From the NCBI RefSeq assembly GCF_000148995.1, contig NZ_GL538353.1:372001-436000 (forward strand): DNA of 64,000 nucleotides, written 5' to 3'. Positions 1-64,000 of the stretch are shown here, in pieces. The number at the start of each line of letters is the position of its first letter. Positions within the stretch are counted from its first letter, which is position 1. The position numbers and the translations under genes were made by a program. This stretch comes from Listeria grayi DSM 20601 (lineage in GTDB: Bacteria; Bacillota; Bacilli; Lactobacillales; Listeriaceae). Below the pieces are notes generated by a model. It was not told the DNA's origin. It made no database searches and saw nothing but the letters and a program-made list of their open reading frames with translations.

Positions 1-308
1 TACAAGCATTGACGGAAATCTTTCAAAAAGGGAAAGAAAATGCAGACAAATTATGGCAAGATACGTTAAAAAATGCAGCTATTATCGGAAAACATCTTTC
101 TACAAACGAAATATTAAGCGCTCTTGAAAAAGGTAACGTTACAGAGGCTAATATTCGAACTAAACCAAAAGAAGATTATGAAAAAGCGTTAGCCAACTTA
201 AAGAAAATGGAAAAAAATTATGATGCCCTTATTAAGCAAACTAGTGCAGCCATCAAGTCACAAATAGAAAACGATAAAGAACTTGCAGCAGAAATCGGAG
301 GTGCCTAA
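1..308 (+). CDS. Hypothetical helical protein, 5' end cut by window
   Basis: The reading frame is open from the first bases of the window, so the gene probably begins upstream; a TTG at position 9 is only an internal candidate start. At least 101 residues are visible. They are rich in Lys, Glu, Asn and Ala, with no membrane segment or signal peptide, and the C-terminal half has the heptad character of a coiled coil (around EDYEKALANLKKMEKNYDAL). The stop overlaps the ATG of the next gene by one base, so the two are co-transcribed. I do not recognise the family. Small helical proteins in tandem occur in type VII/LXG secretion loci, but nothing here proves that. Confidence 0.6.
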   Translation, partial: QALTEIFQKGKENADKLWQDTLKNAAIIGKHLSTNEILSALEKGNVTEANIRTKPKEDYEKALANLKKMEKNYDALIKQTSAAIKSQIENDKELAAEIGGA

Positions 309-676
309 TGGAAAGGGAAAGAGCTTTACGACTTCGTATGGAAAACGAAGTGGATAATTTTCGTAGTGAAAAGAAAAAGATAGAAGCTGATATAGAAATG
401 TCGCTTGCGATAAAACAACGCTTTCGTAAAGAACTGGAACAAACAATCGATCGCTTGCATTTTACAATTAAAAAAGGCCGTAAAGATTCAGTTCCACCTC
501 TGCAACATGCGTATCATATCCTTGAACAAGCACAGTACGAAGAGAATGCTTTGGTGCAAACTAAAATTAAAGCGTTAGAAATTAAAAAAGAGAATTTAGA
601 ACGCGGCTATAAAAAGCAAATCGAAGCGAGAGAAACAGAGCTTGTAGAACTGCGTAAAGAAAGGAACGAAACGTAG
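308..676 (+). CDS. Hypothetical coiled-coil protein
   Basis: A 122-residue, very charged and almost entirely helical protein. Heptad-like spacing of Leu/Ile/Met runs from about residue 5 to 55 and again from 75 to the C-terminus, broken by a short Pro-containing segment (SVPPL) near residue 62. This suggests a helical hairpin. There is no signal peptide, membrane segment or catalytic motif. The ATG sits on the stop of the upstream gene (TAATG), and a GGAGG ribosome site lies about 7 bases before it. The next gene starts two bases after its stop, making a tight three-gene unit. DUF3958-type proteins of T7SS loci have similar size and character, but the match is only by impression. Confidence 0.6.
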   Translation: MERERALRLRMENEVDNFRSEKKKIEADIEMSLAIKQRFRKELEQTIDRLHFTIKKGRKDSVPPLQHAYHILEQAQYEENALVQTKIKALEIKKENLERGYKKQIEARETELVELRKERNET

Positions 677-677
677 G

Positions 678-944
678 ATGATTCCATTTTTAGAGGACTC
701 TTTAAAAGAAATTCAAAAGAATACAGAAAAAAAGATGATTCATTTATTCACAGCAAGTCAGGCAAATGCGACTTCCGAAAATAGAAAATTACTGATCAAG
801 GAACAAAAAAGAAACTCCGTTGCCGATCTAGAAAGCAATTGCAAGAATTATTTAGACAAATTTGCCACTTCTGCTAAGGGGAAGTGGGTAAAAAAAGCAC
901 AGGAAGCATTTAAAAGTATAGATAAAGATTTTGATAATATCTAA
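678..944 (+). CDS. Hypothetical small helical protein
   Basis: An 88-residue Lys-rich soluble protein, predicted mostly helical, with no signal peptide and no recognised motif. It starts two bases after the preceding stop and is the last gene of the three-gene coiled-coil unit at the window's left edge. About 170 bases of AT-rich sequence separate it from the Nudix gene. I cannot assign a function. It could be a full small gene or the remnant of a larger helical protein, since its N-terminus (MIPFLEDSLKEI) begins without a clear strong ribosome site. Confidence 0.5.
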   Translation: MIPFLEDSLKEIQKNTEKKMIHLFTASQANATSENRKLLIKEQKRNSVADLESNCKNYLDKFATSAKGKWVKKAQEAFKSIDKDFDNI

Positions 945-1075
945 TTGAAAACTTTTAACTAAGCTAGCAATTCTCCTTATTCCAATGATGATCAGATACT
1001 CCAAAGTTTCATACTTTAGGATTATTTTTAGGTTATGAGATATGCTCTTTCTCAAATACATAAAAATAACCTGCG

Positions 1076-1104
1076 TTTTATGCTAAAATAAAAAAGAAAA
1101 GGAG
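1076..1104 (+). promoter_or_regulatory. Extended -10 element and ribosome site of the Nudix gene
   Basis: A TGCTAAAAT sequence at 1081-1089 resembles an extended -10 box. It is followed by AAAGGAG at 1098-1104, eight to nine bases before the ATG at 1114. No good -35 box is seen, so this is a weak call. Confidence 0.3.
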
Positions 1105-1113
1105 TGAATAGCG

Positions 1114-1809
1114 ATGGAAGAGAATCAAAACAACTATCAAGCAAGCAAGTATCGAACTCCGGACGGGTATACGAGCGATATCGTGATCACCACGATAAAA
1201 GCTGGAAAATTACAAGTCTTGCTGATTAAACGAGCAGCTGAAAATGCAGAAGGTAAAGCAAACATCGAAGGCGGGAAATGGGCGATTCCAGGCGGTTTTG
1301 TGGAGGAACAGGAAACGGCGCATGATGCTGCGATTCGGGAATTGGAGGAAGAAACAGGACTGACGGATATTCCTTTGACAGCTTTCGGTACCTTTGATAC
1401 GCCGGGAAGAGATCCGCGCGGCTGGATGATCTCACAGGCATTTTACGCGGTTGCTAGAGAAGAAGCGATCGCTGCCTATCAAGCAGCTGATGATGCAGCA
1501 GAAGCAGAACTTTTTCCAATCGAAGAAGCTTTGGAACTGCCACTCGCTTTTGATCACATCGCCATTTTAAAACAAGCTTATCAAGCCATTTCGGATTTGT
1601 TTTCACTGACCACAGCGATCCGTGATTTTCTACCTGATACATTCACAGCCGAGCAGCTGTATGAGGGACTTTCTGCTTGTACAAAACCTGGTGTATTACC
1701 AGACAAAATTGCTTTTATTGAAAATGTGGCCTTTTTACCGTTTATTGAAGCACATGATGATCATTGTCATTTTGTACAAGATGCAGAAGCGGGAAGTATT
1801 TTTTATTAA
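1114..1809 (+). CDS. Nudix hydrolase with C-terminal winged-helix domain (NrtR-like)
   Basis: A 231-residue protein. The Nudix box is intact at about residues 62-84: GGFVEEQETAHDAAIRELEE followed by ETGL gives the G-x5-E-x7-REUxEExGU pattern, so hydrolysis of a nucleoside-diphosphate compound such as ADP-ribose is possible. The region after about residue 150 matches the small winged-helix domain of NrtR-type proteins, which sense ADP-ribose derivatives and regulate NAD synthesis genes. No NAD gene is adjacent. aroD follows 17 bases downstream and is probably in the same operon. Regulator versus housekeeping pyrophosphatase cannot be settled from sequence; the intact Nudix box means enzyme activity is likely retained. 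Confidence 0.85.
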   Translation: MEENQNNYQASKYRTPDGYTSDIVITTIKAGKLQVLLIKRAAENAEGKANIEGGKWAIPGGFVEEQETAHDAAIRELEEETGLTDIPLTAFGTFDTPGRDPRGWMISQAFYAVAREEAIAAYQAADDAAEAELFPIEEALELPLAFDHIAILKQAYQAISDLFSLTTAIRDFLPDTFTAEQLYEGLSACTKPGVLPDKIAFIENVAFLPFIEAHDDHCHFVQDAEAGSIFY

Positions 1810-1826
1810 GTCTTGGAGGAAAAAAG

Positions 1827-2582
1827 ATGGAGACACTCACAATTAGAGAAACGGCTTTTGGCAGTGGTCTGCCCAAGATTTGTGTACCGATCATGGGGGA
1901 TACAGTGGAAGAATTGCTGGAGGAAGCGACGCTAGCAACAGAACAGCAAGTAGACGTCGTAGAATGGCGTGCCGATTTTTTCACAGATCTACTGAACGAG
2001 GGAGCCGTAAAAAAAGCGGCAGCACTACTTCGTGAGCGGCTACAGATCCCGGTGATCTTTACTGTCCGAACCAAAAGAGAAGGTGGGACACTAGAAATCT
2101 CGGATGCGGATTATGCAGCAGTTATACGTTCAGCATCAACGTGGGGGACGATCGACATGGTTGACGTCGAGCTCACACAGCCGGATCTGGAAACGCTATT
2201 AGCAGCAGTTAAACATACAGCAACACGCATTATTCTCTCTAGTCATGATTTTGAAAAAACACCATCTGCAGATGAACTTACAGCGAGATTACTGCGAATG
2301 GTCCAATTAGGAGCTGATCTACCGAAAATCGCCGTGATGCCGAAAAATAGTACAGATGTGCTTGTGCTTCTCCGCGTTGCCGAGCATTTCAAACAGCAGT
2401 ATGGTAGACCTTTTATTGCGATCTCCATGGGGCATAAAGGAATGATCAGCCGTGTATCCGGGGAATTGTTTGGCTCTGTACTTACTTTTGGAACGCTCGA
2501 AAAAGCCTCAGCTCCTGGACAGGTAGAAGTAGGGCAATTACGAAGCTTGCTGGAATTATTTCACGATACTTCTTTACTTTAA
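1827..2582 (+). CDS. aroD: Type I 3-dehydroquinate dehydratase
   Basis: A 251-residue enzyme of the shikimate pathway that dehydrates 3-dehydroquinate to 3-dehydroshikimate through a Schiff base. The type I (beta/alpha-barrel) family is shown by VDVVEWRADFF near the N-terminus, the catalytic His in SSHDFEKTP and the Schiff-base Lys in LPKIAVMPKN. The chosen ATG has TTGGAGGA 8 bases upstream; an in-frame extension further upstream would overlap the Nudix gene and lacks a ribosome site. Length is normal for the family. The gene follows the Nudix/NrtR-like gene closely rather than sitting with other aro genes. Confidence 0.95.
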   Translation: METLTIRETAFGSGLPKICVPIMGDTVEELLEEATLATEQQVDVVEWRADFFTDLLNEGAVKKAAALLRERLQIPVIFTVRTKREGGTLEISDADYAAVIRSASTWGTIDMVDVELTQPDLETLLAAVKHTATRIILSSHDFEKTPSADELTARLLRMVQLGADLPKIAVMPKNSTDVLVLLRVAEHFKQQYGRPFIAISMGHKGMISRVSGELFGSVLTFGTLEKASAPGQVEVGQLRSLLELFHDTSLL

Positions 2583-2601
2583 CCAGTAAGCATGCTAGAA
2601 T
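2573..2601 (+). promoter_or_regulatory. Promoter of candidate sRNA downstream of aroD
   Basis: TTTACT at 2573-2578 and TAGAAT at 2596-2601 are 17 bases apart. A TG one base upstream of the -10 makes it an extended -10. It straddles the aroD stop codon and points into the hairpin-rich spacer. Confidence 0.5.
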
Positions 2602-2607
2602 CAAGTT

Positions 2608-2719
2608 ATGCGATGAGCCTACAGCAGTGGAAAAACACTGCCGCCTTCTACATATATGTTTTGTGGAAAACAGTAGAAGGGAAGCCAGCCGACAGTGTAA
2701 ACTGTCGGCTGCTTTTTTT
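2608..2719 (+). ncRNA. Candidate small RNA of about 110 nt between aroD and prs
   Basis: Three successive hairpins occupy the spacer. GCAGTG/CACTGC lies at 2624-2641. A longer stem, CCTTCTAC/GTAGAAGG, with an inner TGTTTT/AAAACA helix lies at 2644-2680. A 10-bp perfect stem at 2687-2710 is followed by a run of eight T. A promoter-like pair lies just upstream (2573-2601), and prs has its own consensus promoter downstream of the terminator, so this is unlikely to be simply a prs leader. Alternatively it is an elaborate 3' end of the aroD transcript. It matches no riboswitch family that I recognise. Confidence 0.5.
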
Positions 2720-2720
2720 T
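2687..2720 (+). terminator. Intrinsic terminator
   Basis: AGCCGACAGT and ACTGTCGGCT form a perfect 10-bp stem with a GTAA loop, followed by GC and eight T. It ends the aroD transcript and/or the candidate sRNA. Confidence 0.9.
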
Positions 2721-2736
2721 GCAATCTAATTGTAAG

Positions 2737-2765
2737 TTGCGAACCCTTTTTCGCTTCTATATAAT
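2737..2765 (+). promoter_or_regulatory. Sigma-A type promoter of prs paralogue
   Basis: TTGCGA at 2737-2742 and TATAAT at 2760-2765 with exactly 17 bases between them, about 43 bases before the prs start codon. Confidence 0.8.
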
Positions 2766-2807
2766 AGAAGAGTAGATACTTAAGGAACGTTTTGAAAGGG
2801 GATAACT

Positions 2808-3743
2808 ATGTCAGGGCAAATGAGGCTTTTTTCTGTAACCAAGGATCGGCCGCTAGCGGTAAAGATCGCCAAGTTTTTGGATATGCCGTTAGCAGAAGTA
2901 GAATTGCAGAAGTTCAGTGATGGCGAAGTGAAAATAAATATCGGAGAGAGTGTGCGCGGGACTAATGCGTATATCATCCAGTCAATGAACAGCAATGTCA
3001 ATGAGCGTTTGATGGAATTATTGATCATGATCGATGCTTTAAAACGAGCTTCGGCTGCAACGATCACTATCATTATGCCGTATTATGGCTACTCACGCCA
3101 AGACCGCAAAGCACGTTCACGCGAACCGATCACAGCAAAATTATTGGCAAATTTGCTTCAAACAGCTGGAGCGACACGCCTAGTCACCGTAGATCTCCAT
3201 GCAGCACAATTGCAAGGATTTTTCAATATCCCGATCGACCACGTTTCTGCATTGCCGCTTATCAGCGAACATTTAAAAGAAGCTTATGGAAAAGAAGATG
3301 TTGTCGTGGTAGCGCCAGATCATAGTGGTGTCGTCAGAGCAAGAAGAGTAGCTGATCGACTGAACGCTTCTATCGCGATCTTAAATCGCAAACAGCGCCC
3401 TCATGAAGATCAGATCCAGGATATCATCGGCAACGTCGAAGGCAAAGTGGCTATCGTCATTGATGATATCATTGATACAGGAGTACGTGCCATGACTTCC
3501 GCTCAAGTCCTGATAGAAGCAGGTGCCGAGAAAGTCATCGCTTGTGCGACGCATGCCGTTTTGGCAGGAGATGCCGCTCAAGTGCTAGATGCCTCGCCGA
3601 TTTCCGAGATCGTAACCACGGACTCGATAGACATTCCTGCTGTTCGTTTGCTTGATAAAATGACAGTGATCTCGATCAGCGAGATCTTAGGACGAGCGAT
3701 TCACGGTGTACAGGAAAATCATTCGCTGCACCCGTTATTTTAA
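2808..3743 (+). CDS. prs: Ribose-phosphate pyrophosphokinase (PRPP synthetase)
   Basis: A 311-residue class I PRPP synthetase, which makes 5-phosphoribosyl diphosphate from ribose 5-phosphate and ATP for purine, pyrimidine, NAD, His and Trp synthesis. Visible signatures are [38 protein letters not shown] and the PRPP-binding loop VIDDIIDTG. Listeria carries a main prs elsewhere (from memory), so this is probably the second copy. The loop reads IDTGVRAM where the usual protein has IDTAGT, a paralogue-like deviation. It is monocistronic between the promoter at 2737 and a terminator at 3751. The his operon, a PRPP consumer, lies 16 kb away. Confidence 0.92.
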
Positions 3744-3750
3744 GCAATAA

Positions 3751-3781
3751 AAAATCCAGCCTGCTAAGGTTGGATTTTTTT
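3751..3781. terminator. Bidirectional terminator between prs and Lin0512-family gene
   Basis: AAAATCCAGCC pairs with GGTTGGATTTT, with A-run and T-run flanks, so it can stop transcription arriving from either of the two convergent genes. Confidence 0.85.
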
Positions 3782-3782
3782 G

Positions 3783-4142
3783 TTAATAGCCGGTTTCTAC
3801 AGAGGCATTCACGATATACATCAGATCATTGACGTCCTCTTTATCTTCTAAAAAGATTCCGCTTGTTGTCAGCATCCCGCCAGGCATTGTTTCGATTGTA
3901 ACGGTGCCGTAGGGAATGATTGCTTTGATTTTTTCATGATCAAGCTTTTCTTCATCACAAGGAAGTGCTAGTTTGATCCTTACTTCCATATTGTTCAGGT
4001 CATTATCAGGAAGAAGGCCTTCAATTCCAGGCATCGAATTTGTGAAAATCGCATTACGAACAGCGCGTTCTGCGGCCTTAGTGATATTTTGACCGTGGAC
4101 GTCAACGCCAAATCCCGTTTGGATAAATAAAAGTTTTTCCAA
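3783..4142 (-). CDS. Lin0512 family protein
   Basis: A 119-residue soluble protein matching the Lin0512 family (Pfam name from memory), whose founder is a Listeria gene. Recognisable segments are LLFIQTGFGVDVHGQNIT at the N-terminus and MPGGMLTTSGIFLEDKED near residue 95. The family's biochemical role is poorly defined; members have been noted near guanidine/urea-type amidohydrolase genes in other bacteria. Here it follows the MarR-type gene by 6 bases on the same strand, so the two form an operon, and the regulator may sense a ligand handled by this protein. Confidence 0.85.
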   Translation of the reverse strand: MEKLLFIQTGFGVDVHGQNITKAAERAVRNAIFTNSMPGIEGLLPDNDLNNMEVRIKLALPCDEEKLDHEKIKAIIPYGTVTIETMPGGMLTTSGIFLEDKEDVNDLMYIVNASVETGY

Positions 4143-4148
4143 GTTTAC

Positions 4149-4604
4149 TCACTCCTTAAAGTCTTTGATATAACTGGTGCCCGGCCGATTTGCCGCATAG
4201 GCTTCCATGACTTGTTTGAAAGAAGCGGCTGCATCTCCGCCAATTTCATTAAAAATCTGTTCCATTTGCTTTTGCTGGGCTATCCCGAGTTCTCTCTCCA
4301 GTCTATTCCCAGCAGCGGTCAGGAATAAACAGCGGTTGCGGCGGTCGTCTTGTCCCTCTTCGATACGGATCAATTCCCGTTCCCGAAGTTCTGCAAGCGG
4401 CTTATGTAAGGCTTGTTTGGATATCTCGAGAAACATAAGCAGATCGTGGATCGTCAGACCGGGCATCCGGGCAGTGAAAAATAAAATTCGGTGATGCAGG
4501 CGTTTGAGCTGATGTTTGGCGATGATCAAATCCGCCGTTTCTGTAAAGGTGCGATAGCCGAAATAGAATAATGCGATTTGCTGATTTAGTTGTTCTTTAT
4601 CCAT
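4149..4604 (-). CDS. MarR family transcriptional regulator
   Basis: A 151-residue protein with the MarR winged-helix layout: an N-terminal dimerisation helix, a recognition region LTIHDLLMFLEISKQALHKPLAEL at about residues 50-73, and a wing IRIEEGQDDRRNRCLFLT with the conserved D-x-R-xx-R pattern. Such proteins are dimeric repressors responding to small aromatic or oxidising molecules. It is the first gene of a two-gene operon with the Lin0512 protein and is divergent from uspA, so the 146-bp spacer probably holds its operator. I see no perfect palindrome there. Confidence 0.9.
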   Translation of the reverse strand: MDKEQLNQQIALFYFGYRTFTETADLIIAKHQLKRLHHRILFFTARMPGLTIHDLLMFLEISKQALHKPLAELRERELIRIEEGQDDRRNRCLFLTAAGNRLERELGIAQQKQMEQIFNEIGGDAAASFKQVMEAYAANRPGTSYIKDFKE

Positions 4605-4750
4605 AAGCTTTCTCCTTTTTCTTCAATGAATACAGTATACCATAAAATTTTTTTCAGGCTTCCGGAAGTTGGGAATAATCTGGATGATTTTTGCATATCT
4701 TTTTTCATTTCGGGTATGGGAAAATAGAAAGAAAAGAGAGGGTGAGTTAA

Positions 4751-5182
4751 ATGGGAAAATATAATCGAATCTTAGTAGCGGTAGATGGATCGGAAGAAGC
4801 CGACCGCGCATTTAACGAAGCGGTCGAACTGGCGATCAAATATGAAAGTGTGCTGGGAATCGTCAGTGTGGTGGATGTACGCAGCTTTTCGCCAAGTATA
4901 TCATTTGAAGGCAGCATCGAGGATCAAGAGCAGCAGAATTTGAAAGAGAAAGTGATGGAATTAGCACAGAATGCGAAGGCAAAAGGCGTTAAAGAAATCA
5001 GATATTATATAGAAAGTGGTAATCCGAAGACGCTGATCGCAATTGATATCCCAGCGGAATTTCAAGCTGACCTGATCGTTGTCGGGGCGACCGGTTTGAA
5101 TCGAATCGAAAAACTGCTTGTAGGAAGTGTTTCTACCTTTGTGACCAGACAGGCAAGATGCGATACGCTGATCGTTCGGTGA
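4751..5182 (+). CDS. Universal stress protein, UspA family
   Basis: A 143-residue single-domain Usp fold. The ATP-binding signature is intact at the C-terminus: VVGATGLNRIEKLLVGSVS fits G-2x-G-9x-G(S/T). The N-terminal strand is ILVAVDGSEEADRAF. These cytosolic dimers bind ATP and aid survival under stress. A GGGTAT hexamer at 4712-4717 looks like a sigma-B -10 box, but the matching GTTT at the right distance is absent, so control by sigma-B is only a suspicion. A GAGGG ribosome site precedes the ATG. A strong terminator follows. Confidence 0.92.
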   Translation: MGKYNRILVAVDGSEEADRAFNEAVELAIKYESVLGIVSVVDVRSFSPSISFEGSIEDQEQQNLKEKVMELAQNAKAKGVKEIRYYIESGNPKTLIAIDIPAEFQADLIVVGATGLNRIEKLLVGSVSTFVTRQARCDTLIVR

Positions 5183-5191
5183 CAACCCAGT

Positions 5192-5224
5192 AAAGCCCTC
5201 CAAATCTTTGGTGGGGCTTTTTTT
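5192..5224 (+). terminator. Intrinsic terminator of uspA
   Basis: AAAGCCCTCCAA and TTGGTGGGGCTTT form an imperfect stem around ATCT, followed by a T tract. Confidence 0.85.
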
Positions 5225-5312
5225 CGCGAATCGGAAAATTGACAATAGCTGGAAATTCTCGTATTATCGAAACAAGACTATCTAAAGGTCTAAAGAAAAG
5301 GGGGGCGAATAG

Positions 5313-6752
5313 TTGAAAGAACATTCGCAAGGACAAGAGCAGCTAAAACCTGTCTTGATTGTTGCTTCATTTTTGATCGCTGGCTTCATTGGTTTGTTTA
5401 GTGAGACAGCACTCAATATGGCGTTAACAGAACTTATTCAATTTTTCCATATTACTTCTGCCACAGTCCAATGGCTCACGACCGCCTATTTATTGACGCT
5501 TGGTATTTTGGTCCCGATCTCCGGATTGTTGATCCGTTGGTTTACCACGAGAGCGCTTTTTATAGCATCTGTCAGCTTTTCTATCGTTGGAACGCTGATA
5601 GCGGCACTTTCGCCTACATTTACGATGCTTTTGATCGGAAGAGTCGTTCAAGCAGTAGGTACGTCGCTATTGCTTCCATTGATGTTCAATACGATCTTGT
5701 TGATTTTTCCAGAACATAAAAGGGGTTCCGCAATGGGAACCATCGGTCTGGTCATTACATTTGCACCGGCAATTGGACCAACTGTTTCCGGGCTTATTGT
5801 TGAAAATCTGACTTGGAACTGGATCTTCTGGATATCACTACCGTTTTTAGTGATCGCACTTCTTTTTGGGATTCGTTTTATGCAAAACGTCTCTGAGATA
5901 ACGAAGCCGCGTATTGATGTTTTATCGATTATTTTATCTACGATCGGATTTGGTGGGATCGTTTATGGATTTAGTAGTGCAGGGGAAGACGGCTGGGGCA
6001 GTTGGATCGTGATCTTATCGATCGCGATTGGTGTCATTAGTTTGATCCTCTTCACGATCCGTCAGTTGAAAATGCCAAAACCGTTGCTTGATCTGCGTGT
6101 TTTCCGCTATCCGATGTTTACGACCGGATTACTGCTTGTTTTCTGTGCGTTTATGATGATTTTATCGACGATGATCTTATTGCCGCTTTATCTGAAAGCA
6201 GGAATTGGCTTAGCTGCGTTTAGCGCTGGACTCGTGTTGCTTCCCGGTGGTGTTATCAATGGGTTGCTTTCACCAATCACAGGTCGCTTGTTCGACGCAT
6301 TTGGTCCACGCGTATTAGCGATCCCTGGTTGTATCATTTCTGCTGGTATGATGGTCGGCTTTTTATTCTTAGACGTGAATACCTCTATCACGACGATCAT
6401 TCTGCTGCATAGTGGACTGATGATCGGGATCTCGATGGTAATGATGCCTGCACAGACTAATGGGCTGAACCAATTGCCGATCCAGTTATATCCAGATGGA
6501 ACAGCTGTTATGAATACCTTACAGCAGGTTTCCGGAGCAACGGGGACAGCTATTGCGATCACGATCATGACGGCTGGCCAAAAAGCCTATATGAAGACTG
6601 CGGGAAGCACAAGTCCACAAGAAATCAGTTTGTCACTTGTTCACGGCATTCACCAAGCCTTTTTCTTCGGCTTAGCGATTGCAACGGTGGCGCTAGTATT
6701 GTCGCTTTTCATTAAGCGCGCACATTCTGAAAAAACATTAAAACCAAGATAA
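5313..6752 (+). CDS. MFS multidrug transporter, DHA2 (14-TM, EmrB/QacA-like) family
   Basis: A 479-residue integral membrane protein with about 14 hydrophobic segments. The MFS motif region lies around WLTTAYLLTLGILVPISG (residues 54-71) and motif C-like GTIGLVITFAPAIGPTVSGL at residues 142-161, which is typical of proton-drug antiporters. The start is a TTG preceded by AAAGGGGGG; no ATG lies nearby in frame. The substrate cannot be read from sequence. It stands alone, with no adjacent regulator on its strand, and the T-box leader of the ProRS gene begins directly after it. Confidence 0.88.
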   Translation: MKEHSQGQEQLKPVLIVASFLIAGFIGLFSETALNMALTELIQFFHITSATVQWLTTAYLLTLGILVPISGLLIRWFTTRALFIASVSFSIVGTLIAALSPTFTMLLIGRVVQAVGTSLLLPLMFNTILLIFPEHKRGSAMGTIGLVITFAPAIGPTVSGLIVENLTWNWIFWISLPFLVIALLFGIRFMQNVSEITKPRIDVLSIILSTIGFGGIVYGFSSAGEDGWGSWIVILSIAIGVISLILFTIRQLKMPKPLLDLRVFRYPMFTTGLLLVFCAFMMILSTMILLPLYLKAGIGLAAFSAGLVLLPGGVINGLLSPITGRLFDAFGPRVLAIPGCIISAGMMVGFLFLDVNTSITTIILLHSGLMIGISMVMMPAQTNGLNQLPIQLYPDGTAVMNTLQQVSGATGTAIAITIMTAGQKAYMKTAGSTSPQEISLSLVHGIHQAFFFGLAIATVALVLSLFIKRAHSEKTLKPR

Positions 6753-6769
6753 AGGATCAGTAAAAATAG

Positions 6770-6952
6770 GTGCTGTCACACAGAGAAGAGAGATAAGCTG
6801 AGAACTCTCCTGACAAACTGTTTTGAACCTACCTTTTAGTTTGCCTATTATGCACGGTTTTCATACCGTTATCATGATCTGAGAGTAAAGCATTGCTTTG
6901 AAATAGGGTGGTACCGCCAGAAATGGTCCCTATCGAAGTAATGCTTTTTTTG
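6770..6952 (+). promoter_or_regulatory. T-box riboswitch leader of prolyl-tRNA synthetase gene
   Basis: The invariant T-box sequence AGGGTGGTACCGCC lies at 6905-6918. The terminator form pairs 6888-6909 with 6928-6945, followed by seven T, and the antiterminator would use the T-box bulge. A stem I region precedes it, with GAACCTACC at 6825-6833; CCT at 6828-6830 in the expected specifier position is a proline codon, which agrees with the gene it controls. A small ACGGT/ACCGT hairpin at 6854-6869 fits stem III. Uncharged tRNA-Pro should switch on transcription. Confidence 0.93.
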
Positions 6953-6973
6953 TATAAAAAAGGAGGAAAAAAG

Positions 6974-8410
6974 ATGAAAGATTTTGTCAAAGCAATAACG
7001 AAAAGAGAAGAAGATTTCGCACAATGGTATACGGATGTCGTGCTGAAAGCTGAACTTGCTTCTTATTCCAGCGTGAAAGGTTGCATGGTCATTCGGCCGA
7101 CAGGCTATGCCTTGTGGGAAGGGATCCAGCAGTATATCGACCGGCACTTGAAGGCGACTGGGCATGAAAATGTCTATATGCCACTCTTGATCCCTGAAGG
7201 AAAACTAAAGCAAGAAGCCGAGCATGTGGAAGGTTTTGCGCCGGAGCTTGCCTGGATCACTGAAACAGGGGAAGAAAAACTAGCCGAACGTCTGGCGATC
7301 AGACCGACATCAGAAGTATTATTTGCCGAACATTTTAAAGAGATCATCCACTCCCACCGCGATTTACCAAAGCGTTATAATCAGTGGGCGAATGTTGTCC
7401 GGCTTGAGAAAAATACGCGTCCCTTTTTGCGTACGACAGAATTTCTCTGGCAGGAAGGACATACCTGTCATGAGACTCATGAAGAAGCGCAAGAAGAAGT
7501 GATGGCGATTTTGGATCTATATACAGCTGTCTGCGAAGAGCTGCTGGCGATCCCTGTTGTCAAAGGCCGGAAAACGGCGCGCGAAAGATTTGCCGGTGCG
7601 CGCGAGACTTATACATTAGAAACATTGATGTATGATGGCAAAGCACTGCAGATCGCAACTTCTCATGATTTAGGCGATGTCTTCTCCAGTGCTTTTGGAA
7701 TCGAGTTTACCAACCGGGAAGGTATCGATACGCCGGTATACCAGTCCTCATGGGGAATAACGACGCGTACGATCGGTGCACTCATCATGGTGCATGGTGA
7801 TGACCGCGGTTTGATGTTGCCACCACGAATCGCGCCTATCCAAGTCATCATCGTACCGATCGCTCAGCACAAAGAAGGTGTGATCGCAGCAGGAGAAAGC
7901 ATTTTGGCACGTTTGCAAGAAAAGGGGATTCGCACGAAGATCGATTTGTCCGATAAGCAACCTGGCTGGAAATTCAATGAATCTGAAATGAAAGGGATTC
8001 CTATTCGGATCGAAATGGGACCACGCGATATGGAAGCGGGACAAGTGATCGTCGTGCGCCGTGATACGGGTGAAAAAACGGCGGTAGCAATGGAAGGATT
8101 AGAAGCGTATGTAACGGAACTGCTTGAGACGATCCAACGGAATTTGTTTGAACAAGCGAAAAGTCGCAATGAAGCCAATACTCTGTATACGGAGTCAGCC
8201 GAAGAATTTACCCGTAAAATCAAAGCGGGCGGATTTGCTGTTACTCCGCATTGCGGGGAAGAAAGTTGCGAAGAGGCCATCAAGACAGAAACGACCGCAA
8301 CGGCTCGTTGTATGGCATTTACAGACGAAGAAAAAGACCTTACTGGCAAAACCTGTCCACATTGCGGGAAACCGGCGGTAAGTTTGATCCATTTTGCAAG
8401 AGCATATTAA
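6974..8410 (+). CDS. proS: Prolyl-tRNA synthetase, archaeal/eukaryal-type (short, ProS type 3)
   Basis: A 478-residue class II synthetase that charges tRNA-Pro. It lacks the inserted editing domain of the ~570-residue bacterial enzyme and carries instead the C-terminal extension typical of the archaeal type, with Cys pairs CGEESC and CPHCGKP plus RCMAF that can bind zinc. Class II motifs are visible: VRLEKNTRPFLRTTEFLWQE (motif 2 region) and GDDRGLMLPPRIAP (motif 3 region). The ATG has AGGAGG 7 bases upstream; longer in-frame openings run into the T-box terminator. It is regulated by the T-box just upstream. Listeria species normally have a bacterial-type ProRS elsewhere, so this may be an additional, transferred copy. 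Confidence 0.93.
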   Translation: MKDFVKAITKREEDFAQWYTDVVLKAELASYSSVKGCMVIRPTGYALWEGIQQYIDRHLKATGHENVYMPLLIPEGKLKQEAEHVEGFAPELAWITETGEEKLAERLAIRPTSEVLFAEHFKEIIHSHRDLPKRYNQWANVVRLEKNTRPFLRTTEFLWQEGHTCHETHEEAQEEVMAILDLYTAVCEELLAIPVVKGRKTARERFAGARETYTLETLMYDGKALQIATSHDLGDVFSSAFGIEFTNREGIDTPVYQSSWGITTRTIGALIMVHGDDRGLMLPPRIAPIQVIIVPIAQHKEGVIAAGESILARLQEKGIRTKIDLSDKQPGWKFNESEMKGIPIRIEMGPRDMEAGQVIVVRRDTGEKTAVAMEGLEAYVTELLETIQRNLFEQAKSRNEANTLYTESAEEFTRKIKAGGFAVTPHCGEESCEEAIKTETTATARCMAFTDEEKDLTGKTCPHCGKPAVSLIHFARAY

Positions 8411-8443
8411 AAAAGCGCTGTGTCACGTGACACAGCGCTTTTT
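8410..8443. terminator. Bidirectional terminator between proS and sugar-binding protein gene
   Basis: A long uninterrupted inverted repeat (AAAAGCGCTGTGTCAC and its complement) with A and T flanks serves two convergent genes. Confidence 0.9.
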
Positions 8444-8452
8444 CGATCTTCC

Positions 8453-9691
8453 TTATTTTTTGAGGATCGAAGTTGCTTCTTGATTGTATTTATCCATTTG
8501 TTTTTGTACATTTGCGCCACCGCGATAGATCTGCTCAAAGTTTTTCAAGAAGCTTTGTGCTAATTCTTCATATTGCGGTACTTGCAAGGAAGGTTCTGCA
8601 TGTTTGATTTGTTCACCGAATGTTTTGTAGAATTGATTTTCTTTCAAAGATTTGTCTTCCCATGCTTTTTGACCAGTTGGCAAGGAAGTAGTCATCTTCA
8701 TCCATTTTAATTGTACATCAGGTTTACTCATATATTCTAAGAATTTAACTGCATTGGTTTTATTCTTGCTATAATTGAAGACACTCAAGTTCGCGCCGCC
8801 AAATGGAGAGTTGTTGTTTTTGCCTTTTGGAAGGACACTAGTCGCCCATTTGCCTTTGACATCAGGAACAGTTTCTTGGATCGTTTTGACCATCCATGGA
8901 CCACTGACGAACATTGGGACAACGCCGTCACCGCCAAAGCTTTGTGAGATATCTAAACCTAGATCTTCTTTTGGTGAAATTCCGTCTTTAAAGAAAGAAT
9001 CCATATATTTCACAGCATCAACGAAAGGTTTTTGGTTGAATACAGGTTTACCATCTTTTAATAGCGGCGAACCATTTTGTTTTCCATACATAAAGCCAAT
9101 GGTTTGCTCTTTGCCATCTAGACTAAAGCCATACATATCTTTGCCACGATCCGCTAGTTTTTTACCAGCATCATGCAATTCTTCCCAAGTAGCAGGAGCC
9201 TTATCATAACCGACTTTTTTCAATAGGTCTGTGCGATAGTATAATACACGTGTATCAGCATACCAAGGAACACCATACATCTTATCATCATATTTTACAG
9301 TTTTGATTGATGCAGGGTAAAATTTATCTTCGTTAAGCGCTGCTTTTTTCTCTGTTTCTTTCGTGATATCCATCAAAGCCCCAGCTTTAACAAATTCTGG
9401 CATCCAAGTTGCTCCCATTTGGACAACATCAGGGCCTGATTTAGAAGCAACTGCTGTTAGTAGTTTATCATGTGCATTGGACCAAGGAATAGCTTGAATC
9501 TTTACTTTGATCCCCGATTCTTTTTCAAAATCTTTGACTAGGTCGGGAAGTTGTTTCGCCTCATCTCCCATTGCCCAAACTGTTAATACTTTACTATTAG
9601 AAGAATTGCCGCCGCTTGAACCACATGCTCCAAGTACTAGTGCTAAAGTTAAAACAAATACTAATGCCCAAATCTTTTTTGCGCCTTTCAT
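8453..9691 (-). CDS. Sugar ABC transporter substrate-binding lipoprotein
   Basis: A 412-residue extracellular solute-binding protein, family 1. The signal peptide ends in a lipobox LVLGACGSS, so the mature protein is attached to the membrane through Cys at about residue 23. The body has family features such as LTVWAMGDEAKQLPDLVKDF and VPWYADTRVLYYR. It would deliver an oligosaccharide to an ABC permease, but no permease or ATPase gene is next to it, so the partners must be elsewhere. Its promoter carries a perfect-consensus cre and two palindromic operators upstream, so carbon catabolite repression and a LacI-type repressor are likely. Confidence 0.9.
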   Translation of the reverse strand: MKGAKKIWALVFVLTLALVLGACGSSGGNSSNSKVLTVWAMGDEAKQLPDLVKDFEKESGIKVKIQAIPWSNAHDKLLTAVASKSGPDVVQMGATWMPEFVKAGALMDITKETEKKAALNEDKFYPASIKTVKYDDKMYGVPWYADTRVLYYRTDLLKKVGYDKAPATWEELHDAGKKLADRGKDMYGFSLDGKEQTIGFMYGKQNGSPLLKDGKPVFNQKPFVDAVKYMDSFFKDGISPKEDLGLDISQSFGGDGVVPMFVSGPWMVKTIQETVPDVKGKWATSVLPKGKNNNSPFGGANLSVFNYSKNKTNAVKFLEYMSKPDVQLKWMKMTTSLPTGQKAWEDKSLKENQFYKTFGEQIKHAEPSLQVPQYEELAQSFLKNFEQIYRGGANVQKQMDKYNQEATSILKK

Positions 9692-9713
9692 TATTTCCCC
9701 TCCAATTATTTAA

Positions 9714-9727
9714 TAGAAACGTTTCGA
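9714..9727. promoter_or_regulatory. LacI-type palindromic operator, site 1
   Basis: TAGAAACGTTTCGA, a palindrome centred on ACGT, lies between the -10 box and ribosome site of the sugar-binding protein gene. It is nearly identical to a second site 125 bases away. Confidence 0.55.
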
Positions 9728-9734
9728 TAAAATT

Positions 9735-9763
9735 ATTATAATCTATTTTGTAATCGTTTACAA
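9735..9763 (-). promoter_or_regulatory. Promoter of sugar-binding protein gene with overlapping cre site
   Basis: On the minus strand TTGTAA (9763-9758) and TATAAT (9740-9735) are separated by 17 bases. The -35 region is part of TTGTAAACGATTACA (9763-9749), which fits the CcpA cre consensus WTGNAARCGNWWWCA at every position, so CcpA should block transcription when glucose is present. Confidence 0.8.
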
Positions 9764-9837
9764 GTGTTTTATTTCATGAAAATAAGGTTTTTGTTTTGAG
9801 GTGAACGGGTAAAATACTGTTTATAGTTTAGTCATCA

Positions 9838-9853
9838 ATAAAAACGTTTCGAT
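9838..9853. promoter_or_regulatory. LacI-type palindromic operator, site 2
   Basis: ATAAAAACGTTTCGAT shares the AAACGTTTCGAT core with site 1. It lies between the divergent sugar-binding protein and esterase genes and could allow a looped repressor complex or control of the esterase. Confidence 0.5.
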
Positions 9854-9938
9854 AGAAAGGTTAAAAATTAGTATTTTCCATTTCTTTGGATTAAAATAAA
9901 AATTAAATGCTAGAAATATAGTAGAAGGAGTGGAGAGA

Positions 9939-10694
9939 ATGGCAGTTTCATCTTTACGGATATTTTCCGATAGTTTAGCGCTGCATATCGAATTAAACGT
10001 GTGGTTGCCAGATAATGTCAGCGGAGAAAAAGCTATTCCAGTGTTATACCTCTTACATGGATTGACCGACGATCATAACGGCTATCTGCTGCATAGTCCG
10101 CTAATGAAATATGTGAATGAGATGCCGGTTGCAGTGGTCATGCCGCAAGTTCACCGAAGTTATTATACAGATATGAAGCAAGGTGGAAAATATTGGACAT
10201 TTGTAAGCCAAGAGCTTCCACAAAAATTAAAACAATGGTATCGAATCAGCGATAAACCAGAAGATACTTTTGTGGCCGGGCTTTCCATGGGAGGGTATGC
10301 GGCTTTGAAATGGGCGCTCCGTTATCCCCATAAAATCAAAGCTGCCTGGGCGCTTTCCCCAGCAGTCGATATAACGGATATGCGGAAACGGATGCCGGAA
10401 CGCGAAGAGGAGTTTCAGTGGATCTTTGGATCGATTTCCGAATTTGAATCATCTGAAAATAACCTCTTCCATTTATTGCGTCAAACAGATGACAATGTGA
10501 CTTTGCCGGCGATGAAGCAATATTGCGGAAGACAAGATTATTTATATGAGGATAATAAACGCTTCCAAGAATTGGCAGAAGCAAAGTGGGGGAACTACGA
10601 GTTTTATGAAAGTGACGGAGAACATGATTGGGATTTCTGGTATCCTAATTTTGAACATGTCTTCTCGGAGATCAAACAATATCTTCATCATTGA
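9939..10694 (+). CDS. Alpha/beta-hydrolase esterase (tributyrin esterase / EstA family)
   Basis: A 251-residue cytosolic esterase of the esterase-D-like family. The nucleophile elbow is GLSMGGYA at about residues 113-120, the oxyanion region LYLLHGLTDDH is near residue 38, and the acid and His are likely DYLYED and GEHDWDFW near the C-terminus. It would cleave short-chain acyl or carbohydrate esters. The ATG is chosen because GAAGGAG ends 8 bases upstream; an earlier GTG overlaps the ribosome site itself. It is divergent from the sugar-binding protein gene with LacI-type operators in between, so it may belong to the same sugar regulon. Confidence 0.88.
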   Translation: MAVSSLRIFSDSLALHIELNVWLPDNVSGEKAIPVLYLLHGLTDDHNGYLLHSPLMKYVNEMPVAVVMPQVHRSYYTDMKQGGKYWTFVSQELPQKLKQWYRISDKPEDTFVAGLSMGGYAALKWALRYPHKIKAAWALSPAVDITDMRKRMPEREEEFQWIFGSISEFESSENNLFHLLRQTDDNVTLPAMKQYCGRQDYLYEDNKRFQELAEAKWGNYEFYESDGEHDWDFWYPNFEHVFSEIKQYLHH

Positions 10695-10750
10695 TAAACC
10701 ATGAGGGAAGCTGCTTGCTTATGGAAGATGCTTTCCTCATAGAACATCTT

Positions 10751-11332
10751 TTAATCTGAAGAACTTTTTTTGAGGGCTTCTTTTTGCTTTTCAAGGGAAG
10801 TTAATTCTTCTTCTAGTTCGGTTTCTTTGGAAGTGATCTCTTGTTCTTTTTTGGGCTTCGGTGTTTTGATCACGCGGTTGACAATAATCGCAACTGCCAC
10901 TCCGATAACTGTATCAAGCAAGCGCTGGAACGCATAGAGAACCGACTGCCCATGAGGGATCGTGTAGATGATGATGAGCAAAGTCGCCACCGAACCGATG
11001 ATTCCGGCATTATAATCCAAACCATCGAAAAGAACGATGATCCCGATGACGAGCAACGGAATAAGAAATAGTTCTATCCAGAAATTATAGTGAAAATACT
11101 GGCTGATCAGCGCAAAAATAATCGCACCGACTGCTCCGAGCGTATTTCCTAAGATACGTGCTTTGCCGAATGTAAAAGTAGCGCTGATATCTTCTCGCAA
11201 TGCGAAAACCGCTGATAAGGCAGCGATCATCGTATACTGCCGATCAAAAAAATGATAGATCAAAATGCAGAGCAAGACAGCGATACCTGTTTTTGTCGTG
11301 CGCATTCCTAGGCGAAAATGGAAATGTTTCAT
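10751..11332 (-). CDS. Aromatic acid exporter (ArAE_1 / FUSC-like) family membrane protein
   Basis: A 193-residue membrane protein with about four to five hydrophobic segments between residues 10 and 140, followed by a charged coiled-coil tail (KEQEITSKETELEEELTSLEKQ) at about residues 163-183. The family has been linked to efflux of aromatic acids; length matches the short Gram-positive members. The start is taken at the internal Met (MKHFHF): GAAGGA lies 8 bases upstream, while the more upstream ATG overlaps that ribosome site. It converges on the esterase gene with no clean T-tailed terminator between. Confidence 0.8.
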   Translation of the reverse strand: MKHFHFRLGMRTTKTGIAVLLCILIYHFFDRQYTMIAALSAVFALREDISATFTFGKARILGNTLGAVGAIIFALISQYFHYNFWIELFLIPLLVIGIIVLFDGLDYNAGIIGSVATLLIIIYTIPHGQSVLYAFQRLLDTVIGVAVAIIVNRVIKTPKPKKEQEITSKETELEEELTSLEKQKEALKKSSSD

Positions 11333-11438
11333 AGCATACATCCTTCAAATTTATAATATGGTTTTATTTTACCATTTTTTAATAGTAAAATGGTATAAAG
11401 CAGAAATTACGACGTAAAACTTCAAAGGAGTGCTAAAA

Positions 11439-12176
11439 ATGATTAATTTTCGTGATTTAGGAAATGTCCAAAATAATGCCGGAAAGACAGTAGTTTCAGG
11501 TAAGTTGTTCCGAAGCGGGGAATTATGCGATTTGTCGCCAACCGATAAACATTATTTGGAGAGTGAATTGCAGCTTAAAAGGATTGTAGATTTTCGAAGT
11601 GAGAGTGAGCGTTTGGAAAAACCGGATGATGTGGTAACGGGAGCAACATATACGGCCATCGACATTATGAGCAGCAGCAACGGTAATACGGCTAGTTTTG
11701 AAGACTTGATGAACGGCAAAAGCTCAGCGGAAAAACGAATGGAGAATATTTATGAGGAACTGATCATTTCTGAGTCAGCTTTAAAAGGATATCAAGCATT
11801 TTTTGAGATCGTAGTAGAAAAAGCGAACGTTCCACTGGTGTTTCATTGTTTTGCTGGAAAAGACCGCACTGGGATCGGTGCAGCGCTGATCTTGAAAATG
11901 CTCGATGTTCCGCCAGAAGCGATCATGGCTGACTATTTAGCAACCAATGCAGCGCGTAAAAAAGCAAATGACGGGATCATTCAGCAGATCTTGGCGACTT
12001 ATCAAGTATTCGACCGTGGGGACTTGGAAACACTGCTAACCGTTCAGCCGAGCTTTTTAGAATATGCGCAGCAGCTCGTGCAAAAGCATTATGGCGGGTT
12101 TGAGGGTTATCTCCAAAATGGCTTGCAACTGCCCAAAGATTTTACTAGGGAAATGCAGCAATTATATTTAGTGTAA
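11439..12176 (+). CDS. Tyrosine-protein phosphatase, Y_phosphatase3 family
   Basis: A 245-residue protein with the P-loop HCFAGKDRTG at about residues 136-145, giving the Cys-x5-Arg active site of dual-specificity/tyrosine phosphatases. The N-terminal NFRDLG and FRSGEL segments are typical of this family, whose Listeria relatives (LipA type) dephosphorylate phosphotyrosine and phosphoinositides and are secreted in some species. No signal peptide is seen here, so this member is probably cytosolic. The ATG follows AAAGGAG by 8 bases. Confidence 0.88.
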   Translation: MINFRDLGNVQNNAGKTVVSGKLFRSGELCDLSPTDKHYLESELQLKRIVDFRSESERLEKPDDVVTGATYTAIDIMSSSNGNTASFEDLMNGKSSAEKRMENIYEELIISESALKGYQAFFEIVVEKANVPLVFHCFAGKDRTGIGAALILKMLDVPPEAIMADYLATNAARKKANDGIIQQILATYQVFDRGDLETLLTVQPSFLEYAQQLVQKHYGGFEGYLQNGLQLPKDFTREMQQLYLV

Positions 12177-12180
12177 ATAA

Positions 12181-12214
12181 AAAAAGTTATGCGGATCAAC
12201 CGCATAACTTTTTT
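12181..12214. terminator. Bidirectional terminator
   Basis: AAGTTATGCGG and CCGCATAACTT with an ATCAA loop and A/T flanks lie between the convergent phosphatase and lactonase genes. Confidence 0.9.
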
Positions 12215-12219
12215 AGTTT

Positions 12220-13266
12220 TTATTTTAAGAATTTAACACAAACTGGTTCAGGAACTTTTACTTCTTTTTGCAGAAGTTTCAATGCGCCAGTTTCTTGATT
12301 TACTTGGAAAACAGTGACATTATTCGTGTTTTCGTTTGCTGCAAGTAAAATCTCGCCGGTGAAATTAAGATCGAAATCACGCGGTCCTTTTCCTTCTACA
12401 GAAACAGTCTCTATTTTGGTTAGCTTACCGGAATCCGGATCGATTGAAAAGCTAGTGATCGAATCATGGCCGCGGTTGGAAACATATAAGAATTTTCCGT
12501 TTGGCGAGACATGGATCGCACTGCCAGTGTTTGCGCCAGTGAAATCTTCCGGTAGGGAAGCAACTGTTTGGAAGGCAATGATGCTTCCCGTATCCGCATT
12601 GTATTCTGCTGCGATAACTTCAGCAGTAAGTTCGGTCATGATATAAACAAATTTTTTGTTCGGATGGAAGTCCAAGTGACGTGGTCCACTTCCGGGAGTC
12701 ACGGCCAGTTCAGATACTTCTACTAATTTACCGTCTTCGATCGAATAGGTGGTTACTCGGTCAGTACCTAAGTCGCAAGTGATCACGTGTTTACCATCCG
12801 GAGAATAACCGGCAAAATGAGCATGTGGCTTTTCTTGACGTTCGTGCACGCTGCTACCTTTATGTTGGACAACAGAGGTTTCTGTTTGAATAGTGCCATC
12901 ATCCAAAACAGGATAGGAAACAATCGTTCCTAAGTGATAGTTGGCGGATACTAGACGCTGATTGTCATCGGAAAGATCGACGTAACAAGGAGGACTACCT
13001 GCTCCAAGCACTTGATTGATGAATTGCAATGTGCCATCTTCTTGAATGGAAAATGACGCTACACCGCCATTGTCATTGTCTTTGGCAACGGAAAAAACCA
13101 GTTTTTCGTCATTGCTGATTTTTAAATAAGTTGGGTTGTTTACTTTCCCAGCTAATTTATTTTCTTTTATTTCGCCTGTCGAGGTGTTGACTACGAGACG
13201 ATAAATACCTTGGCTTTCTGCCTTTGTATAGGTCCCGATATATGCAGTTGCTTCTTTATTTGCCAT
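12220..13266 (-). CDS. pgl: 6-phosphogluconolactonase, lactonase (beta-propeller) family
   Basis: A 348-residue seven-bladed propeller protein of the YbhE/Pgl type. Family stretches include AYIGTYTKAESQGIY at the N-terminus, AGSGPRHLDFHPNKKFVY-like motifs (TPGSGPRHLDFHPN) mid-protein, and GKGPRDFDLNFTG near residue 297. It hydrolyses 6-phosphogluconolactone in the oxidative pentose phosphate route. AGGAGG precedes the ATG. No zwf or gnd is adjacent. Upstream lies an sRNA-like transcription unit on the other strand, then gdhA. Confidence 0.88.
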   Translation of the reverse strand: MANKEATAYIGTYTKAESQGIYRLVVNTSTGEIKENKLAGKVNNPTYLKISNDEKLVFSVAKDNDNGGVASFSIQEDGTLQFINQVLGAGSPPCYVDLSDDNQRLVSANYHLGTIVSYPVLDDGTIQTETSVVQHKGSSVHERQEKPHAHFAGYSPDGKHVITCDLGTDRVTTYSIEDGKLVEVSELAVTPGSGPRHLDFHPNKKFVYIMTELTAEVIAAEYNADTGSIIAFQTVASLPEDFTGANTGSAIHVSPNGKFLYVSNRGHDSITSFSIDPDSGKLTKIETVSVEGKGPRDFDLNFTGEILLAANENTNNVTVFQVNQETGALKLLQKEVKVPEPVCVKFLK

Positions 13267-13400
13267 TCAAAATTCCTCCTAATCAATAAATGTTAACGTA
13301 TTCATTATAGCATATGCACTAAGATAATAATAAGCATACGCAATTGTTACTAGATAGTTACTCAAAACACGGATAATGAAATATTTTTGAAATAAAAGTA

Positions 13401-13429
13401 TTTACAAAGAAATAAAAGAAATGTATAAT
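13401..13429 (+). promoter_or_regulatory. Promoter of Rli31-like sRNA
   Basis: TTTACA at 13401-13406 and TATAAT at 13424-13429 with 17 bases between them point away from the lactonase gene toward the hairpin pair downstream. Confidence 0.75.
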
Positions 13430-13435
13430 AAATAT

Positions 13436-13541
13436 ATCCATTAGATCTCATTGCTTTCTAAGATAAATCACTTCCCCCACAGACATGTTTTAGAAAGCAA
13501 AAAAGCAAGTAGCCAACCACCACCTGGCTACTTGCTTTTTT

Positions 13542-13543
<2 letters not shown>
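13436..13543 (+). ncRNA. Small RNA of about 108 nt, probable Rli31 counterpart
   Basis: A sigma-A type promoter is followed by two hairpins. TTGCTTTCTA/TAGAAAGCAA (13451-13500) encloses a large loop containing CTTCCCCC (13471-13478), and a 12-bp terminator stem lies at 13504-13536 with eight T. No reading frame fits. In L. monocytogenes the sRNA rli31, involved in lysozyme resistance, lies next to the lactonase-like gene lmo0558 (from memory), so position and size agree. The C-rich loop resembles an anti-Shine-Dalgarno seed. The 3' hairpin overlaps the gdhA terminator region. Confidence 0.75.
13504..13543. terminator. Bidirectional terminator of sRNA and gdhA
   Basis: AGCAAGTAGCCA pairs with TGGCTACTTGCT around an ACCACCACC loop. 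T8 follows on the plus strand and T6 on the minus strand, so it also ends gdhA. Confidence 0.9.
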
Positions 13544-14969
<1,426 letters not shown>

Positions 14970-15075
14970 TCACTTATGATGTTAGTTTACCTGTAATTGA
15001 AAATAAAAACAAGCATTTTATAAAAATTTTCTGAAATTTACAAAAAAGGGGGAGATGTATCTGGCAAAACAGAAA

Positions 15076-15086
15076 AATGGTATAAT
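15076..15086 (+). promoter_or_regulatory. Extended -10 promoter of the 2OG-Fe oxygenase gene
   Basis: TGGTATAAT (TATAAT at 15081-15086) is a TGn-extended -10 box 28 bases before the chosen ATG. It argues against a longer open frame that would start at 15055. Confidence 0.6.
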
Positions 15087-15114
15087 AGACATATGTTTAG
15101 GAAGGGTGAAAGAG

Positions 15115-15888
15115 ATGAATCAACACTATTGGAATGAATTAAAACAAAGCGGTTTTGCCCAGTTTGATCTGCGTGCAGAGCTGCCTACTATAAAGGAAAG
15201 TGAGCTTGAGGTATTGAAGCAAGCTTTTGCATCCATGCCGCCTGATGCGTATGCGCAAACGAAAGGAAGATACCGTCGTTTTTCGCGAGCAGTAATCATG
15301 CCTTGGAACCTACATGTCGAGTGGCTGCCCAGCATGCATGATGAAGACGGAAATGAAGTAGCGGAGTATTTCCAAGGCGATTTCAATCCTGAATATAAAG
15401 AAGCCTATCGTTCCTTTCCGGCATTACCGGGAGAAGTCCGCGCGACGGAACTTTTGAAAAATATTATCCAGTATGATTTTGCGCAAACCAATTGGCAAGA
15501 ACGTGATGAGAAAATGCCGATCAATGTTGGCGTGCATTTTGTTCGATTGATTGTAGAAAAAGATGGGGAAGAAGCCGTTTCTTCGCCCAACTGTCTGCAT
15601 CGTGACGGCGAGCCTTTTACCTTTGCTCATTTGATCCAACGTTTGAATGTTGACGGCGGACATAATGTGATCGCGACTATCGGCGATACCGATCAATTGC
15701 CCGAAGCTATCGACCCAAGCCATATCAAAGCTTCGTTTGAATTGACGGAAGCGTTGAGTTCTTATGGGGTTGCGGATGCGCTTGTCAGTCATTATGTCAG
15801 CGGCGTGAAAAAAGGCGCTGCAGCAGGACCGGCGATTCGAGACATTATTTTGATCGATTATCAGCCTACTGTGGTCAAGGCTTTGTAA
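15115..15888 (+). CDS. 2OG-Fe dioxygenase family protein (PF10014 type)
   Basis: A 257-residue protein resembling the 2OG-Fe_Oxy_2 family, which includes Bacillus L-isoleucine 4-hydroxylase. The iron ligands are probably the His and Asp of CLHRDGEPFTFAHL (around residue 165) and a later His in LVSHYVSG; the Arg of RDIILIDY near the C-terminus may hold 2-oxoglutarate. Hydroxylation of a free amino acid is the likely activity; the substrate is unknown. The ATG is chosen because GGAAGGGTG lies just upstream and a TATAAT sits inside any longer frame. It is followed by a perfect 10-bp terminator. Confidence 0.8.
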   Translation: MNQHYWNELKQSGFAQFDLRAELPTIKESELEVLKQAFASMPPDAYAQTKGRYRRFSRAVIMPWNLHVEWLPSMHDEDGNEVAEYFQGDFNPEYKEAYRSFPALPGEVRATELLKNIIQYDFAQTNWQERDEKMPINVGVHFVRLIVEKDGEEAVSSPNCLHRDGEPFTFAHLIQRLNVDGGHNVIATIGDTDQLPEAIDPSHIKASFELTEALSSYGVADALVSHYVSGVKKGAAAGPAIRDIILIDYQPTVVKAL

Positions 15889-15896
15889 TCTACAGT

Positions 15897-15929
15897 CAGC
15901 TTGCAGATTTTGCTGCAAGCTGATTTTTT
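15897..15929 (+). terminator. Intrinsic terminator
   Basis: CAGCTTGCAG and CTGCAAGCTG form a perfect 10-bp stem with an ATTTTG loop, followed by ATTTTTTA. Confidence 0.9.
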
Positions 15930-15948
15930 AAATAAAGGAGGAGAAAAA

Positions 15949-16491
15949 ATGACAACTTATATTTTACTATTGAGAGGAATCAATGTCGGTGGCAAAAATA
16001 AAGTAGCGATGCCTGATTTACGTCTATGTTTAGAAAAACTGGGATTTGAGCGGGTACGGACCTACATCAATAGCGGCAATGTTTTATTCGATACTGAGAC
16101 AGTTCCGTTGGAAAGCCTGATATCGCGTTGTGAGGAAGCGATCCTGCAAACCTTTGGATTCCGTGTCGTTGTCGGGGTCATAGAAGCAAACGCCTTTGTA
16201 CAGGCAATGAAACTAGCACCCGACTGGTGGGGCAATGATCCGGAAAGCAAGCACAATGCTATTTTTGTCATTCCTCCTTTTACAGCAACCCAAATTGCAG
16301 AAGAAGTTGGCGAAGCACTACCGGATTATGAGAAAGTCGCCATCGCAGAGCCCATCGTTTTTTGGTCCGCAGCAGTCGCTACTTTTTCCAAAACGCGATG
16401 GTCTAAAATCGTGAAGCGTTCCGCCTATGCCAACGTAACGATCCGCAATGCCAATACAGCGAAAAAACTACTCCAGCTTATTAAAGAATAA
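15949..16491 (+). CDS. DUF1697 family protein
   Basis: A 180-residue soluble protein. The N-terminal TYILLLRGINVGGKNKVAM and RTYINSGNVLFD segments are the hallmark of DUF1697, a widespread family of unknown biochemical function with a ferredoxin-like fold. The start is set at the ATG preceded by AAAGGAGGAG; the reading frame extends upstream but crosses the terminator of the previous gene. It has no obvious partner, although the orphan EIIB gene follows 68 bases downstream with its own promoter. Confidence 0.88.
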   Translation: MTTYILLLRGINVGGKNKVAMPDLRLCLEKLGFERVRTYINSGNVLFDTETVPLESLISRCEEAILQTFGFRVVVGVIEANAFVQAMKLAPDWWGNDPESKHNAIFVIPPFTATQIAEEVGEALPDYEKVAIAEPIVFWSAAVATFSKTRWSKIVKRSAYANVTIRNANTAKKLLQLIKE

Positions 16492-16506
16492 CCTTCTGCC
16501 TTCCAT

Positions 16507-16530
16507 TAGTAAGCGCTTTCTTGTTATAAT
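16507..16530 (+). promoter_or_regulatory. Promoter of orphan EIIB gene with cre-like element
   Basis: TATAAT at 16525-16530 is preceded by TGT (extended -10). TAGTAAGCGCTTTCT at 16507-16521 matches the CcpA cre consensus at 13 of 15 positions (the second and last bases differ), which would place CcpA on the promoter. Confidence 0.45.
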
Positions 16531-16559
16531 GAGAAAAGTAAACGGAAGGGGAATAAAAG

Positions 16560-16871
16560 ATGCACGTTTTAATGGCTTGCGCAGGGGGAATGAGTTCTTC
16601 CCTATTAGCCAATTATTTAAGTAAAGAAGCAAAAAAAAATGATATTAGCGATTTCTATATCGAAGCTGTTGGTACGATGCGGGTAGCCAAAAAATTGACG
16701 GAACGAGGCTGGGATATTTTTCTATTGGCCCCCCAAGTACGCTTTCATAAAGAGATGTTGCTTCAAGAGTTAGCGGATTATGAGATCCCATTCCTACTGA
16801 TCGATGGCCCACTTTATACACCGATCGGAGCGCCGAAGCTGTTCGGACAGATGATGGAGCTGCTGAAATAG
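16560..16871 (+). CDS. Stand-alone PTS EIIB component, lactose/cellobiose family
   Basis: A 103-residue protein with the family's N-terminal phosphocysteine loop MACAGGMSSSLLANYL (Cys at residue 7). It would receive phosphate from an EIIA and pass it to a sugar held by an EIIC of the beta-glucoside/cellobiose type. Neither EIIA nor EIIC lies nearby, so it either pairs with a distant permease or has a regulatory role. GGAAGGGG precedes the ATG. A terminator hairpin immediately follows and has been split by, or duplicated around, the repeat element at 16907. Confidence 0.88.
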   Translation: MHVLMACAGGMSSSLLANYLSKEAKKNDISDFYIEAVGTMRVAKKLTERGWDIFLLAPQVRFHKEMLLQELADYEIPFLLIDGPLYTPIGAPKLFGQMMELLK

Positions 16872-16872
16872 A

Positions 16873-16906
16873 AAGACGTCTGTTTCTTAAATGAAACAGA
16901 TGTCTT
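16873..16906 (+). terminator. Terminator hairpin, left copy flanking repeat element
   Basis: AAGACGTCTGTTTC and GAAACAGATGTCTT around a TTAAAT loop lie two bases after the EIIB stop. It lacks a T tract because the repeat element begins directly after it. A near-identical hairpin lies at 17074. Confidence 0.7.
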
Positions 16907-17073
16907 AGCTTGCCCGAAAAATGCCCATCTTCGTCGTTGAAGCCTGCGTTCCGATGCTCACGTACACGAGTACGCTCCGCTTCGGTACTCAACTTTGCCT
17001 AGAATCTAATCATTTTTCGGGCAAGCTAAAGACAGAGCGAAAACATTTGAATGGTATTTTTCTTCAGTCTGAG
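16907..17073. repeat. Structured intergenic repeat element, copy 1
   Basis: A core of 121 bases (16907-17027) is bounded by a perfect 17-bp inverted repeat, AGCTTGCCCGAAAAATG and its complement. The inner part contains further partial pairing around GTACACGAGTAC. A tail (17028-17073) ends in TTTTTCTTCAGTCTGAG. The same arrangement with about 80 percent identity recurs at 34949. There is no coding potential. Both copies lie between two copies of a local terminator hairpin. It looks like a small mobile or self-folding element (MITE-like), not a known Listeria feature that I can name. Confidence 0.8.
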
Positions 17074-17107
17074 GCGTCTGTTTCTTAAATGAAACAGACG
17101 TCTTTTT
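17074..17107 (+). terminator. Terminator hairpin, right copy flanking repeat element
   Basis: CGTCTGTTTC and GAAACAGACG around TTAAAT, followed by TCTTTTT. It repeats the loop and stem of the hairpin at 16873 and retains the T tract, so it is the functional end of the EIIB transcript. Confidence 0.8.
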
Positions 17108-17183
17108 GATCTACGCTTCTTCAATAGTTGAAAAATAATGATACCACCATATTGTTTTTGCTGATTTATATAGAAAAAAGTGG

Positions 17184-18302
17184 CTATTTATTTCGTTCTT
17201 GGAGTAAATGTTTGAAAACGAACGGTGCGATCAGATTTACAGAGATAGAGCGAAAGGTTTGATAGCCTACAACAAGCCCGACATTTGCAGAGATAGTGGT
17301 AGCAATCAAACTGATTTGGTCCATTCCGCCTGGAACGATCGCCAAGTACGTGGTCGTTTCTCCGTAATGAAAAAGCTGGTTCAATAACAAGCTGATACCA
17401 ACCATACAAAACAGTAATACGATATTACTGATGATCGCGCTGATAAAGAGAGTAGCTTTGTTGGCATTTCCTTTTAGATTGATGCCTAATCCGAAGTATA
17501 TACCAAGCGCCAATTGTGTGGCGCCGATGATCCCGTGGGGGACATTAAAGCCATGGATGCCGAAAATATTAAGAATACCAATACCGAGCAATGGACCAAG
17601 TAGTTGATGGATCGGCAAACGCAGGAATCTTCCTAAATCAGAAAACACCAAGACAGCGATAAGGAAAAATAAAATACTCGCCCAAGGAAACTGAGAAAGG
17701 AAATAATCGGAAGCAGCATTATGCGTTGCTACGGCTTGACTTTGATGATGAGCGCCAATCAGCGGTGTGTATAAAATAATAGGCACAAACAGGAAAATAG
17801 TGACCAAACGGAAAATCTGAAAAATCGAGACGATCGTTGGATCAAGATGTTTTTGCTCACGCGCATACAAGATCATCTGGGTCGCGCCGCCGGGCATACT
17901 GCCGGCAACCAGACTTTGGTAGTCCAATGTCGTCCATTTACTGATAAAGTAGCTGAATAGGATCCCAATCAAAATCAGCACGATGGTGGTGATCACCATG
18001 ATCGGTAGCTGGGAGATGATCAGTTTGAAAGTAGCAAGCGTGATTTTCGTACCGGCTGTATACCCAACGATCATTAGAGCTGCTAGGCGCAAAATGGCTG
18101 GAAAATGGAGCGGGATCTTATCAAACTGATTTAAAATCGTGATAATCAGCATCGGTCCAAGTAGCCAAGGTATTGGCAAGTGGATGAGCATGGCAAGTCC
18201 TGCCCCCGCAAGCCCTGCTAAGATCGTTAGTAAAAATGGGAATACGGTTTTTTTAATTGGAAGCTGCTTGGTATTCAGCAATGATCTCCGCCACCCGTTC
18301 AT
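17184..18302 (-). CDS. AbrB family transporter (PF05145)
   Basis: A 372-residue integral membrane protein with about ten hydrophobic segments and the duplicated family pattern: LPIPWLLGPMLI in the first half and LPIHQLLGPLLGIG in the second. SMPGGATQM and VPGGMDQIS are the paired PGG motifs. Family members are proposed regulators or transporters; the function is not established. Its start overlaps the end of the upstream MBL gene by about 50 bases; a TTG further in, preceded by GGAG, is an alternative. The MBL-AbrB pair forms an operon divergent from a TetR gene. Confidence 0.8.
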   Translation of the reverse strand: MNGWRRSLLNTKQLPIKKTVFPFLLTILAGLAGAGLAMLIHLPIPWLLGPMLIITILNQFDKIPLHFPAILRLAALMIVGYTAGTKITLATFKLIISQLPIMVITTIVLILIGILFSYFISKWTTLDYQSLVAGSMPGGATQMILYAREQKHLDPTIVSIFQIFRLVTIFLFVPIILYTPLIGAHHQSQAVATHNAASDYFLSQFPWASILFFLIAVLVFSDLGRFLRLPIHQLLGPLLGIGILNIFGIHGFNVPHGIIGATQLALGIYFGLGINLKGNANKATLFISAIISNIVLLFCMVGISLLLNQLFHYGETTTYLAIVPGGMDQISLIATTISANVGLVVGYQTFRSISVNLIAPFVFKHLLQERNK

Positions 18303-19017
18303 TTAGGTCTTCCCCGGTAACAAGTCCGCCATGATAGCAGATGATTGTCGTTAGCGGAAGGTCAAGAAAGGAACGCAAGGAATCGATTGCTTCTGGATAA
18401 TTTGGCGTTACTGGTTTGCGCGGGCCAAATAGTTCGCCATTTTCTGATACCATCGCATCACCAGTGATCAATGTCTGGCTGTCAGCATGGTAAAGGGAGA
18501 TGTGTCCCGGCGTATGTCCAGGGGTAGGGAGGACTTGATAATCGCTTCCGAACGAGATCACTTTTTGGTTATCTAAATAATGAGTAACATTTTCCTGAGA
18601 ACCGTCATAAAAGGCTTGGAATTCTTTTACCACATCTTCTGGGTACGCCGCATATAATGCTGGCTTATTTTCTTCAGGCAATTTGATCAGCGGCTCTTTT
18701 CCGTTGATTACTTTTGCATCTTCTCCGAAAGCAAAAACAGAGATAGAATCGTTTTTGTTTACCAATTGGGGCAGACTACCGATATGGTCGACGTCTTGAT
18801 GAGTCAAAATAACTCCAGCTAGCTTTTTATCAGCTAGACCTTCTTCTTTTAAAGCGGATTGAATCGCATCGAAGTCATTTAAGAATCCGGTGTCGACAAG
18901 CATATAGCTATCTCCTTCGACAAGTACAGTAATATTTAGTACCATGTTATTTCGTTCGCTTTCTTCGATTGGCAATACATAAATCGAATCATTGATTTTC
19001 AAAATCAGAACCTCCAT
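18253..19017 (-). CDS. MBL-fold metallo-hydrolase
   Basis: A 254-residue metallo-beta-lactamase fold protein. The metal site reads THQDVDHIGSL, i.e. HxDxDH rather than the usual HxHxDH, a variant common in Gram-positive MBL proteins of the YflN type. Further ligands are TPGHTPGHISLY and TGDAMV, with a C-terminal CYHGG. The substrate is unknown; lactonase or thioesterase activity is possible. It is the first gene of the operon with the AbrB transporter, divergent from tetR, which probably controls both. Confidence 0.88.
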   Translation of the reverse strand: MEVLILKINDSIYVLPIEESERNNMVLNITVLVEGDSYMLVDTGFLNDFDAIQSALKEEGLADKKLAGVILTHQDVDHIGSLPQLVNKNDSISVFAFGEDAKVINGKEPLIKLPEENKPALYAAYPEDVVKEFQAFYDGSQENVTHYLDNQKVISFGSDYQVLPTPGHTPGHISLYHADSQTLITGDAMVSENGELFGPRKPVTPNYPEAIDSLRSFLDLPLTTIICYHGGLVTGEDLNERVAEIIAEYQAASN

Positions 19018-19018
19018 A

Positions 19019-19080
19019 TATAAAAAATAATTTATGACTATAAAAAATAGTTTGTAGAATAAATTGTATCATGGTAAACT
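19019..19080 (+). promoter_or_regulatory. tetR promoter and candidate operator direct repeats
   Basis: TTGTAG (19052-19057) and TAAACT (19075-19080) with 17 bases between them form a tetR promoter. Two identical 11-mers TATAAAAAATA at 19019 and 19039, 20 bases apart, lie in the short divergent spacer and may be the regulator's binding region. This is tentative because the sequence is AT-rich. Confidence 0.4.
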
Positions 19081-19108
19081 AAATTTATCAAGAAAGTAGG
19101 TGAGGGCA

Positions 19109-19666
19109 TTGGCGCAAAAAAGAAATTTGACAAAAGCCAAAATCATCGATGTCACGTTTGAACTTGCGAATGAAATCGGGATCACCCATATTAATTTCCC
19201 TAAGATCTCTGAACGGCTGAATATAAAATATCCGTCGCTTTATAATCACTTTGCGAATATTGATGTTTTAAAAATCGCGATGACCGAAACATTTGTTGCG
19301 AACCTGAATCAGCAATTGATAAAAAGTTTACTGGGAAAAGCCGGGAAAGATGCTATTCACACGTTTGCCATGACGTATCGGGATATTGCGTTTGAAAACC
19401 GGGCAGGATATGAGCTATTTATTAATTGTCCAAGTTTTGATAATGAGCAGTTGACGAACCAATTTTTAGAAATGACGTATATGATTCGCCAGATTTTAGT
19501 CCCATATTCACTGTCAGAAGAAGAAACGGTGCATAAGAGTAGAGAGTTTCGCAGTATTTTGCATGGCTACATCTCGCTAGTGTTTTTGGGCTATTTTAGA
19601 CACCAGCTCGACCACGAGGAAAGTTTCGAGCGCATGATCGCGGATTATATCCAGTCCTTGGAATAG
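19109..19666 (+). CDS. TetR family transcriptional regulator
   Basis: A 185-residue regulator. The N-terminal helix-turn-helix is in ITHINFPKISERLNIKYPSLYNHF (about residues 30-53). The C-terminal domain contains a TetR_C_33/WHG-like segment (YELFINCPSFDNEQLTNQFLE). TTG at 19109 is preferred since AGGTGAGGG lies 6-8 bases upstream; a GTG at 19100 overlaps that site. It is divergent from the MBL-AbrB operon, its probable target, and ends at a strong bidirectional terminator. Confidence 0.85.
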   Translation: MAQKRNLTKAKIIDVTFELANEIGITHINFPKISERLNIKYPSLYNHFANIDVLKIAMTETFVANLNQQLIKSLLGKAGKDAIHTFAMTYRDIAFENRAGYELFINCPSFDNEQLTNQFLEMTYMIRQILVPYSLSEEETVHKSREFRSILHGYISLVFLGYFRHQLDHEESFERMIADYIQSLE

Positions 19667-19672
19667 GAAACA

Positions 19673-19706
19673 AAAACGACTTAGAATCCACTTCTAAGTC
19701 GTTTTT
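19673..19706. terminator. Bidirectional terminator of tetR and his operon
   Basis: AAAACGACTTAGAA pairs with TTCTAAGTCGTTTT around a short loop with T tracts on both strands. Confidence 0.9.
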
Positions 19707-19709
19707 TAT

Positions 19710-20021
19710 TTATAGATCCGTGATCTCACTTCGATCTTTCGTCGTACTGATCTTCCCGACGCGTCCTTCCAGTTCCTCTTCGATCACGGAAAGCGGTATG
19801 CCTTTTTCTACTAATAAGACGAGCAAGTGATAAGTAAGGTCGGCTGTTTCGCTAATCAATTCCTGATTCTCATTTTTGGCAGCGATGACTACTTCTGTCG
19901 TTTCTTCCCCCACTTTTTTGAGAATCTTGTCTAATCCTTTTTCAAAAAGGTAGGTGGTGTAGGAACCTTCTTTGGGCTCGTTTTTTCGCTGTTCGATTTC
20001 GGCATATAATTTAGTCAACAT
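19710..20021 (-). CDS. hisE: Phosphoribosyl-ATP pyrophosphatase
   Basis: About 103 residues; second step of histidine synthesis, converting PR-ATP to PR-AMP. The MazG-like motif [15 protein letters not shown] and [14 protein letters not shown] carry the metal-binding Glu/Asp residues. It is the last gene of the operon and overlaps hisI slightly. The start MLTKLYAE is chosen because AAGGAAG lies 9 bases upstream; an ATG two codons earlier is too close to it. It is separate from HisI, as usual in Listeria, not fused as in Bacillus or enterics. Confidence 0.93.
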
Positions 20022-20346
20022 CTTCATTCACTTCCTTTATGGTTTGGAAAAAGCAGCTTTTTTCACCTGTGTGACATGCTGGGCCGTCGATGACGACGTG
20101 GATCAGCAATGTATCTTGATCGCAATCTGTCATGATTTTTTTGACGTGCTGGAAATTGCCACTTGTAGCGCCTTTGTTCCATAGTGATCTCCTAGAACGG
20201 GAGTAAAACCAAGTCGTATTGCTACTTAGCGTTTTTTGAAAGCTTTCTTCATTCATATAAGCGAGCATCAGGACTTCTTGCGAGCCGTCTTCGATAATGA
20301 TGGCAGGAATCAGACCTTTAGAAAAATCGAGTTTGGGAATCGTCAT
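20011..20346 (-). CDS. hisI: Phosphoribosyl-AMP cyclohydrolase
   Basis: 111 residues; third step of histidine synthesis, opening the purine ring of PR-AMP. Signatures are [35 protein letters not shown], and the metal ligands [11 protein letters not shown] plus [10 protein letters not shown]. It overlaps hisF by 4 bases and hisE by about 11-17 bases, i.e. translationally coupled. Normal length for the free-standing enzyme. Confidence 0.95.
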
Positions 20347-21098
20347 AAGCGTATTTCCACTCCTTTATTAGCCAGGTGCTGCTTCAAATCGGGGATCGCG
20401 ATGGTACCATAATGAAAAATGCTGGCGGCGAGTGCAGCTCCGGCTTCAGTCTTTTGAAACACTTCTACGATATCATCGCTTGTCCCGCAGCCTCCGGAAG
20501 CAATGACGGGAACGGATACGCTGGAAGCGATGCTGGATGTAAGTGCTAGATCATAACCGCTTTTGGTGCCATCTTTATTCATGCTGGTAAGCAGGATTTC
20601 GCCAGCACCGAGTTCGGTTACTTGCTGTGCCCATTTCACTGCATCAAGTCCTGTGTCGACTTTACCGCCATGTGTATAAACATGCCAACTGTTTCCATGC
20701 CGCTTGGCATCAATGGCAACGACGATGCATTGTGAGCCGAATTTCTCAGCCCCGGCTTTGATCAGTTCGGGATCTTTTACTGCGGCTGAATTCAAGGATA
20801 TTTTATCTGCGCCAGCTTGGAGAAGAGCTTTCATATCGGCAATACTGCTTATGCCGCCGCCAACTGTGAGTGGTATAAAGACTTGCTCAGCCGTTCGTTC
20901 CACGACATCAATCAGGGTTTTTCGCTGTTCGTTCGTTGCTGAAATATCTAAGAAAACAAGTTCATCTGCGCCGGCTTTGTTATAAGCATCAGCTATCGCT
21001 ACGGGATCGCCGACATCGGTAAGCGAAATGAAATTGATGCCTTTCACAACGCGTCCATTTGTCACGTCAAGACAGGGAATGATCCGTTTAGTAAGCAT
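20343..21098 (-). CDS. hisF: Imidazole glycerol phosphate synthase, cyclase subunit
   Basis: 251 residues; the (beta/alpha)8 barrel that, with HisH, makes imidazole-glycerol phosphate and AICAR from PRFAR. Catalytic Asp residues are in [15 protein letters not shown] and [10 protein letters not shown]; phosphate loops GGGISS and ASGGCG are present. The start is the ATG of MLTKRIIP, which overlaps the hisA end by 11 bases; a longer frame upstream lies inside hisA. AICAR links the pathway to purine synthesis. Confidence 0.97.
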
Positions 21099-21810
21099 GA
21101 CCTTCCACCTCCAGCACATCCGCCATGGTGATTTTCCCTTCATAGAGGGCTTTGCCGGCGATCGCCCCGTAAAACCCTTCTGCAGCCAATTGTTCCAGAT
21201 CTGCTTTGGAGCTGACCCCTCCAGAGGCGATCACAGCAATTCGCGCGCTTTTCTGGATCGCACGTAATTCCTCGAAATTGGGACCAGCGAGTGTACCGTC
21301 TTTGCTGATGTCTGTATAAATAATCGTGTTGACACCGAGTTTGGCGATTTCACCAGCGAATGTCGTGGCCTTTTTATCCGACAACTGCAGCCATCCCTCT
21401 GTCGCAACGAAGCCGTTTTTCGCATCGATTCCGATGATGATCTTATCACCATATTTCGTCACAGCTGCTTTGACAAAATCCGGATCAGATAACGCTGCGG
21501 AGCCAATGATGACGCGTTCAGCACCGGCACGTAGATACGTATCGACCTGAGTCATGGTGCGAATACCACCGCCGACTTGGATAGGGATTTTTACTTGCTG
21601 CTGGAGACGTTGGATCAAAGCGATGTTGGTTGGTTTGCCAGAAACAGCGCCATCAAGATCCACGATATGAAGGAAAGTCGCTCCCGCCGCGGCGAATTTT
21701 GCAGCTTGATCAATGGGATCAGCATTCATCATTGTTTCTTTAGCAAAATCGCCTTGGTAAAGTCTCACGCATTTACCGTTTTTTATATCGATTGCTGGGA
21801 AGATCTGCAT
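21088..21810 (-). CDS. hisA: ProFAR isomerase
   Basis: 240 residues; isomerises the aminoaldose ProFAR to the ketose PRFAR in step four of histidine synthesis. Barrel Asp residues are seen in [15 protein letters not shown] and [14 protein letters not shown], phosphate loops in GGGIRT and ASGGVS. The ATG of MQIFPAID overlaps the hisH end by 28 bases; the frame is open further upstream but only within hisH. It is a paralogue of the downstream hisF by ancient duplication. Confidence 0.97.
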
Positions 21811-22415
21811 GCGCGAACCACCTCCATGAAATTTTTTAAAATCGTTAGGCCGACTTGACCGCTTTTCTCCGGGTGGAATTGGACACCATAAGTATGACCC
21901 GCGGCAATAATGCCAGTGACCGAGGTGCTGTAGGTGCTTGATCCGTAAATATAGCCTGACGGGCAATCAGCATAATAGGAGTGGACATAGTATACATATT
22001 CGCCTGCCAATCCTTTGGTGAGTGGGGATCCTTGTTGTAACTCTAACTGGTTCCAGCCCATATGAGGTACTGGCATTGCTGGCTTAGCTGGCAGTCGTTT
22101 CGCAGTGCCGGGAATTAATCCTAGGCCTTTTGTATAGCGATGTTCTTCGCTGCCTTCTAGTAATAATTGCATTCCAAGGCACACGCCGAGAATTGGTTTG
22201 CCAGCTGCAGCGGCTTCTTTGAGTAAAGGAACAAGTCCGCGGGAAGTTAACTCGGCCATTGCTTCGGGGAAAGCACCTACGCCTGGAAGAATGAGTGCCT
22301 CCGCCTTGGCGATGATTGCTGGGTCAGCCGTGATCACTGTATCCGTTTGTAAATAGGAAAAAGCTTTCTGCAGGCTTTTTGTATTTCCTGTGTCATAATC
22401 AATGATCGCTAACAT
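21783..22415 (-). CDS. hisH: Imidazole glycerol phosphate synthase, glutaminase subunit
   Basis: 210 residues; class I glutamine amidotransferase that feeds ammonia to HisF. The nucleophile is Cys in ILGVCLGMQLLLEG, and the His-Glu pair is in YGVQFHPEKSG. The N-terminal IIDYDTGNTKSL is typical of HisH. It starts immediately after the hisB stop and overlaps hisA. Confidence 0.97.
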   Translation of the reverse strand: MLAIIDYDTGNTKSLQKAFSYLQTDTVITADPAIIAKAEALILPGVGAFPEAMAELTSRGLVPLLKEAAAAGKPILGVCLGMQLLLEGSEEHRYTKGLGLIPGTAKRLPAKPAMPVPHMGWNQLELQQGSPLTKGLAGEYVYYVHSYYADCPSGYIYGSSTYSTSVTGIIAAGHTYGVQFHPEKSGQVGLTILKNFMEVVRACRSSQQSI

Positions 22416-23000
22416 TTACAACACTCCTTTGGTCGAGTTGATGCCTTGGATATCAGGATTGATCGTAATGGCTTCCCGGAACGCTCGACCGAATGCTTTG
22501 AACAACGCTTCGATCTTATGGTGAGTGTTGGTACCATAGAGGACACGGACATGCAAGTTCAGCTTGGCATTATTGGCGACCGCTTGGAAGAATTCCTCCG
22601 TCAGTTCTGTATCAAAATCGCCTAATTTTGGATTTTCAAAAGCAGCATCGAAAACCAAATAGGACCGACCACTTAAATCGATCGAAGCGAAACCAAGTGC
22701 TTCATCCATGGGTACAAAAGCGGTGCCGTAACGGTTGATTCCTTGCTTTTCGGCGAGCGCTTCGCTAAATAGTTCGCCAAGCAGGATGCCGACATCTTCG
22801 ACTGTGTGGTGGGCATCGACATACGTATCTCCTGTTGCTTTGACATTGAGCGAGATTCGACTGTGTTTGGCGAATAGGATCAGCATATGATCAAAAAAAC
22901 CGACTCCCGTATCGATGGAAGCAGGGGTTTCTTCATCGAGATTCAAAGCGATCGTGATCTCCGTTTCGGCGGTATTGCGGCTTCGTTTGGCTTGGCGCAT
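22416..23000 (-). CDS. hisB: Imidazoleglycerol-phosphate dehydratase
   Basis: 194 residues; monofunctional dehydratase, as usual in Gram-positives (no fused histidinol phosphatase, which is supplied by hisJ at 27.4 kb). Manganese-binding motifs [22 protein letters not shown] and the later [14 protein letters not shown] are intact. It abuts hisD (stop to start without a gap) and hisH. Confidence 0.97.
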
Positions 23001-24290
23001 TTAAAATTCCTCCTTATAACGAATTTGAATGGCTCTTGCGTGAGCTTGTAGTCCTTCTGATTCTGCGATCCGGATGATCGCATCTTTTTCTGCTTCGAGC
23101 GCTTCTTTTGTGTAGCTGACAAATGACATTCTTTTTTGAAAGTCATACACACTGAGTGGGGAAGAAAAACGTGCCGTTCCAGATGTCGGTAGGACATGGT
23201 TGGGACCGGCTACATAATCGCCGAGCGGCTCCGAGGCATAGTTACCTAGGAAAATCGAACCAGCATGTTTGACGGCATGAAGATAGGAGAAAGGGGATTC
23301 CAGCTGGATTTCCAAATGCTCCGGTGCAAGGAGATTTACAATTTCAAATAAATCGGCGGTCGATGCTGCCACGATGATTTTACCGTGGTCTTGCAAAGCT
23401 TGTTCCGCGATCGCCCGCCTTGCCAAAGTTTGCAGCTGATCCGTGACTGCTTTTTCTGTTTGCTCGGCAATCGTTTGCGAAGTAGTGATGAGAATGGCAG
23501 CTGCTTCCGGATCATGTTCTGCTTGTGATAATAGATCAGCAGCGATAAATGCAGGATTGGCTGTTTCATCAGCAGCGACAACGATTTCGGAAGGTCCTGC
23601 GATCATATCGATTCCGACTTCGCCAAAGACAGCGCGTTTTGCCGCCGCAACAAAGCGGTTACCCGGTCCGATGATCTTATCTACTTTTGGTATACTTTCT
23701 GTGCCATAAGCAAGGGCGGCAATTGCTTGAGCGCCACCGATCTTATAAACCTCATCCACGCCGGCAAGCGCAGCTGCAGCTAAAATAGTGGAAGGAATTC
23801 CTGCTTCACTAGGCGGTGTGACCATGACGATTCTGGACACACCGGCGATCTTAGCGGGAATCGCGTTCATTAAAACAGAAGAAGGATAGGCGGCAGTTCC
23901 GCCGGGTACATAGATGCCGACTGTTTCGATCGGGCGATATAATTGGCCGCGGACGACACCAGCTTTTTCGGTATCGACAAAACCATTTGCCAGCTGCTGT
24001 TTATGAAAACTTTCGATATTTTGTTTCGCGGTCGTTAAACTTTTTAAGAGTTCAGGATCGCAGCTGTTTAATGCTTCGGTGATCACTTCACTGCTAACAC
24101 GAAAATCAAGGATATCCTGATTATCAAAAGAGTTTGTATAAGCACGTAGCGCATCATCCCCCTCGTAACGGACAGCTTGGATAATCGCGGCTACAGCATC
24201 CGCTGTTTTTTTAGTTTGGGGATCATCTTTAGTTCGTTCTATTTCTAACAGTTCTTTGATGGTAGTAAAATCTCCTTGCAACCATTTCAT
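23001..24290 (-). CDS. hisD: Histidinol dehydrogenase
   Basis: 429 residues; oxidises histidinol to histidine in two NAD-linked steps. Zinc and substrate regions are visible in GPSEIVVAADE, LLSQAEHDPEAAAILIT and GPNHVLPTSGTARFSS. YVPGGTAAYPSSVLMN and KIIGPGNRFVAAAKR are further hallmark segments. Normal length. The spacing to hisG is 2 bases. Confidence 0.97.
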   Translation of the reverse strand: MKWLQGDFTTIKELLEIERTKDDPQTKKTADAVAAIIQAVRYEGDDALRAYTNSFDNQDILDFRVSSEVITEALNSCDPELLKSLTTAKQNIESFHKQQLANGFVDTEKAGVVRGQLYRPIETVGIYVPGGTAAYPSSVLMNAIPAKIAGVSRIVMVTPPSEAGIPSTILAAAALAGVDEVYKIGGAQAIAALAYGTESIPKVDKIIGPGNRFVAAAKRAVFGEVGIDMIAGPSEIVVAADETANPAFIAADLLSQAEHDPEAAAILITTSQTIAEQTEKAVTDQLQTLARRAIAEQALQDHGKIIVAASTADLFEIVNLLAPEHLEIQLESPFSYLHAVKHAGSIFLGNYASEPLGDYVAGPNHVLPTSGTARFSSPLSVYDFQKRMSFVSYTKEALEAEKDAIIRIAESEGLQAHARAIQIRYKEEF

Positions 24291-24292
24291 GT

Positions 24293-24925
24293 TTATTCCT
24301 CCCGTGTAGCAGCTTCTAAACGATGTATGAAACCTGCGAGCTGCTGTTTATTTTGTTTGAGTGAGGCTTTGTTGACGATCAGTCTTGCGGAAATCGGGTA
24401 CATCTGATCTAGTATCATCAGTCCGTTTTCCCGCAATGTCGCACCAGTTTCTACAATATCAACGATCGCGTCGGCAAGTTCTAAGATCGGAGCAAGTTCT
24501 ACGGAACCTTCAATCTTGATGATCTCGACATCTTCGCCTTTTTCGTTAAAATAATTACGGGTGATGTTCGGATACTTTGTCGCGATCACTTTACGGCGAT
24601 AATTTTCGGCGGCAAAAGGTTTGACAGCGGCAAGGCAAAATTGGCAGATGCCGATTTTGAGATCTAGCATTTCGTAGTGTGAACGTGATTGCTCCATCAA
24701 TATATCTTTACCGACGATTCCGACATCCACCACGCCGTGTTTGACGTAAGTCGTGACATCAGGTGCTTTTGCGAGAATGAAAGTGACAGGCTGGGTAGTG
24801 CTTTCAAAAATGAGTTTACGATTTTTTTCTTTTAACAGCATGCAGTCAATGCCTGCTTTTTCCAATAATAGGGTAGCAGACTTTTCTAGCCGTCCTTTTG
24901 TCAAGGCGATTTTCAATGGTTTCAT
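24293..24925 (-). CDS. hisG: ATP phosphoribosyltransferase, short form
   Basis: 210 residues; commits PRPP and ATP to histidine synthesis. This is the short HisG form that lacks the C-terminal regulatory domain and works in a complex with HisZ, encoded directly upstream. Signatures are [22 protein letters not shown] and the PRPP loop [16 protein letters not shown]. The start is the Met of MKPLKIAL, with GGAGG 9 bases upstream; in-frame upstream codons overlap hisZ. Confidence 0.96.
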
Positions 24926-24926
24926 C

Positions 24927-26111
24927 TTATTCCGCCTCCCGATAAATTTCTGCGATACCAGCTTCATTGATCAATATAACGCGTTTGATCTGCCATTTTT
25001 TCGCGTAAGCAATGCTTTCTTCCGGAATCTCAAAAAAGGAAAGTTCGGCTTCGGGATGAGCAGCGAGATAGTGTTCTGCTTCTTTCCACTGGGCCAATCC
25101 ATAATGGACAAAGCTATCTGGCGTTTTTGCTCTATAATGCTGTCCGATTTTATTTTTCAGACGAACGATCTTATCCAGATGCAGTGCCAATCCCACGGCA
25201 GGAGTGGGGTTTCCGCCAAAGCGTTCCAGCAGAAGGTCATAACGACCGCCGCTGAGGAAATGTTCAGAAGCATGATCAGCGTAGCCGCGGAAAATCAAAC
25301 CGGTGTAATAATCAAAATCTTGGATCAAACCGAGATCGATACTCAAAGCAACATCGGGTTCTACCTGTTCGACAAGTTGGACCGTGCGCCCTAGCTCTGA
25401 CAAAGCAGCTAAAATACCACGATTATCAGTCTGTTGTTTTGCTTTTTGTAGAATTTCTTCAGCAGGGCCAAACAACCATGGTAATTCTAAAATAAAATCA
25501 TCGAGGGAACTAGGATTCTCGGCCACAAAGGTTTTGATGCCGGAAATACTTTTGTTTAGTAATAATTTTCTGAAAATTAATTCCGTCTTATCGTCTAATT
25601 GTAGTTGTTTCAAGATTTCTTGATAGATGACCGCATGCCCTAACTCGATCTGGAAATTGGGGATCGCTAGATTTGATAGAATCGTGATTCCGCTTAAAAT
25701 ACATTCCAGCTCTGCTTTGAGAGAGGAAAAGCCGATGATCTCGATACCTGCTTGGGTCTGTTCGTTTTGTTCACCGATCAATTCCGGGTGGGCGCGGAAT
25801 ACTTTTCCGCTGTAGGATAATTTGACTGGAAGTGTAATGGCGGCGGTGCTTATCACGCGGCCGATCGGCAATGTCATATCAGGACGAAGCGCGATCGTTC
25901 GGCCTTCTGAGTCAAAGAAGCGGTAGATCGCAGCGGCACTCTCGGAGCTAGCTCTGAAGACATCTTCGAATTCCATGATCGGTGTTTCGATTCGTTTAAA
26001 TCCGCGGTTTTGAAAGAAGCTGTTTACTTGTTGTTCGACTTGAAAAGCCGATTCTGCTTCGCGAAATAGTTTGTCATTGGTTCCAGCTGGCAAATTTCGA
26101 TTCCAATTCAC
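24927..26111 (-). CDS. hisZ: ATP phosphoribosyltransferase regulatory subunit
   Basis: 394 residues; a histidyl-tRNA synthetase-like protein without tRNA-charging activity that completes short HisG and mediates histidine feedback. Class II-like motifs are [34 protein letters not shown], and [11 protein letters not shown]. The first gene of the nine-gene operon, it starts with GTG behind AAAGGAG. The upstream spacer contains TTTACA and a weak -10 but no T-box or HutP-type leader that I can see, so operon control may depend on a repressor or on HisZ feedback only. Confidence 0.95.
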
Positions 26112-26206
26112 GTGATTTAACTCCTTTATGTTGATTTTAGTTAATTAGCATGGTAACACACTAAAGCGTTTTTGTAAACCAATTGAATTTTTGGGAAAAA
26201 TATCTT

Positions 26207-26235
26207 TTGCATTGTGGGAAAGTTTACAGTAAACT
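26207..26235 (+). promoter_or_regulatory. hxlR promoter with palindromic operator
   Basis: TTGCAT (26207-26212) and TAAACT (26230-26235) are 17 bases apart. AGTTTAC-A-GTAAACT (26221-26235) is a perfect 7-bp-arm palindrome covering the -10 box, a natural place for autorepression by the HxlR protein. Confidence 0.65.
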
Positions 26236-26277
26236 AAAGCAAACTTGAAAGAGCGAAAAGTTGAAGGAGAGATAACG

Positions 26278-26601
26278 ATGGAAGAATCGAAAAGGCTGAC
26301 ACCGCTTGTGGATTGTCCTGTAGAAAAAACGATCCAATTGATCAGTAATAAATGGAAAGTCTTGATTATTCGGGAATTATTATTTGAAAAACGGAGATTC
26401 AATGAATTGCAGAGGCTTATCCCTGGCATTTCTCCCAAAGTACTGACACAGAATTTGAAAGAAATGATCGAACATGAATTGGTGGCACGAGAAGTATTTC
26501 CAGTTAGTTCGCCGCATGTCGAATATCGATTGACCGATTTGGGGGAAACATTGCGACCGATTTTGGATTCTATGGCAGCGTGGGGAGAGCAACATTTGTA
26601 G
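26278..26601 (+). CDS. HxlR family transcriptional regulator
   Basis: A 107-residue winged-helix protein. The core is CPVEKTIQLISNKWKVLI and LQRLIPGISPKVLTQNLKEM, with the family Cys at residue 14 that in relatives (YodB, HypR) senses thiol-reactive electrophiles. The ATG follows GAAGGAGA; a TTG further upstream is in frame but is not needed. A palindrome overlaps its own promoter. The next gene, an NAD(P)-binding oxidoreductase broken by a frameshift, is the usual neighbour and target of such regulators. Confidence 0.88.
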   Translation: MEESKRLTPLVDCPVEKTIQLISNKWKVLIIRELLFEKRRFNELQRLIPGISPKVLTQNLKEMIEHELVAREVFPVSSPHVEYRLTDLGETLRPILDSMAAWGEQHL

Positions 26602-26706
26602 CGGTGCACTTTCCGAATGGTAACTAGCTTACTAAAAAGTGCGTAATTTTCAAGTATATCCGGGTATGCTAGACTCATAGTAATGAGAGACATAGGAGGA
26701 GATACA

Positions 26707-27338
26707 ATGAAAATTGGAATTATTGGAGCAAATGGAAACGCAGGAAAGCTTATTTTAGCAGAGGCAGTAAAACGAAAACATGAGGTGACTGCGATCGTGC
26801 GTGACCGCTCGAAAGTTGCTGAATCTGTTGATGTTATCGAAAAAGATATTTTTGATTTGCAAACAGAAGAGCTAGCTGCTTTTGATGTAGTGGTGGATGC
26901 GTTTGGGGAATGGCAAAATGTGTACTTCATCAAACCACGCTGAAACAACTTGCGGATCAATTATCCGGACATCATCATACACGGCTGCTCGTGGTAGGAA
27001 GTGCGGGAAGTTTATATATAGATGAAGCGAAATCAAGCCGGGTGATCGATGATCCGAATATGCCTGCAGAGTTTAAAGCGCTGGCTACTTCAATGGCAAA
27101 AGCATTTGATGCGCTTAAAATCAGAACGGATGTCAATTGGACTTATGCAAGTCCGGCAACGTTATTTGTTGTTGATGCACCGCTGACAAATAGGTTTACC
27201 ATTGTTTCCAATGATAGGCTTACTTTCAATGAAAAAGGCGAAAATACAATTGGATATGCGGATTTTGCAGTGGCAGTTGTGGATGAGATCGAAACAGGGG
27301 ATTTCATTGGAAAACGCTTTTCCGTGATTGCTGATTAG
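26707..27338 (+). pseudogene. NAD(P)H-binding (NmrA-like) oxidoreductase, frameshifted
   Basis: The N-terminal half, from the ATG at 26707 behind AGGAGG, has the Rossmann start MKIGIIGANGNAGKLILAEA and ends at a stop at 26941-26943. The C-terminal half (CVLHQTTLKQLADQLSG... to 27338) continues in the frame one base back. Joining them by one added base near 26925-26932 gives an uninterrupted ~210-residue SDR/NmrA family protein (DAFGEW...HQTTLKQLAD, LLVVGSAGSLYI, NWTYASPATLF). So a single base appears to be missing. It could be a true mutation or a sequence error. The intact protein would reduce quinones or other electrophiles under HxlR control. Confidence 0.85.
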
Positions 27339-27351
27339 GTCTTGGGTTAAG

Positions 27352-27382
27352 ACGAGGAGAGGAGTGTCTCCTCGTTTTTTTT
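27352..27382 (+). terminator. Intrinsic terminator
   Basis: ACGAGGAGA and TCTCCTCGT form a 9-bp stem around GGAGTG, followed by eight T. Confidence 0.85.
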
Positions 27383-27425
27383 ATGCTATAATCAGTGTAT
27401 TCTGAATAGGCAGGAGGAATGGAAT

Positions 27426-28235
27426 TTGCTTAAAAAAGATGGTCACACCCATACAGAATTTTGTCCACATGGTTCAAATGATGATGTAGAGCTTTATATC
27501 CGATCAGCGATCCAGCAAGGTTTCAGTCATTACGCGATCACGGAGCATGCACCGCTGCCGCCAGAATTGCTAGAACGATCTGGAGGCGCGCCGGAAGTTG
27601 TAGAAACCGGGGCAATGGCGCTTACCGATGTTCGCTATTATCTGCAGAAAATGCATGCGTTGAAACATAAATATGCCAGCGATATCACGATCGAGGTCGG
27701 TTTTGAAGTCGATTATCTGAAGCCGTTTGAAAATTGGACGCGGGATTTTTTGGCAGAATACGGAAAACAATTAGATGATGGCATTTTGTCCGTTCATTTC
27801 TTGCCGGGAAAAGACGGGTATCGGGGAATCGATTTCAGCCCGGAGGATTATCAAGAAGGAATCATCGGGTATTATGGAGATTTTGCCAAGGCCCGTTCTG
27901 CTTACTTCGATATGGTAGCAACATCGATCGAGGCAGATCTTGGCAGCTACAAACCGAAACGGATCGGGCACCTATCGCTTTGCCAAAAATTCCAGCATTA
28001 TTTTAACGAAGGAACGGAATGGACAGCGCATGCGATGGAGCAGATGACGGAGCTCTTGCAATCTGTCAAAAGGAGAAATTATGAATTAGATTATAACGCG
28101 GCGGGACTTTTTAAAGACTATTGCCGAGAAACGTATCCACCTGAACAAGTCGTACAGCTTGCCAAACAAATGGGCATACCGCTCGTCTATGGTTCGGATG
28201 CTCATCAAGCGAGTGAAGTTGGCAGGGGCTACTAG
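27426..28235 (+). CDS. hisJ: Histidinol-phosphatase, PHP family
   Basis: 269 residues; hydrolyses histidinol phosphate, the step missing from the main his operon 1.3 kb away. The PHP metal site is shown by DGHTHTEFCPHG at the N-terminus, ITEHAPLP, EVGFEVDYL, SVHFLPG and the C-terminal YGSDAH. The start is TTG with AGGAGG 7 bases upstream. Its stop codon overlaps the stop of the convergent alkyltransferase-like gene. It is transcribed away from the his operon, so co-regulation is not obvious. Confidence 0.93.
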   Translation: MLKKDGHTHTEFCPHGSNDDVELYIRSAIQQGFSHYAITEHAPLPPELLERSGGAPEVVETGAMALTDVRYYLQKMHALKHKYASDITIEVGFEVDYLKPFENWTRDFLAEYGKQLDDGILSVHFLPGKDGYRGIDFSPEDYQEGIIGYYGDFAKARSAYFDMVATSIEADLGSYKPKRIGHLSLCQKFQHYFNEGTEWTAHAMEQMTELLQSVKRRNYELDYNAAGLFKDYCRETYPPEQVVQLAKQMGIPLVYGSDAHQASEVGRGY

Positions 28236-28531
28236 CCTTGCCAAAAAGCAAGTTTTAGGTTTACATAACCATTCGGCTTAAACGGAACGTTTTCTTCTTC
28301 CAGCAAATAGCGCTGTTCTTCCCAGCCTGGGACTAAACGGCCCATACTATTAACGACGCGATGGCAGGGAACGGTTTTCGGCCGAACGGATTTTTTTAGC
28401 AAACTGCCGACCAGTCTGGAATGACGGGGGAATTTGGCCATGTAGGCGATTTGACCATAGGTAGTTACTTTTCCACGAGGTATCTGTTTGATAATGGTAA
28501 AGACACGTTCTTCAAATTCAGCTGGAATCAT
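28232..28531 (-). CDS. MGMT family protein (alkyltransferase-like domain)
   Basis: A 99-residue protein holding only the DNA-binding/active-site domain of O6-alkylguanine-DNA alkyltransferases. KQIPRGKVTTYGQIAYMA is the helix-turn-helix part, and VPCHRVVNSMGRL contains the acceptor Cys in PCHR. That Cys separates it from true ATL proteins, which have Trp there; yet it lacks the usual N-terminal domain. So it may repair alkylated guanine or act as a damage sensor. The start is the second Met (MIPAEFEER) because AAAGGGAGG lies 9 bases before it and a TATAAT sits directly before the upstream ATG. Confidence 0.85.
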   Translation of the reverse strand: MIPAEFEERVFTIIKQIPRGKVTTYGQIAYMAKFPRHSRLVGSLLKKSVRPKTVPCHRVVNSMGRLVPGWEEQRYLLEEENVPFKPNGYVNLKLAFWQG

Positions 28532-28581
28532 GATCTCTGGCCTCCCTTTCATTTTTATTATAACAAAACAAAGGAGTCGAC

Positions 28582-29577
28582 ATGAACTATTTTATTCAGG
28601 CAGGCAGCTATGTGCTTGTCATACTTGCTGCCGTACTTATTGTATTTATCGGCATCAGCTTATTTTCTCCTCATCTAGCTGTTTATCTGCTGCGGGCTTG
28701 CTCGTATGGGAAGGGGAAAAAGCCGAAGCATTATGCAGATTATCAGCAAAAAGTCCGCATCCAAAAGAATATTTCCTATTCCTCCGATTTCACAAATAAT
28801 CGGCTGGATATATACTCTCCGAAAGAAAACAGCCAGCCAAAAGGCACGATTTTTTGGGTGCATGGCGGTTTTTTCGTCGGCGGAAATAAAGAAAAAGCGA
28901 CTTATTGGAGTACGATGATGGCTAGTAAGGGCTACATCGTTGTATCGATCGATTATCAAGTAGCGCCAGAACGGATCTATCCCGGTCCCGTTCAGCAGAT
29001 GCAAGATGCGTACCGTTTTTTGAAAGCGAAGGAACAGGACTATCCAATGCTCGACCTTGCTAGGCTAGTCATTGGCGGAGATTCCGCGGGCGCTCAGCTG
29101 GCTGCTCAGTTCCTTACGATACAAACCAATAAAGACTATGCAGAAGCGTTGGGACTTGAACAGGTTGTCCCGATAGAGACGATCCGTGCGGCACTGCTTT
29201 ACTGCGGGCCGTATCATCTGCAGGGCATTCTGGAAGTGAGAGATCCGGCACGCCGCTTCTTTATGAAACGGATCGGCTGGGCTTACTTAGGCAGGCGCGA
29301 TTGGGAAAACAGTCTGGAAGCGAAACAGGCTTCGATCGTGGAGCATATTTCCGCCGATTATCCGCCGACATTTTTGACAGATGGTAATACCAGTTCGTTT
29401 GATCTGCACGCAAAAGCATTTGAGCGTGCTTTAAGGGAGAACCATGTGCAGGTGAAAACATTATATTTTACAAAAAAAGATGGCAAGATCAAGCATGAAT
29501 ATCAATTTGATTTATCAACGAAGCAAGCCATGTTGGCGTGGGAGCAGACGCTACAATTTTTAGAAAAAAATATGTAA
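28582..29577 (+). CDS. Alpha/beta-hydrolase (esterase/lipase) with N-terminal membrane anchor
   Basis: 331 residues. A hydrophobic N-terminal segment (residues 4-25) probably anchors the protein outside the membrane. The hormone-sensitive-lipase-like features follow: oxyanion motif FWVHGGFFVGG near residue 92, nucleophile GGDSAGAQLA near 168, and the likely Asp (LTDGNTSSFDLH) and His (KIKHEYQFDL) near the C-terminus. The substrate is unknown; carboxylesterase or acyl-carbohydrate esterase activity are options. It is monocistronic with its own terminator. Confidence 0.85.
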   Translation: MNYFIQAGSYVLVILAAVLIVFIGISLFSPHLAVYLLRACSYGKGKKPKHYADYQQKVRIQKNISYSSDFTNNRLDIYSPKENSQPKGTIFWVHGGFFVGGNKEKATYWSTMMASKGYIVVSIDYQVAPERIYPGPVQQMQDAYRFLKAKEQDYPMLDLARLVIGGDSAGAQLAAQFLTIQTNKDYAEALGLEQVVPIETIRAALLYCGPYHLQGILEVRDPARRFFMKRIGWAYLGRRDWENSLEAKQASIVEHISADYPPTFLTDGNTSSFDLHAKAFERALRENHVQVKTLYFTKKDGKIKHEYQFDLSTKQAMLAWEQTLQFLEKNM

Positions 29578-29578
29578 A

Positions 29579-29612
29579 AAAGCACAGCGGAGAAATTCGC
29601 TGTGCTTTTGCT
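29579..29612. terminator. Bidirectional terminator
   Basis: AGCACAGCG and CGCTGTGCT around GAGAAATT, with A and T flanks, lie between the convergent hydrolase and permease genes. Confidence 0.85.
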
Positions 29613-29616
29613 TCCT

Positions 29617-30912
29617 TTATACTACAAACACAAAATACAAAATAAAGAGCAACATCATGATATACATCAGTGGATGGACTTCTTTATAGCGACCTTTCAA
29701 TACCATGGTAATCGGATAGAAAATAAAGCCAATCGCGATCCCGGTTGCGATCGAGAAGGTAAGCACCATCATCAAGACGATAAAGAAGGCTGGTACAGCT
29801 GTTTCGAATTTTGACCAGTCAATGTGGGCTACATTCCCGATCATCAAAATACCTACGATCACTAATGCCGGTGTAGTGACAGCGCTAGTGACAACGCCAA
29901 GTAGCGGTGAGAAGAAGAGCGATAAGGCAAAGCAGATGCCGACAACAATCGCAGTCAGACCTGTTCTTCCACCAGCAGCAACGCCAGCAGTGGATTCCAC
30001 ATAAGAAGTCGTGGTCGAAGTCCCAAAGATAGAACCGACGACTGTCGCTACTGAATCAGAAAATAAAGAGCGACCGGCACGCGGTACTTTGTTATCTTTA
30101 ACGAAACCAGCTTGATTAGCAACAGCTACCAATGTACCGGCTGTATCAAAGAAGTCGATAAAGAAGAAAGTCAAGATCACGATCAACATTTGTGGCGTGA
30201 AGATGTCGGACAAATGAATGATTGCTTGTCCGAAAGTCGGTGAGATACTTGGGATCCCAGAAACGATCTGATGCGGTACAGCGATCAGTCCGAAAATCAT
30301 GCCGATGATCGCTGTCGTGATCATTCCTAGGAAAATCGCACCGCGCAGGTTAAGTGTCATATAAATGACCGTGATCACGATTCCGAAGACAGCTAGTAAA
30401 ACAGGCCCGCTGTGCAGATTTCCAAGTGCGACGATCGTCGATTTGTTACCTACGATGATCCCGGCATTTTTCAGTCCCAAAAAGGCGATAAAAAAGCCGA
30501 TGCCGGCACCGACGGCATATTTAAGTTCAGCAGGGATCGCATTGATCACTTTTTCGCGGATCCCAGATAATGTTAAACAAATAAAAACAAGTCCCGATAC
30601 CAATACGCCGCTTAGCGCAGTTTGCCAGGGGATACCCCATTGCGCACATACCGTATAAGCAAAAAAGGCATTAAGCCCCATCCCGGGTGCGAGTCCGATC
30701 GGATAATTGGCAACAAGTCCCATCACTACAGAACCAACAACAGCAGCAAGTACTGTGGCTACAAAGACAGCATGCAGATCCATCCCAGTCGTCGCCAGCA
30801 TAGTTGGGTTGACGAATAAGACATACGCCATGGATAAAAAAGTAGTTAGTCCAGCAAGAATTTCTGTGCGTACGGAAGTTTTATTCTCCCGCAGTTTAAA
30901 AAAACGATTCAT
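29617..30912 (-). CDS. Guanine/hypoxanthine permease, NCS2 AzgA-like family
   Basis: 431 residues with about 12-14 membrane segments. Family features are GLTTFLSMAYVLFVNPTML near the N-terminus, GLAPGMGLNAFFAYTVC around residue 73, and the loop FFDTAGTLVAVANQAG around residue 258. It imports purine bases by proton symport (PbuG/PbuO type). The gene is preceded by a purine riboswitch with a guanine-type specificity base, so expression should fall when guanine or hypoxanthine is plentiful. AGGGAGG precedes the ATG. Confidence 0.92.
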   Translation of the reverse strand: MNRFFKLRENKTSVRTEILAGLTTFLSMAYVLFVNPTMLATTGMDLHAVFVATVLAAVVGSVVMGLVANYPIGLAPGMGLNAFFAYTVCAQWGIPWQTALSGVLVSGLVFICLTLSGIREKVINAIPAELKYAVGAGIGFFIAFLGLKNAGIIVGNKSTIVALGNLHSGPVLLAVFGIVITVIYMTLNLRGAIFLGMITTAIIGMIFGLIAVPHQIVSGIPSISPTFGQAIIHLSDIFTPQMLIVILTFFFIDFFDTAGTLVAVANQAGFVKDNKVPRAGRSLFSDSVATVVGSIFGTSTTTSYVESTAGVAAGGRTGLTAIVVGICFALSLFFSPLLGVVTSAVTTPALVIVGILMIGNVAHIDWSKFETAVPAFFIVLMMVLTFSIATGIAIGFIFYPITMVLKGRYKEVHPLMYIMMLLFILYFVFVV

Positions 30913-31006
30913 TAAAAAAAGCCTCCCTATTTATGTTGTCGTACATAATTTGGAAAGAGCTTCAAATAAGCGCGCGTCAAATAGACACTACACTCCTATA
31001 TGCAGC

Positions 31007-31071
31007 TCGTAGCCTAGCAATTTACGGTTGCTTGGTAGAAACGTCCGGACCCTATTTCCGAACTTATACGA
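31007..31071 (-). promoter_or_regulatory. Purine riboswitch (guanine class)
   Basis: Read on the minus strand, P1 arms TCGTATA/TACGA, the J1/2-P2 region ending GTTTCTACC and the P3 hairpin CAACCGTAAATTG match the purine aptamer. The specificity base before the 3' P1 arm is C (GGCTACGA), as in xpt-type guanine/hypoxanthine aptamers; adenine aptamers have U. It lies 95-160 bases before the permease start. I see no strong T-tailed terminator after it, so the switch may act partly on translation. Confidence 0.93.
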
Positions 31072-31143
31072 CTTGCTTATTGTAGCCCTTTTTCAGTCAT
31101 TACGCAATATAAAATTTTACTTGTATATTTTTATAAAAATTAG

Positions 31144-31172
31144 TTTATACTTTTAGAAAAATAAGTTATAAT
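31144..31172 (+). promoter_or_regulatory. bglA promoter
   Basis: TTTATA (31144-31149) and TATAAT (31167-31172) with 17 bases between them, 24 bases before the start codon. The region is very AT-rich and probably contains the operator of the GntR protein encoded downstream. Confidence 0.6.
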
Positions 31173-31196
31173 AATACCGAAAAGGAGGAGATAATA

Positions 31197-32588
31197 ATGA
31201 AATATACGTTTCCAGAAAACTTTTGGTGGGGGAGCGCTGCATCCGGCCCACAAACGGAAGGTGCCAGCACTATCGACGGCAAGAAACCGAGTGTGTGGGA
31301 TCATTGGTACAAAATCGAACCAGAGAAGTTTTTTAATGGTGTAGGTCCGCAAAATACATCCAATTTTTATTATCAATATAAAGAAGACATTGCATTGATG
31401 AAACAAACCGGGCACAATTCTTTTCGGACTTCGATCCAGTGGTCTCGCCTGATCCCTGACGGAAGCGGAGAAGTGAATCCGAAAGCAGTGGAATTTTACA
31501 ATAATGTGCTGGATGAAATGATCGCAAATGGTGTGGAGCCATTTATCAACTTATATCACTTTGATATGCCAATGGCTATGCAAGAAAAAGGCGGCTTTGA
31601 AAACCGTGCCGTGGTAGATGCATATGCGAACTATGCGAAAACGTGTTTCGAACTATTTGGCAGCAAAGTCAAATATTGGTTTACTTTCAACGAACCGATC
31701 GTGCCAGTGGAAATGGGCTACTTATATGACATGCATTATCCAAACGTCCATGATTTCGGTCGTGCAGCACAAGTGGCTTATCATACTGCACTTGCCCATG
31801 CTTTGGCGGTAAAATATTATCATGAATTGAATCAAGACGGTAAAATCGGTGTGATCTTGAACTTGACGCCTTCTTATCCGCGCAGTCAAAATCCAGCCGA
31901 TCTAAAAGCCGCCCATCTTGCTGATCTTTTCTATAACCGTTCTTTCTTAGATCCAGTAACGAAAGGCGAATATCCAGAAGATCTTGTTGAGATCTTGCGC
32001 GAACGTGATTTCATCCCTGAACATACGGCAGAGGATCTTGCTATCATCAAAAACAACATCATTGATATTCTCGGCGTCAATTATTATCAGCCGCGTCGTG
32101 TCAAAGCAAAAGAGTACATGCCACATCCAGATGCACCGTTCATTCCGGAACATCTATTTGATAATTATGAAATGCCTTACCGCAAAATGAATCCTTACCG
32201 TGGCTGGGAAATTTACGAAAAAGCAATCTACGACATGGCAATCAATCTGCGGGACAATTATAACAATATTCCATTCTTTATTTCAGAAAACGGGATGGGC
32301 GTAGAAGGAGAAGATCGTTATCGCGGTGCTGATGGTAAGATCAATGACCATTATCGGATCGATTTTATCAAAGATCATTTGCGTTATTTACATCAAGCCA
32401 TCGATGAAGGTGCCAACTGCCTAGGCTATCATCTATGGACATTCATGGATTGCTGGAGCTGGGCCAATGCTTATAAAAACCGCTACGGTCTAGTTGAAGT
32501 CGATCTAGATAATAACTTTAAACGGACGATCAAAGCATCTGGTTACTGGTATAAAGAGCTTACTGCAAATAATGGCTTTGAAGACTAA
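31197..32588 (+). CDS. bglA: 6-phospho-beta-glucosidase, GH1 family
   Basis: 463 residues. The acid/base Glu is in WFTFNEPIVP (about residue 165) and the nucleophile Glu in FFISENGMGV (about 363), so it is a retaining GH1 enzyme. The N-terminus FPENFWWGSAASGPQTEGA is typical. It would cleave phosphorylated beta-glucosides delivered by a PTS. There is no PTS gene next to it; the downstream GntR regulator in the same direction is its likely controller. AAAGGAGGAG precedes the ATG. Confidence 0.93.
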   Translation: MKYTFPENFWWGSAASGPQTEGASTIDGKKPSVWDHWYKIEPEKFFNGVGPQNTSNFYYQYKEDIALMKQTGHNSFRTSIQWSRLIPDGSGEVNPKAVEFYNNVLDEMIANGVEPFINLYHFDMPMAMQEKGGFENRAVVDAYANYAKTCFELFGSKVKYWFTFNEPIVPVEMGYLYDMHYPNVHDFGRAAQVAYHTALAHALAVKYYHELNQDGKIGVILNLTPSYPRSQNPADLKAAHLADLFYNRSFLDPVTKGEYPEDLVEILRERDFIPEHTAEDLAIIKNNIIDILGVNYYQPRRVKAKEYMPHPDAPFIPEHLFDNYEMPYRKMNPYRGWEIYEKAIYDMAINLRDNYNNIPFFISENGMGVEGEDRYRGADGKINDHYRIDFIKDHLRYLHQAIDEGANCLGYHLWTFMDCWSWANAYKNRYGLVEVDLDNNFKRTIKASGYWYKELTANNGFED

Positions 32589-32632
32589 GATAGGCGTGGT
32601 AAAATAAGGAAAGCAAGTAGAGGAGGAGTATT

Positions 32633-33361
32633 GTGGCGCAAAATCAAACGAAGTATAGTTTTATCGCAGAAGAAATGCGAAGCCGCATTTTGGATCTCAA
32701 GTATCCGTTAGATAAACCGATACCAGATGAAATGACGCTCGCCCTGGAATTCGGCTGTAGTCGAATGACAATGAAAAAAGCGCTCGAGGTACTTGTCCTT
32801 GAAGGCTTTCTTTATCGAAAACGAGGACATGGTACTTTCATCATCAAATCGGCACTCGACGCAGAACGGCTGACGATCCATAATCAAGAATTGAATGGTT
32901 TTACAAAGCTGTTAGACGATAAAGGTGTGACGAGTAATGTCATTAAATTTGAAGTTATTTTTCCAACCGAAAAGATTGCGGAACGGCTCAATATCGAACG
33001 TGAAACGCCAATTTACGATATTTTACGGATCCGCAGCGTAGCGGACGAGCCATATGTATTGGAACAGACATATATGCCTGTGACAGTGATCCCCGGGATC
33101 AACCAGTCTGTATTAGAAGGCTCGATCTACAAGTACATCCAAGAAGAGCTACATTTGAAGCTAGCAAGTTCTTACAAACAGATCCGCGCTGATAAATCAG
33201 GCGAACTCGACTGGGAATATTTGCACTGTACGAAAGAAGAGCCGGTGCTTGAAGTAGAGCAAACGGTTTACTTAAATAATGGCACAGCTTTTGAATATTC
33301 ATTAGCCCGCCATCGGTATGATAAATTTGTCTTTACCACTGTCAACATTTCCAGACACTAA
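32633..33361 (+). CDS. GntR family (HutC/UTRA) transcriptional regulator
   Basis: 242 residues. The N-terminal winged helix reads IAEEMRSRILDLKYPLDKPIPDEMTLALEFGCSRMTMKKALEVL, in overlapping parts typical of GntR; the rest is a UTRA ligand-binding domain that in relatives binds phosphorylated sugars. The start is GTG with AGGAGGAG upstream. It follows bglA by 44 bases and is probably co-transcribed with it, giving a feedback-controlled beta-glucoside unit. Confidence 0.92.
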   Translation: MAQNQTKYSFIAEEMRSRILDLKYPLDKPIPDEMTLALEFGCSRMTMKKALEVLVLEGFLYRKRGHGTFIIKSALDAERLTIHNQELNGFTKLLDDKGVTSNVIKFEVIFPTEKIAERLNIERETPIYDILRIRSVADEPYVLEQTYMPVTVIPGINQSVLEGSIYKYIQEELHLKLASSYKQIRADKSGELDWEYLHCTKEEPVLEVEQTVYLNNGTAFEYSLARHRYDKFVFTTVNISRH

Positions 33362-33364
33362 CAT

Positions 33365-33416
33365 AAAACACACGCTGATCAAGCCGCTGACATGCGGAAG
33401 AGAGCGTGTGTTTTTT
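33365..33416. terminator. Bidirectional terminator
   Basis: AAAACACACGCT pairs with AGCGTGTGTTTT and encloses a smaller CCGC/GCGG hairpin. T and A flanks serve gntR and the convergent thrE-like operon. Confidence 0.85.
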
Positions 33417-33867
33417 AGATTTGTTCTTTATTTTCCCGAAAGCGGCGGATACTATGGTTGAATATTTCGGATAGCATGATGCCTGCTGCGATCGCACCTG
33501 CCACGACACCAACTTGAACCGTAAAACCGATCGCTTCGATATAATCGCCAAGCACAAAATTACGCACAGCTTGATAAGCGAGTCCACCGGGAACAAGCGG
33601 GACAAGGCCGGGAATATTAAAAATCGTGATCGGCATTTTTTTATACTTCGCGAAAAAATGACTGCAGACGGCTACCACAAAAGCTCCTGCCATCGAGGCA
33701 GCGCCTACACCCAAGTGGAAGTTTTGGAAGAGCCAGAAAGCCATCCAGCCCGTTGCTCCTGTCCAGCCACAAGCATTTAGCGTTTTCCGCGGGACATTCG
33801 TAATGATAGCAAAGGCGACCGTTGCCAAGTAACTACAGATGATGTGGATCAAGATCGTAGCAAACAT
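33415..33867 (-). CDS. Threonine/serine exporter family protein, C-terminal-half type (ThrE_2)
   Basis: 150 residues with about five hydrophobic segments, matching the DUF3815/ThrE_2 half: VPRKTLNACGWTGATGW near residue 25, MPITIFNIPGLVPLVPGGLAY near residue 78. In Corynebacterium the exporter ThrE is one chain; here the two halves are separate adjacent genes, 12 bases apart, and must associate in the membrane. The role in Listeria is not established. Confidence 0.88.
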   Translation of the reverse strand: MFATILIHIICSYLATVAFAIITNVPRKTLNACGWTGATGWMAFWLFQNFHLGVGAASMAGAFVVAVCSHFFAKYKKMPITIFNIPGLVPLVPGGLAYQAVRNFVLGDYIEAIGFTVQVGVVAGAIAAGIMLSEIFNHSIRRFRENKEQI

Positions 33868-33879
33868 AAAACTCCTCCT

Positions 33880-34626
33880 TTATAAGAAAAAACGAAAGAT
33901 GACAGCAATGCCGATCCCGATCGCACAAGAGGTCAGCAATGCTTCTGTACCGCGCGCCATTCCGCTCAGCAGATGACCGGCGAGCAAATCGCGGACAGCG
34001 TTGGTGATCGGGACCCCGGGAACGAGCGGCATCAAACTGCCGATTATCATCGTACTTAAATGAATACCCAAATTCAGGTGAACAGCTAAGACCGCAAACA
34101 GTCCGATGGCAAAGGAAGCAAGAAACTCGGCCATGAATTTGACTTTGACCCATAAATTAGCATAATAATAAATCGCATAGCCAAGTCCACCGATCAAACA
34201 AGTCGCAATAAAATCATACCAAGCGCCACCGAAAATGATCATCAGCGTCCCACTCACGAGGCTGCCGGCTGCGATCTGCAACCAAACAGGGAAGTGCTTG
34301 GTTTCGTTATCTAGCGCCATCAGTTGCTGATACAGCTCTTGAAGTGTCAACACATTAGAAGCGAAAGAACGGGAAAGCTCATTGACCATCGCTACTTTTT
34401 CCAAATTGATCGTTCGCGCCGGTATCTGTTTAAGCTGGATATTCTGTTCACCTTCCAGCGACATGAAAATACCAGTAGGCGTCACAAAACTGATACCGCG
34501 CTTTTTACTGGCCGTATCCGCGATCCGGATCATCGTATCTTCCACGCGATACATTTCTGCGCCACTTTCCATCATGATCTTGCCTGCCATCAAACAGGTT
34601 TCCAGTAAATAGTCTTGCTTATCCAA
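33880..34626 (-). CDS. Threonine/serine exporter family protein, N-terminal-half type (DUF1212)
   Basis: 248 residues. A soluble N-terminal part (ETCLMAGKIMMESGAEMYRVEDTM, residues 9-32) carries the conserved SGAE-YRVE motif of DUF1212, followed by about five membrane segments from residue 115 on (including SLMPLVPGVPITNAVRDLL). The soluble part is hydrolase-like in related exporters. It is the first gene of the two-gene thrE operon. It lies divergent to the PC4-like gene. Confidence 0.9.
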   Translation of the reverse strand: MDKQDYLLETCLMAGKIMMESGAEMYRVEDTMIRIADTASKKRGISFVTPTGIFMSLEGEQNIQLKQIPARTINLEKVAMVNELSRSFASNVLTLQELYQQLMALDNETKHFPVWLQIAAGSLVSGTLMIIFGGAWYDFIATCLIGGLGYAIYYYANLWVKVKFMAEFLASFAIGLFAVLAVHLNLGIHLSTMIIGSLMPLVPGVPITNAVRDLLAGHLLSGMARGTEALLTSCAIGIGIAVIFRFFL

Positions 34627-34718
34627 TTTTAGAAGCCACCTTTCTGTCTGTGTGCTGAATCCATATTATATTTATGATACTATATTTATAGGAAAAAAAG
34701 AAAGGAGACCAATTATAA

Positions 34719-34925
34719 ATGGCAAATATCGAATATGAGATCGTAGAAGAAGTCGGTGTACTTTCTGAAAATGCCCGCGGTTGGCGCAAAGAGTTGAATA
34801 AAGTTAGCTGGAATGGCAGAGAGCCGAAGTATGATATCCGTGATTGGTCGGAGGATCATGAGAAAATGGGAAAAGGAATCACCCTAACGGAAGAAGAGGC
34901 GCAAGCGCTAAAGGAGTTATTATAA
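34719..34925 (+). CDS. YdbC family PC4-like ssDNA-binding protein
   Basis: 68 residues. The sequence IEYEIVEEVGVLSENARGWR, NKVSWNGREPKYDIRDW and KMGKGITLTEEEAQAL matches the YdbC/PC4 family, whose Lactococcus member binds single-stranded DNA as a dimer with a PC4 fold. A role in transcription or repair is inferred only. AAAGGAG precedes the ATG. Its terminator hairpin, four bases after the stop, is the left flank of repeat copy 2. Confidence 0.9.
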   Translation: MANIEYEIVEEVGVLSENARGWRKELNKVSWNGREPKYDIRDWSEDHEKMGKGITLTEEEAQALKELL

Positions 34926-34928
34926 AAA

Positions 34929-34948
34929 AGACAGCTAGATTGCTGTCT
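34929..34948 (+). terminator. Terminator hairpin, left copy flanking repeat element 2
   Basis: AGACAGC and GCTGTCT around TAGATT. The same 20 bases occur again at 35114-35133, on the other side of the repeat element; only the right copy keeps a T tract. Confidence 0.75.
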
Positions 34949-35113
34949 CAGCTTGGCGAAAAACGCTCATCTTCGTCGTTAAAGTCTGCGTTTCGATGCT
35001 CACGTACTTAAGTACGCTCCGCTTCGGTACTCGACTTTGCCTAGAATCTAATCATTTTTCGCCAAGCTGGGAATAGCTAGGAAATGATTGAAATGGTGTT
35101 TTTCTTCAGTCTG
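34949..35113. repeat. Structured intergenic repeat element, copy 2
   Basis: The core (34949-35069, 121 bases) is bounded by CAGCTTGGCGAAAAA and its exact complement. Its inner part matches copy 1 at 16907 closely (shared blocks such as TCATCTTCGTCGTT, GATGCTCACGTAC and TACGCTCCGCTTCGGTACTC). The end stems differ in a paired way (TTGGCG/CGCCAA here, TTGCCCG/CGGGCAA there), and the inner palindrome is GTACTTAAGTAC instead of GTACACGAGTAC. The tail again ends in TTTTTCTTCAGTCTGAG. It is non-coding. Confidence 0.82.
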
Positions 35114-35139
35114 AGACAGCTAGATTGCTGTCTTTTTTA
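35114..35139 (+). terminator. Terminator hairpin, right copy flanking repeat element 2
   Basis: AGACAGC-TAGATT-GCTGTCT followed by a T tract; exact repeat of the hairpin at 34929. It ends the PC4-like gene's transcript. Confidence 0.85.
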
Positions 35140-36324
35140 TATGTCCAATGCAATAAATAAAACTTTCAAATAGTTGCCTTCTGGAAATGCCTTATCAACT
35201 GCAAAGTCAGGAGGGAGTGTGTAGCTCTCCACAATACGGTAGCTTCGGCCTGTATTTGCAAAGGCTTCTGCGACTACTTTTTTAAAAGCAGTCATTCCAT
35301 AGCCCGCATAATTAGTCGAAGCGATGATGTGCCCTTTTTCAGCAGTGATCGCGATCGTTTCTTTCAGCAAATTCGGGTAGTCCTTGGCAACTCGGAAAGT
35401 CAACTTTTTTGTGCGTGCGAAACTAGGTGGATCGATGACGACCAGATCAAACTCGAGTTGTTTACGTCCTGCATATTTGAAGTACTGAAAAACATCTTCC
35501 ACGATGATCGTTTGCGAAGTAGGGTCAATCCCATTCGCTTCAAACTGTTCTTGTGTTTTAGCTCGGCTGCGTCCGGCAACGTCAACACTTGTAGTAGCAG
35601 AAGCACCGCCCATGACCGCTGCAACGGAAAAAGCACCGGTATAGGAGAAGGTATTTAAAACGCGCTTATTGTTCGTATACGCGTCTGTGATCCGCTGCCT
35701 TACTTGGCGCTGATCAAGAAAAATACCGGTCATCCAGCCATCGTTTAAATAAGTTGCATAGGAAATACCGTTTTCTTGGATCATAATCGGAAAATCCGCT
35801 TGCTCTCCTGCAACGAAATCTTCTTGCTTCGTATTATCAAAGCGTCTTTTCTCATAGATACCTTTGACAAAATCAAACTGCAACCAGCTTTGGATGATCG
35901 CTTCTTTATAGGTATAGACGCCGGCACTATACCATTGGAAAAGGAGATAACCATCATAATAATCGACCGTTAATCCCCCAAAATGGTCGCCTTCACCATT
36001 AAATAAACGAAATGCTGTGGTAGTTTCATCTGCAAAGAGCGCTTGGCGTTTTTGCAAAGCGTTTTTCCAGCGAGCTGTGAAAAAGGTCTCGTCCAATTGT
36101 TCAGTCTCTCTTTGAGAAAACACCCAGCCATCGCCTTTGTTTTGTTTGCCATAATAGCCCTTTGCGATAAATGTTTGGCCAGGATCTGCTAGTATCAATA
36201 CTGCGCCTTCTTCGATCTGCTGCGGCCAATTTTTAAAGTTATCTGCTTGGATCAGGGGATAGCCGCCTCGGTATTTTTTGGCGATCTGCTGATTTTCTGC
36301 AAGGATCGTATACGTTTTTGCCAT
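35137..36324 (-). CDS. Class I SAM-dependent rRNA methyltransferase, RlmI family
   Basis: 395 residues: an N-terminal PUA-like domain (ILAENQQIAKKYRGGYPLI, residues 6-24), a central RlmI-like region, and a C-terminal Rossmann methyltransferase with NTFSYTGAFSVAAVMGGA as SAM-binding motif I and VVIDPPSFARTKK as the catalytic DPP motif. E. coli RlmI makes m5C1962 in 23S rRNA; this is the likely activity class. The start is the ATG with AGAAAGAG 7 bases upstream; an earlier TTG in frame has no ribosome site. Confidence 0.9.
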   Translation of the reverse strand: MAKTYTILAENQQIAKKYRGGYPLIQADNFKNWPQQIEEGAVLILADPGQTFIAKGYYGKQNKGDGWVFSQRETEQLDETFFTARWKNALQKRQALFADETTTAFRLFNGEGDHFGGLTVDYYDGYLLFQWYSAGVYTYKEAIIQSWLQFDFVKGIYEKRRFDNTKQEDFVAGEQADFPIMIQENGISYATYLNDGWMTGIFLDQRQVRQRITDAYTNNKRVLNTFSYTGAFSVAAVMGGASATTSVDVAGRSRAKTQEQFEANGIDPTSQTIIVEDVFQYFKYAGRKQLEFDLVVIDPPSFARTKKLTFRVAKDYPNLLKETIAITAEKGHIIASTNYAGYGMTAFKKVVAEAFANTGRSYRIVESYTLPPDFAVDKAFPEGNYLKVLFIALDI

Positions 36325-36348
36325 GTTATCACTCTTTCTATTCAAATA

Positions 36349-36381
36349 AAAGACCTGTAAGCTGTTTCGCCTACAGGTCTT
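36349..36381 (-). terminator. Terminator of iap
   Basis: On the minus strand AAGACCTGTA pairs with TACAGGTCTT around a 12-base loop, followed by TTATTT, downstream of the p60 stop. Confidence 0.8.
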
Positions 36382-36396
36382 AGTGATTAGTCGTTA

Positions 36397-37938
36397 TTAG
36401 AAATTTGCTACGCGACCGAAGCCAACTAGATATTTTCCCCAGCCAGTTCCATAGATATTATCGATAGAAACGCCGTTATCTTGTGCATCGATCATTTGTC
36501 CACCGCCGATGTAGATACCAACGTGGGCAATGCCTTTGCCGTAGTTAAAGAATACCAAGTCGCCTGGTTGTGCTTGCGATTTAGAGATCTTTATAGAGTG
36601 TGCATATTGTGTCGCAGAGTTTCCAGAAAGGCTAAGACCTACTTGATTGAAAACATAGCTAGTGAAACCAGAGCAGTCAAATGTGCTTGGGCCTCTAGCT
36701 CCCCAAGTATAAGGTTTGCCTAAGTGTTTTTTAGCTTCTGCATATAATGCAGAGAAGCTTGCACTGCTAGACTGCGAAGTATTGTTGTTTACATTTGTTG
36801 TTGGCGTGCTGTTATTTGTTGTATTAGTTGGTGTTACTTTAGCTGGTGTGCTGGTAGCAGGTTTAGAAACTGCTGGTTTCGCAGGAGCAGCAGTTTTTGG
36901 TTTTGCAGCACTGGCTTTTACGCTCAATTCTTGACCAGCATAGATCGTGCTGGTTGCATTCAAGTTGTTCCAGTTTGTTAGATCAGCTACTGAAACTTTG
37001 AATAGAGAAGCGATTTTCCCAAGGGAATCACCATTTTGTACTTTATAAGTAGCAGCGCTTGTGTCAACTGCAGGTGTACTTACTTTTTGTTCTACAGCTG
37101 GTTTCGCTGTAGGGGCTGGTGTAGCTGCTTTTGGCTTGGAAACAGCTGGTTTCACTGTTTCTTTAGCAGCCGGTTTTGCTTGTTCTTGTTTAGCCGGTGC
37201 TGTTTGCTTCACTTCTTGTTTCGGAGCGACTTTAGCAGGAGCGGCTTGTTTTACAGTTGTTGGAGCAGCTTTAGCAGCCGCTTCTTTTACTGCGATCGTT
37301 TGACCAACATAGATCGAAGAAGAAGAAAGATTATTCCATTCGATCAATTTTTGAACAGGAACGCCATATTTGACAGATAAAGCCCAGATCGTATCACCGC
37401 TTTTTACTTTGTAAGTAGAAGCGTTCGTATCCACTTTAACTGCGTGTGTCGAAGTAGCAGCGACTTTTGCTTCTGCTTTGTGGGTCACTGCTTTCGTAAC
37501 GACAGGAGCAGCGACTTTTGCGTCAGATAAGTATTTTCCGTTTACATAACCAGTTTTACCATTGTCAAAAGAGATCTTGTTCCAACCATTAGCTTCAGAA
37601 CTTTCTACTTTGACAACTGTACCGCCTTTTAGGGAAGTAAGTATTTTTTCATTTGCGTCAGGAGCATGACGAACATTCAGCCATGTTGCACTAACAGATT
37701 TTTCTACTTTTTGAGCAGCTACTTCTTTGATTGTTAATTTTTGTCCCGGTACGATTCTATCAGAGTCAAGTTTATTGAGTTGTTTTAGTTGGTCAACGGT
37801 AGTACCAGTTTTGGAAGCGATCCCCCAAAGTGTATCACCAGATGCGACAACCACTGTATTTGCTGAGACAACCGATGGAGCAGCGAATGCTGTGACAGCT
37901 ATTCCAGCAGCAGCGGAAACGATCGTTGCTTTTTTCAT
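36397..37938 (-). CDS. iap: p60 (invasion-associated) peptidoglycan endopeptidase
   Basis: 513 residues. A signal peptide (1-27, ending VVSA) is followed by LysM 1 (about 29-70), a bacterial SH3 domain (about 82-140), LysM 2 (about 174-218), a Lys/Ala/Pro-rich linker, LysM 3 (about 294-340), a Thr/Asn-rich linker ([11 protein letters not shown]) that is a short version of the p60 Thr-Asn repeats, and an NlpC/P60 domain with catalytic Cys about 422 (FDCSGFT) and His about 472 (IAHVGIY). It is a secreted murein hydrolase needed for cell separation. L. monocytogenes p60 has two LysM domains; three here fits L. grayi-type p60. Secretion is linked to SecA2, encoded divergently. Confidence 0.96.
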
Positions 37939-38281
37939 ATTAAATGTGACCCCTTTCTATATTTCAGTTTTAAAATTCCGATTATATCAATGAATGAGTT
38001 CAACAGATTTGCTTGATTAATATCCATTTTACAGACTTTAAATTCAAAAGACAATGTGTCTATTACAAAAGCAAATAAAATTACTTTTTAAATCATTGTT
38101 ATTTGTAACTTTGCTGTAATAAATAGAAGTAGAACGTGTGTTTCCTAAGGCGCGGAATAGTATAAATTTGCCATTTACAGAGGATAATGTAAACTAAATC
38201 ACATATAAATTTTCTTTTTATTAGAAAATTTCTAATTATGTGGTGGATAAATTTAATCTAATTGTAATATTATTTTTACCG

Positions 38282-38316
38282 TTTCCACAGTAATGAGAAA
38301 ATTATTACTGTGGAAA
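38282..38316. repeat. 13-bp perfect inverted repeat upstream of secA2
   Basis: TTTCCACAGTAAT and ATTACTGTGGAAA are separated by 9 bases and end 7 bases before the secA2 -35 box. No T tract follows on either strand, so it is more likely an operator or cruciform than a terminator. Confidence 0.7.
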
Positions 38317-38323
38317 AAAGAAT

Positions 38324-38353
38324 TTGTTCTAACTCTTTTATCTATTGTATAAT
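38324..38353 (+). promoter_or_regulatory. secA2 promoter
   Basis: TTGTTC (38324-38329) and TATAAT (38348-38353) with 18 bases between them, 24 bases before the secA2 ATG. Confidence 0.75.
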
Positions 38354-38377
38354 GAGGGAAGATGGAGGCCGATAAGA

Positions 38378-40702
38378 ATGGAACAAAGTTTTAATGACAA
38401 ACGAATCGTCCGAGCTTACCGTGAAGTCGCTCGGAAAATTGTGAAAAAAGAAGGTCTGTATCACAATATGGACCAAGCGGAATTAAAAGAACAAACGGCC
38501 ATTTGGCGTGAAAAATTTAAAACAAAAGAAATGACAGAACGAGATAAGATCAATATTTTTGCACTTGCTCGAGAAGCTGCAAGACGGATCACCGGTTTAG
38601 AAGCGGTTACTGTTCAATTGATCGGAGCTCTTGTACTAGGCGACGGTAAAGTAGCGGAAATGAAAACCGGGGAAGGTAAAACGCTTGTTTCGCTTTTTGT
38701 GATGTATATCGAGGTTATTCGCGGCAATCGTGTGCACTTGATCACCGCAAATGAATATCTGGCGAAACGGGACCGCGAGGAGATCGGACAGGTCTTGGAA
38801 TATTTAGGTGTATCCGTTGCACTGAACGAAGCGCAGCTGGATAAATTTCAGAAAAAAGCCATTTATACAGCAGATGTCATTTATGGCACCGCGGCAGAGT
38901 TTGGCTTTGACTATCTACGTGATAACATGGTCCGTGCTTGGGAAGATAAAGTTCAGTCAGGACTAGATTTTGTGTTGATCGATGAAGCAGATTCAATTCT
39001 TATTGATGAAGCAAGAACGCCGCTTTTGATCTCAGATAAAAAAGAAGAAGATCTTTCCTTGTACCAAGATGCTGAGTTACTCGTCCAAAGTATGCTGAAA
39101 GATGATTATGAGATCGATGAGCAAAAACGATTTGTTTGGCTGAATGATGCCGGAATTGAGAAAGCCCAACGCTTTTGGCAAGTTGAGTCGCTATATTTAG
39201 AAGAAACGCAAAATTTTCTGCGGATTACGATGCTGGCATTGCGTGCGCACTTTTTGATGCAGAAAGATAAGGATTATGTCGTGCTCGATGATGAAGTGCT
39301 GATCATTGATCCGCATACAGGAAGAGCATTGCCAGGACGTCGCTTCAATGACGGCCTACATCAAGCGATCGAAGCAAAAGAAGGTGCTGCTGTCAAAGAG
39401 GAATCGCGAACACTGGCAACGATCACGATCCAAAACTACTTCCGGATGTACAAAAAGCTTTCTGGTATGACGGGGACGGCAAAGACGGAAGAAGAAGAAT
39501 TTAAAGAGATCTACGGCATGGACGTCGTGGTGATCCCTACCAATTTAAAAGTCAACCGGCAAGATATGCCTGATGACATTTTCTATACGCAAAAAGAAAA
39601 AGGTCGGGCGATCATCTACGAAGTTTCGTGGCGTCATGATAAGGGTCAGCCTACTTTGATAGGAACGTCCTCGATCAAAAATAACGAATGGATCAGTGGC
39701 TTGCTCACCGATGCCAATATTCCGCATCAAGTGCTGAATGCTAAAAACCATGCCCAGGAAGCCGAGATTATTGCGAAAGCGGGTAAACGAGGTATGGTGA
39801 CCTTAGCGACAAATATGGCTGGACGTGGGACGGACATCAAATTAGATGAAGATGCCCATCAGCTGGGGGGATTAGCCGTCATCGGTACAGAACGTCATGA
39901 AAGTAGGCGGATCGATCTGCAGCTGATGGGACGTGCCGGCAGACGGGGGGACCTTGGCTTTAGTAAGTTTATGATCTCTCTGGAGGATGACCTGTTGGCT
40001 GATTATGATAGCAAACGCTGGATAAAGCTGCGGGAAAAATTGTTGCGACGGGCACCGCGGACAGGCAAACCAGTTAATAAACTGCGGTTGCATACTTATG
40101 TATACGAGGCGCAAAAACGATTAGAAGGCGCCAATTATGATCTGCGGAAAGAGCTGCTCTCCTACGATGAAGTCATTGACCTTCAACGAAAAATGGTTTA
40201 TCAAGAGCGGAATGAATTACTGCAGCGTCAAAAGCTTGGCATATCTTCTGAAAAAATCTTGCGGGAGATCGCGGAACAAACTTTTAAAGTAACAGGCGAC
40301 GAGCAAACCATGGAGGAAGCCTATAAACGTCAGGAAGAATTTTTAGCAGGAACTTCCTTCCCTATGTCTATGGAAGAAATCAAACGTGAAGATCCAGATG
40401 TCGTGATTGAAAAATTGATCAACTGGCATAAGGGACAACGCGAAAAAATCCCTGCCGAAACCATGAGTGCGATCGAGAAAGAAGTCTATCTAAATCTCAT
40501 GGATCAAATGTGGGTCATGCACTTAGATGAGATGGTACAGTTACGCGAAGGGATCCATCTGCGTGCTTACGCGCAGCAAGATCCGCTTGTGATGTATCAA
40601 AAAGAAGGCGGCGAATTGTTTAAAAAATTTCAATCCGAGTATCATTTTTATTTCGCACATGCTTTGCTGGAACTGGAACCAGATGGGTTAGTAATGGGAT
40701 AA
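38378..40702 (+). CDS. secA2: Accessory Sec system translocase ATPase SecA2
   Basis: 774 residues, shorter than housekeeping SecA (~840) and without its C-terminal zinc/SecB-binding tail. Walker A AEMKTGEGKTLVS and Walker B VLIDEADSILIDEARTPLLIS are intact, as are the helicase-type motifs TNMAGRGTDIKL and QLMGRAGRRGD. In Listeria SecA2 exports p60, NamA and other proteins; loss gives rough colonies. The start is the ATG behind GATGGAGG; a longer frame overlaps the promoter. It faces away from iap, its main substrate gene. Confidence 0.96.
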   Translation: MEQSFNDKRIVRAYREVARKIVKKEGLYHNMDQAELKEQTAIWREKFKTKEMTERDKINIFALAREAARRITGLEAVTVQLIGALVLGDGKVAEMKTGEGKTLVSLFVMYIEVIRGNRVHLITANEYLAKRDREEIGQVLEYLGVSVALNEAQLDKFQKKAIYTADVIYGTAAEFGFDYLRDNMVRAWEDKVQSGLDFVLIDEADSILIDEARTPLLISDKKEEDLSLYQDAELLVQSMLKDDYEIDEQKRFVWLNDAGIEKAQRFWQVESLYLEETQNFLRITMLALRAHFLMQKDKDYVVLDDEVLIIDPHTGRALPGRRFNDGLHQAIEAKEGAAVKEESRTLATITIQNYFRMYKKLSGMTGTAKTEEEEFKEIYGMDVVVIPTNLKVNRQDMPDDIFYTQKEKGRAIIYEVSWRHDKGQPTLIGTSSIKNNEWISGLLTDANIPHQVLNAKNHAQEAEIIAKAGKRGMVTLATNMAGRGTDIKLDEDAHQLGGLAVIGTERHESRRIDLQLMGRAGRRGDLGFSKFMISLEDDLLADYDSKRWIKLREKLLRRAPRTGKPVNKLRLHTYVYEAQKRLEGANYDLRKELLSYDEVIDLQRKMVYQERNELLQRQKLGISSEKILREIAEQTFKVTGDEQTMEEAYKRQEEFLAGTSFPMSMEEIKREDPDVVIEKLINWHKGQREKIPAETMSAIEKEVYLNLMDQMWVMHLDEMVQLREGIHLRAYAQQDPLVMYQKEGGELFKKFQSEYHFYFAHALLELEPDGLVMG

Positions 40703-40777
40703 GGTTAGACAGTGCCATGTTTTTTAGGTAGAATAAGGGTAACTCAAGAATATATAAAAAGGAATGAAGGTGAATAG

Positions 40778-41968
40778 ATGAAAAATCAATTATCCAAGTT
40801 TAAGCAATTCTTTATAGAGAATAAGTTTGTATTGGCATTACTTATCTTTCTGATCGTTGCGTTAGATATTTTACTTCTCACAAAAATATCGTTTATTTTC
40901 AAGCCGGTAGGAGTTATTTTAAAAACGGTCGCTGCGCCGATCATTTTAGCGGGAATCCTGTACTACCTGTTCAATCCAGTGGTAGATTGGCTGGAAAAAC
41001 ATAAATGGAAACGCGGCTGGTCGATCGGTCTGCTCTATCTCGTTATTATCGGGGCATTGATCGTACTCTTCAGCTTTGTCGTACCGGCAGTGAAAGACCA
41101 AATTGCCAGCTTACTGAATAAGTTCCCGGATTATTGGGATAAGCTTACGAATGAGCTCGATAACTTTTCGAAAACAGGCTTATTTGATCAAATCAGAGAG
41201 CGCTTGAATTCCAATTTAAGTGAGATCACGAAAACGATCTCTTCGAAAGGAACAGGCTTTGTCAATAGCGCGATCGATGGTATCGGCAGCTTTGTCGGTA
41301 CAGTTACCGAAGTTGTTTTGGCGATCGTTACGACACCATTTGTCTTGTTCTACTTATTAAAAGACGGCAAAAAACTGCCGGAATTTATTTTAAAACTGCT
41401 TCCTGTTAATGCACGAGCACACAGTAGACAAGTTTTAAAAGAAGCAAACCATCAAATCAGTTCTTATATCCGTGGTCAAATCATCGTCAGCTTCTGTATT
41501 GGTATCTTGCTTTATATCGGCTACTTGATCATTGGGCTACCATACGGACTGACACTTGCGATCATCGCGGCTTTCACAAGCGTTGTTCCTTACTTAGGAC
41601 CAGCAATCGCAATCACGCCAGCGATCATCATTGCAATCGTCGTATCACCTTGGCTCTTGCTCAAGCTAGTCGTTGTCTGGGTATTGGTACAATTACTGGA
41701 AGGTAAATTTATTTCACCACAAATCATGGGTAAATCCCTAAAAGTACATCCAATCACGATTCTATTTGTCATCTTGGTTGCCGGAAATCTTTTCGGTGTC
41801 CTTGGCGTCATCTTCGCTGTACCAGGTTACGCGGTACTTCGTGTCGTGGTCATGCATACTTTTGACTGGTTCAAACGGATCTCTGGACTATACGGTGTTC
41901 AACCGGAAAGTCAATATCCGCCAGTAGAACCGGGAGAAACACAAGAACAAAATAAACCAAAAGAATAA
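40778..41968 (+). CDS. AI-2E family transporter
   Basis: 396 residues with about eight membrane segments. Family features are the N-terminal paired helices (IFKPVGVILKTVAAPIILAGILYYL), a long periplasm-facing helical region (residues 110-165), and GLPYGLTLAIIAAFTSVVPYLGPAIAI near residues 250-276. The name comes from a proposed AI-2 exporter, but members also act as Na+/H+ antiporters, so the substrate is open. The C-terminal tail is hydrophilic and Pro/Gln/Glu-rich. It lies 75 bases after secA2, where it is also found in L. monocytogenes. Confidence 0.88.
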   Translation: MKNQLSKFKQFFIENKFVLALLIFLIVALDILLLTKISFIFKPVGVILKTVAAPIILAGILYYLFNPVVDWLEKHKWKRGWSIGLLYLVIIGALIVLFSFVVPAVKDQIASLLNKFPDYWDKLTNELDNFSKTGLFDQIRERLNSNLSEITKTISSKGTGFVNSAIDGIGSFVGTVTEVVLAIVTTPFVLFYLLKDGKKLPEFILKLLPVNARAHSRQVLKEANHQISSYIRGQIIVSFCIGILLYIGYLIIGLPYGLTLAIIAAFTSVVPYLGPAIAITPAIIIAIVVSPWLLLKLVVVWVLVQLLEGKFISPQIMGKSLKVHPITILFVILVAGNLFGVLGVIFAVPGYAVLRVVVMHTFDWFKRISGLYGVQPESQYPPVEPGETQEQNKPKE

Positions 41969-41973
41969 ACAAA

Positions 41974-42016
41974 AACACTTCTTGCTGTTACATTTTTCTG
42001 CAAGGAGTGTTTTTTA
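41974..42016 (+). terminator. Intrinsic terminator
   Basis: AACACTTCTTGC and GCAAGGAGTGTT, with a 14-base loop, followed by TTTTTATT. It lies just before the nanE ribosome site. Confidence 0.75.
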
Positions 42017-42030
42017 TTGGGGGGAAGATT

Positions 42031-42690
42031 ATGCTTGAACAGGTAAAAGGAAAAGTGATCATCTCCTGCCAGGCGTTGGAAAACGAACCGCTCCACAGTT
42101 CCTTCATTATGGGAAGAATGGCGCTGGCAGTCGCACAGGGCGGAGCAGCTGGTATTCGTGCGAATAGCGTGGCTGATATTGAGGAGATACGCAAACATGT
42201 TGATTTGCCGATCGTCGGTATTATCAAACACGATTATCCGGACTCCGAGATTTATATCACAGCGACGTCAAAGGAAGTAGAGGCATTACTAGAAACCAAT
42301 ATTGAAATGATCGCATTAGATGCGACAGACCGAAAACGGCCGGGCGGAGAAACGACACGCGAACTAGTTGCCAAGATCCACGAAGGAAATAAATTAGCAA
42401 TGGCGGATATTTCGAATGTAGAAGAAGGGATAGCGGCCGAAAAAGTCGGATTTGATTGCGTATCGACTACATTGTCCGGGTACACTCCTTATACCAAAAC
42501 ACGTCCGCGCCCTGACTTTGAACTGCTCGAACAATTGCGTAATGCTATCTCGATCCCTATTATCTGCGAGGGACATATTACAGAGCCAGCAGAAGTGGCA
42601 GAGGCATATAAAAGAGGAGCATATTCTGTTGTGGTAGGTTCAGCAATTACAAGGCCACAAGAGATCGCAAAACGATTTACGGATTTTTAA
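42031..42690 (+). CDS. nanE: N-acetylmannosamine-6-phosphate 2-epimerase
   Basis: 219 residues, a (beta/alpha)8 barrel that converts ManNAc-6-P to GlcNAc-6-P in sialic acid/ManNAc use. Characteristic segments are VIISCQALENEPLHSS, GAAGIRANSVADI, IIKHDYPDSEIYITAT, IALDATDRKRP and VVVGSAITRP. The start is the ATG behind GGGGGGAAG, 15 bases after a terminator; so it may be read by a promoter hidden in that region or by read-through. No nanA, nanK or transporter is near, so it is an orphan of the pathway here. Confidence 0.92.
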   Translation: MLEQVKGKVIISCQALENEPLHSSFIMGRMALAVAQGGAAGIRANSVADIEEIRKHVDLPIVGIIKHDYPDSEIYITATSKEVEALLETNIEMIALDATDRKRPGGETTRELVAKIHEGNKLAMADISNVEEGIAAEKVGFDCVSTTLSGYTPYTKTRPRPDFELLEQLRNAISIPIICEGHITEPAEVAEAYKRGAYSVVVGSAITRPQEIAKRFTDF

Positions 42691-42692
42691 GC

Positions 42693-42730
42693 AAAAAGAA
42701 GAGTAAGCAGCTGCTTACTCTTCTTTTTTA
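42693..42730. terminator. Bidirectional terminator
   Basis: A continuous palindrome (AAAGAAGAGTAAGCAG and its complement without spacer) with A and T ends separates nanE from the convergent ydaT-like gene. Confidence 0.88.
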
Positions 42731-43131
42731 TGCACGATCACTTTGGTACCACGGTTATCGGCAATTTTTTCAGCACGTTTTTTTGCTGCTTCCTTCGTAT
42801 CGAAAGTATGGCTTGCTTGTTTGGCGCCTTCAGATTTCACTTCCCAATGATCCTCTTTGTAGCGGACATGTACTGGCTTATCGACGGTATCCGCTCCGCT
42901 GGAATCAGAGTCTTTGGAATGCTGAGTGACATGTTTTGATTTTAGATCTTCTTTTTCGCTAGCAGAAGCATGCTTGTACCATTCTTTAGCTTGCTCAGTT
43001 GCGATCGGGATCGCTCGGCTATCTTTGTAACCTTCTTTCAATAACGCATTTCCGATATCGATCGCTTTTTTTCGTTCTAATTTATCCAAGTTTTTCCATG
43101 AATCTGGATAATCATCCATTGTCCAAGGCAT
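42715..43131 (-). CDS. YdaT-like general stress protein (ChaB-like and DUF2188 parts)
   Basis: 138 residues, highly charged and soluble. The N-terminal half (MPWTMDDYPDSWKNLDKLER, EQAKEWYKHAS) resembles ChaB/YdaT, and the C-terminal half (VRYKEDHWEVKSEGAKQASH, ADNRGTKVIVHKK) is a DUF2188 domain. The B. subtilis homologue YdaT is in the sigma-B stress regulon, and the L. monocytogenes relative is also reported as sigma-B dependent (memory). The function is unknown. It lies 17 bases after the SDR gene in a two-gene operon with a candidate sigma-B promoter. Confidence 0.82.
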   Translation of the reverse strand: MPWTMDDYPDSWKNLDKLERKKAIDIGNALLKEGYKDSRAIPIATEQAKEWYKHASASEKEDLKSKHVTQHSKDSDSSGADTVDKPVHVRYKEDHWEVKSEGAKQASHTFDTKEAAKKRAEKIADNRGTKVIVHKKEE

Positions 43132-43148
43132 TTTTTGTCCTCCTTTCG

Positions 43149-44027
43149 TTAACCGTTAATGACAGTGCCGCCATTGACGTGAATGGTTTGGCCACTTACA
43201 TAACTAGAATCACTGGAAGCAAGGTAAACATATGCCGGTGCAAGTTCATAAGCTTCACCAGAACGTCCTAATGGAACGGTATCGCCCCAATTTTCCAGCT
43301 GTTCTTCGGTAAAAGTCGCCGGGATAAGCGGTGTCCAGATCGGACCTGGCGCGACGGCATTTACTCGGATTTTCCTATCTAACAGGTCTTGATTTTGCGA
43401 AAGGGAACGAGTAAAGCTGACGATCGCGCCTTTAGTCGAAGAATAATCAAGCAACGCCGGACTTCCTTGGTAAGCAGTAATGGAAGCAGTATTGATAATA
43501 GATGCTCCCGTCGTCAAATGGGGAAGAGCAGCTTTTATAAAGTAGAAGTTACTAAATATATTGGTTCTAAACGTACGATCGAGTTGTGCTGCGGTGATGT
43601 CTGTAAGATGTTCTTGGACATGCTGTTCCCCAGCTACATTGACTAAAATATCGATCTTGCCGAATTTAGCAACCGTCGTTTTCACAACTTCCTCGGCAAA
43701 GGATTCCTCTCCGACATCGCCTTTGATGGAAACGACTTGGCGACCTTCTGCCTCAATCAAATCGACCATCCGTGCAGCATCTTCCTCTTCATCATAATAG
43801 GTGAAAACGATATCCGCCCCTTCTTTAGCAAAATAAAGTGCTGTACTAGCACCGATTCCACTGTCACCACCGGTCACGATCGCGACTTTATCATGGAGTT
43901 TATCCGCAGGTTTATAATCATCGCTTACGATTTTCGGAGCCGGATGGACGTTTTTCGATTCGTCATCAATCAAATAACCTTCTTTTGGGGTTTGTGTTTC
44001 GACTTTTCCTGTTTTTTTGTCTGACAT
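43149..44027 (-). CDS. SDR family oxidoreductase, YdaD/YhxC-like general stress protein
   Basis: 292 residues. The N-terminal extension (GKVETQTPKEGYLIDDESKN) is followed by the classical SDR dinucleotide site AIVTGGDSGIGAS near residue 52, the Ser-Tyr-x3-Lys catalytic set (NTASITAYQG, LLDYSSTKGAIV) and the tail VSGQTIHVNGG. It belongs to the stress-induced SDR group of B. subtilis YdaD. The substrate is unknown; aldehyde reduction is plausible. It is the first gene of the operon with the YdaT-like gene. Confidence 0.88.
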   Translation of the reverse strand: MSDKKTGKVETQTPKEGYLIDDESKNVHPAPKIVSDDYKPADKLHDKVAIVTGGDSGIGASTALYFAKEGADIVFTYYDEEEDAARMVDLIEAEGRQVVSIKGDVGEESFAEEVVKTTVAKFGKIDILVNVAGEQHVQEHLTDITAAQLDRTFRTNIFSNFYFIKAALPHLTTGASIINTASITAYQGSPALLDYSSTKGAIVSFTRSLSQNQDLLDRKIRVNAVAPGPIWTPLIPATFTEEQLENWGDTVPLGRSGEAYELAPAYVYLASSDSSYVSGQTIHVNGGTVING

Positions 44028-44062
44028 CTAATCATCCTTTCTATCGCAATATTAATTATCTT

Positions 44063-44087
44063 TTTCCCTCTGTACAAAATCAAAAAC
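44063..44087 (-). promoter_or_regulatory. Candidate sigma-B promoter of ydaD-ydaT-like operon
   Basis: On the minus strand GTTT (44087-44084) and GGGAAA (44068-44063) are 15 bases apart, close to the sigma-B pattern GTTT-N13-15-GGGWAW. It lies 36 bases before the SDR start codon and agrees with the known stress regulon of the homologues. Confidence 0.55.
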
Positions 44088-44169
44088 ATTGGGTTTGAAT
44101 AGCCATAGGACAGGGAATTAGCACAATATGATTTGAAAGCGTTTGATTGAAAAAAATCTATGAAAACTG

Positions 44170-44198
44170 TTTTCAATGGATAAATTTCGTGATACAAT
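44170..44198 (+). promoter_or_regulatory. Promoter of formate/nitrite transporter gene
   Basis: TTTTCA (44170-44175) and TACAAT (44193-44198) with 17 bases between them. It overlaps the first codons of a longer open frame, which is why the downstream GTG is chosen as start. Confidence 0.6.
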
Positions 44199-44247
44199 GA
44201 ACAAGCCGAAAAGGTGGCTAAAATTTTTTCAGTTGGAGATGAAAGTT

Positions 44248-45048
44248 GTGGATGCAGAAAACAGTCCGTTAATGCAAAAGATCGATTATAGTACGCGTAA
44301 GAAAGTGGATTTAGTTAATAATAGTATTTTTCGTTATATTTTACGCGCGATGCTAGCTTGTTTATTCCTAACACTTGGAACAGCAGTGGCTGTTATGATA
44401 GGGGATAAAGTAGATCATTTTGCACCCGGTCTCGGGAAAATCACTTATGCATTTATGTTTAGTTGGTCGCTCGTAATGATCATCTATATGAATGCAGAAT
44501 TAGGTACATCGAATATGATGTATATGACGACAGGTGTTTATCAAAAAATCGTGCGTCCGAGTAAGGCACTTAAAATCTTATTATTATGTGTAGGTTTCAA
44601 CTTGGTTGGCGGGATTATCGCCGGCTACTTGGTTTCCCTCACATCAGCATTTCATAATTTACCACCCGATCACTTTTTATTTACAGCCGTGGCCGGGAAA
44701 TTAGAAAAAACACCGGTTCAAATTTTTGTAGAAGGTATTTTCGCCAATATCGTCGTGAATACTGCTGTTCTTTGTACATTACGGATGAAAGATGACGCTG
44801 GTAAAGTTATCAGCATGATCTTCATTATTTTCATCTTTGCATTCTTAGGATTTGAGCACGTTATCGCCAACTTTTCATCGTTCTCGCTTGCATTCTTTGC
44901 TTCTCATGGAACAATGGTAGCTATGACAGTTGGAAATGTCGTCCAGAATCTAGTACTTGCCTTCTTAGGAAACTTTGTCGGCGGGGGAGTCGTTATCGGC
45001 TTGCTTTATGCATGGCTGAACCGGACAGAATCGATTTATAAAGATTAA
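44248..45048 (+). CDS. Formate/nitrite transporter (FNT) family protein
   Basis: About 266 residues with six membrane helices in the FNT fold. Visible parts are the first helix YILRAMLACLFLTLGTAVAV, the loop AELGTSNMMYMTTGVYQ that carries the constriction residues, and FLGFEHVIANFSSFSLAF containing the conserved central His. It passes formate, nitrite or hydrosulfide. The GTG start has GGAG 9 bases upstream; the open frame reaches back to 44176 but the promoter lies there. Confidence 0.9.
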   Translation: MDAENSPLMQKIDYSTRKKVDLVNNSIFRYILRAMLACLFLTLGTAVAVMIGDKVDHFAPGLGKITYAFMFSWSLVMIIYMNAELGTSNMMYMTTGVYQKIVRPSKALKILLLCVGFNLVGGIIAGYLVSLTSAFHNLPPDHFLFTAVAGKLEKTPVQIFVEGIFANIVVNTAVLCTLRMKDDAGKVISMIFIIFIFAFLGFEHVIANFSSFSLAFFASHGTMVAMTVGNVVQNLVLAFLGNFVGGGVVIGLLYAWLNRTESIYKD

Positions 45049-45102
45049 AAAAAGTCCCAGATTGGAGCAAGCTCGGATCTGACAGGACAAAATAAGAACA
45101 TC

Positions 45103-45134
45103 AAAAAGCTGGGGATCATCTTCCCCAGCTTTTT
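45103..45134. terminator. Bidirectional terminator
   Basis: AAAAAGCTGGGG pairs with CCCCAGCTTTTT. A weaker imperfect hairpin (GTCCCAGATT ... GATCTGACAGGAC) precedes it at 45055-45088. Confidence 0.9.
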
Positions 45135-45150
45135 ATTTATTTTATGTGGA

Positions 45151-45879
45151 TTAAAGTTTGGCACTTAAAATAATCGGACCTTTCGGTGTCTTGCTGTTTT
45201 CATCAGGTTCTACAGTGATCGCCACAGTATCATAACTGTCTGTTTTCGCGATTGCATGCACGGCGCCGCCACTGCCGTCTCTATTGGCAATGAAAGTGCC
45301 GGCTCGTTTTGGTTTACCGTCTTTCAGCAGCCAGACTTGGTAGCGCTCTTTGTCGGAAAGCTTTTTAAGATCGCTTGCTTCTATAACAAGCTTGTCGCTA
45401 TTCTTATCATGAATGACAGTGGCAATGGCTTGGCCCTGCGCATTTTTCGCAACTTGGAGATCCTTAGAGATCTTCACACGCTTGGTATCAGTTGCGTTCT
45501 GGGTAGCTGGCTTTTGGTCTTGGAGCGTTTGATAAAAAATGATATTGCCGATCAGTGAAAGTGCTAAGACGGCTACTAATGAAGGGATAATCCAATTCCG
45601 TTTCTTTTTATGGACGATCACAGTCGGTTCTTCTACAGCAGGAGAACTTGTTTCGTCAGTTTTGAATACATTTTCCAATATGCGTTCCTTCATACCATCA
45701 TTTGGGGAAACAGGTTCAGAGGAATACGGCAAATCAGCCATTAAGGCATTTAATTCGTCTAATTCTTCTTGCAGACTGGCAAACTGTTGCAATGCTTCTT
45801 CCAGTTGCCGCGTTTCTGATTCTGTCAGCGAGCCATTTAAATAGTCGATCAATTTTTCTTCTGCTTGTTGTTTATTCAT
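45151..45879 (-). CDS. Anti-sigma factor, RskA family
   Basis: 242 residues: an N-terminal helical anti-sigma domain (about 1-85) without the HxxxCxxC zinc site, one membrane segment near residues 95-115 (IIPSLVAVLALSLIGNIIFY), and an extracellular RskA domain (about 125-242; KERYQVWLLKDGKPKRAGTF). It would hold the ECF sigma factor at the membrane until a signal triggers cleavage. Its start overlaps the end of the sigma gene by 8 bases. The divergent surface-protein/sortase genes are the probable targets. Confidence 0.88.
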   Translation of the reverse strand: MNKQQAEEKLIDYLNGSLTESETRQLEEALQQFASLQEELDELNALMADLPYSSEPVSPNDGMKERILENVFKTDETSSPAVEEPTVIVHKKKRNWIIPSLVAVLALSLIGNIIFYQTLQDQKPATQNATDTKRVKISKDLQVAKNAQGQAIATVIHDKNSDKLVIEASDLKKLSDKERYQVWLLKDGKPKRAGTFIANRDGSGGAVHAIAKTDSYDTVAITVEPDENSKTPKGPIILSAKL

Positions 45880-46429
45880 CGTATTTCCTCCTTTCCACCA
45901 TTATGTCTTTTAGATGCTTTAAAGCGAGCCGCAGTCTTCCTTTTACGGTGCCAAGCGGAATATCCAGCTTAGTCGCGATCTGTACCTGCGTACAGCTCTG
46001 GAAATAAAATAATTGGATGATCTGCTGCTGATTTTCTTTTAATTCGGCGAGCGCTTGATTTATTTCTGCTCGTTTTTCTTTCCAGATCGTTAAGTCTTCC
46101 GGTAAGGGTTGCCCATCCGGAACTTTTTCACGTTCTTCCTGTAATTCATAGGGGACTTCTTTTTGTTTGCGGATCAGGTCGATCGATAAATTACGTGTGA
46201 TCGTAAGGAGCCAAGAAGAAAATTTGCCTTTCTCTGCTTGGTATAATCCTTTTTTTGTCCAGATCTTAATGAAGACTTCCTGCACGATCTCTTCTGCAAG
46301 TTCTTTATTTTTAACCATTCGATAAGCAAATGAGAAAATAAGCTTATGATACTTGTCATAAAGTGCTTCTAGTGCTTCCCGCTGGCCATCCTCTACTTGT
46401 TCGTACAAGATGATATCCACGTCAGACAT
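45872..46429 (-). CDS. ECF RNA polymerase sigma factor (SigK/RskA-associated type)
   Basis: 185 residues with sigma region 2 (ALYDKYHKLIFSFAYRMVKN, EEIVQEVFIKIW, SSWLLTITRNLSIDLIRK) and region 4 (IIQLFYFQSCTQVQIATKLD, GTVKGRLRLALKHL). It is paired with the overlapping RskA-type anti-sigma gene, as in mycobacterial SigK-RskA. The pair faces a surface protein and a sortase across a 190-bp spacer, so autoregulation and control of the divergent operon are likely. L. monocytogenes has only one ECF factor (SigC, memory), which is at a different locus. Confidence 0.93.
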   Translation of the reverse strand: MSDVDIILYEQVEDGQREALEALYDKYHKLIFSFAYRMVKNKELAEEIVQEVFIKIWTKKGLYQAEKGKFSSWLLTITRNLSIDLIRKQKEVPYELQEEREKVPDGQPLPEDLTIWKEKRAEINQALAELKENQQQIIQLFYFQSCTQVQIATKLDIPLGTVKGRLRLALKHLKDIMVERRKYDE

Positions 46430-46558
46430 TGGTATTCCCCCTTATCTGTGACCTCATCTAAGAATAACATAATCCTCGGGAAAAGTATTTCTATAATAGC
46501 TTACGAAAAAACAACAAAAAAAGATGTATTATTTCATAAAAAAATTTTTTTAAAAAAA

Positions 46559-46586
46559 GTGATCCGTTTCCATTTTTCATTCGTTA
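46559..46586 (+). promoter_or_regulatory. Candidate ECF-type promoter of surface protein gene
   Basis: GATCCG (46561-46566) and CGTTAG (46582-46587) are 15 bases apart and lie about 35 bases upstream of the start codon. The pattern resembles an ECF -35/-10 pair, but no experimental consensus for this sigma factor is known to me, and no good sigma-A promoter is visible there. Confidence 0.3.
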
Positions 46587-46620
46587 GCTTTATGTAGACA
46601 AATCAAAAGGAGTGGAAAAA

Positions 46621-47967
46621 ATGAATTTAAAAGGATTGCTTGCACCAATTATTGGATTGTCACTTGTACTTACACCGATGGCGACTGCAAACGTTAGTGC
46701 AGCGGAGAAACCGACTGTAGAAACGAAAGCATCAGAATTACGTTCTGGACTGGACAACTTGCTTTCGGAACATTATACGCTGGCGATCGATACCATGGTC
46801 AAAACTTATGACGGCGACAAAGGGGCAAAAGAAGCTGCTAAAGCGTTTGACCAAAATGCAAAAGACATGGAGCCGGCGATCGCTGATATCTATGGAGAAG
46901 ATGGCGCCAAACAATTTGAAGCGATTTTCGCCCCGCATAATATGGCAACGGACGATTATGCTCAAGCGGTGAAAGATGGCGACAAACAAGCACAAAATAA
47001 GGCAGATAAAGAAGTCGACAAATTTGTTAACGATATGGCTAAGTTTTTAGATACAGCGACAGAAGGAAAACTTCCTGAAAAGGCAGCAAAACAAGCTCTT
47101 CGCGAACATGAAAATGACGTACAACAAGCATTTGATGCGTATGTAGATAAAGATTATAAAAAATACAACGAAGATTTCCTAAAAGGATATGAACAAATCT
47201 TTGGAGTTTCCAAAGCGCTAAGCACAGCAATCACCACACAAAAACCGGAAAAATTTGATAATACAAAAGCGGATACAAAAGCAGCTGACTTACGTTCTGG
47301 TTTGAATATGCTGATCAGTCAACATTATGCACTTGCTGTCCGTAGTTTGAACGAGGGAACAAAAGGCTCTCCGGATTATGACTTTGTCAATTGGGCACAA
47401 GATCAAAATACAGAAGGCTTAAAAACAGCGATTGGTTCCGTTTATGGTAATGATGCTTCTAAACAATTCGGTGACGTATGGAATAAAAATCACATCGCTG
47501 CCCAAGCCGACTTGGCTAGCGCGACAGCAGCAGATAACAAAAATGGTGAAGATAAAGCGAAAATGAGATTGACAAAAGATTTTGCAGATGAGTTTTCGAC
47601 ATTCTTGTCCACGGCTACAGACAATAAATTACCGAAACAAGCAGCTTATGAAGGCATCATGCAGCACGAAAAATTAGTAACCATGGCATTTGAACAAGGC
47701 AATCAAGGAAACTATGCAGCAAGCTACAAGACATGGCGTGAAGGATTTGCACAAACATTCGACATCGGTAAAGCGTTAAGTAATGCGATCGTTATGCAGC
47801 ATCCAGATAAATTTATGGACAATGCCCCAACTAAAATGCCGAATACAGGAATGGGCGGCGCAGAAAATAATACTTCCATGATAACAACGATCTGGGTAGC
47901 TCTTACAGCCCTTATCCTAGCCATTGCTGGATTTATCACTTTCCGTCAAGTAAAAAGCAACAAATAG
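46621..47967 (+). CDS. Secreted two-repeat His-containing surface protein with LPXTG-like anchor
   Basis: 448 residues: a signal peptide (1-28, ending NVSAA), two homologous helical repeats (about 36-205 and 219-392), then MPNTG (406-410), a hydrophobic segment (about 421-441) and a basic tail, i.e. a cell-wall sorting signal with Met in place of Leu. Each repeat has the same three His positions: H51/H235 (SEHYTLA, SQHYALA), H106/H291 and H163/H349 (REHENDV, MQHEKLV), suggesting a four-helix bundle that could bind a metal or cofactor. The start is the ATG behind AAAAGGAG. It is followed 12 bases later by a sortase gene and faces the ECF sigma/anti-sigma pair. Confidence 0.85.
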   Translation: MNLKGLLAPIIGLSLVLTPMATANVSAAEKPTVETKASELRSGLDNLLSEHYTLAIDTMVKTYDGDKGAKEAAKAFDQNAKDMEPAIADIYGEDGAKQFEAIFAPHNMATDDYAQAVKDGDKQAQNKADKEVDKFVNDMAKFLDTATEGKLPEKAAKQALREHENDVQQAFDAYVDKDYKKYNEDFLKGYEQIFGVSKALSTAITTQKPEKFDNTKADTKAADLRSGLNMLISQHYALAVRSLNEGTKGSPDYDFVNWAQDQNTEGLKTAIGSVYGNDASKQFGDVWNKNHIAAQADLASATAADNKNGEDKAKMRLTKDFADEFSTFLSTATDNKLPKQAAYEGIMQHEKLVTMAFEQGNQGNYAASYKTWREGFAQTFDIGKALSNAIVMQHPDKFMDNAPTKMPNTGMGGAENNTSMITTIWVALTALILAIAGFITFRQVKSNK

Positions 47968-47979
47968 AGGTGTTCACGG

Positions 47980-48927
47980 ATGAAAAAGCTTTCTCTAACA
48001 TTCATTTTCACAGCAGTACTCATCATTGGGTTAACGATTTGGCTAAAGCCGTTTGGCATTTTTAGCGAGGCAAGTAAGCAGCAAATCAAGGTAGTTCATG
48101 ACCGTCCAAAAAAATCCGGCAGTGTGGTCAACCGAATCGCCGGCTTTCCCGTTTTGAAAAGCAAACAAGCTGAAATCGAAACGATCCAAAATCGTCAGAG
48201 AAACAATCAGCAGGGAATCGAACCAAAACGAATCGAGATCCCTGCAATCCAAGCAAAGGCTGCTGTGAAGACCGTTGGAGAAGCAAAAAACGGGGAAATG
48301 GAAGTACCAGCGAATACAGTCGAAACAGGCTGGTATTCGCCGGGTACACATCCCGGTAGCAATGGGAATGCAGTGATCGCAGGTCATGTAGACAGTAAAA
48401 AAGGACCAGCCGTATTTTTTTATTTGAAAGAACTACAGCCTGGCGACAATATTTACCTCTATGATAAAAACAAGCGCAAACTGACATTTACTGTTCGCAC
48501 GAGAAAAAGTTATTTAGCAGAAAAAGCTCCGGTATCTGAAATCTTTGGCAGCAATACAAAGCCGATGCTTAACTTGATTACTTGCACCGGAACCTTTGAC
48601 CATAAGCGCCGAACTCATATCGATCGTCTGGTAGTTTCAGCAGAATTAACGAATGACTCCGGGCAAGAACGTTTGCAAAAACCAGTTGCCCCGACCCACC
48701 TTGAAAAAAGCGGTCAGACATTGAGCTGGCATTCCACACCGGAAGCAGCCGTCGTAGGTTACAATGTGTATGCAATAGACACCAAGACAGGGACAAAAAA
48801 GCGAATCGCCAAAGTCGCTTCCCACGAGAGAAAAAGCGTTATGATCAAATCAAAATCATACGAAAAATATGGTGTTACCGCAGTCAATTACGATTTAGAG
48901 GAATCGGTGCTGGCTTTGGTACGATAA
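47980..48927 (+). CDS. Sortase (class F-like) with C-terminal fibronectin III-like extension
   Basis: 315 residues: an N-terminal membrane anchor (4-22), a basic linker, and a sortase barrel (about 84-222) with catalytic His136 (VIAGHVDSKKGPAVFF), Cys202 (LNLITCTGTF) and Arg216 (THIDRLVV). GHVDS-GPAVFF is characteristic of class F/E-type sortases. The extra C-terminal domain (about 233-315; APTHLEKSGQTLSW) reads like a fibronectin type III fold, unusual for sortases. It lies in an operon with the MPNTG surface protein, its probable dedicated substrate, and ends in a strong terminator. Confidence 0.9.
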   Translation: MKKLSLTFIFTAVLIIGLTIWLKPFGIFSEASKQQIKVVHDRPKKSGSVVNRIAGFPVLKSKQAEIETIQNRQRNNQQGIEPKRIEIPAIQAKAAVKTVGEAKNGEMEVPANTVETGWYSPGTHPGSNGNAVIAGHVDSKKGPAVFFYLKELQPGDNIYLYDKNKRKLTFTVRTRKSYLAEKAPVSEIFGSNTKPMLNLITCTGTFDHKRRTHIDRLVVSAELTNDSGQERLQKPVAPTHLEKSGQTLSWHSTPEAAVVGYNVYAIDTKTGTKKRIAKVASHERKSVMIKSKSYEKYGVTAVNYDLEESVLALVR

Positions 48928-48958
48928 AAAAAAGCTGTCCATCAGGACAGCTTTTTTA
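48926..48958. terminator. Bidirectional terminator
   Basis: AAAAAAGCTGTCC and GGACAGCTTTTTT around ATCA, between the sortase gene and the convergent metX. Confidence 0.92.
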
Positions 48959-50065
48959 TAGCATTGTCGATAATGTTTTTGTTTCTAAAAAATGCTGAAT
49001 GACAGGCGCGAATTTTTCTTTTTCTTCTTCGACTAAAAAAGCATCATGTCCATATTCCGAAGCAATTTCGTGATAGTGGACAGGAACATGCCACTCTTTC
49101 AAAAGGCGATAGTGTCTGCGGATATCATGGATGCGGAACAGTTGGTCCGTCGTAATACCAATCAATAAGTAGGGAATGGAAATATCGGAAAATGCTGGCC
49201 GTTCATTTTCTGCTGCTGATGTGACATCGAAAAGATCGATCGCTTTGGTCAGATAAAGATAGCTGTTGGCATCAAAGCGTTCCACAAAACTGTCGCCCTG
49301 ATACTGCAAGTAAGACTCGATCTGGAAATGCTCTTTGGAAAAAGCTCGCGGGGAAGATTCCGCCACAGTAAAGCGTTCAAAGCGTTTGGAAAACAATTCG
49401 CTTGTCCGGTACGTCATCATGCCGATCATTCGGGCTGTGGCAAGTCCGCCTTCTGGTTGCCCGACATAGTTTCCACCGTTGAAATCAGGGTCATTCAGGA
49501 TCGCCATACGCATGATCAGATTATAGCCGATTGCATCAGGACCGCAAGCGAGGGGAGAGGCGATGTTGATGATACTCTCTGTTATTTCCGGATAATCGAT
49601 CGCCCATTGTGTTGCCTGCATACCACCCATTGAACCACCAATGACTGCTTTTAGCTTCGTTATATGTAGTTCTTCTAACAACTCTCTTTGTACTTTGATA
49701 ATATCTTTTACACTAAAGCCTGGAAATTCAAGACGAAAGGCCTCTCCTGTTTGTGGATTGATAGAGGAGGGACCAGTCGTCCCACTACAGCCGCCAAACA
49801 CATTGGTACAGACAACAAAATATTTATTCGTATCAACTGTTTTGCCCGGTCCAATATACGGATCCCACCAGCCAGGCGTATCTGCTTCATCATGTTTAGC
49901 TGCATGTGCCGTACCGGTAAGCGCATGTTCCAGTAAAATACAATTATCCCGTTCAGGGGACAAAGTACCATATGTCTCATAACCGATCGTGATCGGACCA
50001 AGCCGCTCCCCATTTTCTAAGATAAATGGATGGTGGGCAAATAGCTCTTTTTGCTCTAAATACAC
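48956..50065 (-). CDS. metX: Homoserine O-acetyltransferase
   Basis: 369 residues of the alpha/beta-hydrolase fold that activate homoserine for methionine synthesis (the family includes succinyltransferases too). The nucleophile elbow is [14 protein letters not shown], the oxyanion region [12 protein letters not shown], and the His lies in [10 protein letters not shown] near the C-terminus; [11 protein letters not shown] is a family hallmark. The start is GTG (VYLEQ) because AAGGGAG lies 8 bases upstream; an earlier GTG overlaps that site. It is controlled by a SAM-I riboswitch. Confidence 0.93.
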
Positions 50066-50090
50066 TCCGAACACTCCCTTTTAATGCGTG

Positions 50091-50131
50091 ATTTAATAAA
50101 AAAACTCTAGCGAGAACAAGTCGCTAGAGTT
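50091..50131 (-). terminator. Riboswitch-controlled terminator of metX
   Basis: On the minus strand AACTCTAGCGA and TCGCTAGAGTT form an 11-bp stem followed by seven T. It is the off-state terminator of the SAM riboswitch. Confidence 0.93.
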
Positions 50132-50153
50132 GATTTTAATAGAATAAACGCGA

Positions 50154-50250
50154 CTTATCTTTCAGTAAATACTGCTGGAATTAGCACCGTAAATTAAGAT
50201 TCCGGTTGCTAAGGCTTCAAAGGGCCAGTCCCTCCACCTTTCTAGATAAG
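50154..50250 (-). promoter_or_regulatory. SAM-I riboswitch (S-box) aptamer
   Basis: Minus-strand P1 arms CTTATCT and AGATAAG enclose the S-box landmarks AGGTGGAGGGACTGGCCC, TGAAGCCTTAGCAACC and GGTGCTAATTCCAGCAG. SAM binding should favour the downstream terminator and shut off metX. Confidence 0.97.
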
Positions 50251-50272
50251 AAATAGTTATAAAATTAGTTTT

Positions 50273-50301
50273 ATACTACGCTTAATTGCAAGGATTGTCA
50301 A
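50273..50301 (-). promoter_or_regulatory. metX promoter
   Basis: Minus-strand TTGACA (50301-50296) and TAGTAT (50278-50273) with 17 bases between them, just upstream of the SAM aptamer. Confidence 0.8.
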
Positions 50302-50308
50302 GGTGTCC

Positions 50309-51798
50309 TCAGCGCATATTGGGTTTCCGAAGCAAGAGATAGGCTGCTGAAAGAATTATCAGTCCGCCGGCTGAAGCTACTGGAAACGAATCGCCAGTTT
50401 TAGGCAGTTTTTTGACACGAGCAGAGCGAAGCACGAGGGTATTGTTTTGGTTGTCTAAGCCGCTTTCCCGCTGGCTCGTGATGATAACTTGCAGGTCATC
50501 GCCATCCTCGTGATCCGTATAATCCTCTTCCTCCTCATCATAGAAGTAGGTACTCATACCGCTATAATTTCCCGCTTCATCTGTCGCAGTCAAAGAGACG
50601 ATCATCCCTTCAGGAAGCGCTGTTTCAAGTTCAAGTGCAAAATAGCCGTTTTTATCTGCATAGGTAGACCCAATCAGTTCGCTATATCCGTCCAAAATAA
50701 ACACTAGCGTGTGAGGATCGGCAGTGCCAACGAGTTTGAGATCCGTTGTTTTGGAAAAATCGAGCTTTGGTGTTTTTAAAGTTGGTACATCATTCCAGAT
50801 CATAATGGCTATTTCGATATCGGAAAAATTCCCTGCTGGATCAGTAGCCACTACTCTTACAAGCTGATCGCCCAGTTGATTCGGTTTTGGTGCCCATCCT
50901 TTTTTGAAAGTAAGTGAAACCTTGCCGCTGTTATCTGTAGCTGTCACTAGATCTTGTGGCTTGATGGTAGTACCTTTGTCGAATACAAAAAGTTGATCTT
51001 TTTTCGGTTGGATAAGTGGTTTTTCGGTATCGATTACTTGGTAGCTGACTGCAAAAGTTTCGGTGCGGTCTCCTTTTTTAGCTTCGATTGTTGTAGAAAA
51101 AGTACCGACTTTGCTAGTAGAAAGCTGTCCCTTTATGACGCGAAGGGCAACGCCGGATTCAGCTGTAAGTAGATCACTTGTTGCTAATTTTTTCCCGATT
51201 GGGAATCGAAGTGCCATTTTTGCATGAGCGAGTGGCACCGCTGTGACCGTATAGCTTACTTGCAGTTCTGTGGACGTATCATCGGCAAATACAACCGTGA
51301 TCGCTATCGTTTTTTGACCAGCAGTTGTGAAATCAGGTACGGCTCCGGATTTGAAATCCGCGGATTTTACCTTAGAAGGATCTTCCGCAGTAATAAACGC
51401 CGATGCTGCTGGTGTTTTTTCTCCTTGCTTGAAGTGGAGATCTTGCTTGGCTGTTACATTTGTCGTCTGGATCGCAACCACTTTATAAGGAACGGTGATT
51501 GTTTCCAGACTACCATTTGATAGTTCACTACTAGCGTTGCAGTATGCATTCCTGCTGTTGCCGTATCTGGCACGTCGCCTTTAAAGTGGACTTTTTCTAT
51601 TGTTTCCTGTTCGGAAAGAGCAACAAAGTCTTGCGGAGTTGGTACTTGTCCTGTAGAGAAACTTACTGCCGTTTTTGGATGGACAATCTTTTGCCCTTCA
51701 AGTGGTGCAGCTGCCGAAACATGGCTTGGGATGCTTAGACAAATTAGTAAAAGCACAGCAAGCCAACAAATAAGTGATTTCTTGATCGTTGTTGTCAT
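50309..51798 (-). pseudogene. LPXTG surface protein gene, frameshifted
   Basis: The 5' part (from the ATG at 51798) encodes a signal peptide ending HVSAA and the start of a repeat domain; it runs into a wrong frame after TLVVNY near 51510. The 3' part continues in the other frame (NGSLETITVPYKVVAIQTT...) to LPKTGDS, a hydrophobic segment and KPNMR tail. One added base near 51505-51512 would restore a ~496-residue cell-wall protein with DUF5011/Ig-like repeats (FTTAGQKTIAITVVF, TATDNSGKVSLTF, VRVVATDPAGNFS). Either a real inactivation, a phase-type change, or a sequence error. Confidence 0.85.
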
Positions 51799-51914
51799 TC
51801 TTTTGCTCCTTTTATATGTTTTTTATAGAATAGCAATGTTGCCGCTATAAATAATAAGTGAATAAGTAATAGGGAGTGGGAAAGATGGCGGATTTTTGAC
51901 AAAAAGTTGGCAAG

Positions 51915-52604
51915 CTAAGCAAAATATTCATTTAATAATAGTTGCTGCTCTTCCGGTTTGTATATTTGCCATGGTTTTGGGGAAAGCGTAAGGATACCCT
52001 CTTTTTCTAACTTTTGCAGATTAATGGCTACATAGGTGCGAGCGATATGTAAATAGCTCCCGAGAATTTTCTGAGTGAAATAATATGGAATCAAATACGA
52101 GCCGTCTGGTTCTGTGCGTCCAAACTTTTCGCCGAGCGCAAGTAGGGCTGCAAGGATGCGTTTATCGGTAGGAAGGTGAAGTAGCTGTTCGCGCCACAAC
52201 AAAGCTTCCGTATTAGCGATATATAGCTGCTGAATGAGGCGAACTGGTTCAGCAGTGGCATTGATGCGTTCCAGTAAGTAGGAATGATCGAATTTATAAA
52301 CGATCACATCGCTGATGGCTCGGAAGCCGAATAATGTCTGATTGTCGATTTCCGGTTGTAAGAAACCGATCAACTCATTTTTTCCGCAGAAATACAGGAT
52401 ACTGTCTTCTTTGCTAGTAGATTGATAAGCTACGGCAACACCTTCGATCAAAATATACAAGGTATCGTTGGACCGATTTTCTTCGATCATTACTTGATTG
52501 CGCTTAAACTGCAGTCTTTCGTAAGGCAGCTTAGTGTCATTAGAAATGCGCAATAGATCCAGCAGGCTGCTAGAAGCAAGCGCTTTATTTTTTTTGAATA
52601 GCAT
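51915..52604 (-). CDS. Crp/Fnr family transcriptional regulator
   Basis: 229 residues: an N-terminal cyclic-nucleotide-binding-like domain (about 30-140; QVMIEENRSNDTLYILIEG) and a C-terminal helix-turn-helix (YYFTQKILGSYLHIARTYVAINLQKLEKEGIL, in part). The PrfA-like family is expanded in Listeria; this one corresponds by position to the lmo0597-type regulator next to bioY. The start is the ATG with GGGGA 8 bases upstream; an earlier in-frame Met lies too far up. Confidence 0.88.
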   Translation of the reverse strand: MLFKKNKALASSSLLDLLRISNDTKLPYERLQFKRNQVMIEENRSNDTLYILIEGVAVAYQSTSKEDSILYFCGKNELIGFLQPEIDNQTLFGFRAISDVIVYKFDHSYLLERINATAEPVRLIQQLYIANTEALLWREQLLHLPTDKRILAALLALGEKFGRTEPDGSYLIPYYFTQKILGSYLHIARTYVAINLQKLEKEGILTLSPKPWQIYKPEEQQLLLNEYFA

Positions 52605-52667
52605 AAAACCGAGTCCCCTTTTTTTATGATACAAATTCATTATAAAGGAGAATCGGCTATTTAGGAA

Positions 52668-53225
52668 CTATTTTAAAAGTGCAGTAGGTAACAATTTGGC
52701 TTTTACCAAGCGGTTTCGAACTAACAAGCCGAGATAGGAGGCTAGGACAGCTTTTACTATTCCCGGAATGATAAAAGGAATAAAACCACCTAAAAACGCT
52801 TGATGCAGGGTTAAATGTGCTTGAAAAGCCAGCCAGAAAGTGCCGAAAACTAGAGTCACGAATGCGCCGATCACATTAGCGATCGCTGCCGGAATCGGAC
52901 GGAAATTTGTTTTTTCGATCATATAGCCGGTAATCGCTGCATTAAAGATGAAACCGATCAGGAAACCGCCTGTTGGACTGAGCAGAACACCGACTCCCGA
53001 TGTTGCTCCTTGAAAAACCGGTAAGCCGATCGCGCCTAGAAAAATATAAAAAAGAATAGCGATCGTACCATTTTTCCAACCTAGAATCGTAGCAGCTAAC
53101 CCAACAGCAAGCGTTTGTCCTGTAAATGGGATGATGCCGAGTGGAATGGTGATCTGCGCCAAGATAGCGATGATGACCGCAAATAAACTATTAATAATGA
53201 GTAGCTGTAATTTTTGATTCCGCAT
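52668..53225 (-). CDS. bioY: Biotin ECF transporter S component
   Basis: 185 residues with six hydrophobic segments. BioY signatures are ITIPLGIIPFTGQTLAVGLAATILG near residue 25 and LPVFQGATSGVGVLLSPTGGFLIGF around residues 67-91. It binds biotin and works with the shared EcfA-A'-T module encoded elsewhere. A BirA-type operator overlaps its promoter, so it is repressed when biotin is sufficient. AGGGG precedes the ATG. Confidence 0.95.
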   Translation of the reverse strand: MRNQKLQLLIINSLFAVIIAILAQITIPLGIIPFTGQTLAVGLAATILGWKNGTIAILFYIFLGAIGLPVFQGATSGVGVLLSPTGGFLIGFIFNAAITGYMIEKTNFRPIPAAIANVIGAFVTLVFGTFWLAFQAHLTLHQAFLGGFIPFIIPGIVKAVLASYLGLLVRNRLVKAKLLPTALLK

Positions 53226-53242
53226 AATAATCCCCTTTTTAA

Positions 53243-53276
53243 TGTAAACTTTTTATTTTTAAAGGTTAACATTATA
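53243..53276 (-). promoter_or_regulatory. BirA operator and -10 box of bioY
   Basis: On the minus strand TATAAT (53276-53271) runs into TGTTAAC, then 15 bases, then GTTTACA (53249-53243). TGTTAAC(C)...GTTTACA matches the biotin-repressor operator of Gram-positives. Confidence 0.85.
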
Positions 53277-53369
53277 GAGCGACTTTTGTCACTATTTTAT
53301 TTTTTCAGTACCTTGTATAAATTAGTAGTGAAGCGTATACTGAAAGCATAAAACAAAGGAGCGTGTATC

Positions 53370-53696
53370 ATGGCAATTGTTTCTCAGTTTAAAAAAGGAA
53401 CATTGGAACTGTGCTGTCTGCATTTGATCCATGAAAAAGACTGCTATGGTTATGAACTAGCGCAGCAAGTTTCCACTTATATCAAAGTAGGCGAGGGCGT
53501 GATTTATCCGATACTTCGTAGGCTGGTCAGCGATGGTTGGTGTACGACATATTTACAGGATTCTTCGGAGGGACCATCCCGAAAATATTACCAGATCACA
53601 GCGGCGGGAGAACAACATTTACAAGTATTGACCAAAGAATGGCAGCAATTCACGCAGCAAATGGAAGAGCTGCTAACAGGGGGAAAAAGCGAATGA
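53370..53696 (+). CDS. PadR family transcriptional regulator
   Basis: 108 residues, winged helix of the small PadR-s2 type: FKKGTLELCCLHLIHEKDCYGYEL, GVIYPILRRLVSDGW and SRKYYQITAAGEQHL. It is overlapped by the following DUF1700 gene (ATGA), a very common PadR partner in Firmicutes in which the membrane protein and regulator are co-expressed. AAAGGAG precedes the ATG. Confidence 0.93.
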   Translation: MAIVSQFKKGTLELCCLHLIHEKDCYGYELAQQVSTYIKVGEGVIYPILRRLVSDGWCTTYLQDSSEGPSRKYYQITAAGEQHLQVLTKEWQQFTQQMEELLTGGKSE

Positions 53697-54016
53697 ATGA
53701 AAAACAATTTTTGAATGAACTAAATGGGCGTTTAGCAAGTCTAGACCCGCAGGAGCGCAAAAATCTATTGGCAGAATATCAAGCCCACTTTGCAATTGGT
53801 AAAGAGCGTGGCAAAAGCGAGGAAGAAGTCGCTTTTGATCTAGGAGATATGGATGAGTTGGTAGCTGATATCTATCTTTTAAAAGGTGAACAGCTGACTC
53901 CGGTAAAAAACAATCGCCGTAAATATTGGTTGATCGGCGGACTTATCCTAGTAATTGTATTTCTGGTCGTGCCCTTTCTACTGATGATGATCGCTTTCTT
54001 TATTCTTAGTGTGTAA
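53693..54016 (+). CDS. DUF1700 (HAAS-domain) membrane protein
   Basis: 107 residues. The N-terminal helical part MNEKQFLNELNGRLASLDPQ...YQAHF is the HAAS/DUF1700 signature; a single membrane segment lies at about residues 77-105. It starts inside the padR stop codon, so it is translationally coupled. Such proteins are thought to modulate the PadR regulator or envelope functions. Shorter than many DUF1700 proteins, with only one or two closely spaced membrane spans. Confidence 0.85.
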   Translation: MNEKQFLNELNGRLASLDPQERKNLLAEYQAHFAIGKERGKSEEEVAFDLGDMDELVADIYLLKGEQLTPVKNNRRKYWLIGGLILVIVFLVVPFLLMMIAFFILSV

Positions 54017-54097
54017 TGCTTTCAGGTTAAAATACTTTGAAAAAGGGTATAAATAGATTAAACTTTTTAACATATAAACCGAAAGGGGAGAAGCAAC

Positions 54098-54601
54098 GTG
54101 GGTGTGAATATTCGTAAAGCAAATACAGAAGATGTAAAAGCCATTCAAGAGATTGCGCATCAATCCTGGCATGCCACATATGAGGATATTATTCCAAGAA
54201 AGGTACAAGATGACTTTTTGAATACGTTTTATAGTGAAGAGACATTATCGAACCGCATTTCCGCGACTCCTTTTGCCGTAGCAGAAGAGGCGGATCAAGT
54301 AATCGGATTCGCTAACTTTATTGAATTGGATAAAGGAAAAAGTGAACTGGCAGCTTTTTATCTGCTCCCGAACCGGACGAAAAAAGGCGTAGGTACAAAA
54401 CTATTGGAAGAAGGAACAAGCCTTTTCCATATCCCACTTCCGATGTATGTTAATGTTGAAAAAGCAAATACAGACGCGATCGAGTTTTACAAGGCACGAG
54501 GATTCGTTGTTTTGGAAACGTTCACAGAAGATTTTTACGGGCATGATCTGGAAACAGTAAGACTATTCCTTAATCATCATTTAGAAGAAGAAGTCGAATA
54601 A
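54098..54601 (+). CDS. GNAT family N-acetyltransferase
   Basis: 167 residues with the acetyl-CoA fold: [21 protein letters not shown] at the N-terminus, motif [23 protein letters not shown] around residues 86-107, and the C-terminal motif [14 protein letters not shown]. The start is GTG behind AAAGGGGAG. The substrate is unknown. It is monocistronic and ends at a clean terminator. Confidence 0.9.
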
Positions 54602-54603
54602 TA

Positions 54604-54639
54604 AAAACAGACGAAGCGTTGCTGCTTCGTCTGTTTTTA
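54604..54639. terminator. Bidirectional terminator
   Basis: AAAACAGACGAAGC and GCTTCGTCTGTTTT around GTTGCT, between the convergent GNAT and membrane-protein genes. Confidence 0.92.
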
Positions 54640-54640
54640 T

Positions 54641-55024
54641 TTAAAGCGATGCTTTTCCGTGTCCGCCATGTCCGCCGCGGATAAAATAAAATAGCAGTGC
54701 TAAAATGCTGGCAATGATACCGGCTAGGATGGCTACTATGACAATCAGGAAAGAAGCTCTAAAATCGATCACGCTTGATACTAAGACTGTCATGATGATC
54801 CCGAAAATGAAGCCCCAAAGTAAGAAACGCGATAAAGTGGCTTTTCTGCTAAAACCATAAAAAATTTCGGCTGCTGTCGAACCGACCAAAATGATCGGAG
54901 CAGCAAATAGAATCGACGTAAAAATCAATTTTACAGTGAAAGCGCCGAACCAGATAAAGCCAAGCCCCATCACAGCAAAAACACCTAAAATAAATACGCT
55001 TAAATACGCAATTACGAATCGCAA
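54641..55024 (-). CDS. Small integral membrane protein of unknown function
   Basis: About 127 residues with four hydrophobic segments (roughly 4-25, 30-48, 68-88, 92-118) and a Gly/His-rich tail (RGGHGGHGKASL). I do not recognise the family. The start is probably TTG (LRFVIAYLS), with GGAGG 9 bases upstream; a GTG six codons earlier overlaps the ribosome site. The tail HGGHG could bind a metal, but this is only a composition remark. It lies between GNAT and MATE genes on the minus strand. Confidence 0.7.
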   Translation of the reverse strand: MRFVIAYLSVFILGVFAVMGLGFIWFGAFTVKLIFTSILFAAPIILVGSTAAEIFYGFSRKATLSRFLLWGFIFGIIMTVLVSSVIDFRASFLIVIVAILAGIIASILALLFYFIRGGHGGHGKASL

Positions 55025-55090
55025 TGCATTCGCCTCCTCCACCGTGCATTATACCAAATTATCTTTCCGCTTGTCGATATGGATACCTGG

Positions 55091-56431
55091 TTAAATTATC
55101 GAGCGTAGCGACCATACTTTACTTCGCCAGCGCCGATACATCATGAGAGCGCGTACGCCCTCATCAATGATATAAGCGATCCACACCCCTACTAAAGCAA
55201 GCCCAGCTGAAATTCCCAATACATAAGAAAATGGCAAACTGACTATCCACATGACGATGATCCCGACAATAAATGGAAAACGGACATCACCGGTAGCATT
55301 TAAACTGCTGATCAATATGATATTGGTGGCCCTACCAATTTCCAGTAAAATCGCTAGCAAGAATAATTGCTTCGTCATCTGGATGATCGTCGCATTGGAA
55401 GTAAACAAGTGCATGATCGGTTCAGAGAATACGTAAATACAAATACTCACACTGATCGAAATGATCAAGCCGATCTTCCAGCTCCGCAGCCCTTGTTTAT
55501 AAGCCTTATCAACTTCCTTTGCGCCAACAGCCCGGCCGATCATGATCTGCGAAGCTTGGCCAATCGCGATCGAAAACAAGGCGACGAATTGACTGACACT
55601 CGACGCATATACTTTTGTCGTCAAAGCCTCGCTCCCTAAAATGGCCACGATCGCGGTCACCACTAATTGAGAACCCGCATAGGACAAGTTTTCCCCAGCA
55701 GAAGGAAGCCCCAGTCGTAAAATAGAACCGAGCAGTTTTCGGGAAACCTCTTGGATTTTTTTGAATGAAAACCGGTAACCGATCAATTTCTGCAATAAAA
55801 TAATAGCCATGACCATACCGACAAGGTTCGCGATGGCAGTAGATATACCGACCCCTGCTACACCCATATCTAAATAAGAAAGCGGTCCGTATAAGAAGAG
55901 ATAATTGCCGATCACATTAATAACGCTGATAGTAATAGGAACAAACATCGCTTGTCTTACATAACCATAGGTTCGCAAAATCGGTAAGATCGCAGAATGG
56001 ATCGCAATGATCAGCGAACTTCCGCCAATGATCTGCAAGAAGGGGAGACCTGTTTCCACTAGGTGTTCGTTGAGTCCCAATGCTCGAAGGAAAGAACTGG
56101 AGAATAATAGGAAAACAACGCTCATGATGACCCCAATCAAAAAGGCGACAACGATGCCATTGGTAATGATGCGATCGATCATTTGCGGTTTTTTGGCACC
56201 GATCATCTGTGCTACTAAGATCTGTACACCAACACTGATAAAACCATACATAATAATCGAGATCGTCAAGACTTGGTTGGCAACACCAGTTGCTGCGACG
56301 GCATCATCCGAATAATGTCCCAACATAAAAACATCGACATAATTGATCATGATCCGCAGAAACTGTTCTAAAAAAATAGGCCAAGCTAATGTGAAGAGCC
56401 CTAATTTGCTAGCTCTTTCTAAATTGCTCAT
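55091..56431 (-). CDS. MATE family efflux transporter
   Basis: 446 residues with about 12 membrane segments. NorM/DinF-like features are LAWPIFLEQFLRIMINYVDVFMLG near the N-terminus and GLPSAGENLSYAGSQLV at mid-protein, the start of the second half of the duplicated fold. It exports cationic drugs or metabolites using a Na+ or H+ gradient. The ATG of MSNLERAS has AAGGAG 13 bases upstream, a longer spacing than usual. It is divergent from the MarR-ABC operon. Confidence 0.9.
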   Translation of the reverse strand: MSNLERASKLGLFTLAWPIFLEQFLRIMINYVDVFMLGHYSDDAVAATGVANQVLTISIIMYGFISVGVQILVAQMIGAKKPQMIDRIITNGIVVAFLIGVIMSVVFLLFSSSFLRALGLNEHLVETGLPFLQIIGGSSLIIAIHSAILPILRTYGYVRQAMFVPITISVINVIGNYLFLYGPLSYLDMGVAGVGISTAIANLVGMVMAIILLQKLIGYRFSFKKIQEVSRKLLGSILRLGLPSAGENLSYAGSQLVVTAIVAILGSEALTTKVYASSVSQFVALFSIAIGQASQIMIGRAVGAKEVDKAYKQGLRSWKIGLIISISVSICIYVFSEPIMHLFTSNATIIQMTKQLFLLAILLEIGRATNIILISSLNATGDVRFPFIVGIIVMWIVSLPFSYVLGISAGLALVGVWIAYIIDEGVRALMMYRRWRSKVWSLRSII

Positions 56432-56584
56432 AGATGAAATTAAACTCCTTTCTAAACAGATATAGCGGGCAGGGAAGACTGAAAAAAACATATAAAGTAT
56501 ATCCGTTTTTAGACTAATAGAGCCATTATATGCTAAGCGTTTCTAAAAGTATATACATCTAAAGAAAATACTCGAAAAAGATGC

Positions 56585-56630
56585 TTGACAAGCAAATAGA
56601 AGGTTTATATAATTAGTTAGGCTAACTAAT
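56585..56630 (+). promoter_or_regulatory. marR-ABC operon promoter with palindromic operator
   Basis: TTGACA (56585-56590) and TATAAT (56608-56613), both perfect, are 17 bases apart. ATTAGTTAG-G-CTAACTAAT (56612-56630) is a perfect 9-bp-arm palindrome starting in the -10 box and covering the transcription start, an ideal MarR repressor site. Confidence 0.92.
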
Positions 56631-56648
56631 TAAAGTGAGGTGACAGAC

Positions 56649-57107
56649 ATGCAAGAACAACAAAACTTAGGTAATTCCGTCATCAAAGCATTTATGGATT
56701 TCAAAAAAGCAGAGATGAGCAATTTTATGATCGACGGCTTAGGCAAATCGGAAACACGATTTTTATTCATGCTTTTCCATGCTGGCGAACATCACGGTAA
56801 AAAAATCCGTGGTTCCGACCTCGGGAAAATGCTCCGGATCTCCAAACCGAGTGTGACGCAGACCCTTCAGACACTAGAAAGCAAAAATTTGGTGGAACGT
56901 GTTCAAAATCCTGAGGATAAACGCTCGACACATATCATTCTGACGGAAAAAGGCAAAGAAGCGATCCAAGATGGTATGCAACGTTTCCAAGGGAACTTCG
57001 ATGATATGAGCAGTTACCTCGGAGAAGATAATATGAAAATGCTCATAGAACTATTGAACAAATTGACAGAATATCTCCATGAAAAGGCTGAGAAAGAGGA
57101 GGCATAA
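56649..57107 (+). CDS. MarR family transcriptional regulator of ABC exporter operon
   Basis: 152 residues with the MarR winged helix: KIRGSDLGKMLRISKPSVTQ (recognition helix, about 53-72), LVERVQNPEDKRSTHIILTE (wing with D-K-R). The start is the ATG 6-8 bases after GAGGTG; a GTG three codons earlier overlaps the Shine-Dalgarno. It is first in an operon with two ABC half-exporters. The palindrome in its promoter suggests tight autorepression released by a drug-like ligand. Confidence 0.93.
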   Translation: MQEQQNLGNSVIKAFMDFKKAEMSNFMIDGLGKSETRFLFMLFHAGEHHGKKIRGSDLGKMLRISKPSVTQTLQTLESKNLVERVQNPEDKRSTHIILTEKGKEAIQDGMQRFQGNFDDMSSYLGEDNMKMLIELLNKLTEYLHEKAEKEEA

Positions 57108-57115
57108 TTGAAATA

Positions 57116-58840
57116 ATGCTGAAATTAATGAAACGATTGAAAGAATATTGGTTAGGGATCACAGCGGTATTAGTACTGACCTTTGCCCAAGTGATGGGGC
57201 AGTTGTATTTACCGACATTGATGTCTAATATCATTGATAAAGGAATTGTCCAAGGTGATAATCATTATATTTGGACCACCGGATTTAAAATGCTAGGCAT
57301 CTCGCTATTATCAGGAATCATCTCGATCATCGTCGTATTTTTGGCGTCGCGCGTATCAATGGGATTTGGCCGCAATATTCGGGATACCATTTTCAAGAAA
57401 GTAGAAAGTTTTTCCTTGCAAGAATTCGATAAAGTAGGAACAGCTTCACTGATCACAAGAACGACCAATGATGTCGTTCAGATCCAAAACGTTGTCTACA
57501 TGATGCTGCGAATGATGGTCATGGCACCGATCATGCTTATCGGCGGTATCATCATGGCTGTATCGCACAACGCAAAATTATCATTGATCTTCGTTGTCGT
57601 GTTGCCTGTTTTACTACTATTAGTAGTTTTACTTGGGAGCAAGGCAATGCCGAAGTTTAAATCGCTGCAAAAAAAGATGGATAAACTAAACCGTGTGATC
57701 CGGGAAGGATTGACAGGTATCCGCGTTATCCGAGCGTTTAATCATAATAAAGATGAATTGACAAAGTTTGAAGGCGCCAACCGGGATTATGCTAAAACTG
57801 CGATCAGTGTCAACCGACTATTGTCGCTAATGAGCCCGCTGATGATGCTGATCATGAACTTGACGAGCATTGCGATCATTTGGATCGGAAGTATGTTGAT
57901 CAAAGACGGCAATATGCAAGTTGGGGACTTAATGGCATTTATCCAATACGCGATGCAGATCATGATGGCATTTATGATGTTATCAGCTGTCTTCATTTTT
58001 ATCCCTCGTGCAGGAGCTTCCGCAGAACGTATCAACGAAGTATTAGACATCGAAGCAGAGATCCTCGATCCAGAGCAGCCGCAAACAGCTGGTCAAGGAG
58101 CAATGATCAGTTTTGACAATGTATCTTTCCGCTATGAAGGCGCCGAAAAACCGGTTATCCAACATATCAGTTTTTCCGCGAAAGCAGGCGAAACAGTGGC
58201 GATCATCGGCAGTACCGGTTCAGGGAAATCAACGCTACTCAATATGATCCCACGCTTTTATGATGCTGAGACAGGAAGTGTCCAGATCAATGGTATTGAT
58301 GTAAAAGACATGGAACAAGAAGAATTAAGGAGTTTGATCGGGTTAGTACCGCAAAAAGCGAATTTATTTACCGGAACGATCACTTCTAATATGAAATACG
58401 GAAAAGAAGATGCGACCGATACAGAAATTTGGGAAGCATTGGAGCTTGCTCAGGCGCAAGGATTTGTTTCCAAACTACCTGAAAAATTAGCACATCACGT
58501 TACCCAAGGCGGTAATAATTTCTCCGGCGGACAAAAGCAGCGTTTGGCGATCGCCAGAGCATTGATCCGCAAACCGGCGATCTATTTATTTGATGATAGT
58601 TTCTCTGCATTGGATTTCAAAACAGATGCGAAATTACGAAAAGGCTTAAAAGAAACTATCACAGATGCGGTAACGATCATCGTTGCTCAGCGAATTACAT
58701 CGGTTATCGACTCCGACCAGATCATCGTTTTAAATGAAGGAGAAATTGCCGGGATCGGAACGCATGATGAACTCAAGGCAAATAATCAAATTTACCAAGA
58801 AATTATGAAGTCGCAGTTATCAGAGGAGGAAATAGCATGA
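57116..58840 (+). CDS. Heterodimeric ABC exporter, subunit with degenerate catalytic site
   Basis: 574 residues: six membrane helices (about 15-310) and a nucleotide-binding domain (about 335-570). Walker A GSTGSGKST and signature NFSGGQKQRLAIARAL are normal, but Walker B reads YLFDDSFSALD, with Asp in place of the catalytic Glu. That is the hallmark of one partner in asymmetric exporters such as TM287/288, BmrCD and LmrCD. The next gene encodes the partner and overlaps it by 4 bases. It probably exports drugs or lipids under MarR control. Confidence 0.93.
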   Translation: MLKLMKRLKEYWLGITAVLVLTFAQVMGQLYLPTLMSNIIDKGIVQGDNHYIWTTGFKMLGISLLSGIISIIVVFLASRVSMGFGRNIRDTIFKKVESFSLQEFDKVGTASLITRTTNDVVQIQNVVYMMLRMMVMAPIMLIGGIIMAVSHNAKLSLIFVVVLPVLLLLVVLLGSKAMPKFKSLQKKMDKLNRVIREGLTGIRVIRAFNHNKDELTKFEGANRDYAKTAISVNRLLSLMSPLMMLIMNLTSIAIIWIGSMLIKDGNMQVGDLMAFIQYAMQIMMAFMMLSAVFIFIPRAGASAERINEVLDIEAEILDPEQPQTAGQGAMISFDNVSFRYEGAEKPVIQHISFSAKAGETVAIIGSTGSGKSTLLNMIPRFYDAETGSVQINGIDVKDMEQEELRSLIGLVPQKANLFTGTITSNMKYGKEDATDTEIWEALELAQAQGFVSKLPEKLAHHVTQGGNNFSGGQKQRLAIARALIRKPAIYLFDDSFSALDFKTDAKLRKGLKETITDAVTIIVAQRITSVIDSDQIIVLNEGEIAGIGTHDELKANNQIYQEIMKSQLSEEEIA

Positions 58841-60660
58841 GTGCAGCACGACAAGGCGGGAAGACAAACGGTCCCGGTCTTCAAAAAGCGAAACCCAAAA
58901 ATTTCAAAAAGACATTGTTCCGCTTACTTGGTTATATGAAGCCGCGGACAATTGCTATCAGTGTGGTGTTCCTCTTCGCCATTCTATCCACTATTTTTAA
59001 TATTTTCAGTCCAAAAGAGCTCGGAAAAGCAACAACGGAAATTTTCAAAGGCATTATGTCGCCTGCCGGAGTCGACAGTGATAAAGTCTTTCATATTTTA
59101 TTCTTTGTCTTGATACTTTACATCGGCTCTTCGATTTTTAACTTTATCCAACAATTTGTTATGTCGAGCGTGGCACAGCAAACCGTTTATGATATGCGTA
59201 AAGACCTCAAAGAAAAAATGGCGCGCTTGCCGTTGCGATATTACGATAAACGATCGAACGGCGATATTTTGAGCCGTGCAGTCAATGATATGGACAACAT
59301 CGCAAATACCTTGCAGCAGTCATTGACACAAGCGATTACCGCTATTGTTCAAATCGTCGGCGTATTGATCATGATGCTTACGATCAGTTGGCAAATGACA
59401 TTGATCGTTCTAGCCACTGTGCCGATCAGTTTCGCATTTATTTCGCTGATCGCCGGCAAATCACAAAAATATTTTGCTTCTCAACAATCGAATCTCGGTA
59501 TCCTTAATGATACAGTAGAAGAAACATTTAGTGGACAAACAGTTGTGAAGGCATTCGGTCAAGAAAATAAAACGCTGAAGAAATTTCATCAAGTAAATAA
59601 TGAATACTATGAATCCGCAAAAACAGCCCAATTCATTTCTGGGATCATGATGCCAGTCATGATGTTTGTCGGCAACTTAGGTTATGTAGCAGTCTGCGTA
59701 GTCGGCGGGATCTTTGTGACGAATGGCCGGATCCAAGTCGGTGATATCCAATCATTCACGCAATATGTCCAATTATTTACCCAACCGATCTCCAGTGTTG
59801 CCAATATCGCGAACGTTATCCAATCGACGATCGCCTCTGCAGAACGCGTTTTCGATATGATGGACGCAGAAGAAGAAAAAGACATTATTCCTGAACAAAT
59901 TCCTGTTCATGCGGAAGAAGAAGATACAATCATTTTTGACCATGTTAAATTCGGATATGACGAAGAAACACCTTTAATGAAAGATCTAAATTTCTACGTG
60001 AACAAAGGACAGATGGTAGCGATCGTAGGCCCGACCGGAGCAGGGAAGACCACGATCATCAACCTGCTGATGCGTTTTTACGATGTGGATGCAGGAGAGA
60101 TCCGGATCGATGGCGTCGATACGAAAAACATGACAAAAGAAGAAGTTCGAGAAAAATTCGGAATGGTTTTACAAGACACTTGGCTTTTCAATGGCACGAT
60201 TCGGGAAAATATCGCTTACGGAAAGAACGGCGCAACCGAAGAAGAGATCATTGCCGCATCGAAAGCTGCTTATGCGGATGAATTTATTCGGCGCTTGCCA
60301 GATGGGTATGATACAATATTAAATGAAGAAGGAAGCAATATCTCCCAAGGACAAAAACAATTACTTACCATTGCTAGAGCGATCTTGTCAGACCCTTCTA
60401 TTCTTATTTTGGATGAGGCGACTTCCAGTGTAGATACCCGAACAGAACTCAATATCCAGTTGGCTATGGGTAATTTGATGAAAGACCGCACAAGTTTTGT
60501 CATTGCGCATCGATTATCGACTATTCGTAATGCGGATTTGATCTTGGTAATGGACCACGGGAATGTTATCGAAAAAGGGACTCACCAATCCTTACTTGCC
60601 AAAGATGGTTTCTATGCTGATCTCTATAATAGTCAGTTCACAGGAGCCCAGGCTATTTAA
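58837..60660 (+). CDS. Heterodimeric ABC exporter, subunit with canonical Walker B
   Basis: 607 residues: an N-terminal extension, six membrane helices (about 35-330) and a nucleotide-binding domain. Walker A GPTGAGKTT and Walker B ILILDEATSSVD are intact, while the signature is NISQGQKQLLTIARAI, with LSGGQ altered to ISQGQ, as usual in the catalytic partner of asymmetric exporters. Together with the preceding subunit it forms one consensus and one degenerate ATP site. The start overlaps the preceding gene (ATGA). Confidence 0.94.
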   Translation: MSAARQGGKTNGPGLQKAKPKNFKKTLFRLLGYMKPRTIAISVVFLFAILSTIFNIFSPKELGKATTEIFKGIMSPAGVDSDKVFHILFFVLILYIGSSIFNFIQQFVMSSVAQQTVYDMRKDLKEKMARLPLRYYDKRSNGDILSRAVNDMDNIANTLQQSLTQAITAIVQIVGVLIMMLTISWQMTLIVLATVPISFAFISLIAGKSQKYFASQQSNLGILNDTVEETFSGQTVVKAFGQENKTLKKFHQVNNEYYESAKTAQFISGIMMPVMMFVGNLGYVAVCVVGGIFVTNGRIQVGDIQSFTQYVQLFTQPISSVANIANVIQSTIASAERVFDMMDAEEEKDIIPEQIPVHAEEEDTIIFDHVKFGYDEETPLMKDLNFYVNKGQMVAIVGPTGAGKTTIINLLMRFYDVDAGEIRIDGVDTKNMTKEEVREKFGMVLQDTWLFNGTIRENIAYGKNGATEEEIIAASKAAYADEFIRRLPDGYDTILNEEGSNISQGQKQLLTIARAILSDPSILILDEATSSVDTRTELNIQLAMGNLMKDRTSFVIAHRLSTIRNADLILVMDHGNVIEKGTHQSLLAKDGFYADLYNSQFTGAQAI

Positions 60661-60683
60661 AAAACAAGTGGGTGAACACAGGT

Positions 60684-61034
60684 ATGCGGATTTTTTGTGG
60701 CATTTTATCCATCCAGACAGGCGTGATAAGCTGGGTGGCAGAGTATTTGACAAAAGGCGAGAATACAAGTCTGAATTTGATAGGCTATTCTACCAAATTA
60801 ACACATATCACCAGTTATTCATTGACAGTCGGGATGATCCTCGCGGGAATATTGATGCTTTTAGCCAGGAAAAGTATGTTTTTGATTTCTTTATCGATTT
60901 TGATCTGGAGTTTCAGTTTGATCTTCGGCATTCTTTTCGTTCCAACTTATACAGGTATCTATTTTCGACCGATCGTCTCACTTGTCTGCCTCGTGATAGC
61001 TCTTTTTATCTATGCGAAATATGCAAGACAATAA
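60684..61034 (+). CDS. Small membrane protein of unknown function
   Basis: About 116 residues with four hydrophobic stretches (about 3-18, 38-55, 60-82, 88-110). It is not recognised. It follows the ABC exporter gene by 23 bases on the same strand and ends at the operon's terminator, so it is probably co-transcribed. A GTG at 60672 is an alternative start; GTGGGTG lies upstream of the ATG used here. The weak ribosome site makes the call less secure. Confidence 0.55.
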   Translation: MRIFCGILSIQTGVISWVAEYLTKGENTSLNLIGYSTKLTHITSYSLTVGMILAGILMLLARKSMFLISLSILIWSFSLIFGILFVPTYTGIYFRPIVSLVCLVIALFIYAKYARQ

Positions 61035-61036
61035 CA

Positions 61037-61087
61037 AAAAACGAACTCCTCTTTCTATTTAATAGGAAGAGGAGTTCGTTTTTTTAA
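61037..61087. terminator. Bidirectional terminator
   Basis: A long stem, ACGAACTCCTCTT with an inner CTATT/AATAG extension and its complement, with A and T flanks. It ends the exporter operon and the convergent DUF2798-like gene. Confidence 0.9.
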
Positions 61088-61109
61088 TGAAGAGAACCTG
61101 CGCCTATCG

Positions 61110-61346
61110 CTAATCCTCAGCACGCATGATAAAGCGGAGCAACGAAATGATCGTTTTAGGAAGAAACAGATTAAGTACAGCGATCGCGACAAAAGCATAA
61201 AGCCATGCTTTTAACCAAGCAGTTACTTGGAACGCATCGATACCTCGATTGAGCAACGTTAAAGCAAAAGACATCAGCGCAGTAGTGAGCGTCAATGTCG
61301 TGATTCTTGTGATTAAATAAAATCTTTTTTGTGTCACTTTAAACAA
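61110..61346 (-). CDS. Small DUF2798-like membrane protein
   Basis: About 78 residues with two membrane segments (about 11-30 and 45-63) and a basic C-terminus (PKTIISLLRFIMRAED). It resembles the DUF2798 family of two-helix proteins of unknown function. The start is a TTG (LFKVTQKRF) with AAAGGGG 8 bases upstream; the frame is open to 61406 but that region carries an operator. Its promoter holds two copies of a palindrome, so a TetR-like repressor probably controls it. Confidence 0.75.
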   Translation of the reverse strand: MFKVTQKRFYLITRITTLTLTTALMSFALTLLNRGIDAFQVTAWLKAWLYAFVAIAVLNLFLPKTIISLLRFIMRAED

Positions 61347-61390
61347 ATTTTCATCCCCTTTGATTACCCAAAATAAGTGCAGTCTATAAA

Positions 61391-61439
61391 TGTCAGTGAC
61401 TGACAAAATATATTATAACATGTCAGTGACTGCTGTCAA
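61391..61439 (-). promoter_or_regulatory. Promoter with two palindromic operators (TetR-type)
   Basis: Minus strand TTGACA (61439-61434) and TATAAT (61417-61412), 16 bases apart. TGTCAGTGACTG occurs at 61421-61432 between the boxes and again within the perfect palindrome TGTCAGT-G-ACTGACA at 61391-61405, downstream of the -10. The copies are 30 bases apart, about three helical turns. Confidence 0.85.
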
Positions 61440-61551
61440 GGGAGCGAATTTATAAAAATTTCACAAAATTCTTTTTTATCCTAGAAAATTATTGCAAAAA
61501 GATTACGATAATGTTAAATTTGAAATATAAAAAAAGGAGTGAATGAGAACA

Positions 61552-64000
61552 ATGAAAAAAATTTTTAGCATACTGATTATTACTATGTTGTTTGTATCAT
61601 TTTTTATGATCCCGTTAGGAAACAGCGCACTAGCCGCTGCTACTACGATCGATCAGGCACAGCAATTTGATGGGGAAACGATCAATGGGGAATTGCCTGC
61701 CAAAGAATCTGAGGCATGGTACAAGATTACACCAAATCTGCAAAACACAGCCGATACGCATTTGAAAATCACCTTGAGCAGCAAACAGATCGTTCAATTG
61801 AGCGTATACGCGAATAAAGAACAAGCAGAAAAAGATGAGGGCTTTCCAGAGTACATAGCGGATACAAGCACGAAAGACGGAACAGCAACGATCCACTTTC
61901 CAAAAGCTTGGGAAGGGGACTATTGGGTAAAAGTTTCGTATATTCCAGAAGACGATAAGCAAGTAGAAGCAACCTATACATTAAGTTATGAACAAGTTTT
62001 CGTAGCGCCACAATATGGCGCAGCGGAAGACAGTAACTGTGCGGTGGAAGTCGCAGAACAAGGGAAAAGCGACGCGATCACCCAATTAAAAAATATGCGC
62101 ACGATCCGCGATGGGATTTTGTTGAAATCCGATGCAGGGAAAAAACTGAATAAATTATATTACAGTGCTTCTCCGTATTTAGTAAAATCATTACTAGTGA
62201 ATGCTACAGAACGCAATCAAGTAGCAGGAAATCTAAAAAAAATAAATAAAGTGCTCAAAGCATTAGCTGCAAAACAAGATTATGTCCTATCCAAAGAGGA
62301 AGCAAAGGCGATCCAAGATCTAGCCGAATATACAAAAGGAAAAGTACCAACACCATTAAAAAAAGACATCGAAAAGATCCAAAATGATATTCAAAGCGCT
62401 GATCTAGCTGGGACGCATGTCAGTGATATTTTGAAACAGCTGCATATCGATACACAATTATCAGATCCAGGTGTGTCGAAATTTATCGTTAAAATGAAAC
62501 CCAATGCTTCTGCAGCATCATTGAAGCAAAAAACAGCAGCGTTTGCTATGAAAGCAGAACGTATCGCACCAGCATCCGATAATGCATTGAAAGATTTTTA
62601 TGTCGTTTATCAAGAGAAAAAAGCAAACGTGTTAAAATCATTTTCCAAACAAGAAGCAAGCAATAGAAAAGCGAGCTTCAATAAGCTTTCTAATGTTGAT
62701 TTTGTCGAAGAAGTAAAAACCTACAAAGCGTCCGAAGCCAGCTACGCAAATTATCAATGGAGCATCAATAGCAAAGCCAGCAATAAAGGCCGAAACAACG
62801 TCGACATCAAGCAGTCGCAGTTCTTGCAGTCGACTGCCAATAAAAACCTAGCATCTGTTAAAGTAGCCGTGATCGATACAGGTGTAGATGATCGTTTGCG
62901 CGAATTACAAGGTAAGGTACTAGGCAGTGAAGGGAAAAACTTCGTCGATCCGAATGGCGAGGGTTCCTATATAGACGACAATGAACACGGGACACATGTT
63001 TCCGGAATCATTGCTGCTAACGCTTCAAATCAATATGGTATCAACGGTATCGCAGCAAATGCCAAGATTCTTCCAATCAAGGTGCTAGATGAGAGCGGCG
63101 AGGGTGAAACTGACAGTATCGCTTTAGGTATCCAATATGCGATCAAACAAAAAGCAGATGTCATTAATATGAGCCTCGGCGGCGACTATAGCCCAACATT
63201 GGAATACATGATGAAGCAAGCAGCAGCTAAAAATATTCCCGTTGTAGTAGCAAGCGGAAACGAAAGTGGACCAGTATCTTATCCAGGTGCTTCCAAATAT
63301 GCGATCGCAGTAGGGGCAACCAATCCATTCGGCATCATCGCCGATTACTCTAATAAAGGAATGGAATTAGATGTTGCCGCGCCAGGATCAAAAATCCCAA
63401 GTACAGTTCCAAATGGCAATATCCAATATATGGACGGAACAAGTATGGCAACGCCTCATGTGGCAGCGCTAGTAGCCTTGCTGAAAGGGCAAAACAAAAA
63501 AATCAGCTTGGCATCTGTCCGTGCTGATCTAAGAATGAACGCCGACCACGTTGATTTTTACGGGGAAGAAAGCCCTGACATGGATGAAAATATCGTCATT
63601 GACGAAGAGGGGGAAATACACAAGCTCCCATTGCCGAAATTTTTCCAATTAGATGATGGTTATGGTGTTGTAAATGTGTGGCACACGCTATCCAAACAAT
63701 CCTTACATCCGGTAATCAATAAAATATACGATAACAAACGGGAAGTAAGCGGCAAAACGATTGCCGGCACGACCGTCAAACTCTATAAAAAAACGAAAGT
63801 CATCGCAACTACAAAAGCTGACAGCAAAGGAAACTATAAACTGAAATTCCCGCGTCAGAAGAAAAATACAGAATTATATACAGTTTACACAAATCCAAGT
63901 AAAAAACTGGAAACACAGCTACATGCTTTAGTAGTAAAAGGCACAGCACCAGCGGCACCAAAACTAAATAAAGTAACGGATAAGACGACAGTCATCACTG
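61552..64000 (+). CDS. Secreted subtilisin-like serine protease (S8), 3' end beyond window
   Basis: 816 residues are visible. A signal peptide (1-29, ending NSALAA) is followed by a pre-peptidase C-terminal-like beta domain (about 40-145; ESEAWYKITPNLQNTADTHL), a helical/inhibitor-like propeptide region (about 160-400), and the S8 catalytic domain with Asp442 (VAVIDTGVDD), His479 (EHGTHVSG), Asn in VVASGNES and Ser631 (GTSMATPHVA). Ig-like/Big_6 modules begin after about residue 725 (VSGKTIAGTTVKLYKK; KLNKVTDKTTVIT), so the missing part is probably a surface anchor or more repeats. AAAAGGAG lies upstream; ATG at 61543 is an alternative start. Confidence 0.92.
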   Translation, partial: MKKIFSILIITMLFVSFFMIPLGNSALAAATTIDQAQQFDGETINGELPAKESEAWYKITPNLQNTADTHLKITLSSKQIVQLSVYANKEQAEKDEGFPEYIADTSTKDGTATIHFPKAWEGDYWVKVSYIPEDDKQVEATYTLSYEQVFVAPQYGAAEDSNCAVEVAEQGKSDAITQLKNMRTIRDGILLKSDAGKKLNKLYYSASPYLVKSLLVNATERNQVAGNLKKINKVLKALAAKQDYVLSKEEAKAIQDLAEYTKGKVPTPLKKDIEKIQNDIQSADLAGTHVSDILKQLHIDTQLSDPGVSKFIVKMKPNASAASLKQKTAAFAMKAERIAPASDNALKDFYVVYQEKKANVLKSFSKQEASNRKASFNKLSNVDFVEEVKTYKASEASYANYQWSINSKASNKGRNNVDIKQSQFLQSTANKNLASVKVAVIDTGVDDRLRELQGKVLGSEGKNFVDPNGEGSYIDDNEHGTHVSGIIAANASNQYGINGIAANAKILPIKVLDESGEGETDSIALGIQYAIKQKADVINMSLGGDYSPTLEYMMKQAAAKNIPVVVASGNESGPVSYPGASKYAIAVGATNPFGIIADYSNKGMELDVAAPGSKIPSTVPNGNIQYMDGTSMATPHVAALVALLKGQNKKISLASVRADLRMNADHVDFYGEESPDMDENIVIDEEGEIHKLPLPKFFQLDDGYGVVNVWHTLSKQSLHPVINKIYDNKREVSGKTIAGTTVKLYKKTKVIATTKADSKGNYKLKFPRQKKNTELYTVYTNPSKKLETQLHALVVKGTAPAAPKLNKVTDKTTVIT

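Follow-up and report, generated by a model that had tools for sequence, protein, structure and literature searches.

A Listeria repeat with IS1182-like ends that probably inserts at terminator hairpins and duplicates them

Introduction

EFAR elements reportedly integrate at stem-loop targets of 24-37 bp, and the paper on them is said to describe mostly deletion of the stem-loop. Efa-1 of Enterococcus faecalis, 163 bp long, is described in the accessible part of its report as two adjacent stem-loops (PMC2267715), and YPAL/RU-2 of Yersinia, of ~168 bp, is described in part of another as having TSDs of 3-26 bp and targets that span or adjoin dyads (PMC2229807). For IS1272 and TnSha1, IS1182-family elements of staphylococci, the accessible excerpts of two reports describe hairpin targets, several of them terminators, with no primary sequence preference, and insertions in which the hairpin is deleted or replaced with no TSD (PMC5678879, PMC4923244). 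The same excerpts report some IS1272 targets as non-IR (PMC5678879) and cite a 2015 review, according to which some IS1182 members target palindromes (PMC4923244). A duplication outcome corresponds to pathway b of the 2017 model for IS1272, as far as the excerpt presents it (PMC5678879).

That IS1182 elements target structures has been published before. In the openly licensed literature, our searches found no description of hairpin-duplicating insertion for Listeria or as a duplication, and no named Listeria repeat of such behavior, in line with an earlier note on this DNA whose author knew of none. Here, we analyze such a repeat, which occurs twice in a 64,000-nucleotide stretch of Listeria grayi DSM 20601 (the window), and we compare it with its copies and relatives in other genomes.

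Results

The repeat lies between the convergent ORFs 16560-16871 (+) and 17184-18302 (-), the first of which is named EIIB in the earlier note. The features of this site and of a second site in the window are as follows.

16874..16906, + strand: 5' target terminator hairpin, 33 nt, directly 3' of the stop codon that ends small ORF 16560-16871
16907..17071, + strand: candidate MITE, 165 bp between the hairpin copies
16905..16923, + strand: left arm of the 19-bp perfect inverted repeat of the core
17011..17029, + strand: right arm of the 19-bp perfect inverted repeat of the core
16927..16938, + strand: ATCTTCGTCGTT, left half of a conserved internal-loop module
16997..17007, + strand: GCCTAGAATCT, right half of the conserved internal-loop module
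16956..16978, + strand: tip hairpin GCTCACGTACnnnnGTACGCTCC, present also in alphaproteobacterial intergenic repeats
17030..17071, + strand: tail including the right end of the element; its reverse complement begins CAGACTGAAGAAAAA and resembles the right end of an IS1182-family IS
17072..17104, + strand: 3' target hairpin copy, then a T run
34929..34948, + strand: second site, 20-nt terminator hairpin of another sequence, 5' copy
34949..35113, + strand: second copy of the candidate MITE, 165 bp
35114..35133, + strand: second site, 3' hairpin copy, then a T run

The EIIB terminator hairpin is indeed present twice, as the earlier note had claimed, and the two copies are identical at 31 of 33 positions; the 5' copy has a folding energy of -18.8 kcal/mol and the 3' copy was detected as a 13-bp inverted repeat. 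The terminal inverted repeat of the core is perfect, as described before, but measures 19 bp and not 17. We also confirmed that the second locus (34929-35133) is organized in the same way, with a hairpin unrelated to the first. When folded as single-stranded DNA, the element forms two adjacent stem-loops (z -4.6). Its 165 bp are noncoding: among ORFs of at least 80 aa, the sole intruder is one minus-strand frame that runs mostly antisense to ORF 16560-16871. The repeat had no match in Rfam at the gathering level; at E values up to 1, two sub-threshold hairpin matches to a microRNA family were taken as chance. A phage search with the element gave no match, and a plasmid search with the whole element gave one, to the tip motif. 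Elsewhere in the window, Rfam elements comprise a T-box leader (6737-6934), a purine riboswitch (30990-31091), and a SAM riboswitch (50152-50252).

The core matched 4 of 25 Listeria genomes, its own included. We analyzed 52 copies: 18 from L. grayi (G000), where 22 core match rows were read as these 18 copies plus one split fragment; 21 of the 33 matches in L. fleischmannii (G006); and 13 from L. goaensis (G008), where 18 match rows yielded 14 retrieved regions and the fragment L084 was excluded. G021, which has the tip hairpin only, was left out of the count. A duplicated, site-specific hairpin was found at 43 of the 52 copies (14/18 in L. grayi; 20/21 in L. fleischmannii, including the diverged pair of L065; 9/13 in L. 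goaensis), and the hairpin sequence differs at each counted site. The remaining nine (L013, L016, L017, L018, L061, L073, L079, L081, and L082) showed no clear hairpin duplication; L061 has a repeat of 16 nt only, and some of the nine appear by eye to be truncated or degraded. With these exceptions, the counts support the earlier proposal of an element that is directed to intrinsic terminators and doubles their hairpin. The length of the element was 164-167 bp in 10 of the 14 duplicated L. grayi copies and 173-175 bp in 14 of the 20 duplicated L. fleischmannii copies.

The similarity of the flanks is not due to chance in L. grayi and L. fleischmannii, since most own pairs beat every cross-pairing: the similarity between the 5' and 3' flanks of the same copy exceeded the highest of 306 cross-pairings in 13 of 18 copies and the highest of 420 in 15 of 21 copies, respectively. 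This control was blurred in L. goaensis, where the own pair exceeded the highest cross-pair (87) in 1 of 13 copies only, a top score presumably due to nested or tandem copies; flank scores of at least 30 were reached by 7/13 own pairs versus 4/156 cross pairs.

Several copies deviate from the common form. In L063 of L. fleischmannii (C22), which is flanked by a pair of identical hairpins, the core palindrome lies in reverse orientation with respect to the tail, which suggests flipping through the core arms. Five copies of L. goaensis (L079-L083) have a common extra core segment, cgcctaacttctcacatggtcgggcaaactacgcccttcctgttttcagtca, and L082 has a tandem partial copy. L012 of L. grayi (C1:148219) measures 130 bp, with a reduced tail and an unusual right end, and still lies between two hairpin copies. 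Related palindromes occur in L. rustica (L311-L320) and in G021 (L085-L089); by eye, their outer arms vary from copy to copy while self-complementarity is kept.

The earlier note had suggested a search for a trans-acting partner sharing the ends of the repeat, and an IS1182-family transposase fits that description, encoded in other Listeria by an IS with matching ends and right tail. Transposase matches to PF13751 were found in 6 of the 25 Listeria genomes. The four intact IS copies that we measured are 1,522 bp long with a 471-aa transposase, which belongs to the IS1182 family (464 bits against NF033551, cut-off 270); homologues at E 1e-30 or better were found in 19 of 148 genomes of the order. 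The ends of the IS are CAGACTGTAGACAAAG and, reversed, CAGACTGTAGAAAAACG, and they match the repeat ends CAGACTGCTGACAAAC / CAGCTTGTAGAAAAAC of L. fleischmannii. In L. grayi, the ends read CAGCTTGGCGAAAAACG / CAGACTGAAGAAAAAC in most copies, with a T replacing the first C in the window copy, and the end of a Sutcliffiella IS reads CAGCTTGTAGACAAAG. The right tails of repeat and IS align, with ctTTGAG..TTTTTCTACA in both; the left end of the IS is a small hairpin followed by T's, and the outer arms of the repeat core look like it.

Hairpin duplication was seen at 16 of 31 distinct IS copies, two of them weak (L160 and L185), and at 3/3 plasmid IS copies checked, out of 329 records. Of the other 15 of the 31, which show no hairpin duplication, most are fragmentary or altered; the 11-nt repeat at L176 does not form a hairpin, and the flanks of L154 are unlike each other. 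In L159, L171, and L175, a hairpin plus T's lies just inside one end of the IS, and these look like inward-facing terminators. PF13751 was absent from the L. grayi, L. fleischmannii, and L. goaensis genomes in the profile search, and a protein search covering L. grayi and L. goaensis also gave no IS1182 transposase. Since these repeat-bearing genomes have no transposase match, the mobilizer is now absent from them or too diverged for the searches used. MITEs are not defined by having an autonomous partner in their own genome; what we found is a short noncoding element with matching ends, the same target behavior, and an autonomous partner in the genus.

To look at empty sites of the IS, the joined flanks plus one hairpin served as the query for four sites, and these queries matched sister species over their full length. 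For site 1, identity with the empty orthologue was 359/360 bases in G019 and 358/360 in G016; the best empty orthologues of sites 2, 3, and 4 were in G016 (98%), G018 (97%), and G014 (96%). At least one empty orthologue with a single hairpin was found at each of the four sites tried, so that empty sites with a single terminator, which the earlier note had proposed to seek, exist at 4/4 sites of the related autonomous IS. Among the empty loci inspected, the hairpin occurred once in 11 of 13, with no second match scoring above 24; at L209 and L210, the aligner missed the site-4 hairpin, and these two lend no support to the one-hairpin claim. For the repeat itself, a readable orthologous region was obtained for 3 of six sites tried. 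It came from G001 and G013 for the second window site and from G008 for L064 and L053, with L053 matched by its upstream flank alone. Each readable region has one terminator hairpin, of unrelated sequence. The orthologues are compatible with a single terminator before insertion, and this evidence is weaker than that from the IS.

These comparisons bear on two other explanations of the doubled hairpins. Replication template switching or recombination might double hairpins at terminators, with the repeat caught between them by chance. Hairpins are hot spots for template switching, and the inverted core of L063 shows that rearrangement occurs at such palindromes; nevertheless, unrelated sites have identical element ends, these ends match those of an autonomous IS, and a filled IS site exceeds its empty counterpart by the IS and one hairpin, so we judge this origin very unlikely. 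Alternatively, insertion might be untargeted and the survivors be those copies with terminators on both sides, a stop being needed on either side. The location of 43 of the 52 copies between terminator-like hairpins would agree with such a selection, which nonetheless would not yield near-identical flanking hairpins that are different at every site, nor would it account for IS empty sites with one hairpin. We regard it as extremely improbable, and the need for a stop on both sides, an option of the earlier note, is not required by the data, given that the identity of the hairpin pair is site specific.

The duplicated targets were characterized in a hand-picked sample of 41 sites (27 of the 43 repeat sites and 14 of the 16 IS sites); the sites outside it are mostly uneven or diverged copies, plus a few clean ones (e.g., L008 and L069). 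In these 41 hand-picked sites, the TSD is 19-33 nt long, with 15 distinct lengths, and its median paired fraction is 0.80 versus 0.36 in shuffles. In the same sample, a T run (at least 3 of 4) lies 3' of the 3' hairpin copy at 31/41 sites, and an A run lies 5' of the 5' copy at 26/41. By sequence, the target duplication tracks the length of the hairpin, with no fixed stagger, and target choice is directed by shape, the shape itself being duplicated.

Two further claims were considered and dropped. Selection acting on both hairpin copies was suggested by a first count of stem differences, in which 9/9 changed pairs were still pairable, but that count relied on the stem of the 5' copy only. In 22 copy pairs, a further count gave 6 changes with pairing kept, 7 paired in one copy and unpaired in the other, and 3 unpaired in both, using a simple mirror pairing that is off where the hairpin ends are uneven. 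Neither count serves here as evidence. A claim that elements lie in both orientations with respect to the A and T runs was dropped as well: an A run, a palindrome, and a T run read alike from either side.

Inside the core, ATCTTCGTYGTT stands opposite GCCTAGAATCT in an imperfect stem, forming an invariant internal loop between covarying stems. From 54 distinct sequences, we took 13 that were chosen for diversity and come from Listeria, Psychromonas, and two other Bacillota genomes. In this set, 95.1% of the cells are paired, 16 of the 22 pairs vary on both sides, and covariation scores 0.57 versus 0.15 in shuffles; these controls are generous because the sequences were diversity-chosen and the structure was named from them. 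A looser module pattern occurred 13, 7, and 5 times in Psychromonas genomes and 11 times in L. rustica, with 0 in the reversed control. The module was found in 3 of 299 genomes of a Bacillota sample, L. grayi included, and in 2 of 274 of a gammaproteobacterial sample, one being the Psychromonas center and the other (L240) probably a chance match; no viral contig had the pattern, and the conserved strings occurred in 0 of 19 IS loci checked. As seen at the window site and at L092, L094, L096-L098, L138, L139, and L141, the module is common to the Listeria repeats, Psychromonas repeats, and two genomes of another Bacillota class, and the repeats around it differ in their outer ends, CAG...CTG in Listeria and TATACCCAA in Psychromonas.

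Searched alone against plasmids, the tip hairpin matched 19 records. In the form GCTCACGTACnnnnGTACGCTCCGC, it occurs in plasmid repeats of Sphingobium, Agrobacterium, Phyllobacterium, and Legionella (L326-L329); the alphaproteobacterial plasmid repeats are intergenic, and by eye their flanks look like module arms. The tip string also lies within a table of Thalassospira small RNAs, as seen in an excerpt of that report (PMC6413936). In all, 17 papers contain one of four module or tip strings; among the 15 listed, most look by their titles like primer matches and were set aside. We tentatively raise the possibility that the inner palindrome stands as a module of its own, mobile or functional, which would make it a structured single-stranded DNA or RNA motif found across phyla in unrelated MITEs.

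Discussion

We consider it highly probable that the repeat is a MITE with IS1182-family CAGACTGTAGACAAA...TCTACAGTCTG ends, moved in trans by such a transposase, because its ends and right tail match those of the IS, it is inserted at the foot of a hairpin, and the whole hairpin is duplicated, and because the autonomous relatives behave alike and have empty sites with one hairpin. By sequence, the insertion point is the foot of a terminator-like hairpin. The target hairpin is likely extruded as a cruciform and recognized by the transposase, which would join the element to the cruciform at both of its 5' feet, as drawn for IS1272; gap repair would then leave one hairpin on either side of the element. 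Joining at the 5' foot versus the 3' foot would suffice to separate the duplicating from the deleting IS1182 branches. With a target that has an A run before and a T run after the hairpin, the left copy would have the A run on its outer side and the right copy the T run. Judging from this anatomy, a bidirectional terminator between convergent genes should work both ways after insertion, and terminators would therefore be safe landing sites.

Hairpins in RNA or single-stranded DNA could be alternative guides, in which case the same element would be targeted via nascent terminator RNA, an R-loop, or lagging-strand single-stranded DNA instead of a double-stranded cruciform. DDE transposases join to both target strands, and a cruciform offers a foot on each strand, whereas a one-strand hairpin does not. 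Conversely, most targets are terminator-like and hence transcribed, and 5 of 7 TnSha1 target hairpins are RNA-seq-confirmed terminators according to the accessible part of that report (PMC4923244). On balance, we hold guidance by RNA or single-stranded DNA to be rather unlikely, and we retain the cruciform as the candidate target of the IS1182-type MITE.

The comparisons, with the empty sites of the autonomous IS among them, are evidence that a family of DDE transposases can select targets by their shape and leave a duplication equal to the hairpin in length, an outcome that was drawn, and not reported, in the work on IS1272. They also suggest a route by which a repeat may fill intergenic terminators with termination unbroken, and cruciform-directed transposition becomes testable in laboratory strains.

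Compared by description, YPAL/RU-2 resembles the Listeria MITE in its length of ~168 bp and its dyad-associated TSDs and differs in its host, Yersinia. Efa-1, likewise compared by description, shares with the MITE its size and its fold of two stem-loops; EFAR reportedly deletes the stem-loop in most cases, whereas the Listeria MITE duplicates the hairpin. IS1272 and TnSha1 target hairpins irrespective of sequence, as the MITE does, but they delete or replace the hairpin without a TSD. The MITE agrees with the IS1182 CAGACTGTAGACAAA group in its ends and right tail, in having hairpins as targets, and in duplicating them whole; members of this group are annotated as "IS1182 family transposase," with relatives on E. 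faecium plasmids annotated as ISEfa7-like; the window element differs from this group in having no transposase and in carrying the inner palindrome module.
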